Shown here: piece after piece, positions 1 through 38,234 of the stretch
Numbering within the stretch: the first letter of the stretch is position 1
How the letters are laid out: each line of letters opens with the position of its first letter
Virus record (IMG/VR): IMGVR_UViG_3300012008_000019
Location: 1-38,234 of that record
Source: a virus
Direction: 5' to 3' (one strand)
Length of the DNA stretch: 38,234 bases
Notes under the pieces: model-generated
What the model saw: the letters and a program-made list of their open reading frames with translations, nothing else
Database searches by the model: none
Told to the model about the DNA's origin: nothing
Made by a program: the position numbers and the translations under genes

Positions 1-51
1 CTCACGGGCGCGTTGCTCAAATGCGGCGGCGCTGAAAAATCCTTTAAACAT
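1..51 (-). CDS. Partial 5' end of the 96-aa helical protein gene (complete copy at 37632-37922)
   Basis: The ATG at 51-49 starts the product M-F-K-G-F-F-S, which runs off the window at base 1. The same start with its full reading frame is present at the right end in the second copy of the terminal repeat, so this is a cut through a circular map and not a broken gene. Its start overlaps the stop of the HTH gene just upstream by 8 nt, indicating translational coupling. See the right-end entry for the description. Confidence 0.85.
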   Translation of the reverse strand, partial: MFKGFFSAAAFEQRARE

Positions 52-214
52 TGGGTTTCCCTTTCAAAGTTGCGATGTGTGCCCGGTACGTCTTATTCAT
101 GCTGATAGCCTGACGGGTAATACCGGTCTTTTTCGAGGCCGCGTAAGCCGTGAGCCCCTTTTCCACAATGAGGCGGAGCGCTTCTTTCATCTCCGCCGAT
201 ACACGTCCAGCCAT
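44..214 (-). CDS. Small helix-turn-helix protein (56 aa)
   Basis: This 56-residue protein is basic and helical. Residues about 20-40 (LTAYAASKKTGITRQAIS) have the layout of a helix-turn-helix: A-x-x-x-G followed by T-R-Q-A-I-S as recognition helix. It resembles short HTH_7/Xre-type DNA-binding peptides of phages, but I cannot assign a target. The start is fixed by a GGGGAG Shine-Dalgarno 8 nt upstream, which lies inside the end of the preceding Ala/Trp/Ser-rich gene (gap 5 nt). The 3' end overlaps the next gene, so it sits in the middle of a leftward operon crossing the window join. It is probably driven by the promoter at 905-933. A complete second copy lies at 37915-38085. Confidence 0.7.
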   Translation of the reverse strand: MAGRVSAEMKEALRLIVEKGLTAYAASKKTGITRQAISMNKTYRAHIATLKGKPNV

Positions 215-219
215 AAGAG

Positions 220-867
220 TTACTCCCCGAGGGTCCGCAAAATAGCGAGCAGCGCGTCGCGCTCACCCGACCACGCCGCCGACCACGCCGCCGACTCACC
301 CGACCACGCCGCCGACTCACCCGCCCACGCCGCCGACCTCGCCGCCGACCCCGCCGCCGACCTCGCCGACCTCGCCGCCGACTCCGCCGCCGACCACGCC
401 GCCGACCTCGCCGCCGACCACGCCGCCTCGTCGGAAAAACCGTCAAGAGACTGTTTGCAAAAAGCGATTACGCCTTCGAGCGCTGCGATACACTGAGCGG
501 CGTACGGCTCGGGGTTGCCGCGCAAACGCTCAATTTGGATTTGATGGCGAGCGAGGGCCAGATGAAAGCGCACCGGTTCGAGGTCCACGCCGACCGGAAC
601 GGCCGCGAGCAGATCCGTGCCGAACTGGGCGGCCTCGGCTTTCGGAATACCCTCGAAAATTTTGTCGGCCAGGCGCGCCAACCATTCAGGCCAACCGAGT
701 TCAATCGGGAATTGCGCGTGGTCGTAGTTGTCGAGAGTGCAGCCGACGAAACAGCCCCGGCTACCGTCGAAGCCGGTCCCTTGAATGACATCATCGGCGG
801 CGCGATGCGCTGCGAATCGGAGGGCAAATTTAGTTTTGATCGTTGCATCGCCGTGGTAGGACAACAT
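220..867 (-). CDS. Ala/Trp/Ser-repeat protein, uncharacterised (215 aa)
   Basis: The N-terminal ~145 residues look like an ordinary globular phage protein with no family I recognise. The C-terminal ~70 residues are tandem four-residue units of the type W-S-A-A with W replaced by R, E or G, before a short tail R-D-A-L-L-A-I-L. Such alanine-rich repeats are helical and usually vary in copy number. I chose the internal Met because AAAGGAAAT lies just before it; the upstream in-frame Met has no ribosome site. It is the first gene after the promoter at 905-933, downstream of DNA polymerase, and leads the leftward small-gene operon. Function is unknown. The window's right end cuts the second copy of this gene inside the repeat, so the true repeat number is uncertain. 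Confidence 0.75.
   Translation of the reverse strand: MLSYHGDATIKTKFALRFAAHRAADDVIQGTGFDGSRGCFVGCTLDNYDHAQFPIELGWPEWLARLADKIFEGIPKAEAAQFGTDLLAAVPVGVDLEPVRFHLALARHQIQIERLRGNPEPYAAQCIAALEGVIAFCKQSLDGFSDEAAWSAARSAAWSAAESAARSARSAAGSAARSAAWAGESAAWSGESAAWSAAWSGERDALLAILRTLGE
263..436 (-). repeat. 12-bp coding tandem repeat (WSAA-type units)
   Basis: On the minus strand the unit is TGG TCG GCG GCG, with the first codon changing to CGG, GAG or GGG. Units are interrupted by a few extra codons (GGT GAG) and one shortened unit. The repeat stays in frame throughout and encodes the C-terminal half of the 215-aa protein. The right end of the window stops inside the second copy of the same repeat, where four terminal bases already diverge, as expected if the assembly could not be resolved across it. 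Confidence 0.85.
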
Positions 868-904
868 GGTATTTCCTTTCGTTGGGTTGGTGTTGCGAGT
901 CATC

Positions 905-933
905 AGAATAGTTCAATCATTTACCGTTGTCAA
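905..933 (-). promoter_or_regulatory. Leftward sigma70-type promoter, class II (TTGACA-N17-TATTCT)
   Basis: On the minus strand there is a perfect -35 TTGACA (933-928), a 17-bp spacer and a -10 TATTCT (910-905). It sits exactly between the polymerase stop codon and the 215-aa gene. Nearly the same 29-bp sequence (TTGACG, spacer ACGGTAAATAATTGAAC, TATTCT) recurs on the plus strand at 15230-15258, so the two promoters are probably recognised or regulated together. The match to the sigma70 consensus suggests host RNA polymerase. Confidence 0.8.
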
Positions 934-3357
934 TCAATCTTTTCGGTACCGCTTGCCGCGCCATCCGCCGTTCGCCTTGATCGGCCAGTCGTGCGCCCAT
1001 GCCGGCATCGTGGACATGATGCGTTCGACTTCCTCGACGGACCCGAAGCCCTCCGGCACCTCCGGAACGTCCTCGTCGTACACGTGGAGCACGATCGGGT
1101 AGCCGGACGCGCGCAACGCCAACATGCCGTGCCATTGGATATCGCGCGCCGTGGCCTGGACGATGTTCTCGGTCATCCGGCCGCCCCACGTGTCTTTGCG
1201 TATCCAACCGGTCGCCCCGTTTTTCGGGTTCGTGTTCCAGCCCTCGTACGAGATCGAATATTCGCCCTGGCGCCGCGTGCTTAGCCGGAGGCGTGGCCGA
1301 TGGTATTTGATCGTCCGGCCCGACAACAGCGTGAGGTACAGCACGTCGGCGCGCAGCAGGAATTTAAAGCCCCGGAACTCGTACTCGACGCCCGGGTCGA
1401 GTAGCGCTTTAATGAACGTGCCCTCGACGCCGAACAGCTCGGCGCGGTACCCATCCTCCCACGGCATGCCCCGGTGCTGGCCGCCCCAAAATTCGACGAT
1501 GGCGGGCGAGGCTTTACGCCAGGCGAGAATAGCTTTTTTCATCGCCTTTTCGTCCATGAACTCATCGGCGCCGAACGCAATCCACGAGCCTATCCAGCCC
1601 TGGAAGCCGGACGCCAGCTCCGCTACCTTGCCGATCTTTTTGCGCTCCGGATGATGCGACCCTTTGGCCGCCGGCTTGCGCGTGTACCAGTCGGGCGCGG
1701 CGAGCTCGGCGTCCGTGTAGCCGAAATGGCGCATGAACTCCTCGAACGGAATGCCGGTAATTTTGGCCGCCGACATCTCGTAAATCTTGCCGTGCGTCCG
1801 GAACACGTCGATACGCCATTGCTCGCCGGCGATCATGGCCAGGACGACCGCCTCGATCGCGCTGTAATCGCTGCAAAGTAGGTCCATGCCTGGCCCGGCG
1901 ATAAACAGGCCGCGCAGGCACCCGGAGACGGCCGCCATCGCGTCGCCGAAATAATGCTCGACTACCTCAAGGCTTCGGGTTGCGATGACCTGTAGCGCGT
2001 CCTCGACGGCCGCCGGCCCCCATTCAACGGTTTTCTTGCCGGGCGCGCGCGGCGTGGCGCACCACGGGCACACGATCGAGTCTTTACAAAAATGATGCGC
2101 GCAGCCATCGCAAAGGAACACGGCCGGTCCGCTGTTGGGCAAGTTGGTCGGCTGGGCGCCGTTACCCGTCGTGCGGCCCGTGTGGGCGCCGTGGTATGTA
2201 TACAGATCATGCAAGCGCCCGGCGCTCGATAAGCTGTTCGCCATCGCAAACACTTTTTTGACGGCGGCCGAGCCGACTTTCTCGCGGATCTCAAGCGCGC
2301 GCCGGCAATGGGGCGGCATCGGTAAGCGGTTCACCTGGTAAGCGGTCCCGGCCTCCGCGTCGACCACGTAGGCCCGCATGCCGCGCCGGATCTTGTCGTC
2401 GATCGCGAGCGCTTCCTCGAGGTGCTCTTGATCGAGCGAATCGAGGTGCAAGCCGTTATCGCGTAACCAGCCCTGCAGCTTTTGCAGCTCGGACGCGCGC
2501 GCCACGACGCCGCCGGTCAACGCGTACAGTTCGCGATTATATTTCTCGTGTGCCTGGTTGATGATGGCGATACAGTTTTGCACGCCGTCGCGGTCAATCT
2601 GGACGCCGCGAATATTGATCTCCTGGTCCATGAGCCAATACTGCAACTCGGTCGCGTCGAGGTCCGGTATCCGGCTCGAGGCCTCCGCCTCGGAGACGAT
2701 GTCCCGCTCGTTGTATTGGTACAGGCGCTCGGCCTCCTCGGGCTCGTGGCCGGGGAAAATGCGAGTACCGGGGCGTTTTTTCGTCGGGTTCTGGGGCACG
2801 CTAAATTTCTTGAGCAGCGCGTCGCCGGCGGGGTCTTTCTTGTACTCGAGGTCGAGCACGTCGCCCGCCTTGCCCAGCGCGCCGGGTAACGCGAACGCGC
2901 GCGACTTCGCCATCGCGCATCGCAGCTGGGCCAACGGCAAGGACGGCCAACCGTACAGGCGCGTGCAAACGAGGTTCCAGATTCGGAACTCGAACGAGCT
3001 ATTCCACGCCTCGAGCAGCTGGCCCGCCAACACGTGGGCGATAAGGTCGATCGGCGCCGGCATGCCGGGCAACCAGCGGCGCCGCCCGCGCCCGTCCTTG
3101 AGGTCGTAGTACACCGAAAGAACCTCCGTGCTCGGATGCTCCGCGTACACCTGGGCGCCCACGACGCCGAGCCCCTTTTTCCCTTGCGACGCGTTGGGGA
3201 GACAAATGTACTTTTGCGTGCCGACGTTCCACACGAACCCGGCCTCGCCGTACGTCTCGAAATCGAAGTCCGGTAACACGGTGGCCACGCCGAGGCCCGC
3301 GACGATTTGCGAGCCGGCGGGGCGGTTCCAGATTGAGGGGGGAGGGGCAAGTATCAT
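934..3357 (-). CDS. DNA polymerase I-like (family A) with 3'-5' exonuclease domain (807 aa)
   Basis: This enzyme replicates the phage genome. Exonuclease motifs are visible: Exo I D-F-E-T-Y-G near residue 34, a WNSSFE Exo II-like segment and YNERD as Exo III. Polymerase motifs follow: GRTTGNGAQPTNLPN, motif A CSDYSAIE, motif B K-K-I-G-K-V-A-E-L-A-S-G-F-Q-G, and motif C reading V-Y-D-E-D where the family normally has V-H-D-E. A four-cysteine zinc-ribbon-like insert (C-D-G-C ... C-P-W-C, bases about 2055-2120) sits between the QNLP-like motif and motif A. A longer reading frame begins at 3423 inside the structured element; I prefer the Met at 3357, although it has no clear Shine-Dalgarno, so the start is uncertain. 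It follows the ssDNA-binding gene and precedes the class II promoter. Confidence 0.93.
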   Translation of the reverse strand: MILAPPPSIWNRPAGSQIVAGLGVATVLPDFDFETYGEAGFVWNVGTQKYICLPNASQGKKGLGVVGAQVYAEHPSTEVLSVYYDLKDGRGRRRWLPGMPAPIDLIAHVLAGQLLEAWNSSFEFRIWNLVCTRLYGWPSLPLAQLRCAMAKSRAFALPGALGKAGDVLDLEYKKDPAGDALLKKFSVPQNPTKKRPGTRIFPGHEPEEAERLYQYNERDIVSEAEASSRIPDLDATELQYWLMDQEINIRGVQIDRDGVQNCIAIINQAHEKYNRELYALTGGVVARASELQKLQGWLRDNGLHLDSLDQEHLEEALAIDDKIRRGMRAYVVDAEAGTAYQVNRLPMPPHCRRALEIREKVGSAAVKKVFAMANSLSSAGRLHDLYTYHGAHTGRTTGNGAQPTNLPNSGPAVFLCDGCAHHFCKDSIVCPWCATPRAPGKKTVEWGPAAVEDALQVIATRSLEVVEHYFGDAMAAVSGCLRGLFIAGPGMDLLCSDYSAIEAVVLAMIAGEQWRIDVFRTHGKIYEMSAAKITGIPFEEFMRHFGYTDAELAAPDWYTRKPAAKGSHHPERKKIGKVAELASGFQGWIGSWIAFGADEFMDEKAMKKAILAWRKASPAIVEFWGGQHRGMPWEDGYRAELFGVEGTFIKALLDPGVEYEFRGFKFLLRADVLYLTLLSGRTIKYHRPRLRLSTRRQGEYSISYEGWNTNPKNGATGWIRKDTWGGRMTENIVQATARDIQWHGMLALRASGYPIVLHVYDEDVPEVPEGFGSVEEVERIMSTMPAWAHDWPIKANGGWRGKRYRKD

Positions 3358-3375
3358 AGTTCGGCAAGTTGGTTT

Positions 3376-3455
3376 GTTTTCGTGGGCCGCCCTCGACTCG
3401 AACGAGGTCGCGCTACCGGTCACTAGCGCATAGGCCGCATGCGGCCCACGAAAAC
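3376..3455 (-). ncRNA. tRNA-like three-way-junction element upstream of DNA polymerase
   Basis: Perfect 15-bp inverted arms (3376-3390 and 3441-3455) enclose two further hairpins. Read on the minus strand, the one next to the 3' arm is a canonical T-arm: CCTCG, loop TTCGAGT, CGAGG, directly joined to GCGGCCC as in a tRNA acceptor stem. The middle hairpin is GCGCTA, 8-nt loop GTGACCGG, TAGCGC, in the place of the anticodon arm. The remaining 11-nt linker could form only a rudimentary D-arm, and the loop lacks the usual U33, so I assign no anticodon. It lies in the gap between the ssDNA-binding gene and polymerase. Alternatives are a decayed tRNA, a tRNA mimic, an mRNA processing site or a terminator/attenuator. 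Confidence 0.5.
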
Positions 3456-3480
3456 CGCCCCGTGAGGAGCGGCACCCGAT

Positions 3481-4671
3481 TTAGAGAATGTAGCCCTCTT
3501 GGCGGAGGAGCTGCTCGTTCCAACCCGGCATCGCCATCAACTGGGCGAACGACATGCCGGCCGCTTTCGCCGTCACCTGGGGGCTAATAGGGGATATCGG
3601 CGGCCCAACTGGCGCAATCGGTGGCGGCGGGAGGGTAGCAGCCGGCACCCCTACTTGCAAAAAAGCCGGGTTAGGTACAACGGCAATCGGCGCAACGCCT
3701 GGTGGCGGAGGCGCAGAACCACCCGGCGCCAAAGGGACGGGCGGCGCCATCGGTACCGGCGCAGCTGCGGCCGGAGGGGGCAACATGTAGCCCTCTTGCA
3801 CGAGGAGCGCGTCCGTCCACGCGGAGCCGGGCGCGCCGACCTGGAACGACTCGTACGTGAGCCCGGCGCTAGTAGCTTTTGAGCTCATAGCCCTTACACC
3901 ATGCACACTTGGAAGGGGTACGCCAACCGGTGCATTCGGGGAGGCATACGAGGAGTTTGGGCCGGGGGTTACTCCCGGAACAGCTGGCGCCGCGCCAGGC
4001 GTCGGAGGGGCCGGGTTAAAGCCCGCCGGCGGCGTGGACGATGCGCCGGCCGGGAGCGGGGCGGCGCCGAAACCGGCCGTGCTCACGTCCGGACCCGAGG
4101 AGATAACCGGGCCGAAGCCGGCGAGGGCAACCATCGAATGATTGAAGTACAGGCCCGGCGAGGCGCTCGGCGAGTTGTCCGCGCAATTGCCGCAAACCTG
4201 GACGTAATAGCCATTCTTGATCGCGTCCGGCTCGACGAGCTGTTGCGTGCCGTTGGCGTTGTACAGGCGAGGCGCGGTACCGCTCGAGAACCAGATAATC
4301 CAGTGCCCCGGATGGCCCTCGAGATCGCAAGGGCGCTTGCCTGGCGCGCCGGCGCGGCCCTTTTTCGGGACCGTGCTGTCGCCGTCCGTGATTTTCCACG
4401 CGAAGTCGGGGCGCTGGGCCTCGCCGTTTGGAAACGCGGCGTGCGCCAGGTTCCAGACTGGGGCGAGCCATGCCTCTTGCGCCCAGTGCGTGGCGCCCGG
4501 CGTTTTCGGGAACGCGACGCCGAACGAGAACTCCACGCGCGGTTGCCCGGCGTTCGGTCCCGACTTTACGACCAGCGGGCCGCCGTCGTAGTTTTCCGTT
4601 TTCGCCGTGTAGACGCTACCGCCAACGAGGCGGCCAACGGGGGTTGTAAATTGGTGCGTTTGCTTGGCCAT
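3481..4671 (-). CDS. Putative phage single-stranded DNA-binding protein (DUF2815-like) with Pro-rich tail (396 aa)
   Basis: Residues 1 to about 195 resemble the DUF2815 group of phage ssDNA-binding proteins: N-terminal beta-rich part, then I-K-N-G-Y-Y-V-Q-V and P-G-L-Y-F-N-H-S-M-V-A-L, as in an OB fold. These proteins coat single-stranded DNA at the fork. Residues about 195-396 are a low-complexity Pro/Ala/Gly linker that carries two copies of a motif, (S/A)-G-(L/M)-(T/S)-(Y/F) ... W-x-x-x-L-L-x-Q-E-G-Y-(M/I), the second forming the extreme C-terminus; this resembles the way SSBs use C-terminal tips to bind partners. The start has AAAGG 7 nt upstream. Expression is probably from the operator-bearing promoter at 4710-4741. 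The family assignment is by pattern and needs a profile search. Confidence 0.6.
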   Translation of the reverse strand: MAKQTHQFTTPVGRLVGGSVYTAKTENYDGGPLVVKSGPNAGQPRVEFSFGVAFPKTPGATHWAQEAWLAPVWNLAHAAFPNGEAQRPDFAWKITDGDSTVPKKGRAGAPGKRPCDLEGHPGHWIIWFSSGTAPRLYNANGTQQLVEPDAIKNGYYVQVCGNCADNSPSASPGLYFNHSMVALAGFGPVISSGPDVSTAGFGAAPLPAGASSTPPAGFNPAPPTPGAAPAVPGVTPGPNSSYASPNAPVGVPLPSVHGVRAMSSKATSAGLTYESFQVGAPGSAWTDALLVQEGYMLPPPAAAAPVPMAPPVPLAPGGSAPPPPGVAPIAVVPNPAFLQVGVPAATLPPPPIAPVGPPISPISPQVTAKAAGMSFAQLMAMPGWNEQLLRQEGYIL

Positions 4672-4709
4672 CTTGATACCTTTCAGGGGTTAAATTATTT
4701 AACTGCTTG

Positions 4710-4741
4710 TTGATGTTAATCAATACTGACGGTCGCGTCAA
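4710..4741 (-). promoter_or_regulatory. Leftward promoter with double palindromic operator (class I)
   Basis: Minus-strand -35 TTGACG (4741-4736), 17-bp spacer, -10 TAACAT (4718-4713). A perfect palindrome TGACG-N4-CGTCA (4727-4740) overlaps the -35 and a second, TTGAT-N4-ATCAA (4710-4723), overlaps the -10. The same arrangement recurs at 7469-7511, 10004-10035 and 11182-11213. It would drive the ssDNA-binding gene and then polymerase. Both palindromes would block RNA polymerase if bound. Confidence 0.8.
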
Positions 4742-4744
4742 CTG

Positions 4745-5878
4745 CTAATTGCCGAATACCTTGCGCGCCTGGCTGTTGTTCGCCGGTTCCAGTTTCAGGC
4801 CGGCGTTACCGCGTTCGGAGTACAGGTCCACGAGCGCCGGGTCGATAAGCTTTTTCGCTTGCGTAGGCGTGATTGCCTGGGGCTTGCTCAGATCCGCGCC
4901 GCACAGTCGCCCGAGCTCGAGAATCTCCTGTACGGGTTTGGCCCAACCGAGGCGGCCGAGGGTTTGCTCGAGCTGGAAATACGGGTTCCGGCCGCCGGTA
5001 CGCAGCACGTGCTCGATTTGTTCCGAGTGCCCCGAGATCCGCGCCGCGAGCCTGGCTTGCGCGCGCAGCAGCATGCGCAGCTCGAGCCCCGCCGCCTCCG
5101 GGGTCATCTCGTGCGGCGCCGAGTGGAACGCCACGTCGGCGGCCTCGTACGCGGAGCGCTGCAACGCCTCGCACGCGTGGCGCCCGGGGCAATGCTTACA
5201 CGCGGCGGACGGCGTGGCGATCGGTTTCGGCATGTGCGCCGCCTCGGCCGCGCCGCGCAGCTTGTTGAAATGCCCGCGCAAGTCTACCGCTTTTGTGCGC
5301 CAGGTCCGGACGGGGCCGTCGCGATGGTAGGAACGAGGTTGCACGACCACGAACTCCACGTCGGTAAGCTGGTCGGCGATGCCGTCGATTCCGAGTTCGT
5401 CGAGCAGGCCGCATGTGTAGTCGACGAGCTGCCAATTCTCGAACACCTCGATAAACTCGTGCCCGAATTTATAGTCAAGAACGACCAGTTTCGCGCGTCC
5501 GGACGTTGGGTTATGCCCGAAAATCCACGTGTCCGGCGTGCCCCAGTTATTTTCGTGAACCCAGGGAATCATGACGCGGCGTTCGATGAAATAGTGCGAC
5601 ACCGACGCGAGCGACTGGTATGCCTCGGAGACGGCCGCCGCGTACACCTCGCCGCCCTCGAGCATCTCCTCGGTAACGAGAACACCGTTTGGCGCGGTCA
5701 TGCCCTCGGCGATCGGGCGATTAAACAGCATCTCCTCGAATACCCAATGGGCGGCCGTCCCTTCCATCGCCTCGGCGCCCTGCTCGAGCTCCGGGTACCG
5801 GGCGTTCATGGTCGGCCACATCGCGCAGACTACCCATGCGTGGGCGCTGCTCGGCGGTAGAAACGCGTGGTCGCTCAT
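4745..5878 (-). CDS. DUF2800 family protein, PD-(D/E)XK (Cas4/RecB-like) nuclease (377 aa)
   Basis: The protein starts M-S-D-H-A-F-L-P-P-S-S-A-H-A-W and contains E-G-T-A-A-H, then V-V-L-D-Y-K-F-G, a D-x-K core typical of PD-(D/E)XK nucleases, then N-W-Q-L-V-D-Y and V-V-V-Q-P-R, all in the order known for DUF2800. A C-terminal cysteine cluster C-K-H-C-P-G-R-H-A-C matches the Fe-S or zinc site of Cas4-like enzymes. Such proteins process DNA ends in phage recombination or replication. The frame extends far upstream, but this Met overlaps the preceding stop by ATGA and matches the family start. It is the last gene of the three-gene unit starting at 7448. Confidence 0.85.
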   Translation of the reverse strand: MSDHAFLPPSSAHAWVVCAMWPTMNARYPELEQGAEAMEGTAAHWVFEEMLFNRPIAEGMTAPNGVLVTEEMLEGGEVYAAAVSEAYQSLASVSHYFIERRVMIPWVHENNWGTPDTWIFGHNPTSGRAKLVVLDYKFGHEFIEVFENWQLVDYTCGLLDELGIDGIADQLTDVEFVVVQPRSYHRDGPVRTWRTKAVDLRGHFNKLRGAAEAAHMPKPIATPSAACKHCPGRHACEALQRSAYEAADVAFHSAPHEMTPEAAGLELRMLLRAQARLAARISGHSEQIEHVLRTGGRNPYFQLEQTLGRLGWAKPVQEILELGRLCGADLSKPQAITPTQAKKLIDPALVDLYSERGNAGLKLEPANNSQARKVFGN

Positions 5879-6474
5879 GACTTGAACTCGGCCAGCGCCG
5901 CCGCAACGTGGGCCGCGAACGTCCCGTCCTTGCAGCCGTTGTAATCCGGCGCGAACTGCGGCGCCAGGCGGTTGAGAATCTCGCTTTCGCGGCCGTCGAG
6001 CAGCGCGCGCAGCAGGAAGCGCCAAAGCTCGGCGTGCGTGGCGTCGAGCTCCGCTTGCGCCTCGGCGGCGCGCTGCTTCGGCCCGTCCAACAGCGCGACC
6101 AAAATGTCGAGCGTGTCGTTGTCGTTCGGGCCGTCTGGCTGCAACCAGTGGGACAGCGCCATTTGAGCCGCTTTCAACAGCTTGAGGACCGGCGCGCCCG
6201 GTTCGCGTTTCGGTTCCGGCGCCGTCAAAATGAGCAGCGTATCGCGTGGTACGGCCAACAGCAGGCCGGCCTCGTCGATGCACTTCGCCCCCGCCTGGTA
6301 CGCTGCCTCGAGGCGCTCCGACTGAGCAACCGACAGCATGGCCAGCGACGGCCGTACGAGGGCGAGCAACGCCTCGAGGAACTCCTGCACTGGCAGGGCA
6401 TCCGGAACGAGCGGCGTCCGGTCGTGCGCCCGGATCGCGGCGTCGAGCGACGGCGACAAGGCGGGGGCCGACAT
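5875..6474 (-). CDS. Uncharacterised replication-module protein (199 aa)
   Basis: No family is recognisable. The protein is Ala/Leu-rich, mostly helical in appearance, with a central stretch P-R-D-T-L-L-I-L-T-A-P-E-P and a C-terminal segment rich in L-L and acidic residues. The start shares one base with the upstream stop (TAATG) and its stop shares ATGA with the nuclease start, so it is translationally coupled to both neighbours. That placement between the 324-aa protein and the DUF2800 nuclease suggests a role in DNA recombination or replication, but this is inference only. Confidence 0.75.
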   Translation of the reverse strand: MSAPALSPSLDAAIRAHDRTPLVPDALPVQEFLEALLALVRPSLAMLSVAQSERLEAAYQAGAKCIDEAGLLLAVPRDTLLILTAPEPKREPGAPVLKLLKAAQMALSHWLQPDGPNDNDTLDILVALLDGPKQRAAEAQAELDATHAELWRFLLRALLDGRESEILNRLAPQFAPDYNGCKDGTFAAHVAAALAEFKS

Positions 6475-7448
6475 TATGCGACTCCCATAGCGTCGAGTTG
6501 AGCCCACATCGCCGGGACCAGCTGCGGCGTCACGGCCAACATTGCGACGCTCGTTACCTTTCCCTCGGAGATGTACGCGCACAGCTGGCCGGCCGTCTCC
6601 TGGGTCAGCGTGCCCGCCGCCATTGCCGACGTTACGCGAGGCAAGAGCATTTGGAACGTAGGCGCGCCAACGTTAGAAGGTGCGGCCGTGGCGCTCGTAG
6701 TAAGCCCCGGCGGAGGAGGCGTAAGGGTCGCCGGCGGGAGGGTTGCGGCCGGTACTGGTGGCGCCTGGACGTTTCCCCCGGCGCTCAACGCTGCGCGCAG
6801 TTCGGCGGTTACGCTGGCCACGAGTTGGGGCATCACGCCGCGTTTCGCTTTCCATTTCTTGTCGCCGGCGTTCTTGTTTTTGGCGATCGAGTGGATCCGC
6901 GAGTCCCACGGCAGGCCGTCCGCGTCGAGGTCAACGGTAGACACCCCAGCCGTTGCGGCGCCATTGTTCGGTACGGCCGGCATGCCAGGCGGCGGCACGA
7001 TCGCAGGGGGCGCCGGAACGGCAGGCGGTACACCCGCCGAGGGGGCACCGTTTGGGCCGCCGAACGCCTGGGCCGGATCAATCTCGTTGACCGCAACCGG
7101 AGTTGGAACCGGGGGCACGCCCGGGACGGGAGGCAAGACCGCAACGGTCGGTGCAGGCGTCGGGGAAGATACAGAACCCGAGCCGGCCGCGACGTTTCCC
7201 GCGCCGAATACGACCGCCGGATCGACGGCAGGCGCGTTTTCGGCGACGAACCGTTTAAAGCCGATGACCTGGCCGGCGGTTTCCGGCATGACGCGGGTTT
7301 CGGTCGCTTTCGCCAGCGGGTCGGCGCCAACGTCCGGGCGGTCGGCGTGCGCGAGGGCCACGCTGTCGCCGGCGAGGGTCAACATCATAGCCGACAGGGC
7401 ACGCAAAACACGCGCGGGCTCGAGGCTTGGATCGAAACGAATTTCCAT
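6474..7448 (-). CDS. Conserved phage protein with GLPWD-x-RIH motif and Pro-rich linkers (324 aa)
   Basis: The N-terminal ~85 residues are followed by a long Pro/Ala/Val-rich linker, then a compact block near residues 172-205 (D-A-D-G-L-P-W-D-S-R-I-H-S ... K-K-W-K-A-K-R-G-V). I recognise this block from phage early proteins of unknown function next to recombination genes. A second Pro-rich linker and an Ala-rich C-terminal helical region follow. AGGA lies about 10 nt before the start. It is the first gene of the leftward unit controlled by the promoter at 7482-7511. The linker style matches the ssDNA-binding protein, so it may be a multi-domain adaptor at the replication fork. Confidence 0.75.
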   Translation of the reverse strand: MEIRFDPSLEPARVLRALSAMMLTLAGDSVALAHADRPDVGADPLAKATETRVMPETAGQVIGFKRFVAENAPAVDPAVVFGAGNVAAGSGSVSSPTPAPTVAVLPPVPGVPPVPTPVAVNEIDPAQAFGGPNGAPSAGVPPAVPAPPAIVPPPGMPAVPNNGAATAGVSTVDLDADGLPWDSRIHSIAKNKNAGDKKWKAKRGVMPQLVASVTAELRAALSAGGNVQAPPVPAATLPPATLTPPPPGLTTSATAAPSNVGAPTFQMLLPRVTSAMAAGTLTQETAGQLCAYISEGKVTSVAMLAVTPQLVPAMWAQLDAMGVA

Positions 7449-7468
7449 GATAAATTTTCCTAAAAGAA

Positions 7469-7497
7469 TTGATGAGAGTCAATATTAATGCGATACT
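7469..7497 (+). promoter_or_regulatory. Candidate rightward promoter for the methyltransferase-helicase unit
   Basis: TTGATG (7469-7474), 17-bp spacer, GATACT (7492-7497), followed 35 bp later by the methyltransferase start with a GAGG ribosome site. The -10 box matches consensus at four of six positions. It overlaps the leftward promoter and both palindromes, so binding there would control both directions. Confidence 0.5.
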
Positions 7498-7511
7498 GAC
7501 GCCTCAGTCAA
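7469..7511 (-). promoter_or_regulatory. Leftward class I promoter with palindromic operators in a divergent intergenic region
   Basis: Minus-strand -35 TTGACT (7511-7506), 18-bp spacer, -10 TAATAT (7487-7482). An imperfect palindrome TGACG-N4-AGTCA (7497-7510) covers the -35 and TTGAT-N4-GTCAA (7469-7482) lies just past the -10. This is the least perfect of the four class I sites and the second palindrome is displaced by about 10 bp. It would transcribe the 324-aa, 199-aa and nuclease genes. Confidence 0.7.
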
Positions 7512-7531
7512 CATCTATTTGAGGTAAATCA

Positions 7532-8245
7532 ATGTACGTTTTCAACGAGGATTGCCGAACGGGGCTTTTACCGTTTGCGGGCCTGGGCGACGCTGCGATC
7601 GCCGACCCGCCGTATGGGGACACCTCGCTACATTGGGACCGCCGGGTCGCCGGCTGGGTCGGCGCCGTCTCCGCCGCGCTGAAACCGAACGCGAGTATCT
7701 GGGTTTTCGGGAGCTTGCGTTTCCTGGCGCCGCTTTTCGCCGAGCTCGAGGCGGCCGGTTTCAAATACTCGCAAGACATCGTTTGGCAAAAACAGAATGG
7801 GACCGGCTTTCATAACGACCGATTCCGCCGAGTCCACGAGCACGCCGTTTTGTTTTACCGGGGCGCCTGGGCCGACGTGTACCACGATCCGCAATTCACC
7901 CTCGACGCGACAAAAAAAACAGTGCGTCGGAAAACCCGCCCCACTCATACCGGGCATATCGAGAACGGCCATTACGTCAGCGAGGACGGCGGCCCGCGCC
8001 TGGCGCTCAGTGTGCTACAGATTCGCAACGAGCATGGGCGAGCGATTCACCCGACGCAAAAACCGCTCGAGCTGCTCCGCCCGTTGATCCGTTACTCGGT
8101 ACCACCCGGTGGCCTGGTGCTCGATCCGTTCGCGGGCTCGGCCAGCGTGGGCGCCGCCGCCAAAGCCGAGGGGCGCCTGTACGTCGGGTTCGAGACAAAA
8201 GCGGAGTATGCAGCCATGAGTAACGCACGCCTCGAGGCCGCATAA
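7532..8245 (+). CDS. DNA (adenine-N6 type) methyltransferase, beta-class architecture (237 aa)
   Basis: This enzyme transfers methyl groups from S-adenosylmethionine to DNA. The catalytic motif D-P-P-Y is at residues 25-28 and the cofactor motif D-P-F-A-G-S-A-S-V-G near 199-208. That order, catalytic first and cofactor last, marks the beta class (N6-adenine or N4-cytosine). The H-P-T-Q-K-P-L-E-L-L segment before the cofactor motif is typical of CcrM/DpnA-like enzymes. About 150 residues separate the motifs and contain the likely target-recognition part; specificity cannot be read. No restriction endonuclease partner is adjacent, so protection against host restriction is more likely than a complete R-M system. 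Its stop and the helicase start share one base. Confidence 0.93.
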   Translation: MYVFNEDCRTGLLPFAGLGDAAIADPPYGDTSLHWDRRVAGWVGAVSAALKPNASIWVFGSLRFLAPLFAELEAAGFKYSQDIVWQKQNGTGFHNDRFRRVHEHAVLFYRGAWADVYHDPQFTLDATKKTVRRKTRPTHTGHIENGHYVSEDGGPRLALSVLQIRNEHGRAIHPTQKPLELLRPLIRYSVPPGGLVLDPFAGSASVGAAAKAEGRLYVGFETKAEYAAMSNARLEAA

Positions 8246-10029
8246 TGCCAACGCTCCGCCCCTATCAGCTCAAATTAAAAACCGAGATCAACCTCGCGTG
8301 GACGCAACTGTCGGCCGCTGGCCATGCGACGCCGGTTGTCCTGGCCGTGTCGCCCACGGGTACCGGCAAAACGGTGTTGTTTTCCGAGGTCATGACCGAC
8401 GAGCCGGGCGCCTCGTGCGCCGTCGCACACCGGAAAGAGATCACTTCGCAGATTTCCCTCGCGCTGGCGAAAAACGGCGTCCGGCATCGCATCATCGGCC
8501 AGAAACGCACGATCAAGAGTTGCTCAAACCTACAGCTCAAAAAGCTGAAACGCTCGTTCGTCGACCCGAACGCAAAATGCGGCGTGGCCGGCATCGACAC
8601 GCTTATCAACATCAAGCCGGACGACCCCGACTTTAAATGGCTGCAACAGGTCCGGCTATGGGTTGGTGATGAGGGGCACCACTTTTTACGCGAGAACAAA
8701 TGGGGGCGCGGCATCGCCATGCTACCGAACGCGCGCGGCCTCCTGGTTACGGCGGAGACGGGGCGCGCCGATGGTAAGGGGCTCGGGCGCCAGGCGGACG
8801 GCCTGGCCGACGCGATGGTCCTCGGCCCAACGATGCGCGACGCGATCGAGTGGGGGTACCTGGTCGACTACCGTATCGCCATGCCGGAGGGCGATGTCGA
8901 TATCTCCGAGGTCGAAATCAGCAAGACGACGGGCGACTTTAATTATTCGCAGCTGCGCAACGCGTTCCACGAGTCGAAAAAGATTTGCGGCGATACCGTC
9001 AAGGCCTACCAGCAGCACGCCGCCGGCAAGCTGGCCGTTGTATTCGCGGTCGATGTCGAGGAAGCTACCAAGATGGCGCGCAAATTCCGGGAGGAGGGCA
9101 TCCCGGCCCAGATGGTCAGCGCCGACACCGACGACGATCTCCGCGACGATACGCTCCGCCGGTTCGAGGCGCGCGAGCTGCTCGTCCTGGTCAATGTGGA
9201 CCTGTTCGGCGAGGGCTTCGATATGCCCAATATCGAGTGCGTGATTATGGCGCGCCATACCGAGTCGTTCAACCTGTACAAACAGCAATGGGGGCGTGGT
9301 ACCCGCCTCGATATTCCGGCCGACTGGATGCGCGCGTGGGACTCCTACACCCCCGAGCAGCGCCGGTACATGATCTCGATCTCGGCCAAACCGTACATGA
9401 TGCTAGTCGACATGGTCGGCAACGTGCTACGCCACGGCGGGCCGCCCGACAAGAGCGGCCGAGGCCAGTCGCTCGACCGCCGCGAGGGGGGCACGCGTAG
9501 CAGCTCGCGGAGCGACGCCATCCCAACGCGGGTATGTCTCAACAAGAACGCCCGGGGCTCCGGCCTGGCGTGTGCGCAACCGTACGAACGCTGGCTCCAC
9601 AAGTGCCCCTATTGCGGCCACGTACCCGAGCCGACCACGCGGTCGAGCCCCGAGGCGGTCGAGGGGAACGTCCTGCTCCTGGACGCCGCGACGATGGCCG
9701 CCCTACGTGGCGAGATCGCGAAAGTAGACGCGCCGGCCAACGCCGCCGCCTACGGTAGCGACGTGGTCGCGAACTCGATTCGCAAACGCCAATGGGAGCG
9801 CCAGCAGGCGCAAGAGGGGTTGCGCCGCGCTATAGCCTGGTGGGCGGGATTCGAGACGGCGAACGGGCGCACGCACGCCGGTGAGCAGTACAGCCGGTTT
9901 TACATGCTGTTCGGCGTCGACGTGCTCGCCGCTCAAGCGCTCGGCACACGTGAGGCCGACGAACTCCGGTTGAAAATCTGCAACAAATTGGCGCTTTTAG
10001 GAATTGACGCAACCGTCAGTATTGATTAA
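8245..10029 (+). CDS. SF2 DEAD/DEAH-box helicase (594 aa)
   Basis: An ATP-dependent DNA/RNA unwinding or translocating enzyme. Walker A S-P-T-G-T-G-K-T is at residues 36-43, motif II D-E-G-H near 142, a motif III variant T-A-E-T where relatives have T-A-T-P, and motif VI Q-Q-W-G-R-G-T-R at 347-354. A cysteine pair C-P-Y-C-G-H near 454-459 with upstream cysteines forms a likely zinc ribbon in the C-terminal third. The closest general relatives are phage RecQ/RecG-type or UvsW-like helicases used in fork remodelling. It is translated from an ATG overlapping the methyltransferase stop. Its last codons contain the next class I promoter. Confidence 0.92.
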   Translation: MPTLRPYQLKLKTEINLAWTQLSAAGHATPVVLAVSPTGTGKTVLFSEVMTDEPGASCAVAHRKEITSQISLALAKNGVRHRIIGQKRTIKSCSNLQLKKLKRSFVDPNAKCGVAGIDTLINIKPDDPDFKWLQQVRLWVGDEGHHFLRENKWGRGIAMLPNARGLLVTAETGRADGKGLGRQADGLADAMVLGPTMRDAIEWGYLVDYRIAMPEGDVDISEVEISKTTGDFNYSQLRNAFHESKKICGDTVKAYQQHAAGKLAVVFAVDVEEATKMARKFREEGIPAQMVSADTDDDLRDDTLRRFEARELLVLVNVDLFGEGFDMPNIECVIMARHTESFNLYKQQWGRGTRLDIPADWMRAWDSYTPEQRRYMISISAKPYMMLVDMVGNVLRHGGPPDKSGRGQSLDRREGGTRSSSRSDAIPTRVCLNKNARGSGLACAQPYERWLHKCPYCGHVPEPTTRSSPEAVEGNVLLLDAATMAALRGEIAKVDAPANAAAYGSDVVANSIRKRQWERQQAQEGLRRAIAWWAGFETANGRTHAGEQYSRFYMLFGVDVLAAQALGTREADELRLKICNKLALLGIDATVSID

Positions 10030-10035
10030 AGTCAA
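10004..10035 (+). promoter_or_regulatory. Rightward promoter with double palindromic operator (class I), inside the helicase 3' end
   Basis: TTGACG (10004-10009), 17-bp spacer, TAAAGT (10027-10032). The palindrome TGACG-N4-CGTCA is at 10005-10018 and a second, slightly imperfect TTGAT-N4-GTCAA at 10022-10035. It starts 50 bp before the winged-helix gene and would drive the 10055-11177 unit. The motif has forced the helicase C-terminus to encode its bases. Confidence 0.8.
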
Positions 10036-10054
10036 GGATTGACCGGAGGAAATT

Positions 10055-10324
10055 ATGTTAGATGCCATTCCAGACGAACCAGCACTCGAGCCGCGCAAGG
10101 TACCGAACGGCGCCGCGCGCCAGATCGTACGGGACGAATTGCGCCTTATCCGGGACGCCGGCGGCCTGCAACGTGTCGGCACGCGCTTTTTCCGTTACAC
10201 GCCGGCGGTTTCGCACCTGGTCGCGCGCCGCCTCGAGGCGATGGGCTTGATCGAGTGGACCCAGCCGTCCGGAGATATGCGCCTCGCGCTGCTGACCGAC
10301 GCCGGCCGCAAGGTGGCCGCGTGA
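10055..10324 (+). CDS. Small winged-helix-like DNA-binding protein (89 aa)
   Basis: The second half (R-Y-T-P-A-V-S-H-L-V-A-R-R-L-E-A-M-G-L-I-E ... L-A-L-L-T-D-A-G-R-K-V) has the rhythm of a winged helix: a recognition helix, the turn M-G-L-I-E, a beta wing and the closing phrase L-T-x-x-G-R as in MarR/PadR-like proteins. A strong GGAGGAAATT ribosome site precedes the ATG. The stop overlaps the following GTG start (GTGA). It is the first gene after a class I operator and may regulate this or another early promoter. No family name is certain. Confidence 0.7.
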   Translation: MLDAIPDEPALEPRKVPNGAARQIVRDELRLIRDAGGLQRVGTRFFRYTPAVSHLVARRLEAMGLIEWTQPSGDMRLALLTDAGRKVAA

Positions 10325-10785
10325 ATCTCGAGCAATGGGCCATCAAGTGGGGCGTACCGTACGCGGCGTTGGTCGATCTCCGGGCCGAAATGGGCATGCT
10401 GGGCGGCCACGGGATGCCGCCGAAGTCCGGGAGCAGCGAGGCGGCGGTACAGGCCGTCGTAACGCTCGAGGGCGCGCGCAAGGGGTACCGGCTCTGGCGT
10501 AACAACGTCGGCGGCAACGATACCGGCCTCCGCTGGGGCTTGGCCAACACCTCGCCGGCGATCAACAAAATTCTCAAATCCGGCGACCTGGTCGGCTGGC
10601 GCCGCGTGGTCATCGAACCGCACCACGTCGGCCAGGTATTCGCCCGGTTCGTGAGCCGCGAGAACAAGCGGCCCGACTGGGTTTGGACCGGTACCGACCA
10701 CGAGCAGGCGCAACTCAATTGGGCCAATTTAGTCAACAGCGACGGCGGCGACGCCGGTTTCGCAACAGGAGAGGGTACGTTATGA
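10321..10785 (+). CDS. VRR-NUC domain nuclease (154 aa)
   Basis: VRR-NUC domains are PD-(D/E)XK-fold nucleases that cut branched DNA and are common stand-alone phage proteins. Visible features are the early E-x-x-V-Q-x-V-V helix, G-x-x-x-x-R-N-N, the acidic S-G-D-L-V-G, then A-R-F-V-S-R-E-N-K carrying the E-x-K pair, followed by Q-A-Q-L-N-W, where relatives place the closing helix. The GTG start is chosen because it overlaps the preceding stop and has AAGGTGG upstream; it also matches the family length of about 100-160 residues. The stop overlaps the next start by ATGA. Confidence 0.82.
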   Translation: MNLEQWAIKWGVPYAALVDLRAEMGMLGGHGMPPKSGSSEAAVQAVVTLEGARKGYRLWRNNVGGNDTGLRWGLANTSPAINKILKSGDLVGWRRVVIEPHHVGQVFARFVSRENKRPDWVWTGTDHEQAQLNWANLVNSDGGDAGFATGEGTL

Positions 10786-11177
10786 ACCAGCCGATTAAAG
10801 CGTCGATTGTGGACCGCATCCGTAGTTTAGAACCCATCGAATTTGTACCCCCGATGCGGGTATACATCGCCGGGCCAATGAGCGGTATGCCGGGCCTCAA
10901 TTTCGCGGCATTCTTCGCCGCCGCGCAGCTGTACCGCCAGCGGGGTTGCGTGGTCATCAATCCGGCCGAACTGCACCCCGAGGCGGCCGACGAGGTCGCC
11001 CGGATGAGCAAGGAACAGCAGCTCGAGCACTGGCGCAAGTGCATGAAAATCGACATTCGCGAAATGCTGACGTGCGACATGGTCGTCATGCTGGACGGCT
11101 GGACCGCGTCGCGCGGCGCCACGCTCGAGCACCACGTCGCCCACGCGTTGGGCCTGGCCGTCGTGTGGCATAAATGA
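10782..11177 (+). CDS. DUF4406 protein, nucleoside 2-deoxyribosyltransferase-like (131 aa)
   Basis: The sequence M-R-V-Y-I-A-G-P-M-S-G-M-P near residues 25-37 is the signature of DUF4406 and the related nucleoside deoxyribosyltransferase fold. F-A-A-A at the next helix, V-I-N-P-A-E, the R-K-C-M-K-I-D-I-R-E-M-L segment and the G-W-T-A-S-R-G-A-T-L-E-H closing motif complete the pattern. Members may handle modified nucleosides or bind nucleotides; the phage role is not established. The ATG has GGAGAGG upstream and overlaps the nuclease stop. It ends the operon started at the 10004 promoter. Confidence 0.85.
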   Translation: MNQPIKASIVDRIRSLEPIEFVPPMRVYIAGPMSGMPGLNFAAFFAAAQLYRQRGCVVINPAELHPEAADEVARMSKEQQLEHWRKCMKIDIREMLTCDMVVMLDGWTASRGATLEHHVAHALGLAVVWHK

Positions 11178-11181
11178 GCTG

Positions 11182-11213
11182 TTGACGGACTCGTCAGTAT
11201 TGATTACCATCAA
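11182..11213 (+). promoter_or_regulatory. Rightward promoter with double palindromic operator (class I), before the TetR-like gene
   Basis: TTGACG (11182-11187), 17-bp spacer, TACCAT (11205-11210). Both palindromes are perfect here: TGACG-N4-CGTCA at 11183-11196 and TTGAT-N4-ATCAA at 11200-11213. The site begins 5 bp after the DUF4406 stop and lies 29 bp before the regulator's ATG, which fits autoregulation. It would also transcribe the primase-helicase. Confidence 0.82.
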
Positions 11214-11241
11214 TTAAATTCCAATTAGAAATAGGCTTTTC

Positions 11242-11556
11242 ATGATCCCCGACAACAAAACGCGCCGTCCGCAAGCCCGCATGCAAGAGATTCTCGACGC
11301 CGGCCTCGCGCTGGCCGAGGAAAAGGGCTTTAACAAAGTCACGCGTACCGACGTGGCCGCGCGCGCCGGCATGGGCGTTGGCACGATCAATTTCCACTTC
11401 GGGAACATGGACCAGCTGCAGCGCAAAATCATGCGGGAGGCGGTCAACCGGGGCGTGCTGCGCGTGCTGGCGCAAGGCCTGGCCGTCAAACACCCGGAGG
11501 CGCTCAAAGCGCCGGATAGCTTGCGCGAGCGCGCCGCCGACCTGATCCGGGGGTAA
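11242..11556 (+). CDS. Short TetR-like transcriptional regulator (104 aa)
   Basis: Residues about 10-60 form a TetR-type DNA-binding domain: I-L-D-A-G-L-A-L-A-E-E-K-G-F, then T-R-T-D-V-A-A-R-A-G-M-G-V-G-T-I-N-F-H-F-G-N, ending in the typical Q-L-Q-R-K-I-M. Normal TetR proteins are about 200 residues with a ligand-binding, dimerising C-terminal half; here only about 40 residues follow the DNA-binding domain, so ligand control is unlikely. It is preceded by the most perfect of four shared palindromic operators, and TetR dimers bind palindromes, so it is the best candidate for the protein that reads them. Ribosome site is weak (TAGG). The primase gene follows after 6 nt. Confidence 0.85.
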   Translation: MIPDNKTRRPQARMQEILDAGLALAEEKGFNKVTRTDVAARAGMGVGTINFHFGNMDQLQRKIMREAVNRGVLRVLAQGLAVKHPEALKAPDSLRERAADLIRG

Positions 11557-11562
11557 GGAACA

Positions 11563-13965
11563 ATGCAACAGCTCCCGCCTGCATTGGCCGCACTGGGCAA
11601 CTATCGTCAATTTATCGTGTGCCAGCTCGTGCCCGACTCGTCGCGCCCGGGGAAAACGCATAAATACCCGCTCAACATCTACGACGGCAAGAAACACGAC
11701 GCCCACGACTCGAGTATCTGGCTTGACGCGGCGACAGCGTGCGCCACGGCGTCGGCCTGGGGGGCGGGCTATTGCGTGGGCTTTACTTTCACCGAGCAAG
11801 ATCCGTTCTTTTTTATCGACGTTGATAATTGCGTGGACGCCTCGGGCCAGTGGACGCCGATCGTCGCCGAACTGTCCGCCGCGCTACCTGGCGCCGCGAT
11901 CGAGATCTCCCAGTCGGGCCGGGGCTTGCATATCTTCGGCGTCGGTCCCCCGCCCGCCGACCGCCGCAAAAAGGACTACACGAACCAGCTGTTCGACCTG
12001 TACACCGAGAAACGGTTCGTCGCCCTGACCGGTACCGGCCTCGTCGGCGACATTTGGACCGAGCACACGGCCGGCCTGTACGCCCTCACCGAGAAATGGC
12101 TCAAGCGCGTAACCTCGAGCGACGGCCGCGACGTGGAATGGACGACGGAACCGGTACCCGGCTGGAACGGCCCGACCGACGACGCGGAGCTCATCAAGCG
12201 CGCCATGCGCTCACACTCGGCGCGCGCGGCGTTCGGGCCGGCCGCCTCGTTCGCCGATCTTTGGGAGTGCAACGTCGACGTGCTGGCCGCCTCCTACCCG
12301 CCGGACGGCAACGGCACGCTGTCGTACGACGCCAGCCGGGCCGACCGTGCGCTCGCCCAGCACCTCGCGTTCTGGACCGGCAAGGATTGCGAGCGGATCC
12401 GCCGCTTGATGGAACAGTCGGGCCTACGCCGCGACAAGTGGGAGCGCGAAAGCTACGTCCTCGCAACGATCCTGGGCGCTGTGGCCGTGCAAAACGACGT
12501 GCTGGTCGACAAGCCCATGCAAGACGCGCCGGCGCTCCTGGCGCCCGCTCCTGGCGTCTCTGGTACGGCCCCACGCGCGGAGCCCGTCACCGGGAGCACG
12601 TTTCTATCGCCGGCCGACCAAATGAACATGTTCAACGGCGTAAGCTACGTTTGCGACCAGCACCGGGCGCTAATCCCGGGCGGCCAGCTGCTCAAGCCTG
12701 ACCAATTCCGCGTGATGTATGGCGGGAACACGTTCGTCATGGACCTGGATGGTACCCGCACCTCGCGCGACCCGTGGGAGGCGTTTAGCCAATCGCAAGC
12801 GTTCCGCGTGCCCCGCGCCGACACGACGTGTTTCCGTCCGGAGCGCGCCGCCGGCGAGATCATCGACTACGACGGTCAAAAGAAAGCCAATCTATGGTGG
12901 CCCGTGGCCACGTCGCGCAAGGTTGGCGACGCCGGCCCGTTCTTGCGTCACCTGGCCGCGCTGCTGCCGGACGAACGCGACCGCATGATCCTGCTGTCAT
13001 ACATGGCCGCCGTCGTCCAATACAAGGGCTACAAATTCCAATGGTGCCCGCTAATTCAAGGCGTCGAGGGCAACGGTAAAACGCTGCTAACGCGTTGCGT
13101 CGCGTTCGCGATCGGCGAGAGGTACAGCTACTACCCGAAGGCCTCCCAAATCGCAAAGAATTTCAACGCCTGGCAATACTGTACGATTTTCGCCGGTATC
13201 GAGGACATCTATGTCGCCGAGGGCAACGCCCACGTTATGGAAGAACTCAAACCGATGGTAACGGGCGACCGTAACGAAGTCGAGGGCAAGGGCATCGACC
13301 AAGTCCTCCGCGAGCTGGTGTTTAATTTGATGCTCAACTCGAACCACCAAGACGCCTTGCGCAAGAACCGCAACGACCGTCGGTTCACCATGTTCTTTAC
13401 GGCCCAGCAGTCGGCCGAGGATATCGTCGAATGGGGCATGGGCGGCGACTATTTCCCGAAGCTGTATAGCTGGTTGCGCGCCGAGGGCTACGCCATCGTA
13501 AACGAGCTGCTCCACACGTTCGAGATTCCGGCCGAGTTTAACCCGTGTGTCCAAATGGGCGGCCTGGCCCAGCGCGCGCCGCTGACCAGCTCGTACGAGG
13601 CGGCCATCTCCGCCAGCCTGGGGAGTGTCGAGCAGGAAGTCCTCGAGGCGATCGAGCAAGGCCTCCCGGGCTTCGCTGGGGGTTGGATCTCCTCGATCGC
13701 GTTCGATGGCCTGCTCGGTCGCTTGAACAAGGGCGGCCGGGTACCGATCAACAAGCGCCGCGACATGCTCGTCAAACTCGGCTACGACTGGCATCCGGCG
13801 TTGCTCCTGGGCCGCGTGAACAACGTAGTCGCCCCCGACAACGGCAAGCCGCGCCTGTTTATCCGCAATGGCCACGAGTCCGCGAAACTGACCGCCGCCG
13901 CTGACGTGGCGCGCGCCTACTCCGCCGCGCAAGTCGTGAGCGTGTTTCCTGGCGTGCCAGCATGA
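11563..13965 (+). CDS. Primase-helicase: AEP-like primase domain plus SF3-type helicase (800 aa)
   Basis: The N-terminal domain resembles archaeo-eukaryotic primase/polymerases: F-F-F-I-D-V-D-N with acidic residues D86 and D88, and S-G-R-G-L-H with H123. The C-terminal half has a helicase core, Walker A G-V-E-G-N-G-K-T at about 498-505 and Walker B-like F-A-G-I-E-D near 543-548, followed by N-S-N-H and R-F arginine-finger candidates. This AEP plus SF3 plan is that of the NrS-1 polymerase type and other phage primase-helicases; it would prime and unwind at the origin. AAGGA precedes the ATG. The C-terminal ~130 residues may be a winged-helix/DNA-binding region. Its stop overlaps an ATG by ATGA. 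Confidence 0.88.
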   Translation: MQQLPPALAALGNYRQFIVCQLVPDSSRPGKTHKYPLNIYDGKKHDAHDSSIWLDAATACATASAWGAGYCVGFTFTEQDPFFFIDVDNCVDASGQWTPIVAELSAALPGAAIEISQSGRGLHIFGVGPPPADRRKKDYTNQLFDLYTEKRFVALTGTGLVGDIWTEHTAGLYALTEKWLKRVTSSDGRDVEWTTEPVPGWNGPTDDAELIKRAMRSHSARAAFGPAASFADLWECNVDVLAASYPPDGNGTLSYDASRADRALAQHLAFWTGKDCERIRRLMEQSGLRRDKWERESYVLATILGAVAVQNDVLVDKPMQDAPALLAPAPGVSGTAPRAEPVTGSTFLSPADQMNMFNGVSYVCDQHRALIPGGQLLKPDQFRVMYGGNTFVMDLDGTRTSRDPWEAFSQSQAFRVPRADTTCFRPERAAGEIIDYDGQKKANLWWPVATSRKVGDAGPFLRHLAALLPDERDRMILLSYMAAVVQYKGYKFQWCPLIQGVEGNGKTLLTRCVAFAIGERYSYYPKASQIAKNFNAWQYCTIFAGIEDIYVAEGNAHVMEELKPMVTGDRNEVEGKGIDQVLRELVFNLMLNSNHQDALRKNRNDRRFTMFFTAQQSAEDIVEWGMGGDYFPKLYSWLRAEGYAIVNELLHTFEIPAEFNPCVQMGGLAQRAPLTSSYEAAISASLGSVEQEVLEAIEQGLPGFAGGWISSIAFDGLLGRLNKGGRVPINKRRDMLVKLGYDWHPALLLGRVNNVVAPDNGKPRLFIRNGHESAKLTAAADVARAYSAAQVVSVFPGVPA

Positions 13966-14244
13966 CCGGGGGGGGGGCAACACCAATGGCAACCCCGCCT
14001 GTTTGCATTCGACCGTTGCGCGTTTTGTGGGGCCGCGCACTGGCGACAATCCTGCCCCGGAGATGAAACCGTGAAAAAGTTTAACGTAGTGCTGAAACAG
14101 AAAGACGGCCGCGCGTTCTCATACGTGGCCGAGGCGGTAGGCTTTCGCTCCGCCTACACCGACGCCAAACGCCAGCACGACGGCGCCGAGATCCTCAACC
14201 GTACGCCGGTTGTCCGCCTCGAGGCCGAGGAGATCCCGTCATGA
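13962..14244 (+). pseudogene. Zinc-finger gene split by a G10 tract (apparent frameshift)
   Basis: An ATG overlaps the primase stop (ATGA, as in most gene joins here) and is followed at 13968-13977 by ten G residues. As written, the frame ends after 34 residues at 14066. With nine G the frame stays open to 14244 and gives a 93-residue protein whose early part, F-D-R-C-A-F-C-G-A-A-H-W-R-Q-S-C, is a convincing zinc-finger-like cluster, and whose later part equals the product listed at 14071-14244. Either the homopolymer is miscounted, or it slips in vivo, or the gene is broken and only the internal GTG is used. Confidence 0.55.
14071..14244 (+). CDS. Small basic protein, uncharacterised (57 aa), internal-start form
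   Basis: Read from a GTG with CCGGAG about 8 nt upstream, the product is M-K-K-F-N-V-V-L-K-Q-K-D-G-R-A-F-S-Y-V and ends in an acidic V-R-L-E-A-E-E-I-P-S. It looks like a small alpha/beta protein and has no family I recognise. The stop overlaps the ATG of the next gene. The same frame is open upstream through a zinc-finger-like sequence up to a G10 tract, so this may be only the C-terminal two thirds of a longer protein. Confidence 0.55.
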   Translation: MKKFNVVLKQKDGRAFSYVAEAVGFRSAYTDAKRQHDGAEILNRTPVVRLEAEEIPS

Positions 14245-14516
14245 GCCGGGGCGCCGATATCGAAGCGCTCGAGGCGCAGTTCGCCGCCGCCGGCCTGGCG
14301 CTGCTCAAGGCCACGCGCGCCGCTGCCGCAACGATCCCAACCGAGACGGCGGGCGTATGGGTAACAGTCGGCTCCCGGCCCGGCCTGGCGGATATCGCCG
14401 GCCGAGTCCGTGCTCTGGTGCGCGACGCCGAGGAGGCCGGTATCGTCGTCGTGATTACGGCGGTTCCTACCGGCGACACGCGCATGGAATGGACCCTGCA
14501 GCCCGCGCGCGCGTGA
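14241..14516 (+). CDS. Small uncharacterised protein (91 aa)
   Basis: The product begins M-S-R-G-A-D-I-E-A-L-E-A-Q-F and is Ala-rich, with two helical segments flanking a short beta-rich end (I-V-V-V-I-T-A-V-P-T-G-D-T-R-M-E-W-T-L). No domain is recognised. It overlaps the preceding stop by ATGA and is followed by an 80-bp gap, so it ends the run of coupled genes that begins with the TetR-like regulator. It probably belongs to the early accessory set; expression from the promoter at 11182 is likely. Confidence 0.7.
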   Translation: MSRGADIEALEAQFAAAGLALLKATRAAAATIPTETAGVWVTVGSRPGLADIAGRVRALVRDAEEAGIVVVITAVPTGDTRMEWTLQPARA

Positions 14517-14596
14517 GCCCTTTAATTTTTGGAACTGGCAAACCTATCAGTCCCCCGCACCGGCCGGCCGCCGGCGTACCCTTGAAAGCGATCAAA

Positions 14597-14965
14597 ATGA
14601 CTACCAACGCCTCACCCCTGGACGCGGCCAGCGACGCCGATGTCGAGAAAATGATCCAAGCGGCCGGCGCCACGGCTCCGCGCCTCACGCCGGACGATAT
14701 CCAAGCCGTTATCGCCGACGAATCATATGTCCTGCTCGAGAACACGACAACGACGATTTGCTATCTGACCCTGGAAAATGGGTTCGTCGTTACGGGTGAA
14801 TCGGCGTGCATCTCGCCGGGAAATTTCGACCAGAAAATCGGCTGCGAAGTCGCCTATAAACAGGCGGTCGACAAAATCTGGATGCTCGAGGACTACCTCA
14901 TGAAACAACGCATCTACGACGCAACCGAGCTGGCCAAGACCTACGCCGAGGCGCCCGATGCGTAG
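14597..14965 (+). CDS. Gp49-like (Phage_gp49_66 family) protein (122 aa)
   Basis: The central sequence T-I-C-Y-L-T-L-E-N-G-F-V-V-T-G-E-S-A, then N-F-D-Q-K-I-G and a closing A-V-D-K-I-W-M-L-E-D-Y-L, is the diagnostic pattern of the Phage_gp49_66 family, common but of unknown function in phage early regions. Residues 1-50 are an extra, less conserved N-terminal part. I chose this ATG because the family core begins well downstream of it and an upstream extension would run through the 80-bp noncoding gap; its ribosome site is weak (GAAAG). It overlaps the next gene by 8 nt. Confidence 0.8.
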   Translation: MTTNASPLDAASDADVEKMIQAAGATAPRLTPDDIQAVIADESYVLLENTTTTICYLTLENGFVVTGESACISPGNFDQKIGCEVAYKQAVDKIWMLEDYLMKQRIYDATELAKTYAEAPDA

Positions 14966-15197
14966 CGGGGGCGGTATCCGGCGCTTTGCGAGCACCCTGG
15001 CGGCCGTCGCGCTGGCGAGTGTAGGGTTCGGGGCCAATGCGGTACCGAGCGCGTCCGGACGAGGCGCCCACGTGTTCGCGCCGAGCCGAGAGGACATCTA
15101 CCTCGGGCGCTGGTCATACGCCCGCAAGGGCAAACGCACCGCCGCCCAGATCCAGCGAGCGGCCAGGAAGAAACGAAATCGCAAGCGCAACAAGTAA
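14958..15197 (+). CDS. Small exported-looking basic protein (79 aa)
   Basis: The N-terminus has a signal-peptide pattern: arginines (R-S-G-G-G-I-R-R), a hydrophobic Ala/Leu/Val core (F-A-S-T-L-A-A-V-A-L-A-S-V-G-F-G) and a plausible cleavage after A-N-A. The C-terminal 25 residues are very basic (R-K-K-R-N-R-K-R-N-K). No family is recognised. Its ATG lies within the end of the Gp49-like gene, so coupling is likely, and an intrinsic terminator follows 5 bp after the stop. A positively charged exported peptide could bind nucleic acid or membrane, but that is speculation. Confidence 0.6.
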   Translation: MRSGGGIRRFASTLAAVALASVGFGANAVPSASGRGAHVFAPSREDIYLGRWSYARKGKRTAAQIQRAARKKRNRKRNK

Positions 15198-15202
15198 CAC
15201 CG

Positions 15203-15224
15203 GCCCGCCTCGAGCGGGCTTTTT
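15203..15224 (+). terminator. Rho-independent terminator after the early rightward unit
   Basis: A 6-bp GC stem GCCCGC/GCGGGC with a 5-nt loop CTCGA is followed directly by five T residues. It sits 5 bp after the stop of the 79-aa gene and 5 bp before the class II promoter, so it separates two transcription units. Confidence 0.88.
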
Positions 15225-15229
15225 AACGC

Positions 15230-15258
15230 TTGACGACGGTAAATAATTGAACTATTCT
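15230..15258 (+). promoter_or_regulatory. Rightward sigma70-type promoter, class II (TTGACG-N17-TATTCT)
   Basis: TTGACG (15230-15235), 17-bp spacer and TATTCT (15253-15258). The spacer ACGGTAAATAATTGAAC differs at one position from that of the leftward promoter at 905-933, and the two are the only such copies I found. It lies right after the terminator and 36 bp before the 111-aa gene. Confidence 0.8.
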
Positions 15259-15293
15259 AGAGTCTCTGAAACGAACTCAACCGGAGCAACAAA

Positions 15294-15629
15294 ATGACCA
15301 GCATCGCCGACGACAAAGGGTTCCTCGCCCTCCTGGACGCGCACGGGTACGCCGCGCATGACGCGAAAGTGTGCGGGGGCGACTTCGGTACCGCCAGCGC
15401 CTACGCGGCGGCCGAGGAGGCGCTCGCGGCCTACCGGGATCACATTCTCGAGGTGCGCACCCTGGCCGCCCGCGTGGTCAATGACGCCCTGGCGCTGCAG
15501 CATGACCGCATCACACGCATGGCGTCCGCCCTCGAGGAGATCAAGCGGACGGCGAAAGCCCAGTTCGCCCCGACCGCAACAATCCTGGCAATCGTCGACC
15601 TGGCCGACGCCGGGCTCCGCGTTACTTGA
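15294..15629 (+). CDS. Small uncharacterised helical protein (111 aa)
   Basis: The protein is Ala-rich and mostly helical, beginning M-T-S-I-A-D-D-K-G-F-L-A-L-L-D and with a long amphipathic middle (residues about 35-80). No domain is recognised. A CGGAG ribosome site precedes the ATG, and the gene is the only one between the class II promoter and the convergent zinc-finger gene, whose 3' end it overlaps by 8 nt. Sharing a promoter type with the 215-aa repeat protein suggests that both are expressed at the same stage. Confidence 0.7.
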   Translation: MTSIADDKGFLALLDAHGYAAHDAKVCGGDFGTASAYAAAEEALAAYRDHILEVRTLAARVVNDALALQHDRITRMASALEEIKRTAKAQFAPTATILAIVDLADAGLRVT

Positions 15630-16152
15630 ACGTCCACTCGCCGGCCTGGTTGTCGCGCTGCCCGTGCCCATCCGGCGGGGCAACCTGGCCCAGCGCCCGG
15701 GCCCGCGCCGCCTCCCCGTTACCCGCTGACCGCGCTGACACCATCGCGAGCGCCACCTCCCGCAAGATCCCCACGTCCTCGGCCTCAACCCGGAATTTGT
15801 ACAACGCGGTCCCGACCTGGTAGTCGAAGGGTTTCCACCTACCGACCACATCGCCGCGTACCATTTTCGGATGGCGCGCCAGCGTCACCGCGACGACGGT
15901 TTCGGTAAAGGCGGGGGCGTCGGCCTGGAAACAACGAAACGTCGTCTCGGCCAAAGCGTTGCGCACCTCTCGTTTTTTAGCGCTCGCCGCCATCGTAGCG
16001 GCGTAAATCGCTAACGAAATACTCCTCGTGCATTCAACGCAAGCCCCAGACGCCGCGTAACGCTCCGAGGCGTGGCCGTGAATGCAGGTTTTCCCGGTCG
16101 TGTAACGGGTCAAACCGAAGTGGATAGCCTCGCGGCGGGTTGTTGCAAGCAT
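15622..16152 (-). CDS. Zinc-finger protein of the C-x2-GH...C-x2-C type, uncharacterised (176 aa)
   Basis: Residues about 14-41 read L-T-R-Y-T-T-G-K-T-C-I-H-G-H ... R-Y ... C-V-E-C, a zinc-binding module seen at the N-terminus of many phage HNH/endonuclease VII-like proteins. The rest (K-M-V-R-G-D-V-V, F-R-V-E-A-E-D-V-G-I) shows no catalytic HNH pattern I can see, so it may only bind DNA. A strong AAGGAG ribosome site precedes the ATG. It is the only leftward gene between about 7.5 and 36.6 kb and runs against its neighbours, which suggests an independently acquired or separately controlled gene reading out of the noncoding block at 16153-16543. Confidence 0.72.
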   Translation of the reverse strand: MLATTRREAIHFGLTRYTTGKTCIHGHASERYAASGACVECTRSISLAIYAATMAASAKKREVRNALAETTFRCFQADAPAFTETVVAVTLARHPKMVRGDVVGRWKPFDYQVGTALYKFRVEAEDVGILREVALAMVSARSAGNGEAARARALGQVAPPDGHGQRDNQAGEWTFK

Positions 16153-16543
16153 TTTCGTCTCCTTAAATACCCCGGACTTTACCCGAAAACAGCTAATAAG
16201 AGTACCCTTTTTTACTATTTACCCAAACCCCGAACATGCCGCAGTCGGGAGCCTTGAAAGGCGGAGATATATTAAGATTAGATGTGTTTCTAATCTATGT
16301 TGTAACGTGTATTCAGCGTTTCATAACGTCATTTGTTAGGGGTGTTAGGGGTAATATACAAATAGGTACATATAATCAATGAGTTACAATACCCCTAAGA
16401 TATGGGGTAGGTTCGGGGTTGTTAGGGGTTCGAGCGCCGAGCGTTGGACTCGTGGTTAATTCGGTGCGCTCGCCGAGCCCTCAGTGTTTGCAGTTTCTTG
16501 TAGGATAGATTTTTTCAGCGTTTCGGGGTATCCTCGGGCCATC
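16153..16543. other. Gene-free AT-rich block with GTTNGGGGT repeats; candidate origin or packaging recognition region
   Basis: This 391-bp stretch has no plausible gene and is much richer in A/T than the rest. The 9-mer GTT(A/C)GGGGT occurs in tandem at 16335-16343 and 16344-16352, again at 16411-16419 and 16421-16429, and inverted at 16226-16235 and, as ACCCCTAA, at 16391-16398. ACCCC and GGGGT flank 8 bp at 16391-16408. A separate inverted repeat AGATTAGA-N6-TCTAATCT spans 16275-16296. It lies directly before the small terminase and after the early genes, positions typical of both replication origins and terminase recognition sites. It must also hold the promoters for both flanking genes, which I cannot fix with confidence. 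Confidence 0.6.
16275..16296. repeat. 8-bp inverted repeat in the noncoding block
   Basis: AGATTAGA and TCTAATCT are separated by TGTGTT. The stem is AT-rich and has no following T-tract, so it is more likely a protein-binding palindrome or unwinding element than a terminator. Confidence 0.65.
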
Positions 16544-17287
16544 ATGACCCTATCCATCCGACATCAACGGTTCGTCGCCGCCCTCCTGGCCGAGCCGACG
16601 TTCAACCAGACCCGAGCGTACGAGTCGGTTTTCTCCGCTCGCGGCGACTCGGCTAGTACGGCCGCCTCAATGCTCATGAACGACCCGGAGGTCGCCGCCG
16701 CCGTCGCCGAGGGCCAGGCCGCACGCCTCAAGCGCCTGGAACTGACCGCCGACGACGTGCTCCGCGATATCGCCCTCGGCGTGGCCAGCACCGGCGGCGA
16801 GTTGGCCGACCACGTGCTCGACAGTTGCCGCTACTGCCACGGGCACTTGCACCGGTACCAGTCGACGCCGGCCGAGTACGCGCGCAACCTGGCCGACTAC
16901 CTGGCGGCCGACGCGGCGCGCGAGGGCGGCGCCCGCGATCCAATGGGCCTCGAGTTCGACATTCGCGGCGGCGTCGGCTACGACCCGCGCAAGCCCCCTG
17001 TTGATGATTGCCCGGAGTGTTTCGGGCGCGGTATCGCTCGCATCATCGGCAAGGACACCCGGTACCTCTCCGAAGCCGGCCGCCGCATGTACTCCGGCGT
17101 CAAGATGACCAAGCACGGCCCGGAGCTGCAGGTTCGGAGCCGAGACAAGGCGCTCGAGATCGCGGCCAAACATACCGGCGTGGCGAAAGAGACACACATC
17201 GTCAAAACCATTCGCGATTTGACCGAGGAGGAGCTCGACGCCAAAACCGCCGCGCTCGAGGCCAAACTCAAGGCGGGGGCCAAATGA
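16544..17287 (+). CDS. terS: Terminase small subunit (247 aa)
   Basis: The small terminase recognises the phage DNA to be packaged and recruits the large subunit. The N-terminus (R-H-Q-R-F-V-A-A-L-L ... F-N-Q-T-R-A-Y-E-S-V-F ... S-A-S-T-A-A-S-M-L-M-N-D-P-E-V) is the helix-turn-helix pattern of the Terminase_2 family. Between it and the C-terminal part, where R-D-K-A-L-E-I-A-A-K-H-T-G-V follows, lies an insert with C-R-Y-C-H-G-H and C-P-E-C-F-G-R-G, probably one zinc site. At 247 residues it is longer than most relatives because of this insert. The stop overlaps a tiny ORF that in turn overlaps terL. The noncoding block just upstream is a likely binding target. Confidence 0.9.
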   Translation: MTLSIRHQRFVAALLAEPTFNQTRAYESVFSARGDSASTAASMLMNDPEVAAAVAEGQAARLKRLELTADDVLRDIALGVASTGGELADHVLDSCRYCHGHLHRYQSTPAEYARNLADYLAADAAREGGARDPMGLEFDIRGGVGYDPRKPPVDDCPECFGRGIARIIGKDTRYLSEAGRRMYSGVKMTKHGPELQVRSRDKALEIAAKHTGVAKETHIVKTIRDLTEEELDAKTAALEAKLKAGAK

Positions 17288-17388
17288 CCGCCGGCGCCCG
17301 CCTGCTGGCCGTCGTCGGTATCTGCTGCGCCCTCACCCCCGCGTGGCCGCTGGCCCTCGTGTGCGCCGCCCTGGCGTTCGGTCGATGA
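17284..17388 (+). CDS. 34-aa hydrophobic peptide between the terminase subunits
   Basis: The ATG overlaps the terS stop and the stop overlaps the terL ATG, both as ATGA. The product is almost wholly hydrophobic (A-V-V-G-I-C-C-A-L, then P-L-A-L-V-C-A-A-L-A-F) and could form one or two short membrane segments. No family is recognised. It may be a genuine small membrane protein, or a translated linker whose main role is to couple terS and terL translation. Confidence 0.55.
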   Translation: MTAGARLLAVVGICCALTPAWPLALVCAALAFGR

Positions 17389-18812
17389 GCTACGCCGACC
17401 GCCTGGCCTACCTGGAAGCGCTCGAGGAAAAGGCTCGCCGCGTCTCGCTGCAAAAGATCCGCACGTACTACCCCGAAACCGGGCCGCTCCGCCGCGAGCT
17501 ATATCCGAAGCACATGGCGTTCTTTGCGGCCGGCACGCACTACCGCGAACGCCTCATGTTGGCGGCCAATCGGGTAGGCAAGACCGAGGGCGTCGGCGTG
17601 TACGAGCTGGTGCTCCACCTCACCGGCGACTATCCGGCCTGGTGGAACGGGCGCCGCTTCGATCGTCCGGTCAACGCCTGGGCCGCCGGCGACACCGGCA
17701 AGACGGTACGCGACATCTTGCAGCACAAGCTGTTGGGCAAGTGGGGCGAGTTCGGCACCGGCGTGCTCCCCGGCGCCTCGTTGATCGGCACCACGTCGAA
17801 ACAGGGCATCTCGGAGGCGGTCGAGGGCGTGGCCGTCCGGCACTCGAGCGGCGGCACGTCGAAACTGTTGCTCAAGTCGTACGACCAGCGCCGCGAGGCG
17901 TTCCAAGGTACCGAGCAGGACATCATCCTCCTGGACGAAGAACCGCCGCTCGACATCTACACGGAATGCTTGCTCCGGACGATGACGAACAACGGCATGC
18001 TCATGCTGACGTTTACGCCGCTCATGGGCATGTCGGCCGTCGTGCTGGCGTTCCTCCCGAATGGCAAGCTCGACGAGGCCAGCAGTACCGGCAAATTCGT
18101 CATTATGGCCACCTGGGACGACGTGCCCCACCTCACGGCCGAGGCGAAAGCGGAGCTTTGGAAGGCGATCCCGGCGTTCCAACGCGACGCACGATCGAAG
18201 GGCGTCCCGCAACTCGGGTCCGGCGCGATCTACCCAATCCCCGAGGACGACATTACCATCGCCGACTTCCCGCTCCCGGCGCACTGGCCACGGGCCTACG
18301 GCCTCGACGTTGGATGGAACCGGACGGCGGCAATCTGGGGCGCTATCGACCGCGAGGACAGCACGGTCTACCTGTACAGCGAGCACTACAAGGGCCAGGC
18401 CGAGCCCGTGGTCCACGTGTCGGCGATCCACTCGCGCGGAGTCTGGATACCCGGCGTGATTGACCCGGCCAGCCGTGGGCGCGCCCAGAAAGACGGCGAC
18501 CAGCTGCTCCAAAACTACAAAGACCTGGGGCTCGATATCGCCGAAGCGGAGAACGGCGTCGAGGCCGGCCTGCTGGGCGTGTGGGACCGACTCTCCGGCG
18601 GCAAAATCAAGGTGTTCAAGTCCTGCCAAAACTGGTTGGCTGAGTACCGCATGTACCGCCGCGACGATAAGGGCCACGTCGTCAAGAACAATGACCACCT
18701 CATGGACGCGACGCGCTACCTCATCGCCTCGGGCCTCGATCGGGCATGCACGCGGCCGGCGCCAGGCGCGTCCCAGCAACAGCCGGGCTCGTACTTCGGC
18801 CTCGATTTGTAG
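17385..18812 (+). CDS. terL: Terminase large subunit (475 aa)
   Basis: The packaging motor: an ATPase that pumps DNA into the prohead and a nuclease that cuts the concatemer. Walker A A-A-N-R-V-G-K-T is at residues 60-67, Walker B L-L-D-E-E at 182-186 and the coupling motif T-F-T-P near 212-215. The RNase H-like nuclease domain starts at G-L-D-V-G-W-N near 306, with I-D-P-A-S and the late acidic N-N-D-H-L-M-D-A. Length is normal for the family. The start overlaps the small peptide's stop. The N-terminal pattern resembles P22/Terminase_6-type enzymes; a phylogeny would be needed to infer headful or end-specific packaging. Confidence 0.95.
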   Translation: MSYADRLAYLEALEEKARRVSLQKIRTYYPETGPLRRELYPKHMAFFAAGTHYRERLMLAANRVGKTEGVGVYELVLHLTGDYPAWWNGRRFDRPVNAWAAGDTGKTVRDILQHKLLGKWGEFGTGVLPGASLIGTTSKQGISEAVEGVAVRHSSGGTSKLLLKSYDQRREAFQGTEQDIILLDEEPPLDIYTECLLRTMTNNGMLMLTFTPLMGMSAVVLAFLPNGKLDEASSTGKFVIMATWDDVPHLTAEAKAELWKAIPAFQRDARSKGVPQLGSGAIYPIPEDDITIADFPLPAHWPRAYGLDVGWNRTAAIWGAIDREDSTVYLYSEHYKGQAEPVVHVSAIHSRGVWIPGVIDPASRGRAQKDGDQLLQNYKDLGLDIAEAENGVEAGLLGVWDRLSGGKIKVFKSCQNWLAEYRMYRRDDKGHVVKNNDHLMDATRYLIASGLDRACTRPAPGASQQQPGSYFGLDL

Positions 18813-18817
18813 CCGTT

Positions 18818-18832
18818 GCACTCGTTGAGTGC
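18818..18832 (+). promoter_or_regulatory. Inverted repeat before the Xre-like gene, candidate operator
   Basis: GCACTC-GTT-GAGTGC, a perfect 6-bp inverted repeat with a 3-nt centre, lies 5 bp after the terL stop and 14 bp before the regulator's ATG. A TAGTAT box follows it directly at 18833-18838 and could be a -10. Palindromes of this size at such a place are typical autoregulatory operators of Xre proteins. No T-tract follows, so it is not a terminator. Confidence 0.6.
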
Positions 18833-18846
18833 TAGTATTCGTTCCT

Positions 18847-19119
18847 ATGAATAAACCAGCACCCAACCAAATCAAAGCCCTCCGCGACGCGGCGCGCCTA
18901 TCCCAAAGCGAGGCGGCCGAGCTCGTCCACGCCACGCGCCGCACCTGGCAAAACTGGGAAGCCCCCGAGGGAACCGCCAATCACCGGGCGATGCCGCCGG
19001 CCGCCTGGGAGCTGTTCGAGGCGAAAGCGGCGCTCGCCGTCGTCGCGTTCGAGCGTTGTACGAGCCGCGAAGCGATCCTCGAAACGGCCGCCCAAATCTC
19101 GGCCGAGCTTGACTTGTAG
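18847..19119 (+). CDS. Xre-like helix-turn-helix regulator in the late module (90 aa)
   Basis: Residues about 9-45 (I-K-A-L-R-D-A-A-R-L-S-Q-S-E-A-A-E-L-V-H ... R-T-W-Q-N-W-E) fit a lambda-repressor-like helix-turn-helix with the usual S-Q-x-x-A-A-x-L core and W-x-x-W-E end. A Met-rich start six codons upstream (GTG) is possible, but I prefer this ATG because the HTH pattern starts right after it and the inverted repeat would then lie outside the gene. No Shine-Dalgarno is visible, so translation may be leaderless. Placed between terL and portal, it could time late transcription or repress its own promoter. Confidence 0.75.
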   Translation: MNKPAPNQIKALRDAARLSQSEAAELVHATRRTWQNWEAPEGTANHRAMPPAAWELFEAKAALAVVAFERCTSREAILETAAQISAELDL

Positions 19120-19136
19120 CAATTTCGCGTTACACT
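19109..19136 (+). promoter_or_regulatory. Candidate promoter before the portal gene
   Basis: TTGACT (19109-19114), 16-bp spacer, TACACT (19131-19136), overlapping the end of the Xre-like gene and 40 bp upstream of the portal ATG. Both boxes match the sigma70 consensus at five and four of six positions. It would feed the structural gene run. Confidence 0.6.
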
Positions 19137-19175
19137 TTGCGCCTACGCAACAAATTTCCTCAAGGACAGCCGGCC

Positions 19176-21419
19176 ATGCTCGAGCAAACCAACATCGCCC
19201 CGCCCGAGCCGCGCCCAGTCACCGGGCAAGACTCACTCAGCAACGCGCTACAGGCCCGTTTCGAGACATGGCTCAACGCCCGCAAGCCGCAAGAGGAAAA
19301 GCTCCTCGCGGCCTACTCGGACGCGATGCGGATCTCCCGCGACGACGATGTCAAGGACACCGGCGCCGCCAAAGCGCAGAAATCGAAACTGTTCGTTGGC
19401 TCGACCCGGGGCAAGATCCGCTCGGCGCGCGCCAAGATCAAGGACTCCCTGTTCGGCTCGGGGAAAATGCCGTTTGACACCAACCCGACGAACGAAAAGC
19501 TCAAGAAATACGCCGATGTCGTTGAGGAGATCCTCACCTACCAGTTCAAGGATATGAAATTCCGGGGAATGCTGGGCGGGGGCATCAACTCGCTTTGCAC
19601 CTACGGCACGGCCATGTTGTACGGCCCGTTCGAGCGCACCAAACACCACGTATCGGCCGACCTGGTCCCCGGCCCGGACGGCGCGCCAGTCCTCGGCGAG
19701 TCGAAAAAGCCGTACCGTTGCCCATATTTCGAGCACGGCGCAACGATGGACGTGTACCCCGACCCCGAGGCGCCGGGCGGCGACGGCCTGGGCCTGTACT
19801 GGTCGAGTTGGAAGCAACCACACGAGGTTCGCAGCTGGGCCAGCCTGGACGGGTACAACGCCGAGGCGATCGAGTACGCCGTTACCCAGCTGGCCACGAA
19901 CAGCAGCTCCGAGGGTTCGGACCGCACGACCGACCAGCGCGCCAACGTCTACCGATTCAGCAAGGACGGCCGGGTCCGCCTGCTGCGCTACTTCGGCCTG
20001 GTGCGCGTCGAGGAGCTGGCCGAATGGCAAAGGTTCAACGGCGAGGAGAACGTCGCCCACTTCGACAGCCCCGACGACATGGTCGAGTGCATCATCATCA
20101 TGGCCGGCGGCGTGGTCATCAAGGCCGAGCCGAACCCATACAAGGGCGAGCGCCGCCCGGCGTACCGATGCGTGTACGAGGAGGTCGAGCACGAGTTCTG
20201 GGGCGTCGGCATCGCCGAGAATAACGAACCGCACCAAAAAGTCGTCAACGCGGCGTTTCGCCTGTACGTCGAGGGCAAGGCGTTCGCGCTGCTCAAAACC
20301 TGCTCGATCGACCGTTCCAAATTTGAGGAAAGCGAGGATTTTGCGCTGTTCCCCGGCAAGCGGTACAAGATGCGGCCGGGCCTGACGCCGGACGAGCGCA
20401 AGACCGCCATCATATGGCACGACATGAACGACGTTACGAACGGTTGGGAGAACGTCATCGAACTGTCGGAGCGTTTCAGCGACGACGATACCGGCATCAC
20501 CAAGTACAGCCAGGGCTCGGACAGCTCGCACCTGAACAACACGGCGACCGGCATTTCGATGATTATGAACGCCTCCTCGTTGCCGATGAAAGAGGTAATC
20601 CAGAACGTCGACGAGATGTGGATCGAGAATGCCGTCGAGGCGCTGATCGACTGGAACCTCGCGAACCTGGAACCGGAAACCGTCGCTATGCTGCTGGGCG
20701 AGGATCAAGCCCGCGTGTGGGCCGAGATCCAACAGTTCGGCAAAACCTCGTTCATGATTTGGAAGGCGACCGGCTCGTCTACGTTCATGGTCAAAGAGAT
20801 CCTCATGCAAAAGCTACAGGGGTTCCTACAGCTCATCATCAGCACCCCGTCGCTCGAGCAGCTGGTCGACGTGCGCGAGCTGCTCGAACAGGTTTGGGAC
20901 TCTGGCGAGATCGGCAAAGAAAGCCCGATTTTCAGCGAGGAGGACATCAAGACCAAACAGGGCGCCGGCAAGCTCCCGCCCGAGATCGAACAGGCGCTCG
21001 CCAAACAGGAGGAGCTCCTCAAGAAATACGAGGCCGAGGCCGCCAGCAAGGACCACGAGACGCAAATCGCCCTCGCCAAGATTGCGAGCGACGAGCGCCT
21101 CAAGTCACAGCAAATGCTCATCAACGATCGCGACAGCCGGGTCCGCGCCGAAAAGGATCTCGCGCAAGTCGAGTTGACCGAAGCCCAGACCGTCAAAACG
21201 CTGGCCGAGGCGGGCGTCGTCCCTTCGGCCGACATGATCGCGACGGCCGCCGGTTGGAACCCCGAGTCGGTCGCACCAATCGCCCCCATGCCCCCGCCAG
21301 CGCCGCCGATGATGCAGGACGAACCCGAGCCGATGCCGGAACCCGTCGAGCCCCCGCCCCAGCTGGACCAGCCCGAGCCGATGGCCGCACCCCAGCAGCT
21401 TGACGAGCCGATGCAATGA
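19176..21419 (+). CDS. Portal (head-tail connector) protein (747 aa)
   Basis: Portal proteins form the dodecameric ring through which DNA enters and leaves the head. The position between terminase and scaffold, the length, and the body with N-T-A-T-G-I-S-M-I-M-N-A-S-S near residue 460, where portals carry their helical stem/crown elements, support this. Residues about 600-690 are a long charged coiled coil (A-K-Q-E-E-L-L-K-K-Y-E-A-E ... I-N-D-R-D-S-R-V-R-A-E-K) and the last 60 residues are Pro/Glu/Met-rich. That C-terminal barrel and tail are typical of podovirus-type portals. AAGGA lies about 10 nt before the ATG; I reject the upstream in-frame Met because it precedes this site. The stop overlaps the next ATG. 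Confidence 0.85.
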   Translation: MLEQTNIAPPEPRPVTGQDSLSNALQARFETWLNARKPQEEKLLAAYSDAMRISRDDDVKDTGAAKAQKSKLFVGSTRGKIRSARAKIKDSLFGSGKMPFDTNPTNEKLKKYADVVEEILTYQFKDMKFRGMLGGGINSLCTYGTAMLYGPFERTKHHVSADLVPGPDGAPVLGESKKPYRCPYFEHGATMDVYPDPEAPGGDGLGLYWSSWKQPHEVRSWASLDGYNAEAIEYAVTQLATNSSSEGSDRTTDQRANVYRFSKDGRVRLLRYFGLVRVEELAEWQRFNGEENVAHFDSPDDMVECIIIMAGGVVIKAEPNPYKGERRPAYRCVYEEVEHEFWGVGIAENNEPHQKVVNAAFRLYVEGKAFALLKTCSIDRSKFEESEDFALFPGKRYKMRPGLTPDERKTAIIWHDMNDVTNGWENVIELSERFSDDDTGITKYSQGSDSSHLNNTATGISMIMNASSLPMKEVIQNVDEMWIENAVEALIDWNLANLEPETVAMLLGEDQARVWAEIQQFGKTSFMIWKATGSSTFMVKEILMQKLQGFLQLIISTPSLEQLVDVRELLEQVWDSGEIGKESPIFSEEDIKTKQGAGKLPPEIEQALAKQEELLKKYEAEAASKDHETQIALAKIASDERLKSQQMLINDRDSRVRAEKDLAQVELTEAQTVKTLAEAGVVPSADMIATAAGWNPESVAPIAPMPPPAPPMMQDEPEPMPEPVEPPPQLDQPEPMAAPQQLDEPMQ

Positions 21420-21637
21420 GTACCCGCCGCAACGAAGCCGAGGCGCTCATGCTGGCCCTGCAATCGGGCGTGTGGCCACATCTCGCGCGGGAGCTCGAGC
21501 AGCAGCGCGCCCGCCTGGTCGAGTCGCTGATCTCGGAAAACAGCGAAGAATTGCGCGGAAGAATAAAACAGATTGATGATTTGTTGCGTTTGCCTAATAC
21601 TTTACGACAGGAATTAAATGATCCATTACCCGAATAG
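21416..21637 (+). CDS. Small helical protein between portal and scaffold (73 aa)
   Basis: The product is charged and helical (R-N-E-A-E-A-L-M-L-A-L ... E-Q-Q-R-A-R-L-V-E-S-L ... L-R-G-R-I-K-Q-I-D-D-L-L-R-L-P) and ends L-N-D-P-L-P-E. Small proteins of this kind often follow portal genes in podoviruses and have no known function. The ATG overlaps the portal stop. The third quarter of the gene is visibly more AT-rich than its neighbours (many AAA, ATA, TTG codons), which may mark a recent origin. Confidence 0.7.
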   Translation: MSTRRNEAEALMLALQSGVWPHLARELEQQRARLVESLISENSEELRGRIKQIDDLLRLPNTLRQELNDPLPE

Positions 21638-21688
21638 GGCGGATTTAGATAACCGGACTACCTGGAAACAGGCCCACAAGGAATAGAA

Positions 21689-22480
21689 ATGCCGAATTTG
21701 ACCCAAGAGCAGTATGACGCCGAGTATGACGCCGAGATGGCACGTTTGAATGGTGAGGCCGCCGCGACAGCTGCGATTACCGCATCGGAGGAAGAACCAG
21801 AACCGGCCCCCGAGCCGACACCGGTACCAGTTGACGACCCAGCGCCCGCGCCGGCCACCGTTGACGAAGTCCCGGAGACGCCACGGGAAAAGGAACTTCG
21901 GGAACGCCTCGAACGGACCGAAAAGTCGTTGAACGACACGAAAAAGTGGGCCAACGACGCACGCGTCGAGGCCAAGCGTCTACGCCAAGAGCAAGAGGAA
22001 CGCGATCGGGTAGCCAACCGGCCGCAAATCTTCGACGACAACCCGGGGCTCGAGGAGGCAATCCGCTACGCGGTACCCTCCGCCGCCCCAGTGGCGCCCG
22101 CCGCACCGACCCAGAACGTCGATTCTTGGGCCGAGACTGTGGGCACCGCGTTGCCGGATCTCGACGCGCTGCTCGAAACGAATGTCCCGTTCCGGGAAAA
22201 GGCTGCGGCCAAAGCAAAGGAACTGGGCGACGAGTGGTTAAATCCGATTATCGCAATTCGCGAGTTGACGAAATTGCAGGTCGAGCAACAGCGCGTAGAA
22301 GCGCAAGAGCAGGCCCGCAAAGACTTTCAACTCAAAGGCAAGAAACAGGCGGCGATGCAAGTGCCGGGCGGCGGGAGTGGCGGAAATCGCGCCCCGGCCC
22401 CGGTCGATGAGGCGGAACGTATCCGCACCATGAGCAGCGCCGATTTTGACGCCATGCGCTCGAAAGCGCTTGGCTACTGA
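21689..22480 (+). CDS. Head scaffolding protein (263 aa)
   Basis: Scaffolding proteins direct assembly of the capsid shell and then leave. The gene lies directly before the major capsid gene, the product is highly charged, with an acidic Pro-rich segment at residues 35-70 and a coiled coil near 70-110 (E-K-E-L-R-E-R-L-E-R-T-E-K-S-L-N-D-T-K-K), and a basic C-terminal part, the usual scaffold plan. The N-terminal A-E-Y-D-A-E repeat (Y-D-A-E-Y-D-A-E-M) is also seen in relatives. AAGGAATAG precedes the ATG. The assignment rests on position and composition. Confidence 0.8.
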   Translation: MPNLTQEQYDAEYDAEMARLNGEAAATAAITASEEEPEPAPEPTPVPVDDPAPAPATVDEVPETPREKELRERLERTEKSLNDTKKWANDARVEAKRLRQEQEERDRVANRPQIFDDNPGLEEAIRYAVPSAAPVAPAAPTQNVDSWAETVGTALPDLDALLETNVPFREKAAAKAKELGDEWLNPIIAIRELTKLQVEQQRVEAQEQARKDFQLKGKKQAAMQVPGGGSGGNRAPAPVDEAERIRTMSSADFDAMRSKALGY

Positions 22481-22504
22481 CCTACCAATTCGGAGTAAAT
22501 TATC

Positions 22505-23506
22505 ATGGGTTTGAACACTACCGCCAACATCACGCCAGCAATTCAGGCGTACTACGACCGCAACCTCCTCGAGCGCGCGGTCCCGGCCGATGTCCACGGC
22601 CGTTTCGGCCAGGTCCGCCCGATCAAGATGCGCTCGGGCAACCAGATCAAGTTTCGCCGCTATGAAGCGCTGACGGTCAGCACGACCCCGCTCGTCGAAG
22701 GCGTCACCCCCGGCGGTTCCAGCCTGACCACGACGGACATTACCGCGACCCTCGCCCAGTACGGCGACTATGTCACCATTACCGATATGGTCGACATGAC
22801 CAACCAAGACCCGGTATTGACCGAAGCCGGCGAAGTCCTGGGTGAGCAGGGCGGTACCACCATCGACCAAGTACGCCGCGACGTGCTGGTCGCCGGTACC
22901 AACGTCATCTACACCAACGGCGTTGCCCGCAACACGTTGAACACCGTTATCAGCACGATCACATTGCGTACCGCAATCCGCGCGCTCAACCGTCAGAACG
23001 CCAAGTTCGTAAAAATGATGGTCGTGGCGACCGATGGCGTCGGTACCAAGCCAATTCGCCCGGCTTACATCAGCTTGATTCACCCGGACACCGAGGCGCA
23101 GCTCGAAAGCCTGACCGGCTATATCCCGGTTACGGAATACTCGTCCGCGATGAAAGCCGAGGAGGACGAGGTCGGCGCCTGGCGCAATATCCGTTTCTTC
23201 ACCTCGACCAACGCGAAAGTATTCCTCGCGGCCGGCGCCGCCGTCGCAGCTGACGGCATGATCTCCGCCGGCGCGGTCAACAACGACGTGTACGCGACGC
23301 TGGTTATCGGCGCCAACGCATACGGCGTTTGCCCACTGTCGGGTAAGGCGATGGAAAACATCATCAAGCCCCTGGGCTCGGGCGGTACCGCCGACCCGCT
23401 GAACCAGCGCTCCACCTCGGGCTGGAAAGCGACCACCACGACCAAGATTCTCAATGACGCGTGGATGACCCGTATCGAGCATACCAACCTCACCGCCCTG
23501 ACCTAA
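22505..23506 (+). CDS. Major capsid protein, N4-gp56 family (333 aa)
   Basis: The shell-forming protein. The sequence starts M-G-L-N-T-T-A, has Y-Y-D-R-N-L-L-E-R-A early, P-L-V-E-G-V-T-P near residue 62, G-D-Y-V-T-I-T-D near 83, and later H-P-D-T, I-P-V-T-E-Y and G-A-N-A-Y-G, the features I associate with the N4-gp56 capsid family, which has the HK97 fold. The size fits the family. It follows the scaffold gene by 24 bp and is followed by a hairpin that could boost capsid expression relative to distal genes. Confidence 0.92.
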   Translation: MGLNTTANITPAIQAYYDRNLLERAVPADVHGRFGQVRPIKMRSGNQIKFRRYEALTVSTTPLVEGVTPGGSSLTTTDITATLAQYGDYVTITDMVDMTNQDPVLTEAGEVLGEQGGTTIDQVRRDVLVAGTNVIYTNGVARNTLNTVISTITLRTAIRALNRQNAKFVKMMVVATDGVGTKPIRPAYISLIHPDTEAQLESLTGYIPVTEYSSAMKAEEDEVGAWRNIRFFTSTNAKVFLAAGAAVAADGMISAGAVNNDVYATLVIGANAYGVCPLSGKAMENIIKPLGSGGTADPLNQRSTSGWKATTTTKILNDAWMTRIEHTNLTALT

Positions 23507-23531
23507 TCGGCCAGGTAGTGAACCCGACAGG

Positions 23532-23556
23532 CGCCCGGCATGATGTCCGGGCGTTT
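23532..23556 (+). terminator. Hairpin after the capsid gene, probable partial terminator
   Basis: A 7-bp stem CGCCCGG/CCGGGCG with an 8-nt loop is followed by TTTATC. The T-tract is short, which fits partial rather than complete termination, so later genes could still be read at a lower level, as seen after capsid genes in other phages. Confidence 0.7.
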
Positions 23557-23589
23557 ATCTAAACGGTAGCAAATTCAGGAGTATTTATC

Positions 23590-23919
23590 ATGGCACTCAG
23601 CACCAACACCCAAACCGACTCGAACGGCGTCGTTAATCGTGCGGTCGGCAAGATCGTCACCGATGCCGCCGCCGCCGCCGTCGCAATTCTGCAGCTGGGT
23701 TTCGTTCCCCGCTACGTTCTGTTCGTCAATCTGACCGACCGTATCACGGACCAATGGTTCGAGGGCATGGCCGCCGCGTCGTCCCTGCACTCGGTCGCCA
23801 TCGGTACCCAGACCCTCGAAACGGTCAACGGCATTACGGTCGGCGCCGACAAGACGATTACGTTGACCGCTGCGACGATGGTCGCGTCGAAAACGTATTA
23901 CTGGTTGGCCGAGGGCTAA
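23590..23919 (+). CDS. Putative virion protein, likely head decoration or adaptor (109 aa)
   Basis: A small Ala/Val/Thr-rich protein with beta-rich character (F-V-P-R-Y-V-L-F-V-N-L-T-D, I-G-T-Q-T-L-E-T-V-N-G-I-T-V). Its location right after the capsid hairpin and before the head-completion genes suggests a structural role such as decoration or head-tail joining. No family is recognised. GGAG lies 9 nt before the ATG. The next gene starts 75 bp later after a GC-rich gap with weak hairpin potential. Confidence 0.7.
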   Translation: MALSTNTQTDSNGVVNRAVGKIVTDAAAAAVAILQLGFVPRYVLFVNLTDRITDQWFEGMAAASSLHSVAIGTQTLETVNGITVGADKTITLTAATMVASKTYYWLAEG

Positions 23920-23994
23920 GACGGCGCCAGCGCAGCACCCCGGCGCCCGCGCGGCGCTGGGCCAACTCCCCACCACTTAAGAAAGTAGGACATC

Positions 23995-24477
23995 GTGACT
24001 CGCACCGAACTGGAAGCAAAGAACAAAACAGAGCTCCTCGCGCTGGCAACGTCGCTTGGTTTCGAGGGCATGACCCCGGCCACCGCTAAAGCCGACATGG
24101 TCGCCCAGCTGCTCGGCCTGACGCCGAAAGATCCGGTCGACGATGATCCGGAAGTCGCCGCCGCGAAAGCGATCGCCGCCGACGAGCGCAAAAACCCGCT
24201 GGCGCGCGAGGGCAAGCTGCGCGACCTGGCCGGCAACCTGGTCAAGTGCAAAAAAGTCAAAATCATGATCTTGGCCACCGAGCAGGAACAAGGCGACGTG
24301 AAACTCAGTCTCAACGGCCACATGCTGCAGATTAAACGCGGCGTCGAGGTCGAGATCGACGAGCCATACCTCGGCGTGCTGCGCGACTCGATCGTCAGCA
24401 CCGTGCAATGGAACCCCGAAACCAACCAGCGTACGGCAATGCAGATCCAGCGCTACCCGTACCAGATCCTGGGCTAA
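23995..24477 (+). CDS. Structural protein with N-terminal HeH/SAP-like segment (160 aa)
   Basis: The first 45 residues (R-T-E-L-E-A-K-N-K-T-E-L-L-A-L-A-T-S-L-G ... A-K-A-D-M-V-A-Q-L-L-G) fit a small two-helix DNA-binding fold of the HeH/SAP/Rho-N type: a helix, a loop with G, then a closing helix. The rest has K-V-K-I-M-I-L-A-T-E-Q and a Q-R-Y-P-Y-Q end with no known domain. The start is a GTG with AGGA 7 nt upstream. Its place between capsid and the gp4-like protein makes a head-completion role likely; the DNA-binding segment could touch packaged DNA. Confidence 0.7.
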   Translation: MTRTELEAKNKTELLALATSLGFEGMTPATAKADMVAQLLGLTPKDPVDDDPEVAAAKAIAADERKNPLAREGKLRDLAGNLVKCKKVKIMILATEQEQGDVKLSLNGHMLQIKRGVEVEIDEPYLGVLRDSIVSTVQWNPETNQRTAMQIQRYPYQILG

Positions 24478-24480
24478 ACG

Positions 24481-25137
24481 ATGTCCACGACCTGGAATCT
24501 GACCCGCCTACAAATTGCAACGAAAGCGTTGCAAAAGGTCGGCACGCTCGCGCGTACCGAGACGGCGGATACTGACGACCTGGTAGTCGTTTATGACGCC
24601 CTGGACGCGCTGCTCAAGGCGCTGCCGATCTTCGGGTATGCGTGGCCGCGACTGGCCGCCGGTCAAACGGCCCTGCCGCTGGTCGCAGCGACCCAGCAAA
24701 CCACACTGCCGGCCGACTACTACGGCGGCGCCCTCATCTCGTATCTGGACGCCTCGGGCAACGAGAAACCGCTCCGCCTGGTCCCGCTGGTCGAGTGGAA
24801 CAACATCGTTCGCAAGACCGATACGGCGGCCTACCCGCTGCTCGGGTACCTGGATAACTTCAATGTGTTGCGCACCTGGCCGATTCAAACGGCCACGCTC
24901 GCCGGCAAACTGGTGTACCAGAAAGTCATCGACGACGGCGTCACCGCGAGCCCTACCGGCCTGGCGCAAATCTGGTTGCAAGGCCTCATCTACGGCCTGG
25001 CCGCCGAGATTGGCGACGAGTTCGGCGCCACCGAGGCGCAGATTAAGCGCTGGGGCGAAAAGTGGGCCTCTCATCGTACGCTGTGCATCATGAACCAGTC
25101 GTACCCGCAAGCCGATTCCGTTACCGTCCGAGACTAG
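24481..25137 (+). CDS. Head-completion/tail-accessory protein, P22 gp4-like (218 aa)
   Basis: P22 gp4 seals the portal after packaging and begins tail assembly. The N-terminus (L-T-R-L-Q-I-A-T-K-A-L-Q-K-V-G ... Y-D-A-L-D-A-L-L-K-A-L) and the middle L-P-A-D-Y-Y-G with C-terminal helices (W-L-Q-G-L-I-Y-G-L-A-A-E-I-G-D-E) follow the pattern of that family. It comes immediately before the small cupin and ejection genes. The ATG is 3 bp after the preceding stop. The assignment is by pattern and gene order. Confidence 0.75.
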   Translation: MSTTWNLTRLQIATKALQKVGTLARTETADTDDLVVVYDALDALLKALPIFGYAWPRLAAGQTALPLVAATQQTTLPADYYGGALISYLDASGNEKPLRLVPLVEWNNIVRKTDTAAYPLLGYLDNFNVLRTWPIQTATLAGKLVYQKVIDDGVTASPTGLAQIWLQGLIYGLAAEIGDEFGATEAQIKRWGEKWASHRTLCIMNQSYPQADSVTVRD

Positions 25138-25139
25138 CC

Positions 25140-25616
25140 GTGAATCTCGTATCGTTCACCTACTCCGGCAAGGCTCTGGCGGAGGGTATGCGCGCCAAGA
25201 TCGACCGTTTCGAGGCTGCGCTGCGCGCGCGTCCGCAAGTCGATTGCCCGGTCGAACACATATTCCGGCCAGGCGAGTACGAACGCGTTATGACCATCCC
25301 GCCGTGGACCCAACTCGTCGGCGCCGAGCACACGACGGAGCATGTGTTCCGCCTGGTCGCCGGCGCGATCGAAGTCATGATGGACGACGGCATAGTCATG
25401 CTGCGCGCGCCGTGCGAGTTTGTCGCCGGGCCAGGCCTCAAGCGCGTGGGCCGGACCTGGGAGGAGGGCGCCATCGTGGCCAACGTGTTCGCCAACCCGG
25501 ACGACTGCCAAGACCTGGACATAATCGTCGAACGTATTTCGACATCGAAAAACTGTGAGCTGTTGGGCAACCGTCCGGCGCTGAAAAATGAGGTGCAATC
25601 ATGGCTCTTGGGCTAA
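25140..25616 (+). CDS. Small cupin-like protein in the tail module (158 aa)
   Basis: The central part (E-H-V-F-R-L-V-A-G-A-I-E-V-M, a G-rich turn, V-M-L-R-A-P-C-E-F-V-A-G-P-G-L-K-R-V-G-R) has the spacing of a single-domain cupin/RmlC barrel; metal-binding histidines are few, so catalysis is doubtful. Genes of this type are found in podovirus structural modules. The GTG start lies 2 bp after the preceding stop and has no good ribosome site, so the start is the least certain part. Its 3' end overlaps the ejection gene by 16 nt. Confidence 0.65.
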   Translation: MNLVSFTYSGKALAEGMRAKIDRFEAALRARPQVDCPVEHIFRPGEYERVMTIPPWTQLVGAEHTTEHVFRLVAGAIEVMMDDGIVMLRAPCEFVAGPGLKRVGRTWEEGAIVANVFANPDDCQDLDIIVERISTSKNCELLGNRPALKNEVQSWLLG

Positions 25617-26317
25617 GCGCGGCGGCATGGGCCGCAATCGGAACGACGGCGGTAACGGCGTATTCCGCGAACAAGTCGTCGAAGGAGCAAGCCGGCGCGA
25701 CGGCGGCGGCCGGCGAACGTTCGGACTACCAGTTCAACACGGCGCGCGAGGACCAGCTCAAACAGCTGGCGCAGCAGCGCGAGGACTCGACCCCGTACCG
25801 CGAGGCCGGGTACAAGTCGCTCGCCCAGCTCATGGCCGGCACGGCGCCGGGCGGCGAGTTCGCGCAAGAGTACAAACGCGGAGATTTTGCCGAGGATCCG
25901 GGCTACGCGTTCCGCCAGCAGCAAGGCGAGGCGGGCATCGGGCGCGAAGCGGCGGCCAACGGGAGCAAATACTCCGGCGCCGCGCTCAAGGCGATTGCGC
26001 GATTCAATAGCGGGCTTGCGTCGCAAGAGTACGGCAACTGGGACGCCCGCCAGAACCAGCAACAACAACTGTTCGAGGGTAGCAAAACGAATCGGTTTAA
26101 CCGCCTGGCGTCGCTGGCCCGGACCGGGCAAACGGCGAATCAGGCGCTCGCGAACAACGGCCAACAGGTCAACAGCAACATTGCCCGGCTGGGCGCCGCA
26201 AATTCGACCCGGCAAGGACAGTATTTGCAAGATGCCGGCGAGGCGCGCGCGTCCGGCTACGTGGCCACGGGGAACGCAATTTCCTCGGGCATTAAAAATC
26301 TGTACAAGGGTACCTAA
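25601..26317 (+). CDS. DNA ejection protein, P22 gp7-like (238 aa)
   Basis: Podoviral ejection proteins leave the capsid with the DNA and build a channel across the cell envelope. The hydrophobic N-terminus (M-A-L-G-L-S-A-A-A-W-A-A-I-G-T-T-A-V-T-A-Y) followed by a Gln/Asn/Ala-rich, coiled-coil body and a C-terminal G-Y-V-A-T-G-N-A-I-S-S-G is the usual plan of the first ejection protein. It is followed without gap by two larger ejection proteins in the same order as P22 gp7-gp20-gp16. Confidence 0.75.
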   Translation: MALGLSAAAWAAIGTTAVTAYSANKSSKEQAGATAAAGERSDYQFNTAREDQLKQLAQQREDSTPYREAGYKSLAQLMAGTAPGGEFAQEYKRGDFAEDPGYAFRQQQGEAGIGREAAANGSKYSGAALKAIARFNSGLASQEYGNWDARQNQQQQLFEGSKTNRFNRLASLARTGQTANQALANNGQQVNSNIARLGAANSTRQGQYLQDAGEARASGYVATGNAISSGIKNLYKGT

Positions 26318-27819
26318 TGGCTAACAACAATATCGCGCTGCTCGCCAAAGTCCCGGACTTGCCGACCGCCGACGAACGGGAAACCTCGCGCCTCAACGTG
26401 CAAACGCTCCGCGACGCGGCGACCGTGCGCACGCAAGCAATGGCCGACGATGCGGCAACGCGCCAGGTGTACGCGAACAACGCCGACCCGGCCGACCGGC
26501 TCAAGGCGCTGTATTCGGTCAATCCAAAAGCGGCGATGGCGGCCGAAAAGTTCGGCGTCGATCTCGGCAAGGACAAGGCCACGACGGCGAAAACCGAGAT
26601 CGAGGGGGTCAACCTCCGCACGGCGCGCTACAAAGACGCGTTGAGCACCATCATGGACCGCGACAGCGCCGCCAACTGGGTCAAAGCCATGTACGCCGAC
26701 CCGGACATCGGGAAGCACATTGCGCAAGAGCTGGGGCCGGCGGAGGCCGCGATCGCGCGCATCCCTGACCCAACGACCAACCCGCAAGGGTTCGCAGCCT
26801 GGAAGCGCGGGAGCCAGCTGGGCGCCGAGAAACTGGCCGAAATCTCGAAACCGGTTATCGGTAATCGCGACCTGGGCGGCACCGTGCAAACTACGGCCAC
26901 CGACCCATTTACCGGCGTGCCGACCGTCACCGCGTCCAACGTCAAGACCCAAACGCCCGACAGCGTGGCCAGCAATGCCCGCATGGCGACCGAGGGCTCG
27001 CTCAACCGGGCGAACCAATTGGCCGTGCAAGACCGCATGACGGCGCGCCAGGACTCGCGAAACGAGGGCGTGGGCGCCTCGCTGTCGGACGACACAATCC
27101 AGCGCCTGGCCGAGATGGAACTCAACGGCGACCGGTCCGGCCGTTCCGGCATTGGTCGCGGCGCGCAAGGCGCGACCAACCTGGTTGCCGTGCAGAACGC
27201 GATTACCAGAGTCGGCGCCGAGCGCGGCGTATCGGCACGGGACATCACGGCCGCGAGCGCCTCGCTCGAGGGGCTGCGCACCGGCATGCGCGCGACCGGC
27301 AACACCAGCGCCCGCGTGGAGAACGCCGCCGAGGAGGCCACGCAGCTGGCGCCGCTGGCGCTCGCCGCGTCGAAGGAAGTCACGCGCTCCGGCTTCCTGC
27401 CGTTTGGCAAAGCGCAAATCATGTTCGACACCCAAACCAACGACCCGGCCCTCTCCCGGTTCGCGACTGCAAACACCGGCCTGGCCACGGCGTACGCGTC
27501 GGCGATGGCGCGCGGCGGCAAGGCGACCGTGTCGGACAACGAGCACGCCCGGAAACTGCTCGCAGAGGCCAAAGACCAGCCGGCGTACGAGGCGACGGTC
27601 GGCCAGCTGCTCAAAGAAATCGACGCGGCGAAGCGCGCTCCGCGCGTCGTTCGGGACTCGTTGAGCGGCGAGATCGCGGGCAAAGATGGCCACGGCTCGC
27701 AAAAGCTGAAAACCGGCACGCCGAACACCAACGCGCAAGGCTGGGCGCTCCACGTGGACGGCAAAGGCAACAAAGCGTACGTGAGCCCAGATGGTGCGCA
27801 ATTTCAAGAGGTGAAATAA
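26317..27819 (+). CDS. DNA ejection / internal virion protein (500 aa)
   Basis: Second gene of the ejection set, starting at the A of the previous stop and ending at the first base of the next start. The product is helical and Ala-rich, with phase-like repeats (L-R-D-A-A-T-V-R-T-Q-A-M-A-D-D) and long stretches without Cys; residues 235-330 are rich in R-A-T-G. Such proteins line the transenvelope conduit. No catalytic motif, for example a transglycosylase site, is visible. Role is inferred from order and composition. Confidence 0.72.
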   Translation: MANNNIALLAKVPDLPTADERETSRLNVQTLRDAATVRTQAMADDAATRQVYANNADPADRLKALYSVNPKAAMAAEKFGVDLGKDKATTAKTEIEGVNLRTARYKDALSTIMDRDSAANWVKAMYADPDIGKHIAQELGPAEAAIARIPDPTTNPQGFAAWKRGSQLGAEKLAEISKPVIGNRDLGGTVQTTATDPFTGVPTVTASNVKTQTPDSVASNARMATEGSLNRANQLAVQDRMTARQDSRNEGVGASLSDDTIQRLAEMELNGDRSGRSGIGRGAQGATNLVAVQNAITRVGAERGVSARDITAASASLEGLRTGMRATGNTSARVENAAEEATQLAPLALAASKEVTRSGFLPFGKAQIMFDTQTNDPALSRFATANTGLATAYASAMARGGKATVSDNEHARKLLAEAKDQPAYEATVGQLLKEIDAAKRAPRVVRDSLSGEIAGKDGHGSQKLKTGTPNTNAQGWALHVDGKGNKAYVSPDGAQFQEVK

Positions 27820-29882
27820 TGGGTTTTGACCTGGCCAGCGCCAAACCAGTAGCAGCAACCCCGCCAGGCGGCGCGGGCGGTTTCGACCTGGCCAGCGCCC
27901 AGCCCGTGGCGCCGAAGCCGATCGCCCAGAATTTCGAGGACGTACACCCGAACTTTCGGGCGGAGGCGGTCGCCAATAAAAAGGCGGTCGACGACTGGCG
28001 CGCCGCCGGTTCGCCCCAGCTGACCACGGCGCCCAAGACCGACGCCGAGTACCAACAGACGCGCGCCGTCCTCGCGGGCCTGAATTACGAGAAAGAACAC
28101 GGGCGGCCGGCGCCGGAGATCCCGAAACCGGCCGTACGCAAGCCGACGCAAGCCGATTACGACCGCTCGGCGCAGCTGGCCGCGCCCGATCGCACGTGGC
28201 GCGACGACAACCCGCTCGGCAACGTGTTCGGGGTTCCGGACGCCGCTATCGGCGTGGCCGCCAGCATGGCAACGCCAATAATTGCGGTCCCGGGGGGTTT
28301 TATCAAATCGGCCCTGTACGGCGGCGACCCGGAAAAGAACGCGAGCGATATCGCCGAACGTATTTCGTACCAGCCGGCCACCGGTACCGGCGCCCAGATC
28401 CTACGCGGGATTGGCCACGTCGCCGAACCGCTCATGGCGCTACCAACAAGCCAACTTCACGCGTTGGGCGAAGCCGGCCAAAGCGCGCGTATGGGTTTAT
28501 CGAACGTCAAGATGCTGGCCGGCGCGAACGCCGCGCAGGCGGCCGCCGAGGAGGCGAAGCAAGTCGCCGGCGCGGGCCGCCTGCGCGACCTGTTCGTCAA
28601 ACCGAAAGAATCGACCATGCCCGGCGTGGGCGCTGCCGCTACGGCCGACGAAACGCTCCGCGTACAGGCCGCGAACCAGTTGCCGGTACCGATGGGTGGC
28701 CTCATGACAAAGGGCATGCGGACGCGCGCGAAACCCGATATCCAATTCGAGCAGATCGCGGCCAAAGACCCCGAGCTCGGCGCCGGCCTGCGCAATCGCA
28801 CGGTGCAAGTCAATCAAGCGGCGCTCGATAATTTCGACGCGTTCGCCGAGGCCACCGGCGCGCAAGGTTCCGGCCTGCGCCCGACCGGCAAGGTCGTCAA
28901 TGACTACCTGATTAAGCGGGTTGAAAAGGCAAAAACAGAGATCCGCGACGCGTACAACGCCGCCGCCGAATCGGTCGAGGGCAAGACGCCGGCCGACGTG
29001 GCGCCGCTGCGCGCGTTCCTCGAAAAGCACGCGGCCGAGGCCGAGACGGGCAACGCCCCGGTGCTCAACGCCGTAGACCGCGCGCTCCAAAAACTCGACC
29101 CAGAGGGTACCGGCAAAATCCCGCTGAAAGAGTTCAACGAAATTCGCGAGATGGTTGGCCGCGTGTCCAAGGATGGGACGCCGAACTCGGTCTATCGTAA
29201 GCCGCTGCAAACCCTCGTGGATGACGCTGTCGAAACCAACGGCGGCCCGCTGTACCGCACGGCGCGGCGCCAGTACGAGAACTACCAAAACGAGTTCAAG
29301 AACGCCGGCGCCATCGACCGTTTGCTCCGCGCGAAACCCGGCACCAAGGACCGCACCGTCGCCCTCGAGGACGTGGTCACGAAATCCACGCTTGACGCGC
29401 CGAGCACCGACGCCGTGCGCCAGATCAAAAGCACGCTCACCCGCAAACAGGACGCCGAAGGCCTGCAGGCGTGGAAAGAGGTACAAGGCGAAACAGCGCG
29501 CCAGATGAAAGAACGCGTTTTGACCGAGGCAAAGCTCGAAAGCGGCGCGCGCGAAGTGTCTCCGGCCAAGTTGTCCAAGATGATTCGCGAAATGGACGCG
29601 GATGGTCGCCTCGAGGTCATTTTCTCCAAGAACGGCGCGCAACAATGGCGCGACCTGGCGGACACCGTCTCCGAGATGAAAACCATCCCGCCCGGTACCG
29701 TCAGCTCGAGCGGTACCGCCGAGGTGCTGGCCGGCCTGCTCGATACCGCCGTCAGCGGTTCGACGGGCTTGCCACTGCCGATCGCCTCGGCCCTCAATTA
29801 CGGGGTTAAACGGGTCAAAAAGAATATGAAGTTGAAAAAGATTGATCGCGCGCTCAACCCAGACGGAGCCCCAACACCATGA
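27819..29882 (+). CDS. DNA ejection / internal virion protein with N-terminal FDLASA repeats (687 aa)
   Basis: The largest ejection protein. It opens with two copies of a short motif (F-D-L-A-S-A-K-P-V-A and F-D-L-A-S-A-Q-P-V-A, 19 residues apart) typical of the extended N-terminus of phage internal proteins. A hydrophobic stretch near residues 140-165 (A-I-G-V-A-A-S-M-A-T-P-I-I-A-V-P-G-G-F) could insert in the membrane, and the rest is helical, with a very basic end (R-V-K-K-N-M-K-L-K-K). No muramidase motif is visible. The stop overlaps the next ATG. Confidence 0.75.
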   Translation: MGFDLASAKPVAATPPGGAGGFDLASAQPVAPKPIAQNFEDVHPNFRAEAVANKKAVDDWRAAGSPQLTTAPKTDAEYQQTRAVLAGLNYEKEHGRPAPEIPKPAVRKPTQADYDRSAQLAAPDRTWRDDNPLGNVFGVPDAAIGVAASMATPIIAVPGGFIKSALYGGDPEKNASDIAERISYQPATGTGAQILRGIGHVAEPLMALPTSQLHALGEAGQSARMGLSNVKMLAGANAAQAAAEEAKQVAGAGRLRDLFVKPKESTMPGVGAAATADETLRVQAANQLPVPMGGLMTKGMRTRAKPDIQFEQIAAKDPELGAGLRNRTVQVNQAALDNFDAFAEATGAQGSGLRPTGKVVNDYLIKRVEKAKTEIRDAYNAAAESVEGKTPADVAPLRAFLEKHAAEAETGNAPVLNAVDRALQKLDPEGTGKIPLKEFNEIREMVGRVSKDGTPNSVYRKPLQTLVDDAVETNGGPLYRTARRQYENYQNEFKNAGAIDRLLRAKPGTKDRTVALEDVVTKSTLDAPSTDAVRQIKSTLTRKQDAEGLQAWKEVQGETARQMKERVLTEAKLESGAREVSPAKLSKMIREMDADGRLEVIFSKNGAQQWRDLADTVSEMKTIPPGTVSSSGTAEVLAGLLDTAVSGSTGLPLPIASALNYGVKRVKKNMKLKKIDRALNPDGAPTP

Positions 29883-31330
29883 GCAAAGGTATGTCGTTCC
29901 CCCTGGTCGGCGGGTCGTACCGTGCGCGCTCGCGCAACCTGGACGACCAGCAAACGATTAACCTGTTTCCGGTCATGGGCGGGTCCGGCACGGCGGAGGC
30001 AATTAGCGCCCTGTACGGCACGCCGGGGAAACGGCTGCTCGTGGACCTGGCCGGCGCCGTTGGGGGCGTCCGAGGCCTGTACCGGCCGTCCACGGGGCAA
30101 TCCATCGCGGTTCAAGGCGACAAGGTGTACCGCGTGGCCGCCGACTGGACGAAAACCCTCGTCGGCACGATCGACACGGCCGATTCGCCCGTCAGCATGG
30201 CCGACGACGGCATCATCGCGGTTATCGTTACGGGCGCGCTCGGGTACACCCTGAATCTCGCAACCAACGTCCTGACGCCGATTACCGACCCCGCGTTTTA
30301 CGGTTCGGATTACGTCTATTACAACAAAACGGTATTCATTTTCAACCGGCCCGGGACGGCGCAATTTTACCTCGCGAGCTCCGAGGCCGGCGCCCTGGTG
30401 TTCGACGCCCTGGACTTTGCCACGGCCACCACGAACGCCGAGGAGATCGTCCGGCACGTCGTCAACCATGAGGAGCTTTTGCTGTTCAAGACGACCGTTA
30501 CCGAGGTGTGGCGCGCCACCGGCTCGGGCGACTTCCTGTTCGCGCGCGATACGAACGCCTCGATCGAAAAAGGATGCCAGGCGAAACACTCGGTTGCCTC
30601 GCTCGACAGCACCGTGTATTGGCTGGGCGGCGACTCCGAGGGCGACGGCATCGTGTGGAAAATGAACGGGTACTCGCCGGTCCGCGTGTCTCACGACGGC
30701 GTCGAGTTTGCGATCCAGAACTACGGCGACACCTCCGACGCCTGGGCCTACACGTACCAGCAAGAGGGACATACCTTCTATGTGCTCAATTTCCCCAGCG
30801 CTAACGCGACGTGGGGCTATGACGTGGCCACCGGCGAATGGCACGAGCGCGCGTACCTGCTGCCGGCCACCGGCGTTATGCAGCGCGACCGCGCCGTGTG
30901 CCATATGTATTTTGGCGGCGAACACGTGGTCGGCGACTGGGAAAATGGGCGTTTGTATGCCCTGGACATGGATTATTTCAGCGACAACGGCGACCCGATC
31001 CGCTCGGTCCGCGTGTGCCCGCACATTTCCGGTACTGGCTACAACATCATCAAACACAAGCGCATGCGGATCGACATCGAACCGGGCGTCGGCCTCGTGT
31101 CGGGCCAGGGCTCCGACCCGGTGCTTATGCTGCGCTGGTCCAACGACGGCGGGTACCGCTGGTCCTCGCTCAAGTCGAAATCAATGGGCAAAATCGGCCA
31201 GACAAACAAAACCGTCAGTATCGACCGCCTGGGCGAAGCCGTTACCCGCGTGTACGAGTTGTCGATCACGGACCCGGTTAAACGGGTCATCCTGGGGGCG
31301 GCCGTTGACGCGGTCGATACTGGGCGATGA
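29879..31330 (+). CDS. Packaged DNA stabilization protein, P22 gp10-like (483 aa)
   Basis: P22 gp10 closes the portal after gp4 and carries the tail needle. The start M-S-K-G-M-S-F-P-L-V-G-G-S-Y, the early Q-Q-T-I-N-L-F-P, G-T-P-G, and the blade-like repeats with G-x-x-Y/W turns match the Phage_stabilise family. The length of 483 is near the P22 value of about 470. It overlaps the previous and next genes by 4 bases each, so its output is tied to the ejection and fibre genes. Confidence 0.88.
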   Translation: MSKGMSFPLVGGSYRARSRNLDDQQTINLFPVMGGSGTAEAISALYGTPGKRLLVDLAGAVGGVRGLYRPSTGQSIAVQGDKVYRVAADWTKTLVGTIDTADSPVSMADDGIIAVIVTGALGYTLNLATNVLTPITDPAFYGSDYVYYNKTVFIFNRPGTAQFYLASSEAGALVFDALDFATATTNAEEIVRHVVNHEELLLFKTTVTEVWRATGSGDFLFARDTNASIEKGCQAKHSVASLDSTVYWLGGDSEGDGIVWKMNGYSPVRVSHDGVEFAIQNYGDTSDAWAYTYQQEGHTFYVLNFPSANATWGYDVATGEWHERAYLLPATGVMQRDRAVCHMYFGGEHVVGDWENGRLYALDMDYFSDNGDPIRSVRVCPHISGTGYNIIKHKRMRIDIEPGVGLVSGQGSDPVLMLRWSNDGGYRWSSLKSKSMGKIGQTNKTVSIDRLGEAVTRVYELSITDPVKRVILGAAVDAVDTGR

Positions 31331-32499
31331 CTCTCTCCCTATTCCCCGCCCGCGTGGCCATTGGCCGCGTTTCTGGGCCTAACGGCGGCGCCCTTGATGT
31401 CATCATGACGCCCGAGTTTGCGCGTGCCCTGACGGACCTATTCGAGCGCGTGGGCGGCGCCAACGGCATGAGCTCCGACGACCTGGCGCTCCTGGCGTCG
31501 TTCGCAACCGACCCCGGCGCGCTCGAGCAGGACATTTTCTCCGCCCAGCTGGTCGAGGCGACGGCGGCGCCGGTACCGGTTGTCGAGGCCGCGCCGCCAG
31601 CGTTTGACGACGTGGCCGGCCTAGTGGCGCAACTCGAGGAAATGCGCGCAAGAATTAATGACTTGGAAAAACATTTCCTAGTTTCAAGCCCTGCGGTAGA
31701 ATCGGAGCTGTTTAAAGCGATGGCGGCATTCGAGGCCCAAAGCGCGTTTACGCCGTCGTTCGTACCAGATTGGGAGCGTCCGGGGCGAATTGGGCGGGCA
31801 AGGGCGAACACCGGGGCTTTTACGACGCTTTCCGCGACGCTGCAGATTACCAGCACGCTTGCGACGGGAACCGCCCCATTCGTGATTGCTTCGACAACGA
31901 ATGTACCGAATTTGAACGGCTCGCTCCTGTTGGGCAAGACCTGGGCAATTCCGGACCCAATCGGCGCGACAACGCCAAATACCGGGGCTTTTTCGACGAT
32001 TGCGGCATCGGGGAGGATCTCGGCGAATCTGGGTTTGACGGTCGCCGGCGGCACGTTTATTTGCCGAGGCATCACGGACAACGCGACGGCCACGGCTTTG
32101 ACATTCACCGCCGCCGGCATCGCCTCGTACGGGTCCACGACCCAGTACTTCGACGAAAAGGTAAATATCGTCGATGGCGACCCGAAATTGGTACTCCGCT
32201 CGAGCGCCGGCTATAGCTGGGGAATCTCGAACGAGGGGGTAACGAATAACGGGAAACTGACGTTCCGGTACGAGGACGGCACGCTCGACGTGCTGGTGTT
32301 GGACCGGTTGGGCAATGCGGTACTCAATAACACGATGACGGTAAAAGGCGGGGCCACGTTCTTGACCACGTCCACGGCTTTAACCGACGGCGCGGCGGCG
32401 GGGGTCGGGACCATCGCAAACGCGCCAGCAGCAGGCAACCCGACCAAGTGGATCGGCATTAACGACAACGGAACCACTCGATACATTCCGGCGTGGTAA
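31327..32499 (+). CDS. Tail fibre-like protein with TGAF repeats (390 aa)
   Basis: The first ~100 residues, with a short coiled coil (A-Q-L-E-E-M-R-A-R-I-N-D-L-E), probably anchor the protein to the tail. Two repeats follow, A-N-T-G-A-F-T-T-L-S-A-T and P-N-T-G-A-F-S-T-I-A-A-S, of the kind common in phage fibres, then beta-rich sequence and the end T-T-R-Y-I-P-A-W, also a frequent fibre ending. It could be a receptor-binding or adaptor fibre in addition to the tailspike. The next gene begins 18 bp downstream with an AGGAGG ribosome site. Confidence 0.8.
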   Translation: MTLSLFPARVAIGRVSGPNGGALDVIMTPEFARALTDLFERVGGANGMSSDDLALLASFATDPGALEQDIFSAQLVEATAAPVPVVEAAPPAFDDVAGLVAQLEEMRARINDLEKHFLVSSPAVESELFKAMAAFEAQSAFTPSFVPDWERPGRIGRARANTGAFTTLSATLQITSTLATGTAPFVIASTTNVPNLNGSLLLGKTWAIPDPIGATTPNTGAFSTIAASGRISANLGLTVAGGTFICRGITDNATATALTFTAAGIASYGSTTQYFDEKVNIVDGDPKLVLRSSAGYSWGISNEGVTNNGKLTFRYEDGTLDVLVLDRLGNAVLNNTMTVKGGATFLTTSTALTDGAAAGVGTIANAPAAGNPTKWIGINDNGTTRYIPAW

Positions 32500-32517
32500 C
32501 AACAGGAGGTAGGCATC

Positions 32518-32844
32518 ATGGGCACCAAAGTTTATGTATTCGAGGGGGGCACATTGACCGCCGCGTCCGTCCTGCAGGGTACTGTAGTCGCGACCGGCGC
32601 GAAGCGAGTCATTCGCTCGGCCGAGATCGTCAACGACACCGGCGCGGGCATCATCGTTACGGTTGTCGTCAAGGACTCCGGCGGCACGGATCGGCCGAAA
32701 ATCAGCGCGCGCACCATCGACCCGGGCGAAACGTACTTGTGCCCGGAGCTCGTAAATAAAGGCCTGCTCGCCGCCGCCGGCGTGTACGCCGTGGGCAACG
32801 GCGCCAAATTCAGCTACACCGCAACCGAAATTACGAACGGATAA
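32518..32844 (+). CDS. Small virion-associated protein (108 aa)
   Basis: A beta-rich protein with many Val/Thr residues (L-T-A-A-S-V-L-Q-G-T-V-V, I-I-V-T-V-V-V-K-D). It resembles short proteins that sit between fibre and tailspike genes but I do not recognise a family. The perfect AGGAGGTAG ribosome site before its ATG is one of the strongest in the window, so it may be made in quantity. Only 3 bp separate it from the tailspike gene. Confidence 0.7.
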   Translation: MGTKVYVFEGGTLTAASVLQGTVVATGAKRVIRSAEIVNDTGAGIIVTVVVKDSGGTDRPKISARTIDPGETYLCPELVNKGLLAAAGVYAVGNGAKFSYTATEITNG

Positions 32845-32847
32845 GCC

Positions 32848-34596
32848 ATGTCCCTACCGATCATGCCGAACGGCCGGCAACGCTACCATAACAACGACGG
32901 CACGGTCGCCGCCGGCGGTTTCGTCTACCCGTTCGCCGCTGGCACGTCGAACCCGAAAACGGCCTATCGTGACTCGGCCGGTACCGACCCGCACCCGCAC
33001 CCGATCGTACTCGACGCCAAAGGCGAGGCGGTCATTTTCTGGTCGGGCGCGTACAAGGTCGATGTAAAACAGTCGGACGGTACGCAAGTCACCGGCTACC
33101 CAGTCGACAACCTGCAATCGCCCCTCATCCCGGACAACCTCTCCGCAAGCGTGGGCGCCGGCCTCCTGGGCTTCCTGTACGCGAACGTCTACGCCGCCGG
33201 CACAATCGGGAAATGGCTCAAAGACCTGGCGCTCGCGACGGGCTCCTCGTTCCTGGGTTGGGCGCAGTCGGGCGGGAGCGCGACGACCCGCACCGTACAG
33301 GACAAGCTCCGGGAGACGATGTCCGCGACGGACTATAACGGCATCATCGCGGACGGCGTCACGGACCAAACGGCCAAGCTCGTTGCCTGGTTTACGTCGC
33401 TGGGCGCCGACTACACTGGCGTTATCCGCATCCCGTACAACGTCAAATTCAACTGCACAACGGTGTACGCCGCGATCCCGCCGCGCGTGCTGGTGCAAGA
33501 CGACAGTATTATCAACATCGCCAACCCGTCCGGATATTTCCCGCGCGCGACCGGTTTGATCGACAATTGCGACACGGCGAACACCGACACGACATTCGTG
33601 CATAGCAGCAGCCATAACGCCAATTTCACGACCGAGAACCGAGGCACCGCGCCGACCACGTCGGCCGCCGGCCGTATCGCCGCCTGGCTATGGGGGACCG
33701 GCCGATTCCAACGCGGCCAGCCTGGTATCAGGAGCCCCGGCCGCGCCGAGTTCGCGCTCATCGCGGGCACGGGTAAATGGTCCTGGGTTATCCGCCGGTA
33801 CCTGCCCTGGGCCGCCGCCCTCAACTCGGAATACTGGACGGCGAACACCGTCATCGCGGCCGGCTCCTACATCATCAGCAGCCCGGAACGCGTGTACATG
33901 ACCGTCGCCGGCGGTACGACTGGCGTAGTCGCCCCGACGCACCTCTCCGGTACGGCGGTCGATGGTACCGTCACCTGGACTTTCGTTTCGGCGCAAACTG
34001 ACATCGTGTGTTTTGGCACGAACGAAAACGGCGAGCTGGCCACGAACACCGCGCCGGCGCAAGGCGTGGTCGCCTACCTGAAATCGAACCCTGATTCCGG
34101 CGGCGTGGCGCGCCTCATCGTCGAGGCCTCCGCGATCAACCAACGCGCGCATTTGAACCTGCAGCCGACCGACGGCGCCGGCGTGGCGATTACCGCTATC
34201 CCGGCCATCGTCGGTATTGAGGACGGCACGCTCCGCATGCGGATCTCGACGCTCCTCCGGGACTTGTTCATCGCAAGCGACACTCTCGGTCTGCAACTGG
34301 GCGTGTATGGCCACGTGGAAGCAACGGCGGTCAATTTGAGCGCTACGCCTAGTGTGTTGAACTGTTCGCTCCTGCTCCTCGCCAACACCGGCGCGACGAA
34401 CATTACAAATTTCTTGGATAGCACCACGACGCAAGAGGTCACGCTGTTTTTCCAAAACGGTAATACGACCCTGGTTAATGGCGCGACTCTGGTACTCAAG
34501 GGGGGTATTAATGTTACGCCAATTTCTAATCAAATTATCGTCATTAAAAAATACTCTGGCTCAGCCGCTTGGTTTGAAAAAAGTAGGAATTTCTAA
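32848..34596 (+). CDS. Tailspike protein with P22-like head-binding domain (582 aa)
   Basis: The N-terminal ~110 residues (G-G-F-V-Y-P-F-A-A-G-T, D-S-A-G-T, P-I-V-L-D-A-K-G-E-A, V-D-V-K-Q-S-D-G) are the pattern of head-binding domains that attach spikes to the tail. A pectate-lyase-type beginning follows (A-D-G-V-T-D-Q-T-A-K-L near residue 170). The remaining sequence is Thr/Ala/Gly-rich, beta-solenoid in character and probably binds and cuts host surface polysaccharide; no catalytic residues can be named. It is the only large spike gene, so host range likely depends on it. The last ~60 bp are AT-rich, unlike the rest. Confidence 0.88.
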   Translation: MSLPIMPNGRQRYHNNDGTVAAGGFVYPFAAGTSNPKTAYRDSAGTDPHPHPIVLDAKGEAVIFWSGAYKVDVKQSDGTQVTGYPVDNLQSPLIPDNLSASVGAGLLGFLYANVYAAGTIGKWLKDLALATGSSFLGWAQSGGSATTRTVQDKLRETMSATDYNGIIADGVTDQTAKLVAWFTSLGADYTGVIRIPYNVKFNCTTVYAAIPPRVLVQDDSIINIANPSGYFPRATGLIDNCDTANTDTTFVHSSSHNANFTTENRGTAPTTSAAGRIAAWLWGTGRFQRGQPGIRSPGRAEFALIAGTGKWSWVIRRYLPWAAALNSEYWTANTVIAAGSYIISSPERVYMTVAGGTTGVVAPTHLSGTAVDGTVTWTFVSAQTDIVCFGTNENGELATNTAPAQGVVAYLKSNPDSGGVARLIVEASAINQRAHLNLQPTDGAGVAITAIPAIVGIEDGTLRMRISTLLRDLFIASDTLGLQLGVYGHVEATAVNLSATPSVLNCSLLLLANTGATNITNFLDSTTTQEVTLFFQNGNTTLVNGATLVLKGGINVTPISNQIIVIKKYSGSAAWFEKSRNF

Positions 34597-34597
34597 A

Positions 34598-34987
34598 ATG
34601 TCGATCGCTCAAATTCATTTCATTTTACGGCCCGATCCGAACGGCGTTTGGTACGTCCAAGACGACACGGACCACGCCTCATTCGGCGTCGATAAAGTTA
34701 CCGGCGTTATCCACGAAAAAGACCATTTGCGCGTGTACTTTACGCCGGTCTACGCCAAAGCCGGCACGGTTCAAGTTACGACCGACGACGATTTTGCCGG
34801 GTCGCTGACGGCGAATGCGGGGCTCGGTACCCAATGCGTTTCGATCAAGCTGCGCGCGCACCCGAACACGAAAGGCATCGACCCGCCGATCGACCCGAAA
34901 CGGATTTGGGAATACCTCCGCCCCGCCGATGGCTACGATAAAACGTGCGGGAACCTCTGGGTCAACATCACCATGATTACCGCATAA
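34598..34987 (+). CDS. Uncharacterised protein after the tailspike (129 aa)
   Basis: It starts M-S-I-A-Q-I-H-F-I-L-R-P-D-P-N-G-V-W and has many Tyr, Asp and Val residues in a beta-rich pattern. AGGA lies 9 nt upstream of the ATG. I reject a start 120 bp further upstream because that region is the end of the tailspike gene and has no ribosome site. It could be a tail tip or lysis accessory; nothing in the sequence decides. Confidence 0.7.
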   Translation: MSIAQIHFILRPDPNGVWYVQDDTDHASFGVDKVTGVIHEKDHLRVYFTPVYAKAGTVQVTTDDDFAGSLTANAGLGTQCVSIKLRAHPNTKGIDPPIDPKRIWEYLRPADGYDKTCGNLWVNITMITA

Positions 34988-34996
34988 GGGGCGCCC

Positions 34997-35242
34997 GTGA
35001 CAACGCCAATCGACCACGAGAACGCCACCCGCTTAGCGGTTATGGAAGTGGAATGGAAGCACATGAAAGCGACGGTCGAGGACTTGAAATTCTCGAACGC
35101 CCGCCAAGAGGCCACCCTCAACGAACTGTTGCGCACGATGCACGAGGCCAAAGGCGGTTGGCGTGTGCTGCTGGCGATGGGCGGCGCCGCCGGCACGGTC
35201 GGCGCGGTTATCTCGTGGGCTTTGTCCCATTGGAAGGGTTGA
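34997..35242 (+). CDS. Holin-like small membrane protein (81 aa)
   Basis: An N-terminal charged helix (H-E-N-A-T-R-L-A-V-M-E-V-E-W-K-H-M-K-A-T) is followed by a single C-terminal membrane segment (V-L-L-A-M-G-G-A-A-G-T-V-G-A-V-I-S-W-A-L, residues about 58-77). This is the plan of class III-like or hemolysin XhlA-like holins. GTG start; the stop overlaps the endolysin start. Its position before the endolysin supports a role in membrane permeabilisation. Confidence 0.68.
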   Translation: MTTPIDHENATRLAVMEVEWKHMKATVEDLKFSNARQEATLNELLRTMHEAKGGWRVLLAMGGAAGTVGAVISWALSHWKG

Positions 35243-35865
35243 TGATGCTCACGCTCGCGCAGCTGCAACAAATCATGCCCGGCACGACCCGAGGCGCGGT
35301 ATTCGCCGGCCCCCTGGCGCGCGCGGTCGAGGAGTTCGGCATCGCCGGGCGCGAGCAGCTCGCGCGGTTCCTGGCCAACGTCGGGCACGAAACGGGCGGC
35401 CTATCGGTGTTCGAGGAAAACCTCAACTATAGCGCCGAGCGCCTGCCGAAAGTGTGGCCGAAACGGTTCCCGACCATCGCCTCGACGGCGGGCTATTCGC
35501 GGAACCCGGTCGCCCTGGCCAACAAGGTGTACGCCGACCGCATGGGCAACGGGTCCGAGAAAAGCGGCGACGGCTGGCGGTACCGTGGCGCCGGCATGCT
35601 GCAGCTTACCGGGCGAGACAACCACGCGGCCTGTTCGGCGCGGTTCGGCGTCCCGCTCGAGCAGGTAGGTGACTGGTTGCGCACGCCCGAGGGCGCCGCG
35701 CGTTCGGCGGCCTGGTTCTACACGTCCAACGGGTTGCACAAGGTCGACACGTTCGATCATGTTTGCGACCGGATCAATCTCGGGCGGGAAACTGACCGCG
35801 TGGGCGATTCGATCGGCTGGGCCGACCGCCTGGCCATGTACGAGCGCGCGCTCGAGGTGCTGTGA
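35242..35865 (+). CDS. Endolysin, GH19 (chitinase-like) muramidase (207 aa)
   Basis: This enzyme cuts cell-wall peptidoglycan. The core is A-N-V-G-H-E-T-G-G (catalytic Glu at residue 50), then E-E-N-L-N-Y-S-A-E-R-L, K-R-F-P, and R-Y-R-G-A-G-M-L-Q-L-T-G-R-D-N, the signature of phage GH19 lysozymes. No signal peptide is visible, so it needs the holin for release. Two adjacent in-frame Met codons exist, the first overlapping the previous stop. AAGG lies before them. Confidence 0.93.
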   Translation: MMLTLAQLQQIMPGTTRGAVFAGPLARAVEEFGIAGREQLARFLANVGHETGGLSVFEENLNYSAERLPKVWPKRFPTIASTAGYSRNPVALANKVYADRMGNGSEKSGDGWRYRGAGMLQLTGRDNHAACSARFGVPLEQVGDWLRTPEGAARSAAWFYTSNGLHKVDTFDHVCDRINLGRETDRVGDSIGWADRLAMYERALEVL

Positions 35866-36218
35866 TGCGTATCGACTGGATGCTCGCCATTCTGGTAATT
35901 GGCGCCGTACTGGTCGCCTGGTCGTTCTGGCACGCCCAACGCAAACCGGGTTTCGACTTCGACGCGTTCGACCTGATTATGGAAAACGGCAAGGTTAGCC
36001 GGTTGGCGCTTTGGTACAACCTGGCCGGCGCCGTCTCGACTTGGGTAATCGTCGATTTGCAGATGAAAGGCAAGCTCACCGAGGGTATGTTCGGGCTTTG
36101 GCTGGGCGCCTGGGTCGGCCCGATCATCGCGCGCCTGGTGTTCAACAAAACCGACATGCCAACCCCCGGCACCGTGATTACAACCAAGATGGAAACGACG
36201 GAGAAAACAACATCATGA
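35865..36218 (+). CDS. Multi-pass membrane protein of the lysis cassette (117 aa)
   Basis: Three hydrophobic segments can be seen at about residues 6-22 (M-L-A-I-L-V-I-G-A-V-L-V-A-W), 48-66 (L-W-Y-N-L-A-G-A-V-S-T-W-V-I-V) and 75-94 (M-F-G-L-W-L-G-A-W-V-G-P-I-I-A). The conserved-looking F-D-F-D-A-F-D-L-I-M-E-N-G-K phrase is one I associate with proteins next to phage endolysins. It could be a second holin or an antiholin. It starts at the ATG overlapping the endolysin stop and its stop overlaps the Rz start. Confidence 0.72.
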   Translation: MRIDWMLAILVIGAVLVAWSFWHAQRKPGFDFDAFDLIMENGKVSRLALWYNLAGAVSTWVIVDLQMKGKLTEGMFGLWLGAWVGPIIARLVFNKTDMPTPGTVITTKMETTEKTTS

Positions 36219-36697
36219 ACCTGATTCCCTTGAGTTGGAAAATTGGCGCGGTCGCCGTGCTTCTGGCGCTGCTCACTATCGGCCACGTCGCGCGGGTCCA
36301 CCACGCGGACGCCGCCGGGTACGCGCGCGCGGTCAAGGATCGCGCCGCGTCGGATGCGCTGGCGGTCGCCGCGCGATTGAAGGAAAACGGCGCAAAAGCC
36401 GTCCAACAGGCCGCCGCCAACGTGGCCATTACGAAAGCCAAAAATGAAGAAATTGCCCCTGTTGCTCGTCGCATTGCTGCTGACCGCGTGCGCGTCGGCC
36501 CCGCCATTTGTAGCGGACCTACCAGCCCCACCGAGCCCAAAAGCGCCGCCAGCAGCGACGGCACCAATCCATCCGGCCGGCTGGTTCGACCGGACGTTGA
36601 GCGAGATATTCGAGCGCTAAAACTGGCGGTTGAGGAGGACTTAGCGACGGGGCGGGCGTGCCAGGCGTTTTTGCGCGAAAACTCGCTCGTTCCGTAA
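36215..36697 (+). CDS. Rz: Inner-membrane spanin subunit, Rz-like (160 aa)
   Basis: i-Spanin of Gram-negative phages: with Rz1 it fuses inner and outer membranes after the wall is cut. An N-terminal membrane anchor (W-K-I-G-A-V-A-V-L-L-A-L-L-T-I-G) is followed by a periplasmic helical part (A-A-R-L-K-E-N-G-A-K-A-V-Q-Q-A-A). The C-terminal third is constrained by overlapping Rz1 and is less typical. The ATG lies in the tail of the preceding gene. Confidence 0.85.
   Translation: MNLIPLSWKIGAVAVLLALLTIGHVARVHHADAAGYARAVKDRAASDALAVAARLKENGAKAVQQAAANVAITKAKNEEIAPVARRIAADRVRVGPAICSGPTSPTEPKSAASSDGTNPSGRLVRPDVERDIRALKLAVEEDLATGRACQAFLRENSLVP
36444..36620 (+). CDS. Rz1: Outer-membrane spanin lipoprotein, Rz1-like (58 aa), nested in Rz
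   Basis: It lies wholly within Rz in the +1 frame. The product begins with a lysine-rich start and a hydrophobic core, M-K-K-L-P-L-L-L-V-A-L-L-L-T-A-C, with lipobox L-T-A-C and Cys16 as lipidation site, then a Pro/Ala-rich body typical of Rz1 and a W-F-D-R-T-L-S-E-I-F-E-R end. Length fits the family. Its presence confirms a lysis module for a two-membrane host. Confidence 0.92.
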   Translation: MKKLPLLLVALLLTACASAPPFVADLPAPPSPKAPPAATAPIHPAGWFDRTLSEIFER

Positions 36698-36892
36698 CCG
36701 GCCCGCCGCAATTAGGGCAGCAGGCCGCCCGGTGCGGGCTCTTGCAATACTCGCAAACGGCTGGCCGACTACCTGCTCGAGCGAATGCTCGCCGGCCAAG
36801 CGCCAGGCCTCATAATTCGCACGACTCGCGCGTAACTGCGCCTCGGCCGCCGCTGCCGACGACCAAGCTACCGCCGCTATCCCGAGCGCCAT
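36641..36892 (-). CDS. Small uncharacterised protein (83 aa), possibly frameshifted into a zinc ribbon
   Basis: A strong GGAGGG site precedes the ATG, which starts 1 bp after the stop of the upstream leftward gene. The first ~45 residues (I-A-A-V-A-W-S-S-A-A-A-A-E-A-Q-L, then Y-E-A-W-R-L-A-G-E-H-S-L-E-Q-V-V-G-Q-P-F) look genuine. The remaining frame is an Arg-rich string, while the -1 frame after Phe46 reads C-E-Y-C-K-S-P-H-R-A-A-C-C-P-N-C, a clear zinc-ribbon pattern. Either the annotated frame is right and this is coincidence, or a base is missing or a -1 frameshift is used. The 3' end overlaps Rz by 57 nt in the convergent direction. Last gene of the leftward operon. Confidence 0.5.
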   Translation of the reverse strand: MALGIAAVAWSSAAAAEAQLRASRANYEAWRLAGEHSLEQVVGQPFASIARARTGRPAALIAAGRLRNERVFAQKRLARPPRR

Positions 36893-36893
36893 C

Positions 36894-37316
36894 TCAAGCC
36901 CTCCCCGCGTGTGGACAACCCGCGCAACGCCGGTCCTCCCGGCTTTTATCGTACCGGCATTCCGTACTCATGACGTGCAACACCGGCGCGTAAATCGGGT
37001 TCCGGCTCGTCTCCCCGCTGCTGTATGAGAATACCGTCCCGTATCCGACCTGGGCCAGATGCGTTGCCGCGCCCAGCACCGGCCGGGGCTTGCTGTGGCA
37101 CCCGTACAGCCTGGCCGCCGGCTGCTCGAGCACCGGAGCGGCCCCGTCAAGGCGTTGAATTGCCCGCGTGGTCGCCCGGGTCAGAATGGCGCGTTTGTCG
37201 ATCCTGGGGGCGCAGGCGGGCCTCTCCGGGTCGTTCGTCGCCCACGTGAGCCCGCACCGCCCGCATTGCATTTCGTCGCCTTGCTGGCGCGCCTCGCAGC
37301 TGGTCGGCCTGCTCAT
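36894..37316 (-). CDS. Cysteine-rich uncharacterised protein (140 aa)
   Basis: C-G-R-C-G-L-T-W at residues 18-25 and a C-terminal C-R-Y-D-K-S-R-E-D-R-R-C-A-G-C-P-H form two zinc-binding-like clusters; the C-terminal one resembles short phage proteins that occur alone, so the gene may be a fusion. The stretch between has no recognisable domain. The ATG overlaps the stop of the preceding gene (ATGA). Longer in-frame extension upstream is rejected because it would run through that gene. Probably a nucleic-acid-binding or host-interaction protein; function unknown. Confidence 0.62.
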   Translation of the reverse strand: MSRPTSCEARQQGDEMQCGRCGLTWATNDPERPACAPRIDKRAILTRATTRAIQRLDGAAPVLEQPAARLYGCHSKPRPVLGAATHLAQVGYGTVFSYSSGETSRNPIYAPVLHVMSTECRYDKSREDRRCAGCPHAGRA

Positions 37317-37504
37317 ACCCGGCGCTCCTGGTCGCGCGTCCAACATCCCATGACCGTAGGGCGCCCAGTAGGGAAAATCGAGCGGCGCGCCGCCTCGAGC
37401 GCGGCGGTCATTGCGACGACGCGTTCGGCCGTCGTGCCCGACTTCCCGTGGAGCGCATCGTCGTAGGCTTGCAACGCGGCGACGATTTGGGCGCCGGTCG
37501 TCAT
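37313..37504 (-). CDS. Small helical protein (63 aa)
   Basis: M-T-T-G-A-Q-I-V-A-A-L-Q-A-Y-D-D-A-L-H-G-K-S-G opens one helix, and A-E-R-V-V-A-M-T-A-A-L-E-A-A-R-R forms a second. The end G-C-W-T-R-D-Q-E-R-R-V is charged. It is locked into the leftward operon by ATGA overlaps at both ends, which is the main reason to accept such a short gene. No family recognised. Confidence 0.65.
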   Translation of the reverse strand: MTTGAQIVAALQAYDDALHGKSGTTAERVVAMTAALEAARRSIFPTGRPTVMGCWTRDQERRV

Positions 37505-37635
37505 GCCAACACCAACGCGGCGCCGACACCCAGAACGGCCGCCAGCAGCACGAGGCGGGCCACTACGACCGACCACTCGCAGCGCGTACGCTGGCCAGCG
37601 CCGAACCCGTACACCTCGCGGGCCTGGCGCTTCAT
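37501..37635 (-). CDS. Small single-pass membrane protein (44 aa)
   Basis: A basic N-terminus (M-K-R-Q-A-R-E-V-Y) is followed by a C-terminal hydrophobic segment (V-V-V-A-R-L-V-L-L-A-A-V-L-G-V-G-A-A-L-V-L-A), a likely membrane anchor. The internal Met is chosen because it overlaps the previous stop as ATGA, whereas the frame extends upstream without a ribosome site. No family is recognised. Its presence in a non-lysis operon makes an early membrane function, for example exclusion of other phages, conceivable but unproven. Confidence 0.6.
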   Translation of the reverse strand: MKRQAREVYGFGAGQRTRCEWSVVVARLVLLAAVLGVGAALVLA

Positions 37636-37922
37636 TTCCCGGCCCCGATCGCCTCGTACGCCTGACGGTGCGGCGACCACGTGGTCGGGTCGTCTTTGGC
37701 CCAACCGATGAGGTGGGCGCCGGTGCTGGCGCGCAGCTCGAGCAGGTAGTCGGCCAGGTCGCGGCCGGCCAGCACCTCGAGGCGTGCGGAGATGATCGGT
37801 TCGCGGGCGGCGAAGTAGGCGCGCTGTTTGTCGATCTCCTCGAGCTCTTTAACCAGCTTGCGGCGCTCCCGCTCACGGGCGCGTTGCTCAAATGCGGCGG
37901 CGCTGAAAAATCCTTTAAACAT
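37632..37922 (-). CDS. Uncharacterised helical protein (96 aa)
   Basis: The sequence is helical and charged (F-E-Q-R-A-R-E-R-E-R-R-K-L-V-K-E-L-E-E-I-D-K-Q forms a likely coiled coil at residues 11-33) and then contains A-G-R-D-L-A-D-Y-L-L-E-L-R-A, W-A-K-D-D-P-T-T-W. The ATG overlaps the HTH gene's stop by 8 nt and its stop overlaps the next start by ATGA. No family recognised. The first 17 codons are duplicated at the left end of the window because of the terminal repeat. Confidence 0.7.
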   Translation of the reverse strand: MFKGFFSAAAFEQRARERERRKLVKELEEIDKQRAYFAAREPIISARLEVLAGRDLADYLLELRASTGAHLIGWAKDDPTTWSPHRQAYEAIGAGK

Positions 37923-38230
37923 TGGGTTTCCCTTTCAAAGTTGCGATGTGTGCCCGGTACGTCTTATTCATGCTGATAGCCTGACGGGTAATACCGGTCT
38001 TTTTCGAGGCCGCGTAAGCCGTGAGCCCCTTTTCCACAATGAGGCGGAGCGCTTCTTTCATCTCCGCCGATACACGTCCAGCCATAAGAGTTACTCCCCG
38101 AGGGTCCGCAAAATAGCGAGCAGCGCGTCGCGCTCACCCGACCACGCCGCCGACCACGCCGCCGACTCACCCGACCACGCCGCCGACTCACCCGCCCACG
38201 CCGCCGACCTCGCCGCCGACCCCGCCGCCG
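37872..38230. repeat. Terminal direct repeat, right copy (identical to 1-359)
   Basis: Second copy of the 359-bp repeat described at the left end. The last four bases of the window (38231-38234) differ from the expected continuation and lie in a GCC-rich tandem repeat, so they are probably assembly noise. Confidence 0.95.
37915..38085 (-). CDS. Small helix-turn-helix protein, second copy (56 aa)
   Basis: Identical to the gene at 44-214; both are one gene on a circular map. Its 3' end overlaps the 96-aa gene by 8 nt here, giving the uninterrupted order repeat protein, HTH, 96-aa, 44-aa, 63-aa, 140-aa, 83-aa, all leftward. Confidence 0.7.
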   Translation of the reverse strand: MAGRVSAEMKEALRLIVEKGLTAYAASKKTGITRQAISMNKTYRAHIATLKGKPNV

Positions 38231-38234
38231 CCGC
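38091..38234 (-). CDS. Partial 3' end of the Ala/Trp/Ser-repeat gene (second copy, cut by the window end)
   Basis: The last 48 codons, including the stop, of the 215-aa repeat protein are present; the 5' part is missing because the window ends inside the WSAA repeat. The complete gene is at 220-867. The cut is an end effect and not a mutation. Confidence 0.8.
   Translation of the reverse strand, partial: AAAAGSAARSAAWAGESAAWSGESAAWSAAWSGERDALLAILRTLGE

Follow-up and report, generated by a model that had tools for sequence, protein, structure and literature searches.

RESULTS

Organization of the locus

The window analyzed here is an entire viral record of 38,234 bp, for which a megablast search against phages gave no near relative, and in which neither an integrase nor a resolvase was found. 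The genes and sites under discussion are collected in Table 1. A short gene encoding a TetR-like protein, the mini-TetR, has a primase/helicase gene directly behind it, both here and in nearly all relatives. The 89-aa protein looks winged-helix-like by eye, gives no family match and has no detectable homologue in the relatives compared.

Table 1. Genes and palindromic sites of the proposed regulon, in order of position in the window
Feature	Position	Strand	Remarks
Gp2.5-like ssDNA-binding/annealing protein (SSB), 396 aa, proposed regulon member	3481..4671	-	phrog_7011, 8.7e-60
op2, SSB promoter	4710..4723	-	TTGATTAACATCAA on minus strand, perfect; includes -10 TAACAT (4718-4713)
op1, SSB promoter	4727..4740	-	TGACGCGACCGTCA on minus strand, perfect; overlaps -35 TTGACG (4741-4736); kept in L022 and L023
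PD-(D/E)XK/DUF2800 exonuclease, 377 aa, leftward unit	4745..5878	-	phrog_69, 6e-50
324-aa protein, first gene of leftward unit	6474..7448	-	
op2, divergent site	7469..7482	.	TTGATGAGAGTCAA, one mismatch; centre 28 bp from op1; overlaps inferred methyltransferase -35 TTGATG
op1, divergent promoter	7497..7510	-	TTGACTGAGGCGTCA on minus strand, one mismatch; on -35 of leftward promoter
Third op2-like palindrome	7519..7532	.	TTGAGGTAAATCAA; centre 22 bp from op1; overlaps methyltransferase start codon
N6/N4 DNA methyltransferase, first gene of rightward unit	7532..8245	+	PF01555, 9.5e-35
DNA helicase, 594 aa	8245..10029	+	phrog_16
op1, upstream of winged-helix/VRR-NUC unit	10005..10018	+	Perfect; -35 TTGACG 10004-10009
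op2, winged-helix/VRR-NUC unit	10022..10035	+	TTGATTAAAGTCAA, one mismatch; on -10 TAAAGT (10027-10032)
89-aa protein	10055..10324	+	Winged-helix-like by eye
Endonuclease, 154 aa	10321..10785	+	phrog_93; VRR-NUC of the preliminary description
op1, upstream of TetR-like gene	11183..11196	+	TGACGGACTCGTCA, perfect; -35 TTGACG 11182-11187
op2, TetR-like gene	11200..11213	+	TTGATTACCATCAA, perfect; on -10 TACCAT (11205-11210)
Mini-TetR, 104 aa, proposed repressor	11242..11556	+	PF00440, 2.8e-12; phrog_8723
DNA primase/helicase, 800 aa	11563..13965	+	Directly behind regulator

The mini-TetR protein

The mini-TetR scores 46.7 bits with the TetR_N family, for which the cut-off is 24. Structure prediction places helices at residues 10–28, 35–42 and 46–53 with high confidence, the last being approximately the recognition helix. 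Beyond the helix-turn-helix (HTH) there is a conserved module of ~40 residues, into which helices are predicted to continue. The C-terminal ligand-binding and dimerization domain of the TetR family, whose members have ~190 aa or more, is absent, and control is therefore expected to be exerted by concentration rather than by an inducer. By profile the protein belongs to phrog_8723 (9.1e-25, residues 9–100). PDB sequence matches cover the HTH region only, within much longer chains, and no full-length structural match was found in the PDB at E ≤ 0.001, with TMq reaching ~0.6; the predicted structure does match three phage proteins over its full length. A single-sequence search of viral contigs with the 104-aa protein gave no matches, and relatives were gathered instead through an alignment of the adjacent primase. 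A homologous gene is present in more than 90 phage records.

Two palindromes embedded in four promoters

Four intergenic sigma-70 promoters have in common the palindrome TGACG-N4-CGTCA (core TGAC-N6-GTCA), which we call op1, with the TTGAC of the -35 element nested inside it; a second palindrome, op2 (TTGAT-N4-ATCAA, core TTGA-N6-TCAA), lies nearby. The preliminary description had listed four such intergenic sites, and every one was located in its place. The string TTGAC-N6-GTCAGTAT occurs exactly four times in the record and not once in the reversed control. In the window TGAC-N6-GTCA occurs four times (0.33 expected, p = 4e-4) and TTGA-N6-TCAA six times (0.47 expected). The op1 sites stand only at replication and recombination units. 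An independent sigma-70 scan picked all four sites as promoters, with 9/12 matches and spacers of 17, 17, 17 and 18 bp, the last belonging to the leftward promoter of the divergent site, with -10 TAATAT. A rightward promoter inferred for the methyltransferase, TTGATG-N17-GATACT, has 8/12 matches. At 15230 a promoter carries TTGACG but lacks the right half of the op1 palindrome.

The centres of op1 and op2 are 17 bp apart, except at the divergent site, where they are 28 bp apart. The proposal that op2 usually lies on the -10 element holds for the SSB promoter and for those at 10004 and 11182; the divergent op2 is displaced by 11 bp, and sits on the probable -35 of the methyltransferase promoter rather than on the -10 of the leftward one. 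The third palindrome, TTGAGGTAAATCAA, is also present in two relatives, L021 and L023. The regulator was said to stand behind the most perfect copy; its site is indeed perfect, but it is tied with that of the SSB gene. A CAGTAT tail that had been included in the motif is found in part of the relatives, where CAGAAT, CAGGAT and CATAAT also occur, and with conservation only partial we rejected it as a separate element.

Conservation of op1 with the regulator

We compared 74 non-redundant phage loci having a mini-TetR homologue, excluding the window; SppYZU01 carries the gene and was placed in the set that has it. For these counts loci were de-duplicated by shared 21-mers and TetR rows at 80% identity, ignoring phylogeny. 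TGAC-N6-GTCA occurs 218 times in the 74 loci, against 30.5 expected, ranking first of 3,312 palindromic words, while the same half-sites at every other spacing occur 14–44 times. Eight more distant loci lacking the TetR gene contain nine copies (4.4 expected), mostly without promoter context, which look like chance, and loci that carry the primase without the TetR gene have no promoter-type op1. The motif search in relatives that had been proposed at the outset thus gave strong enrichment where the regulator is kept, and no clear enrichment where it is missing.

The association extends to the regulator gene itself. An op1 site adjoins the start of 48 out of the 97 TetR genes; chance would give 0.57. 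The near upstream region is devoid of op1 in roughly half of the TetR genes, and roughly one third of the loci have no excess of it. Among 324 op1 sites the first T of TTGAC is present in 90% (background 29%), a -10 element matching TATAAT at four or more positions is found in 71% (background 15%), and the -35/-10 spacing is 17 bp in 217. In unbiased palindrome scans the op1 word ranks first in JD001 (10 sites), KpV52 (10), LAPP1 (11), AAM22 (10), PEAT2 (12), PEi21 (13) and Scuro (5), the last having the symmetric variant TGACA-N4-TGTCA. In the Klebsiella Jedunavirus group and its relatives op1 marks about a dozen promoters, mostly of non-structural genes; JD001 and KpV52 have ~10–12 such promoter sites, including one conserved among the tail genes. 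KpV52 has four annotated promoters without op1, and its op1 at 38228 lies on the start point, not on a -35 element. The hosts of op1 phages include Klebsiella, Pantoea, Pectobacterium, Edwardsiella, Acinetobacter and Vibrio. A scan of viral contigs for TTGAC-N6-GTCAGTATTGAT gave five matches, about the number expected by chance and three of them one identical sequence, and was set aside.

Closer to the window, L022 and L023 keep op1 at the SSB, divergent and TetR promoters, and L021 keeps it at the divergent and TetR promoters, its contig ending before the SSB gene. This is so despite TetR proteins that are only 45–48% identical. The class of operator and residue G47 of the recognition helix vary together (z = 6.6; 0 of 500 shuffles), in a statistic that ignores kinship.

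The distribution of op2

Across loci the op1 and op2 centres are separated by 17 (nine times), 22 (three times) or 28 bp (five times), and op2 is in excess only beside op1 at these fixed distances. It occurs mainly in the clade of the window, and in parts of the loci L036, L068 and L078. In roughly half of the copies a C or G stands at the fifth position. Between op1 and op2 the spacing of the half-sites differs by 2 bp, a difference that would be hard to bridge for a rigid TetR dimer. The textbook FNR/ANR box is TTGAT-N4-ATCAA, or more loosely TTGA-N6-TCAA, and the four sites include two exact copies of it and two with one mismatch. No match to a CRP-type HTH (HTH_Crp_2) was found in the window.

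DISCUSSION

Sequence comparison supports a multi-site, autoregulated regulon of promoter-embedded operators read by a short TetR-like protein, much as the preliminary description had supposed. In our view the mini-TetR probably acts as a Cro-like repressor of its own and other early promoters, which it would occlude to shut off early transcription. A dimer would bind the 14-bp TGACG-N4-CGTCA, the left half of which holds the -35 hexamer of a strong sigma-70 promoter, and so exclude the host RNA polymerase. On entry of the phage the op1 promoters would fire at once and drive the units for the SSB/annealing protein, the exonuclease, the helicase, the methyltransferase, the endonuclease and the primase, along with the repressor itself. 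As the repressor accumulated all of the op1 promoters would be closed, and polymerase would pass to late promoters lacking the operator. We infer this early-to-late timing from the functions of the genes and from the absence of op1 at most structural genes. In the clade of the window op2 would provide an additional block on the -10 or the opposing -35, and our preferred, if weaker, reading is that it may be bound cooperatively by a second TetR dimer.

Could the palindromes simply be strong sigma-70 promoters, a TTGACG -35 with a fixed spacer, conserved for strength and by descent? The sites do form good promoters, several were annotated as such by the depositors of KpV52, and at 15230 TTGACG stands in a promoter with no right half-site. 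But a GTCA six base pairs after TGAC is not required of a promoter, yet only that spacing is enriched; symmetric variants such as that of Scuro are enriched too, the KpV52 site at 38228 is at a start point, and these genomes also contain host-like promoters that have no palindrome. We therefore find this explanation very improbable. We give equally little credence to op1 being read by some other protein of host or phage, with the TetR-like protein a bystander beside the primase. The order of the TetR and primase genes is conserved in general, and their linkage alone is thus weak evidence. Against a bystander, however, the presence of the operator covaries with the recognition helix, loci with the primase and no TetR gene are devoid of promoter-type op1, every second TetR gene has the operator beside it, and the hosts are as different as Klebsiella, Acinetobacter and Vibrio.

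The reader of op2 is a separate matter. With op1 read by the mini-TetR, a host regulator of the CRP/FNR family (FNR, ANR or FixK type) might bind op2, so that the oxygen or redox state of the host holds down or times the early promoters. The general form of the FNR/ANR box agrees letter for letter with op2, including its half-site spacing, which is unlike that of op1; op2 covers a -10 or -35 element, where such a protein would repress, and since the window encodes no CRP-type HTH its reader would be the host's. Yet a host box acting on its own could do without a fixed phasing to op1, and the variable fifth base also fits poorly, so we regard a host reader as unlikely. A second phage protein, such as the 89-aa protein or another uncharacterized gene of the window clade, is in our estimation no more probable. 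The distinct half-site spacing and the distribution of op2 would fit a clade-specific reader. However, the 89-aa protein, put forward originally as the other candidate, has no detectable homologue in L021–L023, the partial genomes compared, although these keep op2, and is therefore an unlikely reader. The shared uncharacterized gene at 15622–16152 appears to encode a zinc-knuckle/endonuclease VII-like protein with no HTH, and was rejected as improbable.

How does the proposed mini-TetR repressor compare with known systems? Like TetR, QacR and EilR (PF00440) it has an N-terminal three-helix HTH and a palindromic operator overlapping its own promoter, that at 11183–11196 lying on its -35, which suggests autoregulation. 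It differs in its small size, in having only ~40 residues past the HTH in place of the ligand-binding domain, and in the many operators dispersed over one phage genome where TetR has a single divergent operator. Lambda-type Cro proteins and other lytic repressors, of which PY54 Cro is an example, are small, ligand-free, autoregulated HTH proteins that damp early promoters. The mini-TetR is likewise small, ligand-free and probably autoregulated, and would be predicted to hold down early promoters in the lytic cycle. In contrast, its fold is TetR_N and not a Cro/CI-type HTH, its operators are spread over 4 to ~12 promoters, and the window has no recognizable integrase or resolvase. Given the fold, the mini-TetR may work like Cro without being a member of the Cro family.

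Members of phrog_8723, a PHROGs family without an assigned function, and the genes annotated as TetR in Jedunavirus, Yokohamavirus and Peatvirus are of the same family by profile and occupy the same primase-adjacent locus. They are annotated by domain only, and the literature searched contained no description of a mini-TetR operator or regulon. Since dozens of related phages have this operator close to a TetR-type protein of very small size, it is probably part of an undescribed early-gene repressor circuit. For a gene that carries no label beyond 'TetR family regulator', for example in the Klebsiella Jedunavirus, there are now a candidate operator, a set of putative target promoters and a proposed mechanism, and the promoters and repressor could serve as a compact part for genetic circuits. 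A minimal TetR fold may be what shuts off early genes in a wide range of phages for which no switch is known. The fullest version, in which phage-specific, ligand-free mini-TetR repressors command a genome-wide early regulon in a large and varied set of phages, with an operator that changes between clades along with the recognition helix, and in the window clade act with a second site of FNR/ANR-box form, is a speculation that we think unlikely; if true, the respiratory state of the host could gate early transcription in the window clade. Change of operator clade by clade would provide a natural series for the evolution of repressor specificity, and regulator clades that lack op1 often have a recurrent promoter palindrome of their own.

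A probable operator in phages with a short TetR-like regulator

The 38,234-bp window, an entire virus record, has a phage replication module at its left, followed by packaging and structural genes; neither an integrase nor a resolvase was found in the window. The module's leftward genes encode DNA polymerase, an SSB/annealing protein, a DUF2800-type exonuclease and a 324-aa protein, and its rightward genes a methyltransferase, a helicase, an 89-aa protein, a phrog_93 endonuclease, a DUF4406 protein, a 104-aa TetR_N protein and primase. The four sites of the preliminary description, in which a TTGAC −35 element is nested in TGAC-N6-GTCA (op1), are all present as described, and all were called as promoters by a blind sigma-70 scan. 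Within the window alone the excess of op1 (4 observed, 0.33 expected) and of a second palindrome, TTGA-N6-TCAA (op2; 6 observed, 0.47 expected), is suggestive, not overwhelming, and relatives were therefore brought into the comparison.

More than 90 phage records carry a homologue of the 104-aa protein, usually near a primase or nuclease. A scan blind to the finding ranked every palindromic word that has half-sites of 4 to 6 bases and a gap of at most 20. The top word was TGACG-N4-CGTCA in Klebsiella JD001 and KpV52, Acinetobacter LAPP1, Pantoea AAM22 and Pectobacterium PEAT2; in Edwardsiella PEi21 it was TGAC-N6-GTCA and in Acinetobacter Scuro TGACA-N4-TGTCA. TTGAC-N6-GTCAA has six copies in Vibrio VchM-138. 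A primase-profile search gave 80 IMG/VR loci, with the TetR gene directly before primase in nearly all. The motif search in relatives that had been proposed supports the putative operator: in 74 non-redundant loci, excluding the window, op1 occurs 218 times against 30.5 expected (rank 1 of 3,312 words), while any other gap up to 14 gives 14–44. Relatives without the TetR gene have nine against 4.4 expected, few of them with the T of TTGAC.

Three IMG/VR contigs (L021–L023) have primases about 70% identical to that of the window, and TetR proteins only 45–48% identical. All retain both palindromes at the TetR promoter and the divergent one, as do L022 and L023 at the SSB promoter, before which the L021 contig stops. 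TTGAC/GTCA and TTGA/TCAA are constant and the inner bases variable, the single exception being op2 of L023.

Promoter geometry and targets

The T completing TTGAC is present in 290 of 324 op1 sites, the best −10 lies at 17 bp in 217, and 71% match TATAAT at four or more positions (15% in background). For 48 of 97 TetR genes op1 adjoins the gene's own start. With few exceptions the promoter-like op1 sites of JD001 and KpV52 are aimed at non-structural genes, many of them on the other strand from the structural genes. In KpV52 op1 coincides with four depositor-annotated promoters, a fifth (38200–38228) has op1 at its start point, and four have none.

The regulator and its mode of action

The alignment comprises the TetR_N domain and then a conserved stretch, IAQGLA..D..A.KAP..L...A. 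An AlphaFold2 model of the 104-aa protein has seven helices (pLDDT 90). PDB sequence and structure searches matched only the HTH region of long TetR proteins, whereas full-length matches came from three viral predicted structures; as modelled, the protein is a mini-TetR without the ligand domain. In a test uncorrected for phylogeny, the alignment column most associated with op1 presence was G47, where the recognition helix starts; two columns from elsewhere in the protein scored as well.

With the operator sitting on a −35 close to consensus, bound mini-TetR would be far more likely to repress by occlusion than to activate. Predicted autoregulation and operators on all replication units fit a Cro-like feedback in which mini-TetR would restrain early transcription. 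The sequences themselves show the operator, its promoter geometry, its conservation, its co-occurrence with the regulator and the fold; binding, repression, timing and cooperativity are inferred from these. No description of such a regulon was found in the open-licence papers searched, which is weak evidence of novelty.

The excess of op2 is chiefly in the window clade, with more copies in loci L036, L068 and L078. The centres of op1 and op2 are spaced at 17, 22 or 28 bp, seldom at another distance, and between 17 and 28 there is one helical turn. Such fixed phasing favours proteins in mutual contact, so a second TetR dimer, perhaps bound cooperatively, is our first choice as reader. Less probably, a host regulator would read op2, whose spacing is 2 bp shorter than that of op1 and which is identical to the FNR/ANR box. 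The 89-aa protein, earlier suggested in this role, is not a likely reader; no homologue of its gene, with which the fourth window site (10004) goes, was detected in L021–L023.

Other palindromes

Regulator-bearing phages without op1 often have a different recurrent promoter palindrome. That of PY6 probably serves a different mini-TetR clade as operator, and the differing palindromes of SFCi1, L058, L080 and L025 are read as operator turnover.

Features of the window and of related phage loci (L-numbers)
Locus	Position	Feature	Remark
Window	4710-4741	op1/op2 site	SSB promoter
Window	7469-7511	op1/op2 site	divergent, 324-aa/methyltransferase
Window	10004-10035	op1/op2 site	89-aa/nuclease unit
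Window	11182-11213	op1/op2 site	TetR promoter
Window	11242..11556 (+)	mini-TetR gene	
Window	7519-7532	third TTGA-N6-TCAA palindrome, TTGAGGTAAATCAA	over methyltransferase start codon; shared by L021 and L023, absent from L022
Window	10782-11177	DUF4406/nucleoside 2-deoxyribosyltransferase-like gene	immediately precedes TetR operator; possible nucleotide-pool or anti-defence role
Window	15230-15258	promoter-like TTGACG-N17-TATTCT lacking right operator half-site	precedes small genes that follow the primase unit; possibly a promoter that escapes repression or acts later
Window	15622-16152 (−)	176-aa gene, fast-evolving; N-terminus zinc-knuckle/endonuclease VII-like (phrog_1081)	kept in L021–L023, adjoining terminase genes
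L013; L026; L017; L027	91; 23500; 9406; 24860	op1 site with own −35/−10	conserved between tail/baseplate genes; antisense to them in several phages
PY6 (L015)	7107, 8014, 12382, 19992, 28188	GTAGCGC-N4-GCGCTAC, five copies	between TTGAC and GTCAA elements
SFCi1 (L011)	24417, 37636, 38252	promoter palindrome TAGTGTTACGTAACACTA	
L058	9366-11845	promoter palindrome TATACC-N8-GGTATA	
L080	3269-8721	recurrent promoter palindrome	
L025	12383, 13928, 17773	recurrent promoter palindrome	
VchM-138 (L030)	2808, 16032, 20374, 28980	four CGCCCC-N5-GGGGCG hairpins	probably terminators
L109	9276-9391	short tandem repeat, 25-bp unit	contains CTGTA-N6-TACAG
L075	63-410	short tandem repeat, 66-bp unit
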